Part shown: positions 1 to 53,382 of the stretch, piece by piece
Layout: each line of letters opens with the position of its first letter
Position numbering within the stretch: position 1 is the first letter of the stretch
NCBI GenBank assembly: GCA_903892175.1
Contig: CAITHK010000013.1
Coordinates: 1-53,382 of the forward strand
Source: an uncultured Burkholderiales bacterium
GTDB lineage: Bacteria > Pseudomonadota > Gammaproteobacteria > Burkholderiales > Burkholderiaceae_C
Direction of reading: 5' to 3'
DNA length: 53,382 nt
Notes under the pieces: generated by a model
Told to the model about the DNA's origin: nothing
Database searches by the model: none
The model's input: the letters and a program-made list of their open reading frames with translations, nothing else
Position numbers and translations under genes: made by a program

Positions 1-1798
1 CCGACAACAGCCACACCGACAGGCCCATGTGCTGCAGAGCTTGAACGGTTGAAGCCGCGTCAGCACGCACATCTTCCGACATCTGCCAACTTGCCAACCA
101 CTGGCTGTGTCGGCACAAATGCACTTGTGCCGCTTGTGCAAACTCAGGCACGCTCGCACCCCATTCGGCACAGAATGCACGCGAACCCAACCGCAGCGGC
201 TCTTGGAGTTGCCCCTCCAGCCCAAGGCCAATCGTCTCGTGTACATCATTTGCGACGCATGATTCCAATCGCTGTGCCTCATGCGCGGCAACCAACACGC
301 GTGACAACGGATGCAAAGAATTCGCGCCCAAAGCTGCTGCACACGCCAGCGCCCAGTCTTGGGTCACACCCTCTTGAACAAACACTTGGGTGATGCGCTG
401 CGCATCCCGTGTGAGCGTGCCTGTCTTGTCAAAAATCACGGTGTCCACTTGGGCCAGTGCTTCCAATGACTGCAAATGGCGCACCAACACCCCAAGGCGC
501 GCCAGAGCGCCAGCAGCGGCCAGCATGGCCGCGGGCGTTGCCAAGGACAAAGCGCACGGACACGTCACCACCAACACGGCCACCGCCACCATCAAGGCAT
601 GCGCAGGGTTGCTGGGCCACCACCAAGCGCCAGCCAAGGCGGCCATGACCAGCACCCCGGCCAAAAAAGGTTTGGCCACACGGTCGGCCAATTGCGCAAG
701 CCGCGGCTTGTGCAGCGACGCGTTCTCCATCAACGCCAAGATCTTGGAGAACTGGGTGTCTTCGCCCACGTGGGTGACGCGAACCAACACTGGCGCCAAC
801 AGGTTGTGACTGCCCGCCACCACCTGCTGACCTACACCACGGGACTGTGGTCGAGACTCGCCGGTCAACAAGGCTTCATCGGCCAGGGTTTGCCCGTCCA
901 GAATGATGCCGTCCGATGGAAAGCTCTCAGACGGCAACACGCGGATCACGTCATCGGGCATCAAACGGCGCACGGCCACACGCTCGAACGAGCCATCCCC
1001 CAACTGGCGCAACACACTGTCGGGCAATCGGTTCATCAACGCCTCAAGGGCTCCGGCGGTTTGATCACGCACGCGCAATTCCAGCCAACGTCCGGTCAGC
1101 AAGAAGAACACAAACATGGTGAGTGAATCAAAGTACACATCGCCGCCAAACATGCCGCTGGGCTCGAACGTGGCGGCCGAGCTGAGTGCAAACGTGATGG
1201 CCATCCCCAAGGCCACCGGCAAATCCATGCTGATGCGGCGCCACCGAATGTCTCGCAAAGCGGCGCTGAAAAAAGGCCCACACGAAAAAAACACCACCGG
1301 CAAGGTGAGCACCCAGGATGCCCAGCGCAAGAGCTGCACCATGTCGGGCGTGATGTCGCCCTCGCCCGCCACATACGCCGGGTAGGCATACATCATGACC
1401 TGCATCATGCAAAACCCTGCGACCAACCAACGCCACAGTGCGCGACGCGTTTCTTCTTGCCGGGTTTGACGCAAGCTGCTGTCGGCCGCAGGCAAGGCGC
1501 CGTAGCCCACATCGGCAATGGCTTGCACCCAGACTGAGGGCTTGACCAACGACTCTGACCACACCACCTTGGCCCGGTGGGTGGCTGCGTTCACCTCTGC
1601 CGAGCGCACACCTGGCACGGCCAACAACGCGGCCTCGACGGTGAAAGCACAGGCTGCGCAGTGCATGCCCTGAATCACCACCTGCGAATCCCACACCGTG
1701 TCTTGCGACAGCGAGGCTGAGTTCGGGTGCGGCTGGCTGAAACGCAACCACTCCTGGGGGTCGTCAAGCAATGTGGCGGGAGATGGATCAACTGACAT
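1..1798 (-). CDS. Heavy-metal (copper-type) translocating P-type ATPase, CcoI/CopA-like; 3' end lies outside the window
   Basis: Reverse-strand translation from ATG at 1798 gives MSVDPSPATLLDDPQEWLRFSQPHPNS..., with GMHCAACAFT metal-binding motif, CPCALSLATPAAM and DKTGTLT. It has no stop in the window, so it is missing from the ORF track. Confidence 0.9.
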   Translation of the reverse strand, partial: MSVDPSPATLLDDPQEWLRFSQPHPNSASLSQDTVWDSQVVIQGMHCAACAFTVEAALLAVPGVRSAEVNAATHRAKVVWSESLVKPSVWVQAIADVGYGALPAADSSLRQTRQEETRRALWRWLVAGFCMMQVMMYAYPAYVAGEGDITPDMVQLLRWASWVLTLPVVFFSCGPFFSAALRDIRWRRISMDLPVALGMAITFALSSAATFEPSGMFGGDVYFDSLTMFVFFLLTGRWLELRVRDQTAGALEALMNRLPDSVLRQLGDGSFERVAVRRLMPDDVIRVLPSESFPSDGIILDGQTLADEALLTGESRPQSRGVGQQVVAGSHNLLAPVLVRVTHVGEDTQFSKILALMENASLHKPRLAQLADRVAKPFLAGVLVMAALAGAWWWPSNPAHALMVAVAVLVVTCPCALSLATPAAMLAAAGALARLGVLVRHLQSLEALAQVDTVIFDKTGTLTRDAQRITQVFVQEGVTQDWALACAAALGANSLHPLSRVLVAAHEAQRLESCVANDVHETIGLGLEGQLQEPLRLGSRAFCAEWGASVPEFAQAAQVHLCRHSQWLASWQMSEDVRADAASTVQALQHMGLSVWLLS

Positions 1799-1834
1799 AA
1801 GTGCGCCAGCGTAGCGGGTTTGCTTGACGTGCAG

Positions 1835-1848
1835 TTGACATGCGTCAA
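1835..1848. promoter_or_regulatory. Candidate FNR/ANR-type binding site TTGACATGCGTCAA
   Basis: Inverted repeat TTGAC-N4-GTCAA in the divergent intergenic region between the copper ATPase and uspA. Confidence 0.6.
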
Positions 1849-1905
1849 ATGCAAGCTGTGCAAGTGCGTTAAGCTTACCCCTGTCTATAACGAAGGAGCA
1901 TTTGT

Positions 1906-2349
1906 ATGTACAAACGAATTTTGGTCGCCACCGATGGTTCCACCCTGTCAAAAAAAGCCATCAGCAGCGCCATTGATTTGGCAGCTTTGAGTGGCGCCGA
2001 GCTGGTGGCTGTGAAAATCACCCCACGTTATCCACAAAGCTACTTCGAAGGTTCTTTGCCTTTGAGCCCCACCGAAGTTTCCAAAATTGAAACCACGTGG
2101 ACCGACAACGCGCAAAAGTTGTTGGACGGCGTGGTCAAGGCGGCCAAAGCCAAAGGTGTCACCGCCAAAGGCGTGGTTGTCAAATCTGACATCGTGTCAG
2201 ACGCCTTGATCGCTGCCAGCAAAAAACACAAAGCCGACTTGATCGTCATGGCCTCGCATGGTCGTCGCGGCATCAAGCGTTTGTTGTTGGGCAGCGAAAC
2301 ACAACAAGTGCTCACCCATTCCACCATTCCTGTGCTGGTGCTGCGCTGA
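1906..2349 (+). CDS. Universal stress protein (UspA family)
   Basis: MYKRILVATDGSTLSKKAI... with C-terminal MASHGRRGIKRLLLGSETQQVLTHSTIPVLVLR. Confidence 0.95.
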   Translation: MYKRILVATDGSTLSKKAISSAIDLAALSGAELVAVKITPRYPQSYFEGSLPLSPTEVSKIETTWTDNAQKLLDGVVKAAKAKGVTAKGVVVKSDIVSDALIAASKKHKADLIVMASHGRRGIKRLLLGSETQQVLTHSTIPVLVLR

Positions 2350-2367
2350 GTACTTCGGCCCGTCAAC

Positions 2368-2396
2368 AAAAAGGCCAGAGTGATCTGGCCTTTTTT
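2368..2396. terminator. Rho-independent terminator, probably bidirectional (uspA / flavin oxidoreductase)
   Basis: AAAAAGGCCAGAGTGATCTGGCCTTTTTT: GGCCAGA/TCTGGCC stem flanked by A and T tracts. Confidence 0.85.
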
Positions 2397-2420
2397 GTGG
2401 GCGCCAAGGGCTGACCTGCT

Positions 2421-3374
2421 TCAGGCCGTGATGCGTGACTTGGCTTCTTGGTATTCGCGCTTCAAGCGCGCGACCAACTCAGCCGCTGGCACCACCGCCT
2501 TGACCGCCCCAATACCTTGCCCGCAACCCCAAATGTCTTTCCAAGCTTTGGATTTGTCGCCGCCAAAGTTCATCTGGCTGGCATCGCTCTCGGCGAGGTG
2601 CTCGGGGTCAAGCCCCGCGTTTCGAATGGATGGGGCCAAGTAGTTGCCGTGCACGCCGGTGAACAAGTTGCTGTACACAATGTCGTCTGAGTTGCTGTCG
2701 ACGATGCACTGCTTGTAGGCATCCGACGCACGGGCCTCTTGGGTTGCGATGAACGCCGACCCCACGTACGCAAAGTCAGCACCCATGGCCTGGGCCGCCA
2801 GCACGGCGCCACCGGTGGTAATGGCGCCACTCAAGGCCACGGGGCCATCGAACCATTCGCGTATTTCTTGAATCAGGGCAAACGGGCTCTTCACACCCGC
2901 GTGACCGCCAGCGCCAGCTGCCACGGCAACCAAACCGTCGGCACCTTTTTCAATCGCCTTCTTGGCGAACTTGTTGTTGATGATGTCATGCATCACCACG
3001 CCGCCATAGCTGTGCGCGGCAGCATTCACATCTTCACGCGCACCCAGTGAGGTGATGATGATGGGCACCTTGTACTTCACACACAAGGCCATGTCGTGTT
3101 CTAAGCGGTCGTTGCTTTTGTGCACGATTTGGTTGATGGCAAAGGGCGCCGCCGGCTGGTCGGGGTGGTCGCGGTTGTGTGCTGCCAAGGCCTCGGTGAT
3201 CTCGATCAACCATTCTTCCAATTGCTCAGCCGGTCGAGCGTTGAGCGCGGGCATCGACCCCACCACCCCTGCTTTGCACTGTGCAATCAACAACTGGGGG
3301 TTGCTGATGATGAACAAGGGCGACGCGATGACGGGGAAGCGAAGCTTGTGAAAAACAGCGGGCAAACGGGACAT
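2421..3374 (-). CDS. NAD(P)H-dependent flavin oxidoreductase / nitronate monooxygenase family
   Basis: MSRLPAVFHKLRFPVIASPLFIISNPQLLIAQCKAGVVGSMPALN... GADGLVAVAAGAGGHAG; nitronate monooxygenase-like. Confidence 0.85.
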   Translation of the reverse strand: MSRLPAVFHKLRFPVIASPLFIISNPQLLIAQCKAGVVGSMPALNARPAEQLEEWLIEITEALAAHNRDHPDQPAAPFAINQIVHKSNDRLEHDMALCVKYKVPIIITSLGAREDVNAAAHSYGGVVMHDIINNKFAKKAIEKGADGLVAVAAGAGGHAGVKSPFALIQEIREWFDGPVALSGAITTGGAVLAAQAMGADFAYVGSAFIATQEARASDAYKQCIVDSNSDDIVYSNLFTGVHGNYLAPSIRNAGLDPEHLAESDASQMNFGGDKSKAWKDIWGCGQGIGAVKAVVPAAELVARLKREYQEAKSRITA

Positions 3375-3448
3375 GGCAAGGACTCCATTGAGGGCGGGAA
3401 AAACAAGTGCCCTGCTGTGAAACTTAAAGTGACTTGGCTCGGCTGGAC

Positions 3449-5239
3449 TTAAAAAGCCTCAAGCGCCATGTCGGTCACGCTGTCGGCACCGTCCACGATG
3501 CTGTCGCGCAAGCCAGCGACCTGGGTCAAGATGTGGTCGGCGTAAAAACAGGCTGTGGTGATCTTGGCTTGCATGAAGGCCGCCTCCTCACCTCGGGCGA
3601 GGGCATCTTGAGCAACCAGCAAGGCACGCGCCAATTGCCAACCCGCCACCAAATTGCCCGTGAGCATGAGGTATGGCACGCTGCCTGCAAACACCGCATT
3701 GGGGTTGGTTTTGCTGCCCGCCACCACAAAGTCCACCACGTTCAAAAATGCTTCGCGGGCCGTTTTCAAACGCGCGGCCACGGCCACTGCATGGGCGCTG
3801 CCCTGCTCGATCAAGTCTGCCTCGGTGCGCGCAATTTGTGCGGCAATCCCCTTGGCGGTTTGGCCGCCATCACGCCCGGTTTTACGACCCACCAAGTCGT
3901 TGGCTTGGATGGCCGTGGTGCCTTCGTAAATGGTCAAAATTTTGGCGTCGCGGTAATACTGCGCCGCACCGGTTTCCTCAATGAAACCCATGCCCCCGTG
4001 CACTTGCACGCCCAGGCTGGTGACTTGCAAGCTCATCTCGGTGCTGAAACCTTTGACCAGGGGCACCAAGAATTCGTAGAACGCCAAATTGTCTTTGCGC
4101 GTGGCTGCATCGGGGTGGTGGTGCGACGCGTCATACGCGGCGGCCGCCACGGTGGCCATGGCTCGGCAACCCTCGGTGTAAGCACGCATGGTCATGAGCA
4201 TGCGGCGCACATCGGGGTGGTGAATGATGGGGGCACTGGTTTTCATGCTGCCGTCCACTGGGCGGCTTTGCACCCGGTCGCGGGCGAACTGCACGGCTTT
4301 TTGGTAAGCGCGTTCAGCAATCGAAATGCCTTGCACGCCCACCGCGTAGCGGGCCGCGTTCATCATGATGAACATGTACTCCAGGCCACGGTTTTCTTCG
4401 CCCACCAAGAAACCCACAGCGCCACCGTGATCGCCATACTGCAACACAGCCGTGGGGCTGGCTTTGATGCCCATCTTGTGCTCAATGCTCACGCAATGCA
4501 CATCGTTGCGTGCGCCCAACGAGCCATCGGCATTCACCATGAATTTGGGCACCACAAACAAGCTGATGCCCTTGACGCCCTCGGGTGCACCTTGCACGCG
4601 TGCCAACACCAAGTGGATGATGTTTTCGGCCATGTCGTGCTCACCGTAGGTGATGTAAATTTTGGTGCCAAACACCTTGTACGTGCCATCGGGCTGTGGC
4701 TCGGCACGGGTGCGCACGGCGGCCAAATCAGAGCCGGCTTGTGGCTCGGTCAAATTCATGGTGCCGGTCCACTGGCCTGACACCAAGCGCTCAAGGTAAG
4801 TGGCCTTCAAAGCGTCAGAGCCTGCCGTCAGCAACGCTTCAATCGCGCCATCGGTCAACATGGGGCACAAGGCAAAACTCATGTTGGCCGAGTTGAGCAT
4901 TTCGCCACAGGCCGCGCCAATGGTTTTGGGCAAGCCTTGGCCACCGTACTCAGCGGGGTGCTGCAAACTCTGCCAACCACCTTCGGTGAACTGCGCATAG
5001 GCCTGTTTGAATCCAGGCGTGGTGGTCACATGCCCGTCTTTGAAGTACGAAGGATTTTTGTCGCCCTCCCAGTTCAAAGGCACCAGCACCGACTCGTTCA
5101 ACTTGGCGCACTCTTCGAGCACCGCTTGGGCGGTTTGCATGCCCATGTCTTCAAAGGCAGGAATTTGCGCAATCTGATCTAGGCCAGCCAGATGTTGCAT
5201 GTTGAACAGCATGTCTTTGACGGGGGCGATGTAGCTCAC
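3449..5239 (-). CDS. Acyl-CoA dehydrogenase with C-terminal extension
   Basis: MSYIAPVKDMLFNMQHLAGL..., MNLTEPQAGSDLAAVRTRAEP, GGMGFIEETGAAQYYRDAKILTIYEGTTAIQANDL. Confidence 0.93.
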   Translation of the reverse strand: MSYIAPVKDMLFNMQHLAGLDQIAQIPAFEDMGMQTAQAVLEECAKLNESVLVPLNWEGDKNPSYFKDGHVTTTPGFKQAYAQFTEGGWQSLQHPAEYGGQGLPKTIGAACGEMLNSANMSFALCPMLTDGAIEALLTAGSDALKATYLERLVSGQWTGTMNLTEPQAGSDLAAVRTRAEPQPDGTYKVFGTKIYITYGEHDMAENIIHLVLARVQGAPEGVKGISLFVVPKFMVNADGSLGARNDVHCVSIEHKMGIKASPTAVLQYGDHGGAVGFLVGEENRGLEYMFIMMNAARYAVGVQGISIAERAYQKAVQFARDRVQSRPVDGSMKTSAPIIHHPDVRRMLMTMRAYTEGCRAMATVAAAAYDASHHHPDAATRKDNLAFYEFLVPLVKGFSTEMSLQVTSLGVQVHGGMGFIEETGAAQYYRDAKILTIYEGTTAIQANDLVGRKTGRDGGQTAKGIAAQIARTEADLIEQGSAHAVAVAARLKTAREAFLNVVDFVVAGSKTNPNAVFAGSVPYLMLTGNLVAGWQLARALLVAQDALARGEEAAFMQAKITTACFYADHILTQVAGLRDSIVDGADSVTDMALEAF

Positions 5240-5306
5240 GGTGTGTCTCCAAAAATCAGTGCAACAGAAAAAAAGGCACCCCAGTGGGTGCCTTGTGCCA
5301 CAGCGC

Positions 5307-6239
5307 TTAGAGCGCTGCCACCAACTCGGGCACGGCGACGAACAAGTCAGCCTCCAGGCCGAAGTCGGCCACGCTGAAGATCGGGGCCTCGGGGTCTTTG
5401 TTGATCGCCACGATCACTTTGCTGTCTTTCATACCCGCCAAGTGTTGAATGGCACCGCTGATGCCACACGCCACATACAACTGCGGCGCCACGATCTTGC
5501 CGGTTTGACCCACTTGCCAGTCGTTGGGCGCATACCCAGCGTCCACGGCTGCACGGCTGGCACCCAAGGCGGCACCCAGCTTGTCGGCCAGCGGCGTCAT
5601 GACTTCGTTGAACTTTTCGGCGCTGCCCAAGGCGCGGCCACCCGACACAATGATCTTGGCTGCCGTCAACTCAGGCCGGTCACTCTTGGTGACTTCACGG
5701 CCCACAAAGCTGCTTTGGCCCGAGTCGGCCACGGCCGCCACGCTGTCGGTGCTGGCGCAGCCACCGGTGGCGGCTGCCGCATCAAAGCCTGTGGTGCGTA
5801 CGGTGATCACCTTGGTGGCGTCTGTCGACTGCACGGTGGCCATGGCGTTGCCCGCATAAATGGGACGCTCAAACGTATCGGGGCTGTCCACGCGGGTGAT
5901 GTCACTGATTTGCCCCACATCCAACAGCGCGGCCACGCGGGGTGCCACGTTTTTGCCGCCTGCGGTGGCCGGAAACAAGATGTGGCTGTAGCTGGCTGCC
6001 ACGGCCAACACTTGAGCCGCCACGTTTTCTGCCAAGCCATCGGCCAAGGTGGCGCCATCGGCGTGCAGCACTTTGGCCACGCCCGCAATTTGGGTTGCTG
6101 CTGCTGCTGCGGCGGCGGCGTTGTGGCCGGCGACCAGCACATGCACGTCACCCCCCATGGCCAGGGCTGCGGTGACGGTGTTGAGGGTGGACGCCTTGAT
6201 GCTGGCGTTGTCGTGTTCTGCAATGACGAGAGATGTCAT
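5307..6239 (-). CDS. etfA: Electron transfer flavoprotein alpha subunit
   Basis: MTSLVIAEHDNASIKASTLN..., SGGRALGS, GQTGKIVAPQLYVACGISGAIQHLAGMKDSKVIVAINKDPEAPIF. Confidence 0.96.
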   Translation of the reverse strand: MTSLVIAEHDNASIKASTLNTVTAALAMGGDVHVLVAGHNAAAAAAAATQIAGVAKVLHADGATLADGLAENVAAQVLAVAASYSHILFPATAGGKNVAPRVAALLDVGQISDITRVDSPDTFERPIYAGNAMATVQSTDATKVITVRTTGFDAAAATGGCASTDSVAAVADSGQSSFVGREVTKSDRPELTAAKIIVSGGRALGSAEKFNEVMTPLADKLGAALGASRAAVDAGYAPNDWQVGQTGKIVAPQLYVACGISGAIQHLAGMKDSKVIVAINKDPEAPIFSVADFGLEADLFVAVPELVAAL

Positions 6240-6271
6240 GGTGTGTTGTCCTTGATCGGTTCTGCGTGAGC

Positions 6272-7021
6272 TTAGATAACTTTGGCGTCGTTTTTGAGCT
6301 TGTCCACCAGCGCGGCCACGTCGGCCACTTTGATGCCTGCGCTGCGCTTGGGCGGCTCGCTGACTTTCAAGGTCTTGATGCGCGGGGCCACATTGACGCC
6401 CAGGTCTTCAGGCTTGTAAACATCAAGCTGCTTTTTCTTGGCCTTCATGATGTTGGGCAAGGTCACGTAGCGGGGCTCGTTCAAGCGCAAGTCGGTGGTG
6501 ATCACCGCAGGCAGGCTGATGGACAGGGTTTCCAGGCCGCCGTCGACTTCGCGCGTGACTTGGGCTTTGCCATCGGCCACCACCACTTTGGAAGCGAAGG
6601 TGGCTTGGGGCAGATGCGCCAAGGCAGCGAGCATTTGTCCGGTTTGGTTGCAATCGTCGTCGATGGCTTGTTTGCCCAAGATGATGAGGCCGGGTTGCTC
6701 TTTGTCCACCAAGGCTTTGAGCAACTTGGCCACGGCCAGGGGCTGCAGCTCTTCGGCCGTCTCGACCAAGATGCCACGGTCAGCGCCAATGGCCATGGCC
6801 GTGCGCAGGGTTTCTTGGCATTGCGTCACGCCGCAAGACACCGCAATGACCTCGGTCACCACACCCGCCTCTTTGAGGCGCACCGCCTCTTCGATGGCGA
6901 TTTCGTCAAACGGGTTCATGCTCATCTTGACGTTGGCAATGTCCACGCCCGACTGGTCTGACTTGACCCGGACCTTGACGTTGTAGTCCACCACGCGTTT
7001 GACAGCGACCAATGCTTTCAT
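6272..7021 (-). CDS. etfB: Electron transfer flavoprotein beta subunit
   Basis: [51 protein letters not shown]... Confidence 0.96.
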
Positions 7022-7054
7022 GGGAAAAACTCCACGGTTGAATAGAAAAGAGAT

Positions 7055-7074
7055 TGACGTTTACGTAAACGTCA
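7055..7074. promoter_or_regulatory. 20-bp perfect palindrome upstream of etfBA, candidate operator
   Basis: TGACGTTTACGTAAACGTCA, 34 bp upstream of the etfB start codon. Confidence 0.7.
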
Positions 7075-7139
7075 CATTGTAAGGTTTTGCAGCGGTTTTT
7101 TAGAACGTTCGTGCTTTTTTCATTTTCGCCGAAAAAACC

Positions 7140-8375
7140 TCACCTGCGCATCACGACTTCCTGCGGGGTTTGGCCCAGGCCAATGTTGACGCTGCGCAAG
7201 GCGGACAGAACGGCCAAATTGACCCCTGAGCGCACAGGCGCTTGGCCACTGGATGGGTCATCCATCCAAAAGTTCAGCACGAAATGCAGGCCTTGAGGCG
7301 TCACTTCATGGAGCACAGCCGAAGGGCCGGGATCTGGCAACACCCGCGGCGCTCCCAGCGCAGCTTGGACCAACACAGCTTGCACCTGCACCGCATCGGC
7401 CTCCAGGCCCACCCAAAAATGGCAGGTCAGCAGCATGCGACTGTTTTCAAGCGACAGGTTCTCCACCCGCTGGGTGATGAGCAGTTCATTGGGCACGACC
7501 GACTCAATGCCATTGTTGGCCCGCAGCAAGGTGTAGCGGGTTTTGATGTCTGACACCGTGCCCTCAAACCCATCCACCCGTACATAGTCGCCAATCCGAA
7601 GCGATCGCTCAAGCAAGATGACAAACCCACTGACATAGTTGGCCGCCAACTTTTGCAAGCCAAACCCCAACCCCACCCCGAGCGCGCCGCCCAAGACCGA
7701 CAAGGCCGTGAGGTCAACGCCCAGCGTGGACAAGGCAAACAAAGCCCCCAGCACCATCAACAAAGCGCGCACCGCATTGGCCAGTACCCGGCGCATGGAC
7801 AAATCAGCCACCGCATGGCGCAAGACCCGTTGTTCCAGCGCAGCAGACATCCACAAGCTGAGCACCAACACCAAGCCGGACGTCAGCACCACTTGCAGCA
7901 CATGCAACACGGTGATGTGGGTTTTACCCCAGCTGATCTGAATGCCGTCTAACTCGTCGAGAACAGGGGAGATCCAGCCAGTGATCCACAGAACCGCCAA
8001 ACCCCAAGCCATCCACGAGACGATGCGTTCAATGGCGCGTGCGCCCGAAGAGTCTGGAAAAGCCGAAGCCAGCACACGGGCCATCAAGCGAATCAGCAAC
8101 AACGACACCAGCACCGGCACGGCCACTTTGAGCACCGGGACATGTTGGATTTTGAGCAAGCCCAACTTCAACAGCGAGGTGAAGACCAAGCCCAGTGCGG
8201 GAAACAACACCCCATCGACGATGCGACGGCCCAACAAGATCGAGTGCCCCGCAAAGCTGCGCCCCAACATGCGGGTGATCCACCAAGCCAGGCCCAAGCA
8301 GATGAGCAAACCGCCCAACTCCAAAACAATGGCGGGGTTTTGCAAGTCGCGCAAAAGTTCTTGCAAGTCGTTCAT
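7140..8375 (-). CDS. MscS-family mechanosensitive ion channel
   Basis: Start taken at MNDLQELLRDLQ; GVGLGFGLQKLAANYVSGFVILLERSLRIGDYVRVDGFEGTVSDIKTRYTLL is typical of MscS. Confidence 0.92.
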   Translation of the reverse strand: MNDLQELLRDLQNPAIVLELGGLLICLGLAWWITRMLGRSFAGHSILLGRRIVDGVLFPALGLVFTSLLKLGLLKIQHVPVLKVAVPVLVSLLLIRLMARVLASAFPDSSGARAIERIVSWMAWGLAVLWITGWISPVLDELDGIQISWGKTHITVLHVLQVVLTSGLVLVLSLWMSAALEQRVLRHAVADLSMRRVLANAVRALLMVLGALFALSTLGVDLTALSVLGGALGVGLGFGLQKLAANYVSGFVILLERSLRIGDYVRVDGFEGTVSDIKTRYTLLRANNGIESVVPNELLITQRVENLSLENSRMLLTCHFWVGLEADAVQVQAVLVQAALGAPRVLPDPGPSAVLHEVTPQGLHFVLNFWMDDPSSGQAPVRSGVNLAVLSALRSVNIGLGQTPQEVVMRR

Positions 8376-8385
8376 GGGTACGTCC

Positions 8386-9339
8386 TCAAATGTCGGCCAA
8401 GACGCGCAGGTGCGCCTCGACGCTGCGGCCCAAAGCACTCAAGCTGTAGCCGCCTTCCAAACAAGAGACGATGCGGCCCTTGGCATGGCGCAACGCAATG
8501 TGCCGGATGCGGTCGGTGATCCACGCATAGTCTTGCTCGACCAAGCCCATTTGACCCATGTCGTCTTCGCGGTGCGCATCAAAACCTGCGCTGATGAAGA
8601 CCATCTCTGGTTTGAACTCTTCAAGCCGTGGCACCCAATAGGTCTCGATCAATTCGCGCACATCCATGCCCTTGGTGTAGGCAGGCACGGGCAAATTCAA
8701 CATGTTGTGCGCGGGATGGTCTGTGCCCGAGTGGGGATAAAACGGGTGCTGAAAAAAACTCACCATCAACACCCGCTCATCGCCCGACAAGATGTCTTCG
8801 GTGCCGTTGCCGTGGTGCACGTCAAAGTCAACCACCGCCACACGCTTCAAACCATGGCGTTCCAGCGCGTATTTGGCAGCCACGGCCACGTTGTTGAAAA
8901 AACAAAAGCCCATGGCTTGCCGGGCGGTGGCATGGTGGCCCGGGGGACGGACCGCACAAAACGCATTTTCCAACTCACCGGCCAGCACGGCGTCAGTGGC
9001 CGCAATGGCTGCACCTGCGGCACGCAACGCCGCCTTCCACGTGTGGGCATTGAGGGCGGTGTCCGCATCCATGTGCGCATACGCGGGGCCACCCGCTTGC
9101 ATGTCTTCGACCAGTCGCTCCGATATGCCCCGCAAGGCAGCGATGTACATGCGGTCATGGGCCAGCTCAATGTCAGCCAACGGGGCTTCTGGCGCCTCCA
9201 GCTGCGTGAGCCCAATGTCCACGCCGCTGATGAGCAATCGGTCTTGGATGGCGCTGAGCCGTTCGGGGCACTCGGGGTGCCCCTCGCCCATTTCATGCTG
9301 CCAACACAGAGGGTGGGTGTAGTAACCAGTTTTACGCAT
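8386..9339 (-). CDS. Histone deacetylase-family protein (class II HDAC / acetylpolyamine amidohydrolase-like)
   Basis: MRKTGYYTHPLCWQHEMGEGHPECPERL..., RPPGHHA, GFCFFNNVAVAA, DFDVHHGNGTEDI, SAGFDAHREDDMG. Confidence 0.92.
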   Translation of the reverse strand: MRKTGYYTHPLCWQHEMGEGHPECPERLSAIQDRLLISGVDIGLTQLEAPEAPLADIELAHDRMYIAALRGISERLVEDMQAGGPAYAHMDADTALNAHTWKAALRAAGAAIAATDAVLAGELENAFCAVRPPGHHATARQAMGFCFFNNVAVAAKYALERHGLKRVAVVDFDVHHGNGTEDILSGDERVLMVSFFQHPFYPHSGTDHPAHNMLNLPVPAYTKGMDVRELIETYWVPRLEEFKPEMVFISAGFDAHREDDMGQMGLVEQDYAWITDRIRHIALRHAKGRIVSCLEGGYSLSALGRSVEAHLRVLADI

Positions 9340-9411
9340 GGTCTCTTGTCTTGTGAGGGTCTCGATCCAGCTTAACATGCGAGCCTTGCTGACGCTCCAC
9401 AAAGCCCCCGA

Positions 9412-10539
9412 TTGAAACCCTTTGCTTGCCTGTTTTTGATGTTGCGCAAACCCATCGGCTGCTGGCTTGCACTCATGGCTGGTTTGGCCCTGGCCGTTTG
9501 TTCAGCGCCCAGCCACGCGGGTGCCAAACACCATGCCCGCCAGCACTTGCGTGCCATGCCTCGCGCCGCCACCGGCGCGCCCTTTGGCGCGACACCCGAG
9601 GTGCTGCAGCTGGCAGACAAGCTGGCCCAAGCCCACCAATTGCCTGCTGTCTGGGTGCGACAGCAACTCAGCAGCGCGCAGCAGTTGCGTGGCTTGCCCA
9701 AACTGGTGATGCCCCCTCCCGTCAGCACACCCAAGAACTGGCGCGCTTACCGTGAACGCTTCATCGAACCCAAGCGCATCAGCGCTGGCGTGGCCTTTTG
9801 GAACACCTACCGCAGCGCCTTAGAAAAAGCCGAGGCCACTTACGGCGTGCCTGCCGAGATGTTGGTCGGCATCTTGGGTGTCGAAACTTTTTACGGCCAG
9901 CACATGGGCCACTACCGAGTGCTGGATGCGCTGACCACCCTGGCCTTGGACTTTCCGCCAGAGCACCCCCGCGCGGCCGAACGCCAAGCTTTTTTTCAGT
10001 CCGAGTTGGGACACTTTTTGGTTCAGATGCGCCAGCTACCCGCGGGTGCCGCCCCCCTCAAAGGCAGCTTTGCAGGCGCCATGGGTTGGCCCCAATTCAT
10101 GCCTTCGAGTTGGGCCGAATTTGCGGTCGACTTTGATGGCGATGGCCGCATCGATTTGCTCAACAGCCCGGTTGACGCCATTGGTTCGGTGGCCCATTAC
10201 TTCCAAGCTTTTGGCTGGCAAACCGGCATGCCCACCCACTACCCCGTGGGCTTTGACGAATCGCGTTTGGACAAAAGCACGCTGCTGGCACCCGACATCT
10301 TGCCCTCCTTCAGCGTGCGCAGTTTCCAAGACAAAGGGGTGGTGCTGGACAACGTGGCACAACAACACCCAGGGCCCTTGGCGCTGGTGGAGCTCTTCAA
10401 TGGCGACGATGCGCCAAGCTATGTGGCGGGCACCGACAACTTTTATGTGGTGACGCGCTACAACTGGAGCAGTTATTACGCGCTCGCCGTGATTGAGTTG
10501 GGTATGGCAGTAAAGGCGCACATGGCATTACCTAATTAG
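9412..10539 (+). CDS. mltB: Lytic murein transglycosylase B
   Basis: VGILGVETFYGQHMGHYRVLDALTTLALDFP, FAGAMGWPQFMPSSW, DFDGDGRIDLLNSPVDAIGSVAHYF. Start is TTG 9412 or ATG 9439. Confidence 0.93.
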   Translation: MKPFACLFLMLRKPIGCWLALMAGLALAVCSAPSHAGAKHHARQHLRAMPRAATGAPFGATPEVLQLADKLAQAHQLPAVWVRQQLSSAQQLRGLPKLVMPPPVSTPKNWRAYRERFIEPKRISAGVAFWNTYRSALEKAEATYGVPAEMLVGILGVETFYGQHMGHYRVLDALTTLALDFPPEHPRAAERQAFFQSELGHFLVQMRQLPAGAAPLKGSFAGAMGWPQFMPSSWAEFAVDFDGDGRIDLLNSPVDAIGSVAHYFQAFGWQTGMPTHYPVGFDESRLDKSTLLAPDILPSFSVRSFQDKGVVLDNVAQQHPGPLALVELFNGDDAPSYVAGTDNFYVVTRYNWSSYYALAVIELGMAVKAHMALPN

Positions 10540-10742
10540 TGCCAATTGTGATGTTGAGAAATCTGCCACGCACAGAGCTCCGCGAATCGCTCACCCAAGA
10601 TCCTCGGCGCAATCACCTCACGCGAGCTGTCGCCTAGCCCATTGGTTCTAGTCGAATGAGCCGTTATTAAACAAATGCGGGATCTAAAATTGCGCAACCT
10701 TATTTGACGCGACAAACCTCGCATAACTGGAGACTGCAGATC

Positions 10743-11843
10743 ATGACCCAAGAGCTTTCGGGTGAAAGAAAAAATTTGCTGAAGTTATTGATGCTCGGCA
10801 TTTCGATTGCCTTCATTTTGCTCAGCGTGTTGTCAATCTTGATCGTCCAAGGTGAAAAAGACGTTTCCAACCGGAACCACGCGTTGCGCATGAGCCCGAC
10901 CGAAGTCGAGCCCGGCAAAACCCCACCCGACCCAATGCCCACCAACACAAATTTCACTGAGGTGAATATTGGCCTTTACTTAGACGGCATTGAAAACCTC
11001 TCCGTAAGAGATTCCAATTGGACACCGGCGTTTTATTTGTGGTTTCGCTGGAAGGGCGACAAATCGCTCGATCCCGGCAAGAACTTCAGACTTGTAGATG
11101 CCAAAGTCGATCGCAAAGAACTGGTAGAAACATACAGTGGCGACGATGGAGTAAATTATCAAATATACAAAATAATATCGCGCAATAGCAAATTCTTTAA
11201 CACGACACGGGTGCCACTGGATGATCACATGCTAAATATCTACGTGGAAGACTCTGTCAATGACGTGTCCAAACTGAGATATGTAGTGGATCCTGCCACA
11301 CAGGTCAGTTCACGCGTCAAAATTCCCGGCTACAACATCACGGGGTTCAGCACGGTCGTTAAGCCCCACACCTACAAGACCACCTATGGCGACCCGAGAG
11401 TAGCCGACAACACCAGAACCACATTCAGCGAATTCAATTTCGCACTCACCATCAAACGCAGTGGAATCGCCATCTACCTCAAGCTTTTCATCGGCTTGTT
11501 TGCTGGGGTTTTACTCACCATGTGCAGCTTTTTCATCCGCCCCTCGGATACAGGCCCGCGCTATGCGTTGCCCTCTGCCGCCTACTTTGGCGTCATTGCG
11601 AATGCGTACATGACCAACTCTTTGCTACCCCCTTCGAGTTATTTTGGATTGACAGATTTGGTCACGGGCATTGGCTTGTTTACGATTTCATTGTGCGTGG
11701 TCGCTTCGTTGGTTTCGGGCCACTACTATCTTCGGAAAAAAGAAGAAGAGTTTTCTCGACAAATTGATCAACTCTCCTGGCGCTTCATCGCCGCAGGTTT
11801 CCTGATTGTGAACATCATCCTGCCGGTGTGTGCGTTTTATTGA
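10743..11843 (+). CDS. Putative pentameric ligand-gated ion channel-like membrane protein
   Basis: N-terminal hydrophobic helix, then beta-rich ectodomain (FTEVNIGLYLDGIENLSVRDSNWTPAFYLWFRWKG; VPLDDHMLNIYVEDS), then four hydrophobic segments. The second and third are joined by LLPPSSYFGLTDLV, resembling the M2-M3 loop of Cys-loop receptors. Confidence 0.7.
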   Translation: MTQELSGERKNLLKLLMLGISIAFILLSVLSILIVQGEKDVSNRNHALRMSPTEVEPGKTPPDPMPTNTNFTEVNIGLYLDGIENLSVRDSNWTPAFYLWFRWKGDKSLDPGKNFRLVDAKVDRKELVETYSGDDGVNYQIYKIISRNSKFFNTTRVPLDDHMLNIYVEDSVNDVSKLRYVVDPATQVSSRVKIPGYNITGFSTVVKPHTYKTTYGDPRVADNTRTTFSEFNFALTIKRSGIAIYLKLFIGLFAGVLLTMCSFFIRPSDTGPRYALPSAAYFGVIANAYMTNSLLPPSSYFGLTDLVTGIGLFTISLCVVASLVSGHYYLRKKEEEFSRQIDQLSWRFIAAGFLIVNIILPVCAFY

Positions 11844-12231
11844 GGGAGGTGACATTCGGCCATGGGGAAACTGACGAAGCCACTTCCCACTGGCAATGAT
11901 TGAGTGCGTGCAAGCGGTTAGACCGAATAGCGGTTTAAATTATTTGCAGTTCAGCGTGCGATAAAAGAGGGTGCTCATTATTTGGGTACATAACTTGGGG
12001 CATGGACTTCACGCACCACCGCGTCTTCGGCTGCATTCGTTGTGTGGTCGAAGCGTTGAGTGTGTCCTTGCCCTGCATGCCTTTACGCATCGCTTTGATT
12101 TGTTTCCACATCATCAGCACTTGCGGCTTTTGCCGCGTCAACAGCCAACGCAAACTGGCAAATGCCGCATACAAGGCCAACCAGCACAACACACCGATTG
12201 CTGACCCTGACCCGAAAATCTAGGCCACTCG

Positions 12232-12269
12232 AAAGTATAAAAATCTGGCTGGCATGATTTTCATACTTT
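12232..12269. repeat. Inverted repeat (13-nt arms, 12/13 match)
   Basis: AAAGTATAAAAAT (12232-12244) and ATTTTCATACTTT (12257-12269), just upstream of an IS3 OrfA-like fragment. Confidence 0.6.
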
Positions 12270-12286
12270 GGAAATGAGAGCATGCC

Positions 12287-12430
12287 ATGAAGATAAGCAG
12301 GTTTCCGGAAAAGAAGATCGCATTTGCGACCAAACAATCTGAGCTGGGCACCAAGGTCGACGAAATCTGTCGCATGATGGGTATCAAAGATGCCACGATC
12401 TACAAATGGAGTCAGAGTAGGCAGGGCTGA
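12287..12430 (+). pseudogene. IS3-family OrfA N-terminal remnant
   Basis: 47-aa reading frame MKISRFPEKKIAFATKQSELGTKVDEICRMMGIKDATIYKWSQSRQG resembles the helix-turn-helix start of IS3-type OrfA. It stops early and no OrfB follows. Confidence 0.7.
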
Positions 12431-12566
12431 TATCTGCCCCGCGGAATCAAAGCTCCAAGGCGATTGACTCGCTAGGGCTCACGGCCATCCATTTTTATGG
12501 AAGTTCAAACATAGTTTTAAAAAATATGTGAGTATTTTCAAACCGTAAAATAAACCTTTGAAACGC

Positions 12567-12643
12567 TTTTACAACTGGTGCAGTTATTACGCCTTGGCTT
12601 CATCGAATTGGGACAAGCTGTCAAAGCGGCCATACCCCATTGA
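12567..12643 (+). pseudogene. Displaced remnant of the mltB 3' end
   Basis: TTTACAACTGGTGCAGTTATTACGCCTTGGCTTCATCGAATTGGGACAAGCTGTCAAAGCGGCCATACCCCATTGA reads FYNWCSYYALA/FIELGQAVKAAIPH* with one frameshift; compare intact mltB end RYNWSSYYALAVIELGMAVKAHMALPN*. Confidence 0.75.
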
Positions 12644-12652
12644 ACTGCCACC

Positions 12653-12874
12653 ATGAACCCGTTGAATCCTAAAAAATTGCACCTGACCAAGTGGACGGCA
12701 GTGCAACCCGTGGCCAAGCAAAAACACTTCTTGGTCAGTCGGGTGATTCAACCCGAGTTACCCACCGACCCGATTGTGTCGGTGGAAATCGAAGCTGTGT
12801 TTTCAAAAGCCACACGGATCATTGCGTGGCGTGATCTGCAAGACGACGCAGTCTGGCGGCAGGGCTGGGTTTGA
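12653..12874 (+). CDS. TIGR02450-like small Trp-containing conserved protein
   Basis: MNPLNPKKLHLTKWTAVQPVAKQKHFLVSRVIQPELPTDPIVSVEIEAVFSKATRIIAWRDLQDDAVWRQGWV matches the family pattern as recalled. Confidence 0.8.
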   Translation: MNPLNPKKLHLTKWTAVQPVAKQKHFLVSRVIQPELPTDPIVSVEIEAVFSKATRIIAWRDLQDDAVWRQGWV

Positions 12875-12933
12875 GACAGATCGAGAGATCTCGAGCACTC
12901 CCAGATACTCATCCTGTATGTGCGTGTTGGCCA

Positions 12934-13326
12934 TTAGCCCTTTAAAGGAGAGATCTGGCCGCGAATCCAAGTTGCCAGGGCATCTTCACTGAGGTCGCCT
13001 GCAGCAAGCGACAAGATCGTTTGAGTGGCCTCGGGCTGCGAGGCGGTGAGGCGGTAGCCGTTCAGACGCAAAGACAAACCTAGCGCTAAAAAAGCAGTCC
13101 TCTTTTTGCCATCGGCGAAGGGGTGGTTTTTTGCCAATCCAAAAGCATAAGCGGCAGCAATATCAGCCACATCCGGCGAGCCGTAATGAGCCAGTTGTTC
13201 TGGGCGTGAAAGCGCGCTGCCCAGTAGGCCTTCATCACGCAAACCTGCAAGACCTCCAAACTGCACCAAACACATGGCGTGTAAACGCACCAATGCTTCG
13301 CGCTGTATCCACCGCCATTGCATCAC
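12934..13326 (-). CDS. Type II toxin, Doc (death-on-curing)/Fic family
   Basis: HPFADGKKRTAFLALGLSLRLNGY Doc motif; RDEGLLGSALSRPEQLAHYG. Confidence 0.9.
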   Translation of the reverse strand: MMQWRWIQREALVRLHAMCLVQFGGLAGLRDEGLLGSALSRPEQLAHYGSPDVADIAAAYAFGLAKNHPFADGKKRTAFLALGLSLRLNGYRLTASQPEATQTILSLAAGDLSEDALATWIRGQISPLKG

Positions 13327-13547
13327 TTGGCCAGCACTTTGAATGTTTCGCGGAATTCATTCATAAATGCTTGCCCCATAGCAATTTCAGCCTCAAGTTC
13401 CGCGTTGTAGGGGGACACCTCAAGCCCGTTCGGCGAAAGCGTTGCATAAAGCGTGTCCCCTTTCGTCACGTGCAAGTGATTGGTAATTTCCTTTGGCAAA
13501 ATCACGCCTAAAGAATTGCCGATTTGAGTCACACGAAGTGGCTGCAT
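13323..13547 (-). CDS. AbrB/MazE-like antitoxin paired with Doc
   Basis: MQPLRVTQIGNSLGVILPKEITNHLHVTKGDTLYATLSPNGLEV...; its stop overlaps the doc start (ATGA). Confidence 0.88.
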   Translation of the reverse strand: MQPLRVTQIGNSLGVILPKEITNHLHVTKGDTLYATLSPNGLEVSPYNAELEAEIAMGQAFMNEFRETFKVLAK

Positions 13548-13573
13548 GGTGAGCTCCTGATGCTGCAATGGTT

Positions 13574-13593
13574 GTTATAACCGAAATTATAAC
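13574..13593. promoter_or_regulatory. Candidate toxin-antitoxin operator
   Basis: GTTATAACCGAAATTATAAC, inverted repeat GTTATAA/TTATAAC just upstream of the antitoxin start. Confidence 0.5.
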
Positions 13594-13649
13594 GGCAACG
13601 TTTTTCAACAAAAGGCCGGCAGTGATCCCTGGTGCACAAGTTTTGAGCA

Positions 13650-13676
13650 GGGTCACGCCGTCAGTCGGCGAAACCC
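13650..13676. repeat. REP-like palindromic hairpin
   Basis: GGGT-CA-CGCCG-TCAGT-CGGCG-AA-ACCC, followed by AACAGGAGGGTGGGGTAG. Confidence 0.5.
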
Positions 13677-13933
13677 AACAGGAGGGTGGGGTAGCCAAGC
13701 ATTGGCACTGCACATCAACAAGCCAGCCATGAAAACAGTTGTTGTTCTCGCTAGAAATTGAATCACGTTTTTAATCGTGATATTTGAATGCTAAAGCCTC
13801 TTTTTTTTAACAGTCTCTTCAGGCCATTCTTTCCATGAAAAACGTCACAATTCAACCGCGTCAGGCAAAGTTGCCCCATCCAATGCTGTTCACCGATTCA
13901 GGTGACTAGGCCAAGAACGCACTGAAGTCACAC

Positions 13934-15847
13934 ATGCACTCCGATCCGCCCACCCCCTCCACAGCCGCCACGCACGACATGCGCTACCGGCAAGACATTG
14001 ACGGTTTGCGCGCGGTCGCTGTGTTGTCGGTCATTTTTTTCCACCTCAACCCGGCTTGGGCCAGCGGTGGGTTTGTCGGTGTTGATCTGTTTTTTGTCAT
14101 CAGCGGCTTTTTGATCACCAGCCAAATTCGCCAAGAGTTGGTGCTGCACACCTTCACCCTCAAGAGTTTTTACCTGCGCCGGATTCGTCGCATTGCGCCG
14201 CCACTGCTGGCCATGCTGATGGCCGTCTGCGCCGTGGCCTGGTGGCTGTTGGCGCCCGAGGACCTGCGGTCGTTGGCTTACTCGCTGGTAGTCCAACCCC
14301 TGTCTTTGCAAAACCTGGTGTTTTTGTCGGAGGGCAATTACTTTCGGGGCAGCGAAACCAAAGCGCTGCTGCACACCTGGAGTTTGGCTGTTGAAGAGCA
14401 GTTCTACCTGTTTTGGCCTCTGTTGCTGGTTTGGCTGCATCGGTTCTCGTTCAAGGCTTGGATAGCCGTTGCGTGCGGTCTGATCCTGGCGTCGTTTTAC
14501 CTGAGCGCCACCCTGAGCTTGAGCGAGCCACAAGCTGCTTTTTTCTTGATCTTCACGCGCACCTGGGAGCTGGGGCTGGGCGGTCTGGCGGCGGTCTGGC
14601 GCTTGCACTGGGGGCACACGCAGCGCCCCAGCCCTTGGCTGCGCGAAACACTGGGGTGGGCCAGCATGGCCGCTCTGGCCTATGGCATCTTCTTCATTGA
14701 CGCCACGATGCCCTTCCCTGGACAAATCGCGCTCGTGCCCGTCTTGGGGGCGTGTGTGGTGGTGCTGCTGGGTGGTTCGTCGGACAGCGCCCTGAGCAAG
14801 TTGTTGTCGCGCCCAAGCTTGGTGGCGATTGGCCTGATCTCTTACCCCTTGTATTTGTGGCACTGGCCGCTGCTGGTGTTCATGCAGCACCTGCAGCTCA
14901 AGCCCACAGATGTGCTGCCATTCATGGGCTTTTGGTTGGCCGCTTTGGCGCTGGCCTACGCCAGCTTTCGGTGGCTAGAGCTGCCGATTCGGCGCAAGCG
15001 CTGGCTCGCCTCCTCCCGCAGCTTGCTCAAGGCTGTGGCGGCCGGCTTTGTGTTGGTCACGGCATTTGCCCTTCACGTCGTCACTACCGACGGCGCGGCT
15101 TACCGTTATGCCGAACAACCCCGCGCATTTTTGACGGCCCGCATTCAGTCTTACACCAAGCGCTGCGAGGTCTCTGCACGCCTGGTCGATCTGCGCTCCC
15201 CCATTTGCCATCACCACGAGAACCCCGCCAACCCTCACAAAGTGCTGCTGTGGGGCAACAGCCACGCCAGCATGTTGATTCCCATGCTCGACCAACTGGC
15301 CAAAGACCACCAGAGCAGCTTGTATGTCAACACCAAAAACACCCGACCGCTGCTGGAGGTAGACACCTCCAACCGAGAAGTGTTTCACAAGGTGATGGCC
15401 AAGGCACAAGCCCTGTCGATCACCCAAGTTGTGTTGGCTTCTTCATGGCAGGGTTTGGACAACCCCGTGTTGGAGCAGCAACTGGTCCAGGCCGTGGCCG
15501 AGTTGACCCAACACCACATGGCCGTGTGGTTGGTGGTGGACACACCGGGTGGAGAGGCGCTGGACCCGATGACCGCGTATGCCAAGCAACCCAAGCATCC
15601 TCAGGTCGGCAGCGTGTCATGGGGGCACTACAACCAAACCAGCCGACAGATGGAACTGGCTGTGTTTCAACGTTTGGTTGATAAATTTCCAAACGTGCGC
15701 ATCATCGACACCTCTGGCGTTTTTTGTGACGCCACGCAATGCTGGGGCGGACGAGGGGGCGAGGTGTGGTACCGCGATGCCACCCACCTCAACAACGCAG
15801 GGGCTCGGGCCATGGCGTCTTACTTTGTGCCGGTCTTTCAGCCCTGA
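13934..15847 (+). CDS. Acyltransferase 3 (OafA/YrhL-like) with C-terminal SGNH domain
   Basis: MRYRQDIDGLRAVAVLSVIFFHLNPAWASGGFVGVDLFFVISGFLITS...; SGNH-type motifs WGNSHASM and DATHLNNAGARAM. Confidence 0.93.
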   Translation: MHSDPPTPSTAATHDMRYRQDIDGLRAVAVLSVIFFHLNPAWASGGFVGVDLFFVISGFLITSQIRQELVLHTFTLKSFYLRRIRRIAPPLLAMLMAVCAVAWWLLAPEDLRSLAYSLVVQPLSLQNLVFLSEGNYFRGSETKALLHTWSLAVEEQFYLFWPLLLVWLHRFSFKAWIAVACGLILASFYLSATLSLSEPQAAFFLIFTRTWELGLGGLAAVWRLHWGHTQRPSPWLRETLGWASMAALAYGIFFIDATMPFPGQIALVPVLGACVVVLLGGSSDSALSKLLSRPSLVAIGLISYPLYLWHWPLLVFMQHLQLKPTDVLPFMGFWLAALALAYASFRWLELPIRRKRWLASSRSLLKAVAAGFVLVTAFALHVVTTDGAAYRYAEQPRAFLTARIQSYTKRCEVSARLVDLRSPICHHHENPANPHKVLLWGNSHASMLIPMLDQLAKDHQSSLYVNTKNTRPLLEVDTSNREVFHKVMAKAQALSITQVVLASSWQGLDNPVLEQQLVQAVAELTQHHMAVWLVVDTPGGEALDPMTAYAKQPKHPQVGSVSWGHYNQTSRQMELAVFQRLVDKFPNVRIIDTSGVFCDATQCWGGRGGEVWYRDATHLNNAGARAMASYFVPVFQP

Positions 15848-15867
15848 GCAGACTGCTCATGGCGACC

Positions 15868-16995
15868 TCACACTTTTGAGGACTGTTGCAAGGCCCACTG
15901 CACCTGCTCGCGCACCACGTCGCTGCGGTGGGTGAGGTGCGGCACCAAGGCCTGGCGCAAGCTTGCCGAATCTGCGACGCGCAAGGCGTTGCCTGCGGCC
16001 AAGGCCAGGTTGCGCAGCCAGCGCGCGTGCCCAATTCGGCGAATGGCACTGCCTTGGGTGCGCTGCAAAAACTCGGCTTCGGTCCACCCCAGCCATTGGT
16101 CCAGGCCCTGGTCCACCAAGCCCTCACGCACATCGAAGTCGGCCAAGCTGGCGGTTTGCGCATACTTGTTCCAGGGACAGGCCAATTGGCAGTCGTCACA
16201 GCCGTACACATGGTTGCCGACCAAGGGACGCAAGTCCTCTGGAATGGGCCCCGCATGCTCAATCGTGAGGTAAGAAATGCAACGCCGCGCATCCACCACG
16301 CCCGGCGCCACGATGGCTTGAGTGGGGCAGACATCGATACAGGCGCTGCACTGGCCGCAATGCGCACTCACCGGGGCGCTGGCAGGCAGGGGCAGATTGA
16401 GGTAAATCTCACCCAAGAAGAACATCGAGCCGGCCTCGCGGTTGAGCACCAAGCTGTGCTTACCCCGCCAACCTTGGCCGCTGCGGGTGGCCAACTCTGC
16501 TTCGAGCACCGGAGCAGAGTCAGTGAAGGCGCGGTACTGCAAAGGGCGGGGCTCGGGGTTGTGGGCGCGCAAGTGGGCGTCAATCTGTTGGGCCAAGGTG
16601 TCAAGCCGCGCGCGCAGCACCTTGTGGTAATCACGCCCCCGGGCATAGACCGAGACCACGCCTTGCTGCGGGCTGCGCAAGCGCTGCCATTCCAACGCCT
16701 GCCAGTCCGACGAAGTGTCGCGCGGCAGGTAGTTCATGCGGGCCGTCACCACGCTCACGGTACCGGGCACCAGCTCTGCGGGTCGCGCGCGCTTCATGCC
16801 GTGGCGGGCCATGTAGTCCATCTCACCATGGAAATTTTGGGCCAGCCAGTCGCGCAAACCCGGCTCAGCCGAAGACAAATCCACAGGGGCCACCGCAATT
16901 TGGGAAAATCCAAGGGACTGAGCCCAAATCTGCATCTGCGACAGCAACAATGTGTGGTGGTTCGACAACCGTAATTCCTTGAACAATGTGTCCAT
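15868..16995 (-). CDS. queG: Epoxyqueuosine reductase
   Basis: MDTLFKELRLSNHH...; MDYMARHGMKRARPAELVPG; ferredoxin-type clusters CGQCSACIDVCPTQAI and CDDCQLACPWNKYA. Confidence 0.95.
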   Translation of the reverse strand: MDTLFKELRLSNHHTLLLSQMQIWAQSLGFSQIAVAPVDLSSAEPGLRDWLAQNFHGEMDYMARHGMKRARPAELVPGTVSVVTARMNYLPRDTSSDWQALEWQRLRSPQQGVVSVYARGRDYHKVLRARLDTLAQQIDAHLRAHNPEPRPLQYRAFTDSAPVLEAELATRSGQGWRGKHSLVLNREAGSMFFLGEIYLNLPLPASAPVSAHCGQCSACIDVCPTQAIVAPGVVDARRCISYLTIEHAGPIPEDLRPLVGNHVYGCDDCQLACPWNKYAQTASLADFDVREGLVDQGLDQWLGWTEAEFLQRTQGSAIRRIGHARWLRNLALAAGNALRVADSASLRQALVPHLTHRSDVVREQVQWALQQSSKV

Positions 16996-17467
16996 TGTAA
17001 AAACCCTCACCTGGCCCGACGAAGCCGCCACCCAAGCCTTTGCGGAGCAACTGGCGGCAACCCTGTCTGCCGATCACCTGCCCCATGCGTGCATTGCCCT
17101 GCATGGGGACTTGGGGGCGGGCAAAACCACGTTCGTGCGCCATCTGCTGCGCGCCCTGGGCGTGACAGGACGCATCAAAAGCCCCACCTATGCCGTGGTC
17201 GAGCCCTACGAGGTGACACGCTTGGCCAACCCGTGGCCAATCTGGCACTTTGACTTTTACCGATTCAGCGACCCGCGCGAATGGGAGGACGCGGGCTTTC
17301 GCGATATCTTTGCCAGCCCCGGCTTGAAACTGTGTGAATGGCCCGAACACGCCAGTGGCGTGATGCCCACGCCCGACCTGGACCTGCACTTGCAGGTCGA
17401 CACCGACACGCAGCGTCAGGTCACGCTGCATGCCAACACGCCCCAGGGCGCGGCCTTGCTGGCATGA
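16988..17467 (+). CDS. tsaE: tRNA threonylcarbamoyladenosine biosynthesis ATPase TsaE
   Basis: LHGDLGAGKTTFVRHLLRALG, IKSPTYAVVEPYE, WHFDFYRFSDPREWEDAGF; GTG start assumed. Confidence 0.93.
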   Translation: MSIVKTLTWPDEAATQAFAEQLAATLSADHLPHACIALHGDLGAGKTTFVRHLLRALGVTGRIKSPTYAVVEPYEVTRLANPWPIWHFDFYRFSDPREWEDAGFRDIFASPGLKLCEWPEHASGVMPTPDLDLHLQVDTDTQRQVTLHANTPQGAALLA

Positions 17468-18909
17468 CCGACAGCACCGCACGATCTGCCCTGCCTCAGC
17501 GGCGCACGCTGCTGAAAGCTGGCGCCCTGTCTCTGTGGTTGGGACAAGCTGACATCGCTTGGGGCGCCACCATCGTCGCGGTGCGGGTATGGCCAGCGGC
17601 AGACTACACGCGGGTGACGATTGAAAGCGACACTGCCCTCAAAACCGTGCCTTTGTTTGTGGCCAACCCACCGCGCTTGGCGGTGGACATTGAGGGCATT
17701 GAACTCAACCCCGCGCTGCGCGACTTGGTGGGCAAGGTGCGCTCGGACGACCCCTTCATCACCGGGGTGCGGGTGGGCCAGTACACGCCCAACACGGTGC
17801 GCTTGGTGCTCGACCTGCGCCAGATGGTGCAACCCCAAGTGTTCAACCTCGCGCCGGTGCAAGCGGGCAATGCACGCTACCAACACCGCTTGGTGCTCGA
17901 CCTCTACCCCACCCTGGTGGCCGACCCGCTGGAGGCCTTGATTGCCGAGCGTTTGAAGGGCGGCAACAGCAACCCCGGACTTGCCAACGCACCGTCCATG
18001 ACCGCGCTGCCACCGCCCCCCTCGGGGGCCAAGCTCAGCAGCTCACCCGATCCGATGGCCGATTTGCTGGCCACGCAAAAACGCCAACCCAGCGCGCTAC
18101 CGCCTACGCCGCCGGCCGTGGTGGCGCCACCCATCACCTTGGCAGCCTCGACGGCACAAGAAGCTGACCAGGAAGAGCGTTACATCATTGTGGCGCTCGA
18201 CCCAGGACACGGCGGCGAAGATCCGGGCGCCATTGGCCCGCGTGGCACCAAAGAAAAAGATGTGGTGTTGCAAATTGCGCACCGCATGCGGGATCGCATC
18301 AATGCCACGCAAATCAAAACCCGCCACGGCACGCTGCCCATGCGCGCCTTTTTGACCCGTGACGCCGATTTCTTTGTGCCCTTGCACGTGCGGGTGGACA
18401 AAGCGCGGCGCGTGCAAGCCGACTTGTTCATCAGCCTGCATGCCGATGCCTTCCTCACGCCCGATGCACGCGGCGCCAGCGTGTTTGCGCTCAGCCAGGG
18501 CGCCGCCTCCAGCGCCGCCGCGCGTTGGATGGCGGTGCAAGAAAACCGTGCCGATCAAGTCGGCGGCTTGAACCTGAAGGTACAAGACGCCACGGTGCAG
18601 CGCGCACTGCTGGACATGAGCACAACCGCCCAAATCAACGACAGCCTGAAAATTGGCAGCGAGATGCTGGGGCAAATCCGGCGCATCGGCAAACTGCACA
18701 AACCTCAGGTCGAACAGGCCGGGTTTGCGGTGCTCAAAGCGCCGGATATTCCCAGTGTGTTGGTCGAGACCGCCTTCATCAGCAACCCCGATGAGGAAAT
18801 CCGCCTCAACAGCGAGCGCTACCAAAACGAATTGGCCGATGCGCTGATGCGCAGCATCGAGCGTTACTTCGCGCGCAACCCGCCCCTGGCCCGCACGCGC
18901 AACACCTGA
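17464..18909 (+). CDS. amiC: N-acetylmuramoyl-L-alanine amidase (AmiC-like, AMIN domain + Amidase_3)
   Basis: AMIN-like N-terminal region, then IIVALDPGHGGEDPGAIGPRGTKEKDVVLQIA ... FISLHADAF ... PSVLVETAFISNPDEE. Confidence 0.93.
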   Translation: MTDSTARSALPQRRTLLKAGALSLWLGQADIAWGATIVAVRVWPAADYTRVTIESDTALKTVPLFVANPPRLAVDIEGIELNPALRDLVGKVRSDDPFITGVRVGQYTPNTVRLVLDLRQMVQPQVFNLAPVQAGNARYQHRLVLDLYPTLVADPLEALIAERLKGGNSNPGLANAPSMTALPPPPSGAKLSSSPDPMADLLATQKRQPSALPPTPPAVVAPPITLAASTAQEADQEERYIIVALDPGHGGEDPGAIGPRGTKEKDVVLQIAHRMRDRINATQIKTRHGTLPMRAFLTRDADFFVPLHVRVDKARRVQADLFISLHADAFLTPDARGASVFALSQGAASSAAARWMAVQENRADQVGGLNLKVQDATVQRALLDMSTTAQINDSLKIGSEMLGQIRRIGKLHKPQVEQAGFAVLKAPDIPSVLVETAFISNPDEEIRLNSERYQNELADALMRSIERYFARNPPLARTRNT

Positions 18910-18917
18910 AGGCACAC

Positions 18918-20072
18918 ATGACCCTGTCTTTGCATCCCCCCAAGGCCTACCTCAACCATGCTGGCGCTTCATTGATGCCCACGACCGTGCGCCAAGCCAT
19001 GCTGGACCACTTGACGCGCGAATCGGTCCTCGGCGGCTACAACGCCGCGGATGCCATGGCGTCTGAACTGGACGCGGTGTACCGCTGTGCCGCGCAACTG
19101 TTGGGATGTGACACCGACGAGATCGCGCTGCCCACGGGCAACGCCAGTGGTTGGCGTGAGGTGTTGGGCTGCATGGACTTTGGCCCTGGCGATCGACTGT
19201 TGGTGGCGCGCAGCGAATGGGGGGGCAACTACGCCGCCCTGACCCACATCGCGCAACGCACCGGAGCGCGCGTTGAAATGATTCCATGCACGGCCGACGG
19301 CACTTTGTGTTTGTCGCATTTGGCGCAAATGATCGATGCACGTGTGCGTTTGATCTCGCTCACCTGGTTGCCGGCCAACGGTGGTTTGATTCAACCCGCA
19401 CAACAAGTTGGCGCTTTGGCTCGCGCCGCAGGAGTGCCCTTTGTGCTGGACGCCGCACAAGCGCTCGGGCAACTGCCCGTGGATGTGCGTCAACTGGGCT
19501 GCGATGTGCTCACAGCCCCTGGACGCAAATGGTTGCGAGGGCCACGTGGCACGGGTCTGCTGTACGTACGGCGCGACTTCATGCCTCAACTCAAGCCCCG
19601 CACCGTTGACCAGTTCACGGCCCCTTACCGAGACGGGGCCTACCACCTGCGGGCAGACGCCAAACGGTTCGAAACCTCCGAGGCCTGCATGGCCGCGCGC
19701 CTGGGGCTGGGCGTGGCCATTCGTCATACCCTGAACCTGGGCGTGGAGACCATTCAAGCCAAGGTGCGAGAACGCGCCGAACGCATCCGTCACGCTTTGT
19801 CAGCGATAGAAGGGGTGCAGTTGCAAGACATTGGCACCGAACGCTCGGCCTTGGTGGCTTTCACCGTGGACGGCCTGCCCGCCAGCACGGTGCGCGCGCA
19901 GCTCATGGCCCAAGGTGTGGACGTGGCCGTGAATGGCTTGTCGTTCACGCCACTGGACATGGCGGCCCGGGGTTTGACTGACGTGCTGCGTGCGTCCCCA
20001 CACACCGACACCCGTGATGAAGAAATTCAAGCGCTGGTCTCTGCCTTGACACACCTGATCCACCTTCACTGA
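18918..20072 (+). CDS. Class V aminotransferase family protein
   Basis: YLNHAGASLMP..., VPFVLDAAQALGQLPVDVRQLGCDVLTAPGRKWLRGPRGTGLLYV. Confidence 0.9.
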   Translation: MTLSLHPPKAYLNHAGASLMPTTVRQAMLDHLTRESVLGGYNAADAMASELDAVYRCAAQLLGCDTDEIALPTGNASGWREVLGCMDFGPGDRLLVARSEWGGNYAALTHIAQRTGARVEMIPCTADGTLCLSHLAQMIDARVRLISLTWLPANGGLIQPAQQVGALARAAGVPFVLDAAQALGQLPVDVRQLGCDVLTAPGRKWLRGPRGTGLLYVRRDFMPQLKPRTVDQFTAPYRDGAYHLRADAKRFETSEACMAARLGLGVAIRHTLNLGVETIQAKVRERAERIRHALSAIEGVQLQDIGTERSALVAFTVDGLPASTVRAQLMAQGVDVAVNGLSFTPLDMAARGLTDVLRASPHTDTRDEEIQALVSALTHLIHLH

Positions 20073-20075
20073 CCG

Positions 20076-20336
20076 ATGACCGACCACACCAACGCCCCTG
20101 CCCCTCAAGCCCGCAACCCGCTGCACGGCATGACTTTGGAAAAAATCATCTTGGCCCTTGAAGCGCACTATGGCTGGCAGGGCTTGGGCGAACGGATATC
20201 GGTGCGTTGCTTCACGCACGACCCCAGCGTGGCGTCGAGCCTGAAGTTTTTGCGCAAAACACCCTGGGCGCGTGACAAGGTGGAGAGCCTGTACCTGTTC
20301 ATGCTGCGCGATGTGCGCCGCAGCCAGGCAGACTGA
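20076..20336 (+). CDS. VF530/DUF2132-family small DNA-binding protein
   Basis: [61 protein letters not shown]. Confidence 0.88.
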
Positions 20337-20342
20337 AATCCG

Positions 20343-20999
20343 TCATGGCGTGGCGCTGCTGCGCGAGGCCTTCCATGAACCGAACAAGGCCAAGGCACTG
20401 GGAATGAGGATCAAGGCCCAGATGATTTTTTCCAAGTTGCCTTTGACCCACGGGATGTTGCCAAAAAAGTAGCCCGCGCTGACGATGCCCCCCACCCACA
20501 GCGCACCACCCGTGACGTCAAAAAAGGTGAACTTGCGTCGGGTCATCTGTGCCACACCGGCCACAAAGGGTGCAAAGGTGCGCACAAAAGGCATGAAGCG
20601 GGCCGCCACCAGGGTGATGCCGCCATAGCGCTCATAAAACGCATGGGCTTGGTCAAAAGCGCGGCGGTTGAAAAAACGCGAGTCCTCCCAAGCAAACACT
20701 TTGGGGCCAAAAAATCGCCCGATGGTGTAGTTGGTTTGGTTGCCTGCGACCGCCGCCACCCACAACAGCGCCACCGACAAGCCATAGTCCATCAAACCCA
20801 CACCACACATGGCGCCGACCACAAACAGCAAGGAGTCGCCAGGCAAAAACGGCATCACGACCAAGCCGGTCTCGACAAAGATGATGAGAAACAGCAAGGC
20901 ATAGACCCACACGCCATAGGCCTGGACAAAGCCCTCGATGTAGCGGTCGATGTGAAGGATGAAGTCGAGCATGAAGGTGAGGAGGTCCATGTCGGCCAT
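20343..20999 (-). CDS. DedA-family membrane protein
   Basis: FVETGLVVMPFLPGDSLLFVVGAM, GNQTNYTIGRFFGPK, ARFMPFVRTFAPFVAGVAQM. Confidence 0.93.
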   Translation of the reverse strand: MADMDLLTFMLDFILHIDRYIEGFVQAYGVWVYALLFLIIFVETGLVVMPFLPGDSLLFVVGAMCGVGLMDYGLSVALLWVAAVAGNQTNYTIGRFFGPKVFAWEDSRFFNRRAFDQAHAFYERYGGITLVAARFMPFVRTFAPFVAGVAQMTRRKFTFFDVTGGALWVGGIVSAGYFFGNIPWVKGNLEKIIWALILIPSALALFGSWKASRSSATP

Positions 21000-21022
21000 T
21001 ATCCCTGGCCTAAAATCATCCG

Positions 21023-22888
21023 GTGCACCCTAGTCAACAACCCTCCCGCCCGATTCGCGAACTTCCCGATGAACTGATCAGCCAAATTGCGGCAGGCGAG
21101 GTGGTGGAGCGTCCCGCATCGGTGGTGCGCGAGTTGGTCGACAACGCACTGGACGCGGGCGCCAGCCACATCACCTTGCGCCTGCTGGCCGGTGGCGTGC
21201 GTTTGATCAGCGTGGAAGACAACGGCGTGGGCATTCCCGCTGCCGAGTTACCCATTGCCCTGAAACGCCACGCCACCAGCAAAATCGACAGCCTGCACGA
21301 GCTGGAATCGGTGGGCACCATGGGGTTTCGCGGCGAAGCGCTGGCGGCCATTCACTCGGTGTCTGAACTCTCGCTGCTGTCTCGCACCGCCGCGCAAGAC
21401 AGCGCCATGCTGCTGGACGGCCGCAGCGGTGAGTTGCAACCCGTCGCCCGGGCCCAAGGCACCACGGTGGAAGTGAAAGAGCTGTTCTACAGCACGCCGG
21501 CACGGCGCAAGTTTTTAAAGACCGACAACACCGAGCTGGCGCACTGCGTAGAGGCTGTGCGCCGCCACGCATTGACGCGCCCCGAGGTGGGCTTTGCCAT
21601 TTGGCACGAAGGCAAGTTGGTGGAGCAGTGGCGCGCGCAGCAAGGCGACGGCGCGCTGGACCGCCGCTTGGCCGATGTGCTGGGCGACGACTTTGTGCGG
21701 GATTCGGTGCCGGTGCATTACCAAAGCGGCCACCTCACGGTGGTCGGTCGGGCTGGCATTCCAGACGCAGCACGGGCCCGCTCGGACCACCAGTACGCCT
21801 ATGTCAATGGCCGCTTTGTGCGCGACAAGGTGATGAGCCATGCGGCGCGCAGCGCTTACGAAGATGTCTTGCATGGCCAACGTCAACCGGTCTATGCGCT
21901 GTATCTGGAGATTGAACCGACGCGTGTGGACGTGAACGTGCACCCGACCAAGATTGAAGTGCGTTTTCGCGATGGGCGTGAAGTCCACCAAGCGATCCGC
22001 CACGCGGTTGAAAACGCGCTGGCCATTCCGCGCGCCACACGGCTGGGCGATGCCATGCCTGAGCAGACACCGAATGCATCGGCTCTGCCGCTGGACGCAC
22101 CCGCGACCGCACCTGTGCTGCGTCCCTCAGCGCCCAATTGGCCTCAGGCCAACTGGCAGCAAGCCGCCATGCCTTTGAGCGGCAACCGCATCAGCGATGT
22201 GGGCCAACTTTGGCAGCCCAGCGTGCGACCACAGCCGATGGCACAAGAAGACACATCCGCCTTTGCTGTCACACCCACCCACCCAAGCCACTTGCCCGAA
22301 GGCGACTGGCCGCTGGGCCGGGCGCTGGCGCAACTGCACGGCATTTACATCTTGGCCGAGAACACGCAAGGCTTGGTGCTGGTCGACATGCACGCAGCAC
22401 ACGAGCGCATCGTCTACGAGCAGCTCAAGCAACAAATGGACGTGCAAGCCATGGCCAGCCAACCGCTGTTGATTCCGGCCACCTTCACCGCCACAGCCCA
22501 AGAAGTGGCCACCGCAGAGGCCTGCGCCGAAGCCCTGCTGGCGCTGGGCATGGAGGTGTCAGCCCTGTCGGTCAAGACCTTGGCCGTGCGTGCGGTGCCC
22601 ACCAGCTTGGCCCAAGGCGACGCAGTGGCCTTGGCGCGCAGCGTGTTGGCCGAGTTGTCCCAGCACGACGCCAGCACGGTGGTGCAACGGGCCCGCAACG
22701 AACTGCTGGCCACCATGGCCTGCCACGGGGCTGTGCGCGCCAACCGACGCTTGACCCTCGACGAGATGAACGGCTTGCTGCGCCAAATGGAAGTGACCGA
22801 ACGCTCCGACCAGTGCAACCATGGCCGCCCCACTTGGCGACAGCTGAGCGTGCGCGAACTCGATGCGCTGTTCATGCGCGGGCGCTGA
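21023..22888 (+). CDS. mutL: DNA mismatch repair protein MutL
   Basis: [37 protein letters not shown]..., [25 protein letters not shown] start. Confidence 0.97.
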
Positions 22889-23874
22889 TGACAGCGCGCG
22901 CCGTCCAACTCGATGCCTTGGCCTTGGTGGGCCCCACCGCCAGCGGTAAAACCGCAGCTGCATTGGCCATTGCCGCGCGCTGGCCCGTCGAGATCATCAG
23001 CATGGACTCGGCCTTGGTTTACCGCGGCATGGACATTGGCACCGCCAAGCCCACTGCCGCCGAGCTGGCCCAGGTGCCACACCATCTGATCGACATCCGT
23101 GACCCCACACAGGCCTACAGCGCGGCCGAGTTTGCACGGGATGCCAAAACCTTGATGGCCGACATACGCCAGCGTGGCCGCCTGCCCTTGGTGGTGGGCG
23201 GCACCCTGCTCTACCTCAAGGCGTTGCGCGAGGGCTTGGACGATTTGCCCACGGCCCAGCCTGCGCTGCGTGCAGAGATCGAGGCACAGGCTGCGCGCGA
23301 GGGCTGGCCCGCCTTGCATTCAGCACTCGCACAGGTCGACCCGATCACAGCCCAGCGTTTACCGCCGCATGACGCCCAACGCATTTCGCGTGCGCTGGAA
23401 GTGTGGCAAGTCAGTGGCAAGCCCTTGTCGCAGTGGTTCAGCGAAGCCGAGGCGCAACGCAACACACCCTGCGCGCTGAACATGCCTGTGCTGTCGCTTG
23501 AGCCGCTCGAGCGAGCCTGGCTGCATGCGCGCATTGGCCAGCGCTTTGACGCCATGCTGGCAGCGGGCTTGGTCGATGAAGTGAGCGCCTTGCGGCAACA
23601 ACCCGGGCTGCATGCCGATTTACCCAGCATGCGCTGCGTGGGCTATCGCCAAGCCTGGGAGATGCTGGACCAAGCCCAGGCGCGCCAGCTGGCGCCAGAC
23701 AGCTTGCTGCCCGTGTTGCGCGAGCTGGGCTGTGCTGCCACACGCCAATTGGCCAAGCGGCAGCTGACTTGGCTGCGCAGCATGGACGATCGGGTGGTGT
23801 TGGCCTGTGATGCCGCCGATGCCTTGGCGCAAACGGTTCAGGCCGCACAAGGCTTTATTGCAGCGGACCTTTGA
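22888..23874 (+). CDS. miaA: tRNA dimethylallyltransferase
   Basis: [64 protein letters not shown] overlap with the mutL stop. Confidence 0.97.
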
Positions 23875-24391
23875 GGGCGTCGGGCATCGGCAAAGGCATG
23901 ACCTGGATGCCTTCGTCCAACAAGGCCTCGGTTTCTTGTGGCGTGGCGTGACCGCGGATGTTGCGCTGCTCGCTCTCGCCGTAGTGCATCTTGCGCGCTT
24001 CCTCAGAAAATTGTGTGCCCACGTCTTCGGTGTTGGCCACCACGTGGCGAACCATCTGCATCCACGCGGCTTGCAGCTGCGCTGGGGCCATGCTGGCCAC
24101 CTCTTGCGGGCTGAGGGTGGCGGGGACAGCAGAAGGCGCACTGGGCACCACCGCGTGCTGTTGCTGATCGCTCGTGTCTGAGTTGGCGCTTGGGGTACTG
24201 CGCAGCTCAGGCTCCCCACGGGCGCTGCTCAAGTTCAAGCGGGGGGCGCTGAGCATTTTGGTGATGCTGGCATCGCCGCACATCGGGCAAGTCACCAAGC
24301 CCCGCGCGAGTTGACTTTGGAAGTCGTCTTCCGACGCAAACCAGCCTTCAAAGCTGTGCTGGTGGGTGCAGTGCAAATCGAGAACCTTCAT
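23855..24391 (-). CDS. DUF1178-family protein
   Basis: [53 protein letters not shown]. Confidence 0.9.
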
Positions 24392-24398
24392 GGATCGA

Positions 24399-25037
24399 TT
24401 ATCCCGCAGCGGGGTGCTGGGGCACTGCTTGCCACGTCAAAGGCCATGCGCCGCTGAGGTGGTTTTGCAGCCAGAGCAAACCGGTCAGTGTTTTGGCATC
24501 GGTCAATTGCCCATCGCGCGACCAAGCCAGCAATTCGTCCAAGCTGGCGGTGAACACGTCCAAAAATTCGCCGTGGTCGAGCTCACGCTCACCCAAACTC
24601 AAGCCGCGGGCAAACCAAATGTCAATGAACTCGGTCGAGTAGCTGATCACCGGATGCAGCACGCCCGCATGGGCCCACTCGGTGGCGCTGTAGCCCGTCT
24701 CTTCCAGCAGCTCTCGCTGGGCGCACGCCAAGCGGTCTTCGCCTGCATCGAGCTTGCCCGCCGGAAACTCCACCATCACCCGCTGCATCGGGTAACGGTA
24801 TTGGCGCTCCATCACCAATCGCCCGTCGTCGAGCATGGCCATCACCATCACCGCGCCGGGATGGATCACGTACTCGCGGGTTGCCACATCACCACTGGGC
24901 AAGCGCACCTGGTCGCGAAAGGCGTGCAAAAAATGACCTTTGAAGACCTCGGCTTGGTGCAAGGTGTGCTCAACCAAGTGTTGGTCTTGCGGCGCGAGAG
25001 GAGCCTGAGCGGCAAATGCCTTGTGCACAAATGTCAT
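24399..25037 (-). CDS. NUDIX hydrolase (ADP-ribose pyrophosphatase-like)
   Basis: EFPAGKLDAGEDRLACAQRELLEETGYSA NUDIX box. Confidence 0.93.
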   Translation of the reverse strand: MTFVHKAFAAQAPLAPQDQHLVEHTLHQAEVFKGHFLHAFRDQVRLPSGDVATREYVIHPGAVMVMAMLDDGRLVMERQYRYPMQRVMVEFPAGKLDAGEDRLACAQRELLEETGYSATEWAHAGVLHPVISYSTEFIDIWFARGLSLGERELDHGEFLDVFTASLDELLAWSRDGQLTDAKTLTGLLWLQNHLSGAWPLTWQAVPQHPAAG

Positions 25038-25115
25038 GTATTTTTCCAGTCAAACCATGGGGCCCATTGTGGCGGCACTCAGATCTGGCGCGCGCAAATA
25101 GAGCCCCTGAAATAG

Positions 25116-25140
25116 CAAAAAGCCAGCACGTGGCTGGCTT
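25116..25140 (-). terminator. Rho-independent terminator at the 3' end of the nuo operon
   Basis: AGCCAGC-ACGT-GGCTGGCT stem with an A tract on the plus strand (T tract on the minus strand). Confidence 0.75.
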
Positions 25141-25171
25141 GTGCGAAGGCGTTGACGCACCAGTCTGCGGC

Positions 25172-26662
25172 TCAGGTACCCAAAGTTGACACGATGGCAC
25201 GGGCGCACAGCGCCATCAAGCCACCAGGCAGCAAACCCAACACCAGAAGCAAGCCGCTGTTGATCAGCAACACCAGGCGCACGTCGACGCTGGCGGAGAC
25301 GGTGCTGGCGGTGATGGGTGAGTCAAAGTACATGACCTTGACCACGCGCAAATAGTAAAAAGCAGCGAGCAAGGACATCATCACGGCAAACACGGCCAAG
25401 GCCAAGCCGCCGCTTTGACCCGAGGTGACCAAGGCCTGCAAAACCGACAGTTTGCCGGCAAAGCCCACCATAGGAGGCACACCCGCGAGAGAGAACATGC
25501 ACAAAGCCATGACGCCAGCGTAAAGCGGACTGCGCTGGTTCAAGCCAGCAAAGTCTGCGATTTCTTCGCTCTCAAAGCCTTCTCGCGCCAACAGCATGAT
25601 GATGCCGAACACCGCCAAGGTGGTGAGCACGTACGTGACCACGTAGAACATGGCAGAACTGTAGGCATTGGCCGCTGCAGCGGTGCTGCCATTGACCACA
25701 CCAGAGAGCAAGCCAATCAACACAAATCCCATTTGAGAGATGGTGGAAAAGGCGATCATGCGCTTGAGGTTGGTTTGCGCAATGCCCGCCAAATTGCCAA
25801 TCAGCAAGGACGCCACCGACAAGACCATGAGCATTTGCTGCCAGTCAATGGCCAGTGGCAACAGACCTTCCACCAGCAAACGCATGGTCATGGCAAACGC
25901 AGCCAACTTGTGGGCGCCACCGATCATCAAGGTCACCACAGTCGGCGCGCCTTGGTACACGTCAGGCACCCACATGTGGAAAGGCACCACACCAAACTTA
26001 AAGCCCAAGCCACACACCACAAACACCAGACCCAAGACCAGCACTTGGTGGTTGATGCGTCCGGTGGAGACCGCCTTGAACACCATCGTGATGTCCAGTG
26101 AACCCGTGGCGCCATACAACATGGACATGCCATAGAGTAAGAAGCCGCTGCCCAGGGCACCCAACACAAAGTATTTCATGGCAGCCTCTGAGGCCGTGCC
26201 GCTGTCGCGGCGCAGCGCCACCAAGGCGTAGCTGGACAAGGCCAACAATTCCACCCCAAGGTAGAGCACCAAGAAGTTGTTGCCTGAGATCATGACGTAC
26301 ATGCCCAGCAAGGCGAACAAGCCCAGGGTGAACAACTCGCCACCGGTTTGAAGCATGTCGCGGTCGCCCGCGTAGGGTCGGCCATAGACCAAGGTCACCA
26401 GCACAGCCAAGGTAGAGAAACACTTCAACCAGTTGCCCATGGGGTCTGACACCACCATGTTGCCAAAGCTGTAAACGGTGCCGCCCGCACTGGCATCGAG
26501 TGCTTGCAGCACGGCGACCAAAGACAAGGTCATCAACGACAAGGTGTAGGTGGACTGGCGGCGCGGTGACTTATCGAACAAATCCAACATCGCAATCACG
26601 ATGGTCATCACCAACAGAATCAGCTCAGGCAACAACGCAGCAATGTTCAGTTTTTCAATCAT
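25172..26662 (-). CDS. nuoN: NADH-quinone oxidoreductase subunit N
   Basis: Antiporter-like subunit; last gene of a nuoA-N operon. Confidence 0.96.
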   Translation of the reverse strand: MIEKLNIAALLPELILLVMTIVIAMLDLFDKSPRRQSTYTLSLMTLSLVAVLQALDASAGGTVYSFGNMVVSDPMGNWLKCFSTLAVLVTLVYGRPYAGDRDMLQTGGELFTLGLFALLGMYVMISGNNFLVLYLGVELLALSSYALVALRRDSGTASEAAMKYFVLGALGSGFLLYGMSMLYGATGSLDITMVFKAVSTGRINHQVLVLGLVFVVCGLGFKFGVVPFHMWVPDVYQGAPTVVTLMIGGAHKLAAFAMTMRLLVEGLLPLAIDWQQMLMVLSVASLLIGNLAGIAQTNLKRMIAFSTISQMGFVLIGLLSGVVNGSTAAAANAYSSAMFYVVTYVLTTLAVFGIIMLLAREGFESEEIADFAGLNQRSPLYAGVMALCMFSLAGVPPMVGFAGKLSVLQALVTSGQSGGLALAVFAVMMSLLAAFYYLRVVKVMYFDSPITASTVSASVDVRLVLLINSGLLLVLGLLPGGLMALCARAIVSTLGT

Positions 26663-26675
26663 TTTTCATCCCTCT

Positions 26676-28154
26676 TTATTGGGGCAACTTGGACAGCGCG
26701 ACATGCTTGAGCAAATCAGCCACCGAGGTGTCCATCACGTCCGTGAAGGGTTTCGGAAACAAGCCCATGGCCAACACCGCAATGGCCAACAAAGCCAGCA
26801 TCAAAAATTCGCGGCTGTTGATGTCGGTGAGTTCTCTCACATGGTCATTGGCGATGGGCCCCAGGTAGACGCGTTTGACCATCCACAAGGTGTAGGCTGC
26901 GCCAAAAATCAGTGCTGACGCAGCGGCAGCACCTATCCAGAAGTTGTATTGGATGGCACCCAAGATGACCATCCACTCACCGACAAACCCGGCCGTGCCC
27001 GGCAAGCCGCAGTTGGCCATGGCAAACAACAACGCAAAGGCGGCGAACTTGGGCATGGTGTTGACCACGCCACCGTAGCTGGCGATTTCACGCGAGTGCA
27101 TGCGGTCGTACAAGACGCCAATGGACAAGAACATGGCACCCGACACAAAACCGTGGGCAATCATTTGCACCAAGGCACCGGAGACACCGATGTCGTTGAA
27201 GATGAAAAAGCCCAAGGTCACAAAGCCCATGTGGGCGACCGATGAGTAAGCCACTAGCTTTTTCATGTCTTCTTGCACCATGGCCACCAAGCCCACATAG
27301 ACCACAGCGACCAACGACAAGGCAATCATGAGCCAAGCAAATTCACGCGCAGCGTCGGGGGCAATGGGTAAGGAAAAGCGCAAGAAACCATAAGCACCCA
27401 ACTTGAGCATGATGGCGGCCAGCACGGCCGATCCGCCCGTGGGCGCCTCGACGTGCACGTCGGGCAACCAGGTATGCACCGGCCACATGGGCACCTTCAC
27501 CGCAAAGGCAGCGAAGAACGCGAAAAACAACAAGGTTTGCGCGTTGCCAGGCAAGGGGAGCTTGTGCCAAGTGGCCAAGTCAAAACTTCCACCCGATTGG
27601 GTGTACAGGTAGATCAAGGCGATCAACATCAGCAAAGAGCCGAGCAAGGTGTAGAGGAAGAACTTGAAGGCCGCGTAAATCTTGTTCGGACCACCCCAGA
27701 TGCCGATGATCAGGTACATCGGAATCAGCGTGGCTTCGAAGAACACATAAAACAGCATGCCGTCGATGGCACTGAAGACGCCAATCATCAAGCCGCTCAA
27801 GATCAGGAACGCGCCCATGTATTGGTTGACGCGCTCGGTGATGACCTCCCAGCCAGCAATCACCACAATGACGGTGATGAAGGCTGTCAGCAACACGAAC
27901 CAAAGCGACAAGCCGTCGAGCCCTAGGTGATAGAACACATTGAAGCGTTCAATCCAAGACGCTTTTTCCACAAACTGCATGGCCGAGGTACCCAGCTCAA
28001 AGCGGCTGTACAAAGGCACGGTGACGGCCAGACTGACCAAGGAGCCCATCAAGGCAATCCAACGCACGACTTTGGCGTGTTGGTCATTCCCGAAGGCCAA
28101 CAAGACCACGCCGAAAAAAATTGGCGTCCAAATGGCAAGGCTCAACAAACCCAT
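26676..28154 (-). CDS. nuoM: NADH-quinone oxidoreductase subunit M
   Basis: LGLDGLSLWFVLLTAFITV, FFEATLIPMYLIIGIWGG, KVPMWPVHTWLPDVHVEAPTGGSAVLAAIMLKLGAYGFLRF. Confidence 0.97.
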   Translation of the reverse strand: MGLLSLAIWTPIFFGVVLLAFGNDQHAKVVRWIALMGSLVSLAVTVPLYSRFELGTSAMQFVEKASWIERFNVFYHLGLDGLSLWFVLLTAFITVIVVIAGWEVITERVNQYMGAFLILSGLMIGVFSAIDGMLFYVFFEATLIPMYLIIGIWGGPNKIYAAFKFFLYTLLGSLLMLIALIYLYTQSGGSFDLATWHKLPLPGNAQTLLFFAFFAAFAVKVPMWPVHTWLPDVHVEAPTGGSAVLAAIMLKLGAYGFLRFSLPIAPDAAREFAWLMIALSLVAVVYVGLVAMVQEDMKKLVAYSSVAHMGFVTLGFFIFNDIGVSGALVQMIAHGFVSGAMFLSIGVLYDRMHSREIASYGGVVNTMPKFAAFALLFAMANCGLPGTAGFVGEWMVILGAIQYNFWIGAAAASALIFGAAYTLWMVKRVYLGPIANDHVRELTDINSREFLMLALLAIAVLAMGLFPKPFTDVMDTSVADLLKHVALSKLPQ

Positions 28155-28166
28155 TTCTTATTCTCC

Positions 28167-30188
28167 TTATTTGAGCCAGACGAACCAGGTCATCAGCAAG
28201 AACACGCCCAAGATCATCACCAAGGCGTAGTGGTAGAGGTAACCCGATTGGAAACCGCGTGTCACGCTCGACACCCAGCCCACCAACTTCCATGAACCGT
28301 TGACGATGCCGCCATCGATGATGGCTTGGTCGCCGCCCTTCCACAGCCCGGTGCCCAACGCACGTGCACCGCGGGCCAGCACGTTTTCGTTGAACCAGTC
28401 CAAGTAGTATTTGTTTTCCAACAAGGTGTAAATGGGTTGGCAAGTGCGTTTGATCGCCGCTGGCACAGCGGGGTTGACCATGTACATGTAGTACGAACTG
28501 GCCACGCCGGCCAACGCCAACCAAAACGGCAGCGAGGTCAAAGCATGCAAGGCCATGGCAACAGCGCCGTGGTATTCCTCGGCCAAGGCGTGCATGGCAT
28601 GGTGTTTTTCAGCATTGATGAAGATGGCGTCTTTGAAGAACTCACCATAGAGCATGGCGTCGATGGTCAAGTAACCGATCAACACCGAGGGAATGGCCAA
28701 CAGCAACAAAGGAACGGTCACAACCCAAGGGGACTCATGGGGGCTGTGGTCATGGTCATCGTGACCGTGATGGTCGTCATGGCCATGGTGTGCATCAGGG
28801 TTCTGGTCATAACGTTCTTCGCCATGGAACACCAAGAAGTACATGCGGAAGGAATAGAAGGCGGTGACAAACACACCGGCCAACACCGCAAAGTGTGCAA
28901 AGCCCGCGCCTGGCAGATGGCTTTCAGCCACGGCTTCGATGATGCTGTCTTTGGAATAGAAGCCGGCAAAGAACGGCGTGCCGATCAAAGCCAAGGAACC
29001 CAGCAAGGAGGTGATCCAAGTGATGGGCATGTACTTGCGCACGCCGCCCATCCAACGGATGTCCTGGTTGTGGTGCATGCCCATGATGACCGATCCAGCA
29101 CCCAAGAACAACAGGGCTTTGAAGAAGGCGTGTGTCATGAGGTGGAACACGGCCACCGAGTAAGCCGAAGCCCCCAGGGCCACCGTCATGTAACCCAATT
29201 GCGACAAGGTGGAGTAAGCCACCACGCGCTTGATGTCGTTTTGAATCAGGCCCAAAAAGCCCATGAACAAAGCCGTGATGGCACCGATCACCAAGATGAA
29301 GTTGAGCGCCGTGTCTGACAACTCAAACAAGGGCGACATGCGTGTCACCATGAAGATGCCTGCAGTCACCATGGTGGCGGCGTGGATCAAGGCAGAAATG
29401 GGCGTGGGGCCTTCCATCGAGTCAGGCAACCACACATGCAAGGGGAATTGGGCCGATTTGCCCATGGCTCCAATAAAGAGGCAAATACAGATCACGGTCA
29501 CCAACATCCAGTCGGTGCCGGGAAAGGTGATGGCGCCCAACTCGGCGGCTTTGGCAAAGGCCTCGGTGTAGTTCAAGGTGCCGGCATAGGCCACGATCAA
29601 GCCGATGCCTAAGATGAAACCAAAGTCACCCACGCGGTTGACCAAGAAGGCTTTCATGTTGGCGAAGATGGCCGTGGGTTTGTTGAACCAGAAACCGATC
29701 AGCAGGTATGACACCAGGCCCACGGCTTCCCAACCAAAGAACAGTTGCAGCATGTTGTTGCTCATGACCAGCATCAACATGGAGAAAGTGAACAGCGAGA
29801 TGTAGGAGAAGAAGCGGTTGTAGCCCTCGTCTTCTTCCATGTAGCCAATGGTGTAGAGGTGAACCATCAAGGACACGAAGGTGACCACGCACATCATCAT
29901 GGCGGTCAGGCCATCCACCAAAAAGCCCACTTCCATTTTCAAACCACCCACCACCATCCAGGTGTAGAGGGTGTCGTTGAAGCGGGCGCCGTCGATGGCC
30001 ACGCTCTTGAGCGTCATGGCCGACAGCACGAAAGCAATGAACACACCCAGAATGGTCAAGGTGTGGGTCAGGCGACGGCCGATCCAGTTGCCACCGAAAC
30101 GGGTGCCAAACAGGCCAGCCAAGGTCGAGCCAACCAGCGGTGCCAGCGGCACGGCCAGCAATGTAGAAGCTTGTAGGGTTTGTGACAT
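28167..30188 (-). CDS. nuoL: NADH-quinone oxidoreductase subunit L
   Basis: MSQTLQASTLLAVPLAPLVG...; SAQFPLHVWLPDSMEGPTPISALIHAATMVTAGIFM. Confidence 0.97.
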   Translation of the reverse strand: MSQTLQASTLLAVPLAPLVGSTLAGLFGTRFGGNWIGRRLTHTLTILGVFIAFVLSAMTLKSVAIDGARFNDTLYTWMVVGGLKMEVGFLVDGLTAMMMCVVTFVSLMVHLYTIGYMEEDEGYNRFFSYISLFTFSMLMLVMSNNMLQLFFGWEAVGLVSYLLIGFWFNKPTAIFANMKAFLVNRVGDFGFILGIGLIVAYAGTLNYTEAFAKAAELGAITFPGTDWMLVTVICICLFIGAMGKSAQFPLHVWLPDSMEGPTPISALIHAATMVTAGIFMVTRMSPLFELSDTALNFILVIGAITALFMGFLGLIQNDIKRVVAYSTLSQLGYMTVALGASAYSVAVFHLMTHAFFKALLFLGAGSVIMGMHHNQDIRWMGGVRKYMPITWITSLLGSLALIGTPFFAGFYSKDSIIEAVAESHLPGAGFAHFAVLAGVFVTAFYSFRMYFLVFHGEERYDQNPDAHHGHDDHHGHDDHDHSPHESPWVVTVPLLLLAIPSVLIGYLTIDAMLYGEFFKDAIFINAEKHHAMHALAEEYHGAVAMALHALTSLPFWLALAGVASSYYMYMVNPAVPAAIKRTCQPIYTLLENKYYLDWFNENVLARGARALGTGLWKGGDQAIIDGGIVNGSWKLVGWVSSVTRGFQSGYLYHYALVMILGVFLLMTWFVWLK

Positions 30189-30198
30189 GGTGTCAGAC

Positions 30199-30274
30199 CT
30201 CCGCAGGGCCGCCCCAAGGCAGGCATGAGCCCCCTGGGAGGGCAGTGAATACACAAAGTGATGAACGTGGGGCC
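30199..30274. repeat. Dispersed intergenic repeat, copy A (nuoL-nuoK spacer)
   Basis: CTCCGCAGGGCCGCCCC...GAGGGCAGTGAATACACAAAGTGATGAACGTGGGG; matches 36452-36505. Confidence 0.8.
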
Positions 30275-30280
30275 TTCATA

Positions 30281-30589
30281 TCAACCCTTGAGCGTGTTGA
30301 GTTCATCCACGTTGATGCTGGATTTGTTGCGGAACAACTGAACCAGAATCGCCAGACCAATGGCCGACTCCGCAGCCGCCACCGTCAAGATGAAGAAAAC
30401 AAAGATCTGACCATTCAAGTCACCCAAGTAGTGAGAGAACGCCACAAAGTTCATGTTGACCGCGAGCAGCATCAACTCGATCGCCATCAACAAGACGATC
30501 AGGTTTTTACGGTTCAAGAAAATACCGGTCACGGACAAGGCGAACAAAATCGCGCCCAGCGTGAGGTAGTGGCCTAGGGTGATGCTCAT
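30281..30589 (-). CDS. nuoK: NADH-quinone oxidoreductase subunit K
   Basis: [52 protein letters not shown]. Confidence 0.97.
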
Positions 30590-31320
30590 GCTTTTTTCTC
30601 CGACTCTGGGGCGGGTTCAACGGCTGGTTGAACGGCTGCCATCTTGACCAAGGACACACGGTCACGCGCTTTGACGCGCACTTGCTGACTCGGGTCCTGG
30701 GTTTTGGTGTCTTTGCGGGCACGCAAGGTCAAGGCGATGGCCGCGATCAAGGCCACCAACAAAATCAGCGCGGCCACTTGCACGGGGTACAGGTACTCGG
30801 TGTAGAGCAGCACACCCAAGGCCTTGGTGTTGGAGACTTGCGCCACCACCACATGCCCCACATCGGCCACTTGCGGTGCAGCGGCAGCAGCACCCGACGC
30901 AGCGCTGTCTGGGGCGTTCACAGCGACAGGCGTGACCAACGTGGCAACGGGCGACACGCGTGGCTGACTGACGCGAAAGCCACCCAGCAACACAGCGGCC
31001 AATTCAAGGGCAATCACGGCACCCACCGTGGCGGCCAAGGGAAAGTGATTCCAAAAGCCCTGTCGGATGCTGTCGATGTTGATGTCGAGCATCATCACCA
31101 CAAACAAGAACAAGACCATCACAGCGCCGACATAAACCAGCACCAAGGCGATGGAGAGGAATTCCGCTTGGAGCAGCATCCACACGCCCGAAGCTTGGAA
31201 AAACGCCAGCACCAGGTACAGGGCTGCGTGCACAGGGTTGCGCGCCGTGATGACGCGAAAGGCAGCAAACAGCAAAACTGCTGAGAAGCCGTAGAAAAGA
31301 ACCGATTGAACGTCCATCAT
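30586..31320 (-). CDS. nuoJ: NADH-quinone oxidoreductase subunit J
   Basis: [53 protein letters not shown]. Confidence 0.96.
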
Positions 31321-31328
31321 GAAGTCTT

Positions 31329-31841
31329 TCAGCGGTATTTGGCGTCAGCAGCTTTGTTGGCTGCGATTTCGGGTTCGTAGCGATCGCCCACGGCCAACAA
31401 CATCTCTTTGGTGAAGTACAGATCGCCGCGCTTTTCGCCGTGGTACTCGAAGATGTGGGTTTCGACAATCGAATCGACCGGGCAGCTCTCTTCGCAAAAA
31501 CCGCAAAAGATGCATTTGGTCAGGTCGATGTCGTAGCGGGTGGTGCGGCGGCTGCCATCGGCTCGTTGGTCGGACTCGATGGTGATGGCCATGGCCGGGC
31601 AAACGGCCTCGCACAGCTTGCACGCGATGCAACGCTCTTCGCCGTTTTCGTAACGACGCAGCGCATGCAGGCCTCGAAAGCGCGGCGACATGGGTGTTTT
31701 CTCTTCCGGAAACTGCACCGTGATGCTGCGCGCAAACATGTACTTGCCGGTCAAGGCCATGCCTTTGAACAGCTCGGTGAGCAAGAAGCTAGACAAGAAG
31801 TCGCGCAAGGAGAAAGGAGCGGAATGTGTGGTTGTGGTCAT
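31329..31841 (-). CDS. nuoI: NADH-quinone oxidoreductase subunit I
   Basis: Two 4Fe-4S motifs: [16 protein letters not shown] and [16 protein letters not shown]; start taken at [12 protein letters not shown]. Confidence 0.96.
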
Positions 31842-31852
31842 GATTGGTCTCA

Positions 31853-32935
31853 TCAGTTCCAGATGTTCCATGGGGTCTGCATCCAGACACCCACCACCAG
31901 CAACCAAACCAAGGTCACGGGAATGAAGATCTTCCAACCCAAACGCATGATTTGGTCATAGCGGTAACGGGGGAAGGTAGCGCGAACCCACAGGAACATG
32001 GTCACGACCACAAAGGTCTTGAGGCCTAGCCAAATCCAGCCAGGCACCAGGTTGAACAGCGCGTTGTCAAGGGGTGACAACCAGCCACCCAAGAACATCA
32101 CCACGGTCAACATGGACACCAAGATCATGTTGGCGTATTCGGCCAAGAAGAACATGGCGAAGGACATGCCGGAGTACTCGATCATGTGGCCGGCCACGAT
32201 TTCGGACTCACCTTCCACCACGTCAAACGGGTGACGGTTGGTTTCGGCCAGGCCAGAGATGAAATAGACCAAAAAGATGGGGAACAAAGGCAGCCAGTTC
32301 CATGACAAGAATGTCAGGCCTTTGTCGGCCATCATGCCTTTGGCTTGACCCATCACGATGTCGCTCATGTTGAGGCTGGTGGACACCATCAGCACGATCA
32401 CAAAGCAAAATCCCATGGCGATTTCATAGCTCACCATTTGGGCCGAGGCACGCATGGCACCCAAGAAGGCGTACTTGGAGTTGGACGCCCAACCCGCGAT
32501 GATGACGCCATAGACTTCCAGCGAGGTGATGGCCATCAAAAACAACAAGCCGGCATTGACGTTGGCCAAGGCCACATCGGGGCCAAAGGGAATCACCGCC
32601 CAGGCTGCAAGCGCGGGCATGATGGTCATGATGGGACCCAGCAAGAACAAGCCGGTGGAGGCTTGGGTTGGCACAATGATTTCTTTGGTCAGCAGTTTGA
32701 GGGCGTCAGCAATGGGCTGCAACAAGCCACCCGGGCCCGTGCGGTTGGGGCCTTTGCGGATTTGGGTGTAGCCAATGGCCTTGCGCTCCCACAGCGTGAG
32801 GTAAGCCACGCAACCCATCAAGGGCAGCAACACCGCCACGATTTTCATCAAGGTCCACAAGACTGGCCAGGCCATGGTGGTCCACCATGCTTGGGATGAC
32901 AGGGCCAGACCTGCGTTGAAAATTGCGTCCACCAT
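31853..32935 (-). CDS. nuoH: NADH-quinone oxidoreductase subunit H
   Basis: [55 protein letters not shown]; start overlaps the nuoG stop (TGATG). Confidence 0.97.
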
Positions 32936-35079
32936 CACAGAGCTCCTTCCAACTTCGCATCGACCGGAGGTTGTTTGGCATCCGCCGGAGGTTGTTTGGC
33001 ATCCGCTGTCAACTGCAGCGACGGTGCGCGACGCACCAAGCTGTCGAGTTGGTAAATCGCTGCCGAGGCAGGTTGCCCTGCGGCTGGGCTGACATCCACG
33101 TGCGCACTGCAAACGTTGGACAACAAAGCCGTCACATCGGCGGGAATGGCCTGGGCACGCACTTCGTCAATCGTCTCGAATGCAAAGCCTGGCACATGCA
33201 ACATCGAACCCAAGACGCGCAACACTTTCCATGCGGGGCGGGTTTCGCCCAAAGGCTTGACCACGCCGTGGAAACTTTGCACGCGGCCTTCGGTGTTGAT
33301 GAAGGTGCCTGCTGTTTCGGTGAAGGGTGAGATGGGCAACAGCACATCGCTGATGTCCAGGTTGGTTTTGAACGGTGACAGGGTGACCACCATCTCGGCT
33401 TGACCCATTGCCTGTGCAGCGACTGCACCGTTGGCAGCATCCAACGCAGGTTCGGTGTTGAGCAAGACCACGGCCTTCAAACCACCGGTCAACATCTGAC
33501 CCGCGTTCAAACCACCGGCCAGGGGCAAGGCACCCACCACCTGTGCACCCACGGTGTTGGCGGCTTCACCCAGGTAACCCACGGTGGCACCCGTTTGCGC
33601 GCCGATCCAGTTGGCCAAGCTCAGCAAGCTCGACGCTTTGGCGTGGTGCGCTGCGGCGTTGCCCAAGAAAATGGCTTTGCGCTCACCGCCCGTCAAGGAC
33701 TTGGCGATGGCTTGCGCTTGTGCATTGCTGGCGTCGCCCGCCACAGGGGCAGCAACCCCGGTGATGGCACCCACCGCTGAAGCCACATCGGCCAGGGCTT
33801 GCACCCAATGGGCGGCGTCAGCCAGCAAAGTGTTGGCCACCGGCATGGCCCAGTCATAGGACTGCGCGTTCAAGGCATGCAGCTTGGCACCGTTGCGTAC
33901 CGCTTGGCGCAGGCGTTGAGCCATCAAAGGCTGGTCTTTGCGGATGTTGCTGCCAATCACCAACACACGCTGCAATGTGCTCAGCGAGGCCAACGAGGTA
34001 CCCAACCAACGCGTTTTCGCGTCGTGCTGGAAGTCGGCGGCGCGCAAACGGGTGTCGATGTTTTGGCTGCCCAGTCCGCGCATGAGAGACGCGGCCAGGA
34101 ACAACTCTTCAGCGGTGCTGTGCGGGCTGGCCAAGGTGCCGATGGCCTGTGCGCCATGCTGGGCTTTGACGCCTTGCAGGCCATTGGCCACGTATTCCAA
34201 GGCGGTTTGCCAATCGACTTCTTTCCACTCGCCGCCTTGCTTGAGCATGGGGGTGGTCAAGCGGTCGGCGCTCTCCAAGGCTTCGTAGCTGAAGCGGTCG
34301 CGGTCGGCGATCCAGCATTCGTTGACGTCTTCGTTTTCCAAAGGCACGACACGCAGCACTTTGTTGTTCTTGACTTGAACAATCAGGTTGGCACCGGTGG
34401 CGTCGTGCGGGCTGACCGACTTGCGGCGGCTCAACTCCCAAGTGCGGGCCTGGTAGCGAAAGGGTTTGCTGGTCAGGGCGCCTACGGGGCAGATGTCGAT
34501 CATGTTGCCCGACAACTCAGAGTCCACCGACTGGCCCACAAAGGTTTCGATCTCGGCATGCTCGCCGCGGTGCGACATGCCCAGCTCCATGATGCCGGCC
34601 ACTTCTTGGCCAAAGCGCACGCAGCGGGTGCAGTGGATGCAGCGGCTCATCTCTTGCATGCTGATGAGTGGACCCACGTCTTTGTGGAACACGACGCGTT
34701 TTTCTTCTTCGTAACGCGAGGTCGAACCACCATAGCCCACCGCCAAGTCTTGCAACTGGCATTCACCGCCTTGGTCACAAATGGGGCAATCGAGCGGGTG
34801 GTTGATGAGCAAAAACTCCATCACCGATTTCTGGGCTTTGACGGCTTTGTCGCTCTTGGTGCGCACGACCATGCCTTGTGTCACGGGTGTGGCGCAAGCG
34901 GGCATGGGTTTGGGGGCTTTTTCCACATCGACCAGACACATGCGGCAGTTGGCCGCAATGCTGAGCTTCTTGTGATAGCAGAAGTGGGGAATGTAGGTGC
35001 CGGCCTTTTCAGCCGCATGCATGACCATGCAGCCTTCTTGGACTTCAACCTTTTTGCCGTCGAGTTCGATTTCAACCAT
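32935..35079 (-). CDS. nuoG: NADH-quinone oxidoreductase subunit G
   Basis: [66 protein letters not shown]. Confidence 0.97.
32957..33006. repeat. Short in-frame 21-bp tandem repeat at the nuoG 3' end
   Basis: GCATCGACCGGAGGTTGTTTG|GCATCCGCCGGAGGTTGTTTG|GCATCCGC; encodes [18 protein letters not shown]. Confidence 0.85.
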
Positions 35080-35091
35080 GGTGCTTATCCG

Positions 35092-36444
35092 TCAAACGTA
35101 CGCCGGGACCATGCAGGTCTTGTGCGTGATGTGGTGTTCAAATTCGTGGCGGAAATGCTTGAGCATGCCGCGCACAGGCATGGCGGCGGCGTCACCCAAG
35201 GCGCAAATTGTGCGCCCCATGATGTTTTCTGCCACGTTGTCCAACAAGTCCATGTCGCTGGGGCGGCCCTCGCCGCGCTCCAAACGGTCGACCATGCGCC
35301 AGAGCCAACCCGTGCCTTCGCGGCAAGGGGTGCATTGGCCACACGATTCGTGCATGTAGAAATAACTCAAGCGTTGCAGGCTCTTGACCATGCAGCGCGA
35401 ATCGTCCATCACGATGACAGCGCCTGAGCCCAACATTGAGCCCGCTTTGGCGATCGAGTCGTAGTCCATGGTGCAGTCCATGATGATGTGGGCTGGCAAC
35501 ACAGGGGCCGACGAACCGCCAGGAATCACCGCCTTGAGCTGGCGACCTTGGCGCACGCCACCGGCCAACTCCAGCAGTTTGGAGAAGGGGGTGCCCATGG
35601 GGATTTCGTAGTTGCCTGGACGCTCCACGTCACCGCTGACCGAGAAGATCTTGGTGCCGCCGTTGTTGGGCTTGCCACATTCGAGGTAAGCCTGCCCGCC
35701 GTTGCGAATGATCCAAGGCACGGCCGCGAAGGTTTCGGTGTTGTTGATGGTGGTGGGTTTGCCATACAAACCAAAGCTGGCTGGGAACGGTGGCTTGAAG
35801 CGGGGTTGACCCTTCTTGCCTTCGAGAGACTCCAGCAGCGCGGTTTCTTCGCCGCAGATGTAAGCGCCAAAACCATGGGCGGCATGCAACTGGAAGCTGA
35901 AGTTCGAGCCCATGATGTGGTCGCCCAAAAAGCCTGCAGCACGCGCCTCGTCAAGGGCCGCTTCAAAGCGTTCGTAGGTTTGGAAAATTTCGCCGTGGAT
36001 GTAGTTGTAGCCCACGCTGATGCCCATGGCATAGGCTGCAATGGCCATGCCTTCGATCACGATGTGCGGGTTGTGCTGCAAGATTTCACGGTCTTTGCAA
36101 GTACCCGGCTCACCCTCGTCGGAGTTGCACACCAAATACTTTTGGCCGGGAAATTGGCGGGGCATGAAGCTCCACTTCAAGCCGGTGGGAAAGCCCGCAC
36201 CGCCGCGACCGCGCAAGCCCGACTCTTTGACGGTGGCAATGACCTGGTCTTGGGTCAAGCCCTCGCCGCCGTCTTGGCCCAAAATTTTGCGCAAGGCTTG
36301 GTAGCCACCGCGCGCCACATAGTCTTGCAACGACCAGTTGCTGCCGTTGAGGTCGGCCAAGATTTGAGGGCCGAGGTGACGGCCATGAAAGCAGGTCTCG
36401 ACCGCGTTGGTCTGAAATTGTGAAAGCAGGTGTTGGAGGTTCAT
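35092..36444 (-). CDS. nuoF: NADH-quinone oxidoreductase subunit F
   Basis: [56 protein letters not shown]. Confidence 0.97.
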
Positions 36445-36451
36445 GGTTGGA

Positions 36452-36505
36452 CTCCCGCAGGGCCGCCCAGGGGGGCAGTGAATACGCGCAGCGATGAACG
36501 TGGGG
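36452..36505. repeat. Dispersed intergenic repeat, copy B (nuoF-nuoE spacer)
   Basis: CTCCCGCAGGGCCGCCCAGGGGGGCAGTGAATACGCGCAGCGATGAACGTGGGG; matches 30199-30274. Confidence 0.8.
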
Positions 36506-36508
36506 ACA

Positions 36509-37030
36509 TCATGTGTTTTCCTTCACCGCACGCAAACCATCGACCAGTTGGTCGATCTTGTCGTTGCTCATGTAGCTGCACATGGTGCGGTCGTTGACCA
36601 ACAGCACGGGTGCATCGGCGCAAGCACCCATGCACTCGCCGGGTTGCAAAGTGAACAGGCCATCGGGTGTGGTACCGCCCACGTCAATGCCCAGCTTCTT
36701 GACCAAATGCTCCAGGGCCGCTTGGCCATTGCGCAACTGGCAAGGCAAGTTGGTGCAGACGTTGATCTTGAACTTGCCAACCGGTTGCAAGTTGTACATG
36801 TTGTAGAAGGTGGTCACTTCGTGCACCGCCATGGGCGCCATGCCCAGGTGATCGGCAATGGCGCGCTCGCTGTCAGCGCTGACAAAGCCCTGCTCTTGCT
36901 GCACGATGGCCAAGCAGGCCATGACGGCCGACTGCTTTTGGTCGTCGGGGTACTTGGCCACTTCGTGGTCGAAACGTGCGTAGGTTTGGGCCGACAGCGC
37001 GGGGCTGTGGGTGCTGGTGTGAGAACTCAT
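36509..37030 (-). CDS. nuoE: NADH-quinone oxidoreductase subunit E
   Basis: [49 protein letters not shown]. Confidence 0.96.
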
Positions 37031-38280
37031 CGGTCAATTTCCCCGAACACAATGTCCATGGTGCCAATCACCGCCACGGTGTCGGCGATCATGTGGCCAC
37101 GCGCCATTTCATCCATGGCTGCCAAGTGGGCAAAACCAGGGGCGCGAATTTTCAATCGGTAGGGCTTGTTGGCTCCGTCGCTGACGAGGTAAATGCCAAA
37201 CTCACCTTTGGGGTGCTCGACGGCGGCATAGGCCTCGCCTTCGGGCACATGGAAACCTTCGGTAAAGAGCTTGAAGTGATGGATCAGCTCCTCCATGTTG
37301 GACTTCATGCCTTCGCGGCTGGGCGCGGCCACCTTGTGGTTGTCGGTGATGACAGGGCCTGGGTTGACACGCAACCATTGCACGCACTGCTGGATGATGC
37401 GGTTGGACTGGCGCATTTCTTCCACACGCACCAAGTAACGGTCGTAGCAGTCGCCGGTTTTGCCCACAGGGATGTCAAAGTCCATGCGGTCATACACGTC
37501 ATAGGGCTGGTGCTTGCGCAAGTCCCAAGCGATGCCCGAACCACGCAGCATGGCGCCCGTGAAGCCGAGGTTCTTGGCGCGCTCTGGCGTGACGATGCCG
37601 ACATCGACCAAGCGCTGCTTCCAGATGCGGTTGTCGGTCAACAGGGTTTCGTATTCGTCGACCAGCTTGGGGAAACGTTGCGTGAAGTCGTCGATGAAAT
37701 CGAGCAATGAACCTTGGCGGTTTTCGTTCATGCGCGCCATGGCTTTGGCGTTGCGCACCTTGCTCGCCTTGTACTGGGGCATGGTGTCTGGCAAATCGCG
37801 GTACACGCCGCCTGGACGGAAATAGGCTGCGTGCATGCGGGCACCCGACACAGCTTCATACATGTCAAACAGGTCTTCGCGTTCGCGGAAGCAATAAATC
37901 AAGATGTTCATCGCGCCGCAATCAAACCCATGGCAACCCAACCACAGCAAATGGTTGAGCAAGCGGGTGATTTCGGCATACATCACGCGGATGTACTGGG
38001 CGCGCTCGGGCACCTCGATGCCCATCATCTTCTCAATCGCCAAGCAGTACGCGTGCTCGTTGCTCATCATCGACACGTAATCGAGACGATCCATGTAGGG
38101 CAGCGACTGGATGTAGGTTTTGCTCTCGGCCAGTTTTTCGGTGGCACGGTGCAGCAAGCCGATGTGCGGATCGGCGCGTTGCACCACTTCGCCGTCGAGT
38201 TCGAGCACCAGGCGCAGCACGCCGTGCGCAGCCGGGTGCTGTGGCCCTAAGTTGAGGGTGTAATTTTTGATGTCAGCCAT
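37027..38280 (-). CDS. nuoD: NADH-quinone oxidoreductase subunit D
   Basis: [47 protein letters not shown]. Confidence 0.97.
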
Positions 38281-38282
38281 GA

Positions 38283-38894
38283 TCAGTGCGTGTCACCGTA
38301 GTTGTCTTCGCGGATGATGCGCGGCGTGATTTCGCGCGGCTCAATGGTGACCGGTTGGTACACCACACGTTTTTGTTCGGCGTCGTAGCGCATTTCGACA
38401 TAACCCGAGGTCGGAAAGTCTTTGCGAAACGGATGGCCAATGAAGCCATAGTCGGTCAAGATGCGACGCAAGTCTTCGTGGCCTTCGAACACGATGCCGA
38501 ACAGATCGAAGGCTTCGCGCTCAAACCAGTTGGCGGAATTCCACAAATCATTGACCGATGCCACCAAAGGCATGTCATCGTTGAGCGCAAACACGCGCAC
38601 ACGCAAACGCCAGTTGTGGGTAATCGACAGCAAATGACACACCACAGCGAAGCGCGGCGCGTCGGTGAATTTGGAATGGGCACCGTCTTTGTAGCTGGAA
38701 TAGTCCAGTCCACACACGTCGATGAGTTGCTCAAAGCCCAAGCGCGGGTCATCGCGCAAGGTTTGCATGACCGCGTGGTAGTTGGCCGCTGACACAGTCA
38801 GCGTGACTTCGCCCAAGGCCGCATCAAGTTGCTGGATGGTGTCGCCCAGCACCGCTTGCAGGCTGGCTTGGAGCGTTTGGATAGAGTGGCTCAT
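38283..38894 (-). CDS. nuoC: NADH-quinone oxidoreductase subunit C
   Basis: [13 protein letters not shown]...; [49 protein letters not shown]. Confidence 0.96.
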
Positions 38895-38908
38895 GGTCGC
38901 AGTCCTGC

Positions 38909-39385
38909 TCAACGCGCAATGGTGTTTTCGCGGCGAATCTTGCTTTGCAATTGCAAGATGCCATACAACAGGGCTTCTGCCGTGGGCGGGCAACCAGGCA
39001 CATACACATCCACCGGCACCACACGGTCACAGCCGCGCACCACCGAATAGCTGTAGTGGTAGTAGCCGCCACCGTTGGCGCATGAGCCCATGGACAAGAC
39101 CCAACGAGGCTCAGACATTTGGTCGTAGACCTTGCGCAAAGCAGGCGCCATCTTGTTGCACAAGGTGCCGGCCACGATCATCAAGTCGGACTGGCGTGGA
39201 CTCGGACGAAACAACATGCCAAAGCGGTCAATGTCGTAACGGGCCGCACCCGCATGCATCATCTCCACGGCACAGCATGCCAAGCCAAAGGTCATGGGCC
39301 ACAACGAGCCGGTCTTGGCCCAATTGACCACCGAGTCGTAGGACGTGGTGATGAAGCCTTCTTTGAAAACGCCTTCAAGTGACAT
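38909..39385 (-). CDS. nuoB: NADH-quinone oxidoreductase subunit B
   Basis: [52 protein letters not shown]. Confidence 0.97.
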
Positions 39386-39394
39386 AGTCGATCC

Positions 39395-39754
39395 TTATTC
39401 CCAGTCGATGGCGCCCTTGATCCACATGTAGGCGAAGCCGACTACCAGGATGACAAGGAAGATCATCATATCGATGAAGCCAATGAAACCAATTTCCTTG
39501 AGCGCAACAGCCCATGGAAACAAAAAAGCAATTTCGAGGTCGAACAATATAAAAAGGATGGCGATCAAGTAATAACGCACATCGAACTTCATGCGGGCGT
39601 CCTCGAACGCCTCAAAACCGCACTCGTAGGGGGAGTTTTTAGCGGGGTCAGGACGATTGGGACCCAAGAGGTAACCCAGAACTTGGGGGGCAACCCCCAC
39701 GCCAAGGCCTACAAGGATAAACAGGAGGACGGGGAGGTACTGTTCAAGGCTCAT
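39395..39754 (-). CDS. nuoA: NADH-quinone oxidoreductase subunit A
   Basis: [50 protein letters not shown]. Confidence 0.97.
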
Positions 39755-39841
39755 CGCAATCTCGCGGTATGACTAGTCGTTCTTAGTCTGCGAGTCTGCC
39801 TCAACCGGTTGACACCAAGTTGACAACAGACTTTGTTTGGA

Positions 39842-39926
39842 TGGTGCCGTCGGCGAGACTCGAACTCGCACAGCTTTCGCCACTACCCCCTCAAGATAGC
39901 GTGTCTACCAATTTCACCACGACGGC
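39842..39926 (-). tRNA. tRNA-Leu (anticodon GAG), with encoded CCA
   Basis: Reverse complement GCCGTCGTGGTGAAATTGGTAGACACGCTATCTTGAGGGGGTAGTGGCGAAAGCTGTGCGAGTTCGAGTCTCGCCGACGGCACCA; loop TT-GAG-GG, T-arm GTTCGAGTC, acceptor GCCGTCG/CGACGGC. Confidence 0.95.
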
Positions 39927-40028
39927 TTGTATGTGTTCTGCAAAACGAAGAGGAATCACGTCTGCTCAACAGCATCAGAGTTTACCCTGAAAAGGGTGAT
40001 TTTCTCTCTGAGACCTGAGGTTTTGTGT

Positions 40029-40391
40029 TCACTTCGTTGGGATTTGTGCAGCACCCGATGCAGGAACCACAGCAGCAGGCATGGCATCGGCCGATGCACC
40101 CACAGCAGGCATCACCACAGCACCTTCGAGCACGCTGCCCGAACTGACAGGACGCAGATTACCGAAATAGGCCAAGGCCAGCGTGCAGACAAAAAATACC
40201 GCAGCCAACACACCGGTGGTACGGGACAAAAAGTTCGCACCGCCACTGGCACCAAACAAACTGCCCGAACTCCCGCTGCCGAAAGCCGCGCCCATGTCGG
40301 CACCTTTGCCGTGCTGCACCAAGATCAGGCCGACCATGGCCAAAGCAGCCAACAACTGGACCACTTGAACGATGTTGAGGATCAAATTCAT
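40029..40391 (-). CDS. secG: Preprotein translocase subunit SecG
   Basis: ALAMVGLILVQHGKGADMGAAFGSGSSGSLFGASGGANFLSRTTGVLAAVFF. Confidence 0.96.
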   Translation of the reverse strand: MNLILNIVQVVQLLAALAMVGLILVQHGKGADMGAAFGSGSSGSLFGASGGANFLSRTTGVLAAVFFVCTLALAYFGNLRPVSSGSVLEGAVVMPAVGASADAMPAAVVPASGAAQIPTK

Positions 40392-40414
40392 AAAAACTCC
40401 GAAATAGCTGTGTC

Positions 40415-41173
40415 TCAGCGGACTGCCGCCGCAATGATGGTCAAAAAGTCAGCCGGCTTTAACGCCGCTCCGCCAATCAAACCCCCATCAATGTCTGGTT
40501 GGCTCAACAGTTGAGCCGCGTTGGCAGCGTTCATGCTGCCACCGTAAAGAATCTGAACACGGTCCGCGTGCGAGGAAGCCGCTTGCAGTTGTGCGCGCAG
40601 CACGGCATGCACGGCTTGCGCTTGCTCTGGCGTGGCCGTTTGACCTGTGCCAATGGCCCACACGGGCTCGTAAGCCACCACGATTTCGCTGATGCAGTGT
40701 CCATTGGTGTGGATGACCGCCGCCAGTTGGCGCTTCACCACCTCTTCGGTTTGACCCGCTTCACGCTCGGCCAAGGTCTCACCCACACACACGATGGGCG
40801 TGATGCCAGCCGACAAGGCGCGTTGCGCTTTGGTCGCGACCAATTCGTCGCTCTCCGCATGGTATTGACGGCGCTCTGAATGGCCCACAATGGCGTACCG
40901 CACCGCAAAGTCTTTCAACATGGCTGCAGAAATTTCACCCGTGTAAGCCCCTTGCTCATGGGCCGACAGGTCTTGCGCGCCCAAGTCCACGCCCGAGCCC
41001 TGTGTGAATTGCCGAACTTGGGACAAATACGCCGCCGGCACACACACCGCCACTTGAGCCTGCTGACCCGCGAGTGCGGCGCTCAAGCCATGTGCAATGC
41101 CGTTCAGCAAGGCCTCGTTGGCAGCCAAGCTGCCATTCATCTTCCAATTGCCTGCAATGAGTTTTTGTTTCAT
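40415..41173 (-). CDS. tpiA: Triosephosphate isomerase
   Basis: [15 protein letters not shown]..., [42 protein letters not shown]. Confidence 0.97.
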
Positions 41174-42177
41174 GACAAGTTCCAAGTCAGCACAATCTTG
41201 CCGATGTGCTGGTTCGACTCCATCAACCGGTGGGCTTGTTCAGCACCGTCGGTCGAAGCCGCATCAAAGGTTGAGTGGATCACCGGCTTGATGCGACCGG
41301 CTTCGATCAGAGGCCACACATGCTGGCGCAAACTGCTGGCAATGGCCGACTTGAATCCAATCGGACGAGGGCGCAGGGTTGAACCGGTGATGGTCAAACG
41401 ACGGCGCAAAACCAAGCCGGCATTGAAGCCGCTCTTGACCCCGCCTTGCACAGCGATGATGACCAAACGGCCATCTTCTGCCAAGCATTCCACCTCACGC
41501 GCCACATAGTCGCCTGCCACCATGTCGAGCACCACATCCACGCCTTTGCCGTCGGTGAGGCGTTTGACCTCAGCGACAAAGTCGTGTGTTTTGTAATTGA
41601 TGGCGTGATCTGCCCCCAGCGCCACACAGGCAGCGCATTTGTCGTCACTGCCCGCCGTGACGATGACTTGGGCCCCCAGGGCTTTCGCCATCTGGATGGC
41701 CGTGACCCCAATGCCGCTGGAGCCGCCCTGCACCAACAAGGTCTCCCCTGCTTGCAAGCGACCGCGGTCGAACACGTTGCTCCAGACCGTGAAGAAGGTC
41801 TCGGGCAGCGAAGCTGCCTCGACATCGCTCAAGCCTTTGGGGACGGGCAAGCACTGACCCACAGGGGCCACGCAATGGTCAGCATAACCGCCACCCGCCA
41901 CCAAGGCGCACACCCGGTCGCCTACTTTCAAGCCAGCAGCAGCCAGAGCCGCTGTGTCGCCTGAATCGATGACACCGGCCACCTCCAGTCCGGGAACATC
42001 CGATGCACCAGGAGGGACCGGATAGTTGCCAGTGCGCTGCAACACGTCAGGGCGGTTCACGCCACTGGCGCTGACGCGAATCAGCAACTCGCCCGCGCCC
42101 GCCACCGGCATAGACCGTTGGGCAGGGCGCAGCACCTCAGGGGCGCCGGGCGATGTGATCTCAACAATGCGCATCAT
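41170..42177 (-). CDS. NAD(P)H quinone oxidoreductase (zinc-independent MDR family)
   Basis: [21 protein letters not shown]..., [56 protein letters not shown]. Confidence 0.92.
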
Positions 42178-42199
42178 GTCCGTCACCTGGGCTGTCCAA

Positions 42200-44434
42200 T
42201 CAAGACTGGTGGTCTGGATGGGCATCACCTGCATGGGGACGCTCAGCGTGCTGGGCTTCAGCCTGCTGGTGGTCTGCATGCTGGCGCTCACCGCGGTGGT
42301 GACGCTGCTCGCCTTGATGTTCACCCTGATGCTCGGCAGCAGGACGCTCGGTCAAGGCTTTCATCGACAGCTTGACGCGGCCTTTTTCGTCCGTCTCAAG
42401 CACTTTGACGCGCACAATTTGACCTTCGGCCAACACATCGGTGACCTTGGCAATGCGCTCGTGGCTGATTTGGCTGATGTGCAGCAAACCGTCTTTGCCA
42501 GGCAACAGGTTGACCAAAGCGCCGAAGTCCAAGATCTTGGTGATCGGGCCTTCGTAGACCTTGCCAATTTCAACTTCTGCCGTGATCTGCTCGATGCGCT
42601 TTTTGGCCTCTTCGGCTTTGTCTCCGTCGGTGGCTGCGATGGTGATGGTGCCGTCTTCGTCGATGTTGATTTGGCAACCGGTTTCTTCGGTCAAGGCACG
42701 GATCACCGAGCCGCCTTTGCCAATCACGTCACGGATTTTTTCGGGGTTGATCTTCATGGTGAAGAGTTTGGGCGCAAAGTCAGACACTTGCGTGTTGGCC
42801 TCGCCCATGGCGTCTTGCATCTTGCCCAAAATGTGCATGCGGGCTTCTTTGGCTTGAGCCAGGGCCACTTGCATGATTTCTTTGGTGATGCCTTGGATCT
42901 TGATGTCCATTTGCAAAGCGGTGATGCCGTGGGTGGTACCGGCCACTTTGAAGTCCATATCGCCCAGGTGATCCTCGTCACCCAAGATGTCGGTCAAGAC
43001 GGCGAAACGGTTGCCTTCTTTGATCAGGCCCATGGCGATACCGGCCACGTGCGCTTTCATGGGCACGCCAGCGTCCATCAACGACAAACAGCCGCCGCAC
43101 ACGGAGGCCATGGAAGATGAACCGTTGGATTCCGTGATCTCAGACACCACACGCAGGGTGTACGGGAATTCTTCTTTGCTTGGCAACACCGCCACCAAGG
43201 CACGCTTGGCCAAACGACCGTGGCCGATTTCGCGGCGCTTGGTGCTGCCCATGCGGCCCACTTCGCCGGTGGCAAAGGGAGGCATGTTGTAGTGCATCAT
43301 GAAACGGTCTTCGTATTCACCCGCCAAAGCGTCGATGCGCTGAGCGTCGCGCTCGGTGCCCAAGGTGGTCACCACTAAAGCTTGGGTTTCGCCACGCGTG
43401 AACAAGGCCGAACCGTGGGTACGGGGCAACACGCTGTTGCGGATTTCGATGGGACGCACGGTGCGGGTGTCGCGGCCATCGATGCGGGGCTCGCCTGCCA
43501 AAATTTGGCTGCGCACGATGCGCGCCTCGATGTCGAACAACATGCTCTCGACTTTGACAGCGTCAAACTCCACGCCATCGGCCTTGAGGCCAGCCATCAC
43601 GGCGGCATAGGCTTCGCGGCAAGCATGGGTACGGGCTTGTTTGTTGCGGATTTGGTAGGCAGCGCGCAGCTTGTCTTCGGCTTGTGCATTGACCTTGGCG
43701 ATCAGTGGCTCGTCCTTGGCAGGCGCAGTCCAATCCCAAGCGGGTTTGCCTGCATCACGCACCAATTCGTGGATGGCGTTGATGGCAATGTTGCCTTGCT
43801 CGTGGCCGAACACCACAGCACCCAACATGATGTCTTCCGACAATTGTTGGGCTTCAGATTCCACCATCAACACAGCCGCTTCGGTGCCGGCCACCACCAA
43901 ATCCATCACGCTGTCTTTGCGCTGGGTTTGGCCTGGGTTCAAGACATATTCGCCATTGATGTAACCCACGCGCGCGGCACCAATGGGGCCGTTGAAAGGA
44001 ATGCCAGAGATGCTCAAAGCAGCGGACACAGCGATCAAGGCGGCAATGTCAGCATCCACTTCAGGATTCAAGGACACGGTGTGAATCACCACGTGCACGT
44101 CGTTGTAGAAACCTTCTGGGAACAAAGGACGGATGGGGCGATCGATCAGACGACTGGTCAGTGTCTCGTGCTCGCTGGGCTTGGCTTCACGCTTGAAAAA
44201 GCTGCCAGGAATCTTGCCTGCAGCGTAGGTTTTCTCGATGTAGTCCACGGTCAGGGGGAAGAAGTCTTGGCCAGCTTTGGCGATCTTCGAACCCACCACG
44301 GTGGCCAAGACCACGGTGTCGTCCATGTTGACGAGCACAGCGCCGCCAGCTTGACGCGCGACTTCGCCGGTTTCCATGGTGACCGAATGCTGGCCCCACT
44401 GGAAGGTTTTGGTGACTTTATTGAAAAGTGACAT
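42200..44434 (-). CDS. pnp: Polyribonucleotide nucleotidyltransferase (PNPase)
   Basis: [47 protein letters not shown]...; KH and S1 domains ([43 protein letters not shown]). Confidence 0.97.
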
Positions 44435-44509
44435 GGTTTTCTCCTAAAGAGTTTGGGAAGTGCAGGCCACTTCGCCGAAGCCCGGAGGAACTGGTGCAGC
44501 AAACGATGC

Positions 44510-44546
44510 CATTCCAAAAAAACCCACCAGGCAGCTTTTTTGGAAT
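44510..44546 (-). promoter_or_regulatory. Long stem-loop in the rpsO-pnp intergenic region / pnp leader
   Basis: CATTCCAAAAAA / TTTTTTGGAATG, 12-bp arms, between rpsO and pnp. Confidence 0.6.
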
Positions 44547-44613
44547 GACACAGCTTTTCGAATCTGCGCCTCGTTCTGTTCCGTTGGTTGAAAAATTCAG
44601 TGCAACAAGTGCA

Positions 44614-44647
44614 AAACGCCTGAGCTATTCAAATAACTCAGGCGTTT
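44614..44647. terminator. Stem-loop downstream of rpsO (terminator-like)
   Basis: AAACGCCTGAG-CTATTCAAATAA-CTCAGGCGTTT, 11-bp perfect arms. Confidence 0.65.
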
Positions 44648-44664
44648 GTCGCGAACTTCAGACC

Positions 44665-44928
44665 TTACTTGCGCAGGCCAAGCTTGGCGATCAAAGCAGC
44701 GTAACGGTCAAAGTCTTTGGACTTGAGGTAGTCGAGCAATTTGCGACGACGGCTCACCATGCGCAACAAGCCACGACGACCGTGATGGTCTTTGGCGTGG
44801 GTCTTGAAGTGAGGGGTGAGTTCGTTGATGCGGGCGGTCAGCAGTGCAACTTGCACTTCAGGACTACCTGTATCACCAGCGGCGCGTGCGTTGTCTTTGA
44901 CAACTTCAGCAATTTTTGCAGTCAGCAT
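44665..44928 (-). CDS. rpsO: 30S ribosomal protein S15
   Basis: [69 protein letters not shown]... Confidence 0.97.
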
Positions 44929-45042
44929 GAGTTTTCCTTTGATGTTTGACTTGCGTTGGGCCTTGGAACTTAGGCCCAACGTGCTTGCTCTATCCAAACG
45001 GTAAAGCCCACAGAGTATAGCAAACCCTCGTCCAGCGTCGTT

Positions 45043-46083
45043 TCAGGCCAAATCAGCCAAGGGCCAACGCGGTTTGATGTCAAAACTGTAGGCGGTGGAC
45101 AGCCCCTGGGGGCCCGGGGGCTGGGACTGCAAGCGCATGGCAGCTGCCATCGCAATCATGGCGCCGTTGTCGGTGCACAAATGCAACTCGGGGTAATGCA
45201 CCCTAAAGTTCAAACGCTCACAGGCCGCATTCAATTGCTCGCGCAAATGGCGGTTGGCCCCCACCCCACCGGCCACCACCAAACGCGTCAAACCTGTTTG
45301 GCGCAAGGCAGCCAATGACTTTTTCAACAACACCTCGACAATGGCCGCCTCGGTGGAAGCGGCCAAATCGGCTTTGCGCGCCCCCAGTTGATCGCCCAGC
45401 TTTTGCGCTTGCGTGAGCACCGCTGTTTTGAGGCCCGCAAACGAAAAATCCAAGTCCCCGCTGTGCAACAAGGGGCGCGGCAGTTTGAAAGCTGATCTGT
45501 CGCCCTGTTGCGCCAATTGGGACAAAGCGGGACCTCCTGGGTAGCCCAAACCCATCAGTTTGGCCGATTTGTCAAAAGCCTCCCCTGCCGCGTCGTCGAT
45601 GGTTTCACCCAACAGCTCATAGCGCCCCACGCCATCGACTTGCATCAACTGCGTGTGCCCGCCCGAGACCAGCAAGGCCACAAAAGGAAACTCGGGCGCA
45701 TCCTCACTCAAGAACGGCGACAGCAAATGGCCTTCTAAATGGTGCACCCCCAACACAGGCTTGCCCAAAGCCGCACCCAAGGCACAAGCCACACCGGCCC
45801 CAACCAACAAGGCACCCGCCAAGCCTGGGCCGCGGGTGTAAGCCACCACGTCCACATCTTGCAAGCTTTCATGCGCGCTCGCCAACACCTCACGCGCCAA
45901 CGGGATCACGCGACGAATGTGGTCGCGGCTGGCCAACTCAGGCACCACGCCGCCATAGGCCTGGTGCATGGCGATTTGACTGTGCAGCGCATGCGACAAC
46001 AAACGGGGCAAGGCCTGGCCTTCAGTGCGCACCAAAGCCACACCGGTTTCGTCACAAGAGGATTCAATACCAAGGATCAACAT
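45043..46083 (-). CDS. tsaD: tRNA N6-adenosine threonylcarbamoyltransferase TsaD
   Basis: [18 protein letters not shown]..., [35 protein letters not shown]. Confidence 0.97.
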
Positions 46084-46165
46084 AGTGGCAGAGTTTAGGT
46101 GTGCCAATTGGCGCACAACTTGCATGACTCTTGAGGACACCGCGTTTGCCCTGAAAGTTTCTGCA

Positions 46166-46819
46166 ATGAAAGCCAGCCCCAAGAAGTCCAAACCCCAAGA
46201 AGCCTTGCGCATCGTGGTGGTGGCACCCGACTTGGTGGTGAGCGATCCCGACGACGACCACGCCCGCACCCAGGCCGAGCGTTCGCGTGCGCTACGCATT
46301 GGCTTGCTTGAAAGCGGCTTCAACCTGATCGCCACACTGCCAGCCGATGTGTTTTTGGCCGATCGCATCAGCCAATTGCAACCCGACCTGATCATTGTGG
46401 ACGCCGAGTCAGAAGCACGTGACGCGCTAGAGCATGTGGTGTTTGCCACCCGTGATGCGCGCCGTCCCATAGTGTTGTTCACCGATGACAGCGACACCAG
46501 CCATGTGCGCGATGCGGTGGCGGTGGGCGTTTCCGCCTACATCGTGGACGGTCTCTCCAGCACGCGCATTCGTCCCATCTTGGATGTGGCGATGGCACGC
46601 TTTGAGTACGAACAAAACTTACGCCATGAGCGCGACCAAGCCCGCCACGCACTCAATGAAAGGGGTTTGGTGGAGCGTGCCAAAGCCCTGCTGATGGACA
46701 AACAAGCACTCTCCGAAGCGCAAGCCCATGTCAAATTGCGCAAAGTGGCCATGGACAAGGGCCTCAAGTTGGGCGAAGTGGCGCAGCGGATCTTGGACAT
46801 GGCAGACCTGCTGTCCTAA
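46166..46819 (+). CDS. nasT: ANTAR-domain response regulator, NasT-like
   Basis: Receiver-like domain ([38 protein letters not shown]) and C-terminal ANTAR helix ([53 protein letters not shown]). Confidence 0.9.
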
Positions 46820-46926
46820 GTTGGTGCACCGCGCCCTGAATGCACTGGATTGCGCACCCAATCAGGGCAAACCATGGGCCGAAATGCCTAGGTTGAGCTG
46901 GCACAAGCTTTGCATTACTCAGTCAT

Positions 46927-47005
46927 AACCCTCCAAGGTTTGAACGGACAAAGGCGTCCCCAGACATGGCTCTCTTGAGCTGTTTCTGAGGGCGCCTTTT
47001 TCTTT
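46927..47005 (+). promoter_or_regulatory. Candidate ANTAR antitermination leader with overlapping terminator
   Basis: Hexaloop hairpin GGAC-AAAGGC-GTCC (46946-46959) overlaps the 5' arm of a long terminator AAAGGCGTCCCCAGA...TCTGAGGGCGCCTTTTTCTTT (46950-47005). Confidence 0.65.
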
Positions 47006-47049
47006 GTCCAAACACTGTTGGAGCTGTCTATTTTTTCAAGGAGTGATTC

Positions 47050-48294
47050 ATGTCCGAACTGTTGGAGACCCCTATGAGCCGTCGCAATGTCTTGCAAGCT
47101 GCCACCGCCAGCGCCCTCACCATCGCCCCTGCTTTGCGCGCAGCGGTCTACGCCCAAGGCTCGGACAAGCCCGAGAAAGAAGAAGTGCGCATTGGCTTCA
47201 TTCCGCTGACCGACTGCGCCAGCGTGGTCATGGCCTCAGTGTTGGGCATCGACAAAAAATACGGCGTCAAGATCATTCCCACCAAAGAAGCCAGTTGGGC
47301 CGGTGTGCGTGACAAATTGGTCAACGGCGAATTGGACTTTGCCCACGTGCTCTATGGCTTGGTCTACGGCGTGCACTTGGGCACCTCGGGCCCAAAGAAA
47401 GACATGGCCGTGCTGATGACGATCAACCAAAACGGCCAGGCCATCACCTTGAGCAAAAAACTGGCAGACAAAGGGGCAGTGGATGCAGCCAGCCTGGCCA
47501 AGTTGATGAACACCGAAAAGCGCGAATACACCTTTGCCCAAACCTTCCCCACTGGCACCCACGCCATGTGGCTGTACTACTGGTTGGCCAGTGTGGGCAT
47601 CAACCCCCTGAAAGACGCCAAGGTCATCACCGTGCCGCCACCCCAAATGGTGGCCAATATGCGCGTGGGCAACATGGACGGCTACTGCGTGGGTGAGCCT
47701 TGGGGCCACCGCGCCATTGCCGACGGCATTGGCATCACCGCCACCACCACCCAAGACATTTGGCAAGACCACCCAGAAAAAGTGCTGGGCACCACGGCTG
47801 AGTTCGTCAAAAAATACCCCAATACCGCGCGCGCCGTGACGGCCGCCATTTTGGAAGCTGGCAAATGGATCGATGCGGGCTTGCAAAACAAGATGAAGAT
47901 GGCCGAGACGATTGCCGACAAAGCCTATGTCAACACCAGTGTGGACGTGATCAACCAGCGCATCTTGGGCCGTTACCAAAACGGCATGGGCAAAACCTGG
48001 GACGACCCCCACCACATGAAGTTCTATGCCGACGGCCAAGCCACCTTCCCCTACCTCTCGGACGGCATGTGGTTCTTGACCCAGCACAAGCGCTGGGGTT
48101 TGCTCAAAGACCACCCCGACTACCTGAACGTGGCCAAAGAAATCAACCACCTGGATGTGTACAAGCAAGCGGCCACGGCCAGCAAAACCCCGGTGCCCAA
48201 AGAAGTTATGCGCACCAGCAAGTTGGTCGACGGCGTGGTATGGGACGGCAAAGACCCCAAGAAATACGCTGACGGCTTCAAAGTCAAAGCTTGA
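47050..48294 (+). CDS. Nitrate/nitrite ABC transporter substrate-binding protein (NrtA/CmpA-like)
   Basis: SRRNVLQAATASALTIAPALRAAVYAQG N-terminus, then IGFIPLTDCASVVMASVLGIDKKYGVKIIPTKEASWAGVRDKLVNGELDFAHVLYG. Confidence 0.92.
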   Translation: MSELLETPMSRRNVLQAATASALTIAPALRAAVYAQGSDKPEKEEVRIGFIPLTDCASVVMASVLGIDKKYGVKIIPTKEASWAGVRDKLVNGELDFAHVLYGLVYGVHLGTSGPKKDMAVLMTINQNGQAITLSKKLADKGAVDAASLAKLMNTEKREYTFAQTFPTGTHAMWLYYWLASVGINPLKDAKVITVPPPQMVANMRVGNMDGYCVGEPWGHRAIADGIGITATTTQDIWQDHPEKVLGTTAEFVKKYPNTARAVTAAILEAGKWIDAGLQNKMKMAETIADKAYVNTSVDVINQRILGRYQNGMGKTWDDPHHMKFYADGQATFPYLSDGMWFLTQHKRWGLLKDHPDYLNVAKEINHLDVYKQAATASKTPVPKEVMRTSKLVDGVVWDGKDPKKYADGFKVKA

Positions 48295-48304
48295 GGACAT
48301 CGGC

Positions 48305-49099
48305 ATGTTGGCTCGCTCTTTCAAATCGCTGCTGTCGCAAGCATTGCCACCTTTTCTGGGGCTGGCCCTGCTGGTGGGCATCTGGTCGTTGGTGTCCCTC
48401 AGCAGCACCAACAATTTCCCTTCACCCAGTGCCACCCTGGTGCAAGCCATCTCGGTCTTCAGTGACCCGTTCTACAGCAACGGCCCCAACGACCAAGGCG
48501 TGGGCTGGAACGTGCTGAGCTCGCTCAAGCGCGTGGCCATGGGCTTTGGCTTGGCGGCGCTGGTGGGCATTCCGATGGGCTTTTTGATTGGGCGTTTCGA
48601 TTTTTTGTCGCGCATGTTCAACCCGCTCATCAGCTTGTTGCGTCCCGTGTCCCCACTGGCTTGGTTGCCCATTGGCTTGTTGGTGTTCAAGGGTGCCAAC
48701 CCAGCGGCCATTTGGACCATCTTCATCTGCTCGATCTGGCCCATGGTCATCAACACGGCGGTGGGTGTGCAACGCGTGCCCCAAGACTACATGAACGTGG
48801 CGCGTGTGCTCAATCTGTCTGAGTGGAAGATCATCACCAAAATTCTGTTCCCGGCGGTGTTGCCTTACATGCTCACGGGCGTGCGCTTGGCGGTGGGCAC
48901 GGCGTGGCTGGTGATCGTCGCTGCCGAGATGCTGACCGGTGGCGTGGGCATTGGCTTTTGGGTCTGGGACGAGTGGAACAACCTGAACGTCAAAAACATC
49001 ATCATCGCCATCTTTGTGATTGGCATCGTCGGCTTGGTGCTGGAGTACGCACTCATCAAACTCGCCACCGCATTCACCTTTGAGGAGGTGCGTTCATGA
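48305..49099 (+). CDS. Nitrate ABC transporter permease (NrtB-like)
   Basis: MLARSFKSLLSQALPPFLGLALLVGIWSLVS..., PVSPLAWLPIGLLVFKGANPAAIWTIFICSIWPMVINTAVGVQ. Confidence 0.93.
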   Translation: MLARSFKSLLSQALPPFLGLALLVGIWSLVSLSSTNNFPSPSATLVQAISVFSDPFYSNGPNDQGVGWNVLSSLKRVAMGFGLAALVGIPMGFLIGRFDFLSRMFNPLISLLRPVSPLAWLPIGLLVFKGANPAAIWTIFICSIWPMVINTAVGVQRVPQDYMNVARVLNLSEWKIITKILFPAVLPYMLTGVRLAVGTAWLVIVAAEMLTGGVGIGFWVWDEWNNLNVKNIIIAIFVIGIVGLVLEYALIKLATAFTFEEVRS

Positions 49100-49929
49100 A
49101 TGCCTCGCTGACCCACAAGTTCTTAGAAATCCAGGGCATCGCCCAAACCTTTCGCACCGCCAAAGGCGACTTCCCCGCCCTGCGCGACATCGACTTGACG
49201 GTGGGCAAAGGCGAGTTTGTCGCCCTGATTGGCCACTCGGGTTGCGGCAAGTCCACCTTGCTCAACCTGATTGCCGGACTGACCACTCCCACCCAAGGCA
49301 GCCTGATTTGTGCCAACCGTGAAATCTCAGGCCCCGGCCCAGAGCGTGCCGTGGTGTTCCAAAACCACTCGCTGCTGCCCTGGTTGACTTGCTACGAAAA
49401 CATCTATTTGGGGGTCGAGCGTGTGTTTGGCCAATCCGGCTTGGTCGACGGCAAAACCAAAGAGACCAAGCTGCAACTCAAAGCACGCACCGATGCGGCC
49501 CTGGACTTGGTGGGTTTGAGCCATGCAGCACACAAGCGGCCCGGAGAAATTTCGGGCGGCATGAAACAACGCGTGGGCATTGCCCGGGCCTTGGCCATGG
49601 AACCCCAGGTGTTGCTGATGGATGAACCATTTGGCGCCCTTGATGCGTTGACACGCGCCAAGCTGCAAGACGAACTACTGTCCATCGTGGCGGCCACGCA
49701 CAGCACGGTCGTGATGGTGACCCACGATGTGGACGAGGCCGTGCTGCTGTCCGACAAGATTGTGATGATGACCAATGGCCCCGCCGCCACCATTGGAGAA
49801 GTGCTCAGTGTCGAGCTGCCACGCCCGCGCTCGCGCGTGCAACTGGCGGACGACCCGCGCTACTTGCAGTATCGCAAGGCCGTGATCGACTTTTTGTACA
49901 CGCGCCAAGCGCATGTGGAGAAAACATGA
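49096..49929 (+). CDS. Nitrate ABC transporter ATP-binding protein (NrtC/D-like)
   Basis: LIGHSGCGKSTLLNLIAGLTTPTQG, EISGGMKQRVGIARALAMEPQVLLMDEPFGALDALTR. Confidence 0.94.
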   Translation: MNASLTHKFLEIQGIAQTFRTAKGDFPALRDIDLTVGKGEFVALIGHSGCGKSTLLNLIAGLTTPTQGSLICANREISGPGPERAVVFQNHSLLPWLTCYENIYLGVERVFGQSGLVDGKTKETKLQLKARTDAALDLVGLSHAAHKRPGEISGGMKQRVGIARALAMEPQVLLMDEPFGALDALTRAKLQDELLSIVAATHSTVVMVTHDVDEAVLLSDKIVMMTNGPAATIGEVLSVELPRPRSRVQLADDPRYLQYRKAVIDFLYTRQAHVEKT

Positions 49930-52388
49930 ACAAACTCAAATTGGTGATGATTGGCAACGGCATGGCCGGTGTTCGCACGCTGGAAGAACTGCTCAAGCTC
50001 ACGCCAGACCTGTACGACATCACCGTCTTTGGTGCCGAGCCCCACCCCAACTACAACCGCATCTTGTTGTCCCCGGTGTTGGCAGGTGAGCAGACCATGG
50101 ACGAGATCGTGCTCAACCCGTTTGACTGGTACCGCGACAACGGCATCACCCTGCACGCGGGCTGGAAGGTGACGGAGGTAGACCGCATCAAACGCCTGGT
50201 GACGGCCCAAAACGCCACGGGCGAACGCCGCACAGCACCCTATGACCGCTTGCTGTTGGCGACCGGTTCCAACCCGTTCATGCTGCCCATCCCGGGGCGC
50301 GAACTCGACGGCGTGTTGGCCTACCGCGACATGGCCGACACCCAAGCCATGATCGATGCAGCACAGAAATACCAACATGCGGTCGTCATTGGCGGCGGCT
50401 TGTTGGGCTTGGAAGCAGCCAACGGTTTGATGAAGCGCGGCATGTCGGTGACGGTGGTGCACGTGGCCGAATGGCTGATGGAGCGCCAACTCGACCGCGT
50501 GGCTGGCGGCATGTTGCAACGCTCACTACAAGAACGTGGCATGCAGTTCCGTCTGGGCGCACAAACCCAAGAGTTGCTGGGTGACGCCTCGGGTCGTGTG
50601 AGCGCGGTGCTGTTCAAAGACGGCACGCATGTGCCCGCTGAGTTGGTGGTGATGGCCGTGGGCATTCGCCCCAACACGGCGCTGGCCGAACAAATGCATT
50701 TGCACTGCGAACGCGGCATAGTGGTGAGCGACACCTTGCAAACTGTGACCGACCCACGCATCTATGCCGTGGGTGAATGCGCCGCCCATCGTGGCATTGC
50801 CTATGGTTTAGTCGCCCCCTTGTTTGAACAAGGCAAGGTCTTGGCCAACCACTTGGCCGAGTACGGCATTGGCCGCTACACCGGCTCCTTGACGTCCACC
50901 AAGCTCAAAGTCACAGGCATCGACCTGTTCAGCGCCGGCGACTTCATGGGCAGCACCGATGGCAGCACCGAAGAGATTGTGCTGAGTGACCCGCACGACG
51001 GCGTGTACAAAAAACTGGTGATCCGCAACGACCAACTCATCGGGGCTTGCCTGTACGGCGACACGGTAGATGGCAGCTGGTATTTCAAATTGCTGCGGGA
51101 TGGCCGCAGCGTGGCCGACATTCGCGAAAAGCTGATGTTTGGTGAATCCAACATCGGCGACGTGGGCCATGCAGGCCACAACAAGGCTGCGTCCATGCCC
51201 GATGACGCCGAGGTGTGTGGCTGCAATGGCGTGAAGAAGGGCACCATTTGCAAAGCCATCCAAGAAAAGGGTTTGTTCACCTTGGACGAGGTGCGCAAGC
51301 ACACCAAGGCCAGCGCGTCGTGCGGTTCATGCACGGGTTTGGTGGAGCAAATTTTGATGTTCACCGCAGGGGGCGATTACTCGGCCACGCCGAAGAAAAA
51401 AGCCGTGTGCAGTTGCACCGACCACAGCCACCAAGACGTGCGTGACGCCATCCGTGACCACAAGCTCTTGACCAACGACGCGGTGTTCAAGTTCCTAGAG
51501 TGGCGCACGCCCACGGGGTGTGGCACCTGCCGCCCAGCCATCAACTACTACCGTTTGAGCAGCTGGCCCAAAGAAGCGGTGGACGATCCACAAAGCCGCT
51601 TCATCAACGAACGCAGCCACGCCAACATCCAAAAAGACGGCACCTACAGCGTGATCCCACGCATGTGGGGCGGCGAGACCACGGCCGACGAGTTGCGACG
51701 CATTGCCGATGTGGTGGACAAGTACAAGATCCCCACCGTCAAAGTCACAGGCGGGCAGCGCATCGACTTGCTGGGCGTGAAGAAAGAAGACTTGGTCAAC
51801 GTCTGGAAAGACATCGGCATGCCCAGCGGCCACGCCTACGCCAAAGCCTTGCGCACCGTGAAAACCTGCGTCGGCAGCGAATGGTGCCGCATGGGCACGC
51901 AAGACAGCACGCAAATGGGCAAAGACCTGGAGCGCGCCATGTGGCGCATGTATGCACCGCACAAGGTCAAGTTCGCGGTCTCGGGTTGTCCGCGCAATTG
52001 CGCCGAAGCCGGCATCAAGGACGTGGGCATCATCGGCGTGGACAGCGGCTGGGAGATGTACATCGCAGGCAACGGCGGCATCAAGACCGAGGTGGCGCAT
52101 TTCTTCACCAAGGTCAAAACCGCCGCCCAAGTGCTGGAGTACACCGGTGCCTTCATGCAGCTCTACCGCGAAGAAGGCTGGTACCTGGAGCGCACGGTGC
52201 ATTACGTCAACCGCGTCGGCCTGGACTACGTGAAGCAAAAAATCTTGGACGACCACGCAGGCCGCCAAGCCCTGTGGGCCCGCTTGCAATTTGCACTGGA
52301 AGGCGAGCCCGACCCTTGGTTTGAGCACGCCAAGGCCCAGGTGGACACGCGCCAGTTTGTGCCCATCGTTGCCCACCTCACCGCTTGA
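49926..52388 (+). CDS. nirB: Assimilatory nitrite reductase large subunit
   Basis: MNKLKLVMIGNGMAGVRTLEELL..., VCGCNGVKKGTICKAIQEKG, CVGSEWCRMGTQDSTQMGKDLE, FAVSGCPRNCAEAGIKDVGIIGVDSGWEMYIAGNGG. Confidence 0.97.
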   Translation: MNKLKLVMIGNGMAGVRTLEELLKLTPDLYDITVFGAEPHPNYNRILLSPVLAGEQTMDEIVLNPFDWYRDNGITLHAGWKVTEVDRIKRLVTAQNATGERRTAPYDRLLLATGSNPFMLPIPGRELDGVLAYRDMADTQAMIDAAQKYQHAVVIGGGLLGLEAANGLMKRGMSVTVVHVAEWLMERQLDRVAGGMLQRSLQERGMQFRLGAQTQELLGDASGRVSAVLFKDGTHVPAELVVMAVGIRPNTALAEQMHLHCERGIVVSDTLQTVTDPRIYAVGECAAHRGIAYGLVAPLFEQGKVLANHLAEYGIGRYTGSLTSTKLKVTGIDLFSAGDFMGSTDGSTEEIVLSDPHDGVYKKLVIRNDQLIGACLYGDTVDGSWYFKLLRDGRSVADIREKLMFGESNIGDVGHAGHNKAASMPDDAEVCGCNGVKKGTICKAIQEKGLFTLDEVRKHTKASASCGSCTGLVEQILMFTAGGDYSATPKKKAVCSCTDHSHQDVRDAIRDHKLLTNDAVFKFLEWRTPTGCGTCRPAINYYRLSSWPKEAVDDPQSRFINERSHANIQKDGTYSVIPRMWGGETTADELRRIADVVDKYKIPTVKVTGGQRIDLLGVKKEDLVNVWKDIGMPSGHAYAKALRTVKTCVGSEWCRMGTQDSTQMGKDLERAMWRMYAPHKVKFAVSGCPRNCAEAGIKDVGIIGVDSGWEMYIAGNGGIKTEVAHFFTKVKTAAQVLEYTGAFMQLYREEGWYLERTVHYVNRVGLDYVKQKILDDHAGRQALWARLQFALEGEPDPWFEHAKAQVDTRQFVPIVAHLTA

Positions 52389-52402
52389 ATCGGAGCCGCA
52401 CC

Positions 52403-52741
52403 ATGAGCGATTGGCAAGTCATTTGCAAAGTCGAAGACATTCCTGTGTTGGGTGCACGCCGTGTGCAGCGCGCACAGGGCTGCGAGGTGGCGGTGTTTCG
52501 CAACGCCGAAGATCAGGTGTTCGCCCTGCTCGACCGCTGCCCGCACAAAGGCGGCCCCTTAAGCCAAGGCATTGTGTATGGCACCACCGTCGCCTGCCCA
52601 TTGCACAACTGGCAAATTGGTTTGGCAGACGGCTGCGCCCAAGCGCCTGACGAGGGCTGTGCCCAGCGCTTTGCGGTGCAGGTGCAAAACGGCGACGTGG
52701 CGCTTGACCGCGAAGAGCTTGCCAGCTTGGCCCTGGACTGA
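52403..52741 (+). CDS. nirD: Nitrite reductase small subunit (Rieske-type)
   Basis: CPHKGGPLSQGIVYGTTVACPLHNWQIGLADG Rieske motif. Confidence 0.94.
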   Translation: MSDWQVICKVEDIPVLGARRVQRAQGCEVAVFRNAEDQVFALLDRCPHKGGPLSQGIVYGTTVACPLHNWQIGLADGCAQAPDEGCAQRFAVQVQNGDVALDREELASLALD

Positions 52742-52743
52742 GC

Positions 52744-53382
52744 ATGAAAGAAACCCGCTCCACCTGCCCCTACTGTGGTGTGGGTTGTGGCGTCATCATT
52801 GAATCATCGGGTGCACGCATCACGGGCGTGCGCGGCGACCCCAAACACCCTGCCAACTTTGGCCGCCTGTGCAGCAAGGGATCCACACTGCACCTGAGCG
52901 CCAGCCCTGTGGCAGCCTCCCAGACACGCTTGCTGCAACCTCAACGCCGTTTGGTGCGCGGAGGCCACTTGTTGCCCATGTCTTGGGAGGCCTCGCTGCA
53001 ATGGGCCAGTCAGAGCTTGGGCCACATCGTGCGCAACCATGGCCCCGAGGCGGTGGGGTTTTATGTGTCGGGCCAGCTGCTGAGCGAGGACTATTACGTC
53101 TTCAACAAGCTGGTCAAAGGATTGCTGGGCAGCAACAACATCGACACCAATTCCCGCTTGTGCATGAGCAGCGCGGTGGCGGGCTACAAGCTCACCTTGG
53201 GTGCCGACGCGCCACCGGCCTGTTACGACGACGTGATGCAGGCAGACTGCTTGTTCATCGCCGGCAGCAACGCGGCTTACGCGCACCCGATTTTGTTTCG
53301 CCGCATCGAAGAAGCCCGCACGCAAAACCCCCACCTCAAAATCATCGTGGCCGACCCGCGCCGCACCGACACCGCCAGCAGC
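52744..53382 (+). CDS. nasA: Assimilatory nitrate reductase catalytic subunit, 5' part; runs off the window
   Basis: MKETRSTCPYCGVGCGVIIESSGARITGVRGDPKHPANFGRLCSKGSTLH...; 4Fe-4S/molybdopterin N-terminus, no stop before the window end. Confidence 0.93.
   Translation, partial: MKETRSTCPYCGVGCGVIIESSGARITGVRGDPKHPANFGRLCSKGSTLHLSASPVAASQTRLLQPQRRLVRGGHLLPMSWEASLQWASQSLGHIVRNHGPEAVGFYVSGQLLSEDYYVFNKLVKGLLGSNNIDTNSRLCMSSAVAGYKLTLGADAPPACYDDVMQADCLFIAGSNAAYAHPILFRRIEEARTQNPHLKIIVADPRRTDTASS

Follow-up and report, generated by a model that had tools for sequence, protein, structure and literature searches.

Bacterial pentameric ligand-gated ion channels (pLGICs) serve as structural models for neurotransmitter receptors, and for most of them the natural ligand and role are obscure. 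The superfamily, also named the Pro-loop receptors, is defined by seven sequence positions (Jaiteh 2016; PMC4795631, Table 1). Among the bacterial members, GLIC is the proton-gated channel from Gloeobacter, and DeCLIC represents channels in which the pLGIC core carries an additional N-terminal element. Bacterial pLGICs and their fusions to Cache and PBP domains have been known since 2004, and the idea of a sensor partner is known as well. In the available sections of Tasneem et al. (2004; PMC549065), the bacterial channels are inferred to be homopentamers, and the genes described beside them encode stand-alone PBP-II or Cache proteins rather than another channel.

Here we describe a channel gene in a 53,382-nucleotide stretch of DNA from an uncultured Burkholderiales bacterium (the window). 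The open reading frame that a first-pass annotation had placed here holds at its coordinates, with an ATG start at 10743 and a stop codon at 11841–11843, and all peptides quoted there are found in the translation.

10743–11843, + strand: pLGIC gene (P0001, 366 amino acids; coordinates include the stop codon), identified by ORF, PDB profile, structural model, Foldseek and dN/dS

In G031, a congeneric sister genome, a copy of the gene shares 95% protein and 89% DNA identity with P0001 over residues 148–366 (219 codons). Across these codons dN is 0.026 and dS 0.48–0.54, and the resulting dN/dS of about 0.05 indicates that the P0001 sequence is constrained. P0001 is thus under purifying selection and is not a chance reading frame. 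The N-terminal half of the G031 copy is gone, with unrelated sequence in its place in the assembly; this replacement (L002:269–773) represents decay, recombination or an assembly join.

Searches with P0001 alone retrieved sub-threshold family matches. In Pfam, Neur_chan_LBD was matched with an E-value of 0.19 (11.5 of 26 bits), and the Neur_chan_LBD/memb cut-off was not reached; in NCBIfam, LGIC_1 (NF033918) was matched with an E-value of 2.4e-8 (33.8 of 500 bits), below the curated cut-off. Because no Pfam or NCBIfam cut-off is passed, annotation pipelines would probably label the protein hypothetical. A single-sequence search of the PDB found a GLIC–GlyR chimera (E 1.2e-5). A profile built from 14 Burkholderiales homologues, all 14 of which give sub-threshold LGIC_1 matches, retrieved 274 PDB sequences with E-values up to 1; the 60 matches listed of these 274 are without exception GLIC or pLGIC chimeras (E 1e-23 to about 1e-18), and nearly all span the full length.

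The AlphaFold2 model of P0001, a single chain predicted from a 63-sequence alignment, has a pLDDT of 95.1 and a pTM of 0.88, and shows a β-sandwich extracellular domain and a four-helix transmembrane domain. The structure comparison that the first-pass annotation had proposed was run on this single-chain model, and the pLGIC fold was matched: all 50 PDB matches listed by Foldseek are pLGICs (best E 8.9e-20), with GLIC and pLGIC chimeras at the top (TM-score 0.75–0.80 by target length). The whole-chain rmsd of about 5–6.6 Å for the best matches indicates that the relative placement of the domains differs from that in solved structures. The pLGIC architecture suggested earlier is supported by the PDB family profile, the sub-threshold NCBIfam matches and the fold. 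Membership of the superfamily is near certain, and P0001 likely works as a ligand-gated channel.

The model also recovers the domain layout read earlier from the sequence, with an N-terminal helix (residues 7–49), a β-rich region (72–239) and four C-terminal helices (243–264, 270–292, 303–330 and 335–365). The features are as follows.

10761–10889, + strand: N-terminal helix, residues 7–49, predicted signal anchor (TM0) with periplasmic extension (model, alignment)
10956–11459, + strand: β-sandwich extracellular (periplasmic) domain, residues 72–239 (model, Foldseek)
11211–11222, + strand: Pro-loop VPLD, residues 157–160, without flanking cysteines (alignment)
11361–11399, + strand: loop-C motif KPHTYKTTYGDPR, residues 207–219, conserved in the clade (alignment)
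11469–11534, + strand: M1, residues 243–264, with Gly251 replacing the kink proline (model, alignment)
11550–11618, + strand: M2 pore helix, residues 270–292, with R273 at 0', P277 at 4' and F282 at 9' (model, alignment)
11649–11732, + strand: M3, residues 303–330 (model)
11745–11837, + strand: M4, residues 335–365 (model)

Pfam matches to DUF2909 and Sigma_reg_N were rejected; both are sub-threshold and fall on the hydrophobic M3–M4 stretch.

P0001 matches five of the seven superfamily-defining positions and carries substitutions at the other two (superfamily frequencies from Jaiteh 2016, PMC4795631). The matching residues are the Pro-loop proline P158 (63 of 63 family sequences; 100% across the superfamily), the Pro-loop aspartate D160 (62 of 63; 93%), the β9 aromatic Y197 (W in 71%, otherwise F or Y), the pre-M1 arginine R239 (58 of 63; 94%) and the M2–M3 proline P296 (62 of 63; 88%). 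The Pro-loop aromatic, F or Y in 62 of the 63 sequences of the A3 family, is V157 in P0001; with F at 71% and Y at 25%, it is a frequent, not an absolute, feature of the superfamily. The M1 kink proline is replaced by G251 and is missing from all 11 aligned rows of the P0001 clade, which have G, A or S; since the superfamily has proline in 77% and Gly in 5%, Gly is a listed substitution. In M2, R273 provides the basic 0' residue (79% across the superfamily) and F282 the Leu/Phe expected at 9'. The alignment confirms the earlier assignments of the Pro-loop and the M2–M3 loop, and, as had been observed, no cysteine pair flanks the Pro-loop; P0001 therefore does not have the cysteine pair around the β6–β7 loop that marks metazoan Cys-loop receptors.

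The M2 helix aligns without gaps to that of GlyR, from R0' to P23', and is unusual in its proline at 4'. An acidic residue is missing at both −1' and −2', whereas 45 of the 63 family sequences have Asp at −2', which places the selectivity motif nearer to the A-[RK] rule for anion-type channels quoted in the available text of Tasneem et al. (2004; PMC549065). This is weak evidence that the motif is closer to the anion type. In loop C, Tyr211, Gly216 and Asp217 are shared by 54, 62 and 51 of the 63 family sequences, respectively, and the longer motif KPHxYKTxxGDPR is conserved in the P0001 clade. We infer that loop C (KPHTYKTTYGDPR) is part of a putative binding site.

P0001 shares with GLIC-type pLGICs a fold that extends over its full length (TM about 0.75 by GLIC length), the Cys-less Pro-loop, the short M3–M4 linker and the M2–M3 proline. 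It is about 19% identical to GLIC, from which it differs by the extra TM0, Gly for the M1 proline, 0' Arg, −1' Pro and the KPHxYKTxxGDPR loop C. With the anion-type Cys-loop receptors (GlyR, GABA-A, GluCl) it has in common the 0' Arg and the gap-free M2 with P23', but it lacks the Cys-loop cysteines and the long M3–M4 loop, and has −2' Gly and −1' Pro. These receptors are found by a profile of the P0001 clade, which matches GluCl, GABA-A, GlyR, GLIC, DeCLIC and sTeLIC in the PDB. The match to DeCLIC is weak; both proteins add an N-terminal element to the core, but that of DeCLIC is a two-lobe folded periplasmic domain whereas that of P0001 is a single helix and a linker.

In a tree of 67 sequences, P0001 falls in a 12-member clade (SH-aLRT 100) with members from Pseudomonadota, Acidobacteriota, Planctomycetota, Actinomycetota, Bacteroidota and Myxococcota; long branches make the positions of L057 and L021 uncertain. 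The 11 members that align with full N-termini begin with a hydrophobic helix, after which comes a conserved polar segment (H..RM.P...E.G.T.PD, part of which is lost in L034), and a signal-peptidase site is not evident in them. The wider family differs in having signal peptides that look ordinary and end in AxA. In the P0001 model, residues 7–49 form one continuous helix, apparently an uncleaved signal anchor, and we refer to the group as the TM0 clade. The nearest relatives of P0001 are seven genes (L139–L145; 41–47% identity) from other classes of the phylum, and this sub-branch has LPSAA or LPTAA in M2 and Val or Ala at the aromatic position before the Pro-loop proline. The distribution is sporadic: 4 of 61 relatives, counting the window genome, have a match at E 0.001, and at family level the channel gene is present in 13 of 401. 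A search of L025–L035 for unrelated neighbouring genes that the clade keeps in common found none. P0001 is a real, constrained and acquired pLGIC. It marks a divergent clade, unannotated and widely transferred, whose members have an additional membrane helix and a loop C that is conserved.

The AT-richness pointed out by the first-pass annotation is borne out, with a GC content of 48.3% for P0001; the window as a whole has 58.5%, and the core genes on either side have 60.1% (mltB) and 62.8% (queG). The acquisition that the annotation proposed is supported by an empty site in related genomes. In two of these (L120 and L121), convergent mltB and queG genes adjoin each other, and the channel gene is missing between them. 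In the sister genome G745, mltB continues straight into sequence equivalent to window positions 12570–12898. In the window, this segment duplicates the mltB 3' end in diverged form, and the two copies share a near-identical 23-bp repeat that frames the accessory insert of about 2.1 kb.

10459–10481, unstranded: left copy of the 23-bp direct repeat, within the mltB 3' end
12570–12592, unstranded: right copy of the repeat, at the start of the duplicated mltB 3' end and the far edge of the channel insert

On the simplest reading, a piece of about 2.1 kb that contained the channel gene and an mltB tail of its own became attached to the mltB 3' end and displaced the old tail. The partial channel copy of G031 likewise lies between mltB and queG. 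Scans for promoters and terminators performed no better than shuffled sequence. A Fic/Doc toxin gene lies beside a MazE-type antitoxin gene at 12934–13568 (− strand); these genes are missing at the same place in G745 and so probably mark another insertion at this site. Upstream of mltB, a gene for an MscS-type mechanosensitive channel adjoins a histone-deacetylase-family gene (7143–9402, − strand).

Several TM0 genes of relatives lie next to a second pLGIC gene. Two loci from Gammaproteobacteria (L032, L033) and one from Bacteroidota (L031) have a same-strand gene for 708–713 amino acids just upstream of the TM0 channel, separated by 15 to about 65 bp. In the L032 product, dCache and MCP-like PDC domains precede a divergent pLGIC region (GLIC–GABA-A chimera in the PDB, E 3e-4; family profile, E 1.8e-7), and the L031 and L033 products align to it over the full length. 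An AlphaFold model of the fusion, built from a three-row alignment, reached a pLDDT of 40 and was set aside. In L157, a close relative of P0001, the upstream gene encodes a 775-residue PBP-I–pLGIC fusion (Peripla_BP_6, E 1.7e-41; LGIC_1, E 2.9e-16).

L031:5859–9095, same strand: dCache–pLGIC fusion and TM0 pLGIC pair
L032:523–3828, same strand: dCache–pLGIC fusion and TM0 pLGIC pair
L033:1585–4772, same strand: dCache–pLGIC fusion and TM0 pLGIC pair
L157:6418–12698, one strand: consecutive genes for a sensor histidine kinase, a PBP-I–pLGIC fusion and a TM0 pLGIC

The L032 and L033 pairs are near-identical, and the L031 pair comes from another phylum. Outside the clade, L040, L050, L053 and L054 (Myxococcota or deltaproteobacteria) each have two different pLGIC genes in tandem; in the tree, the upstream members form one group and the downstream members another. 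Compared with the ART-LGICs in the available sections of Tasneem et al. (2004; PMC549065), the same kinds of sensor fusions (Cache, PBP-I) adjoin the TM0 genes, but in these loci the fused protein is itself another pLGIC subunit, encoded beside the TM0 subunit. The TM0 clade and the recurrent gene pairing are new; no report of either was found in the literature searched, in which coverage of subscription journals was thin.

The best explanation as a whole, which we hold with high confidence, is that P0001 is a pentameric pLGIC subunit tethered by TM0. The signal anchor would hold the β-sandwich domain in the periplasm and lead into the M1–M4 channel domain, with five subunits, either five copies of P0001 or P0001 together with a sensor-bearing pLGIC partner, surrounding a pore lined by M2. 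A small solute, an ion or a change in pH would be sensed at the subunit interfaces (loop C, KPHTYKTTYGDPR), and the signal would pass through the conserved coupling residues of the Pro-loop and the M2–M3 loop to open the pore, with a shift in ion flux or membrane potential as the outcome. That P0001 is an unrelated four-helix membrane protein whose β-rich periplasmic domain resembles pLGICs by chance could appeal to the weak single-sequence Neur_chan_LBD match (E 0.19), but is refuted by the profile and fold searches, in which every match listed is a pLGIC, and has a negligible probability. It is improbable, too, that the fold was kept while conduction was lost, leaving a ligand-sensing membrane receptor. 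The unusual M2 composition of the sub-branch, with LPSAA, a proline at 4' and an alanine at 6', and sensor kinases upstream in two relatives would suit such a receptor; however, the length of M2, the 0' Arg, the 9' Phe, the M2–M3 proline and most of the coupling path are retained, and the P0001 model has no cytoplasmic signalling domain.

The adjacent second pLGIC subunits in four relatives suggest two-subunit channels, and P0001 might need another pLGIC subunit, one that bears a sensor, in order to function, being here either an orphan or a derived homomer that works alone. This is a tentative alternative, which the dCache fusions directly upstream in L031, L032 and L033, the PBP-I fusion in L157 and the tandem pairs outside the clade, with their separate tree groups, speak for. 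Against it, the partner is missing at most TM0-clade loci with flanking sequence, including the close relatives L153–L155, L158 and L159, and P0001 is under purifying selection without one. A family-profile search of the window genome returned a single pLGIC gene and no second, so that two-subunit assembly is not supported there; a search with the dCache fusion, run without a positive control, returned none. The assembly comprises 312 contigs (96.6% complete, 6.55% contaminated), so a partner in another part of the genome might have been overlooked. For the clade at large, it is conceivable, though we consider it doubtful, that bacteria have heteromeric pLGICs in which a TM0 protein is one type of subunit, assembled with a second pLGIC subunit that bears a dCache or PBP-I domain. 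If true, bacteria, like animals, assemble channels from different subunits. The recurring pairs offer a direct, testable case for such channels, and the sensor domains of the fusions (dCache or PBP-I) indicate which ligands should be tried first.

Two further loci have other genes upstream of the TM0 gene. In L153, a kinase similar to that of L157 is present and the fusion gene is missing. In L160, from a complete genome, a 278-residue protein is encoded directly upstream of the TM0 channel (L160:6926–7759); it has no convincing Pfam match and by eye resembles a helical sensor with membrane helices.
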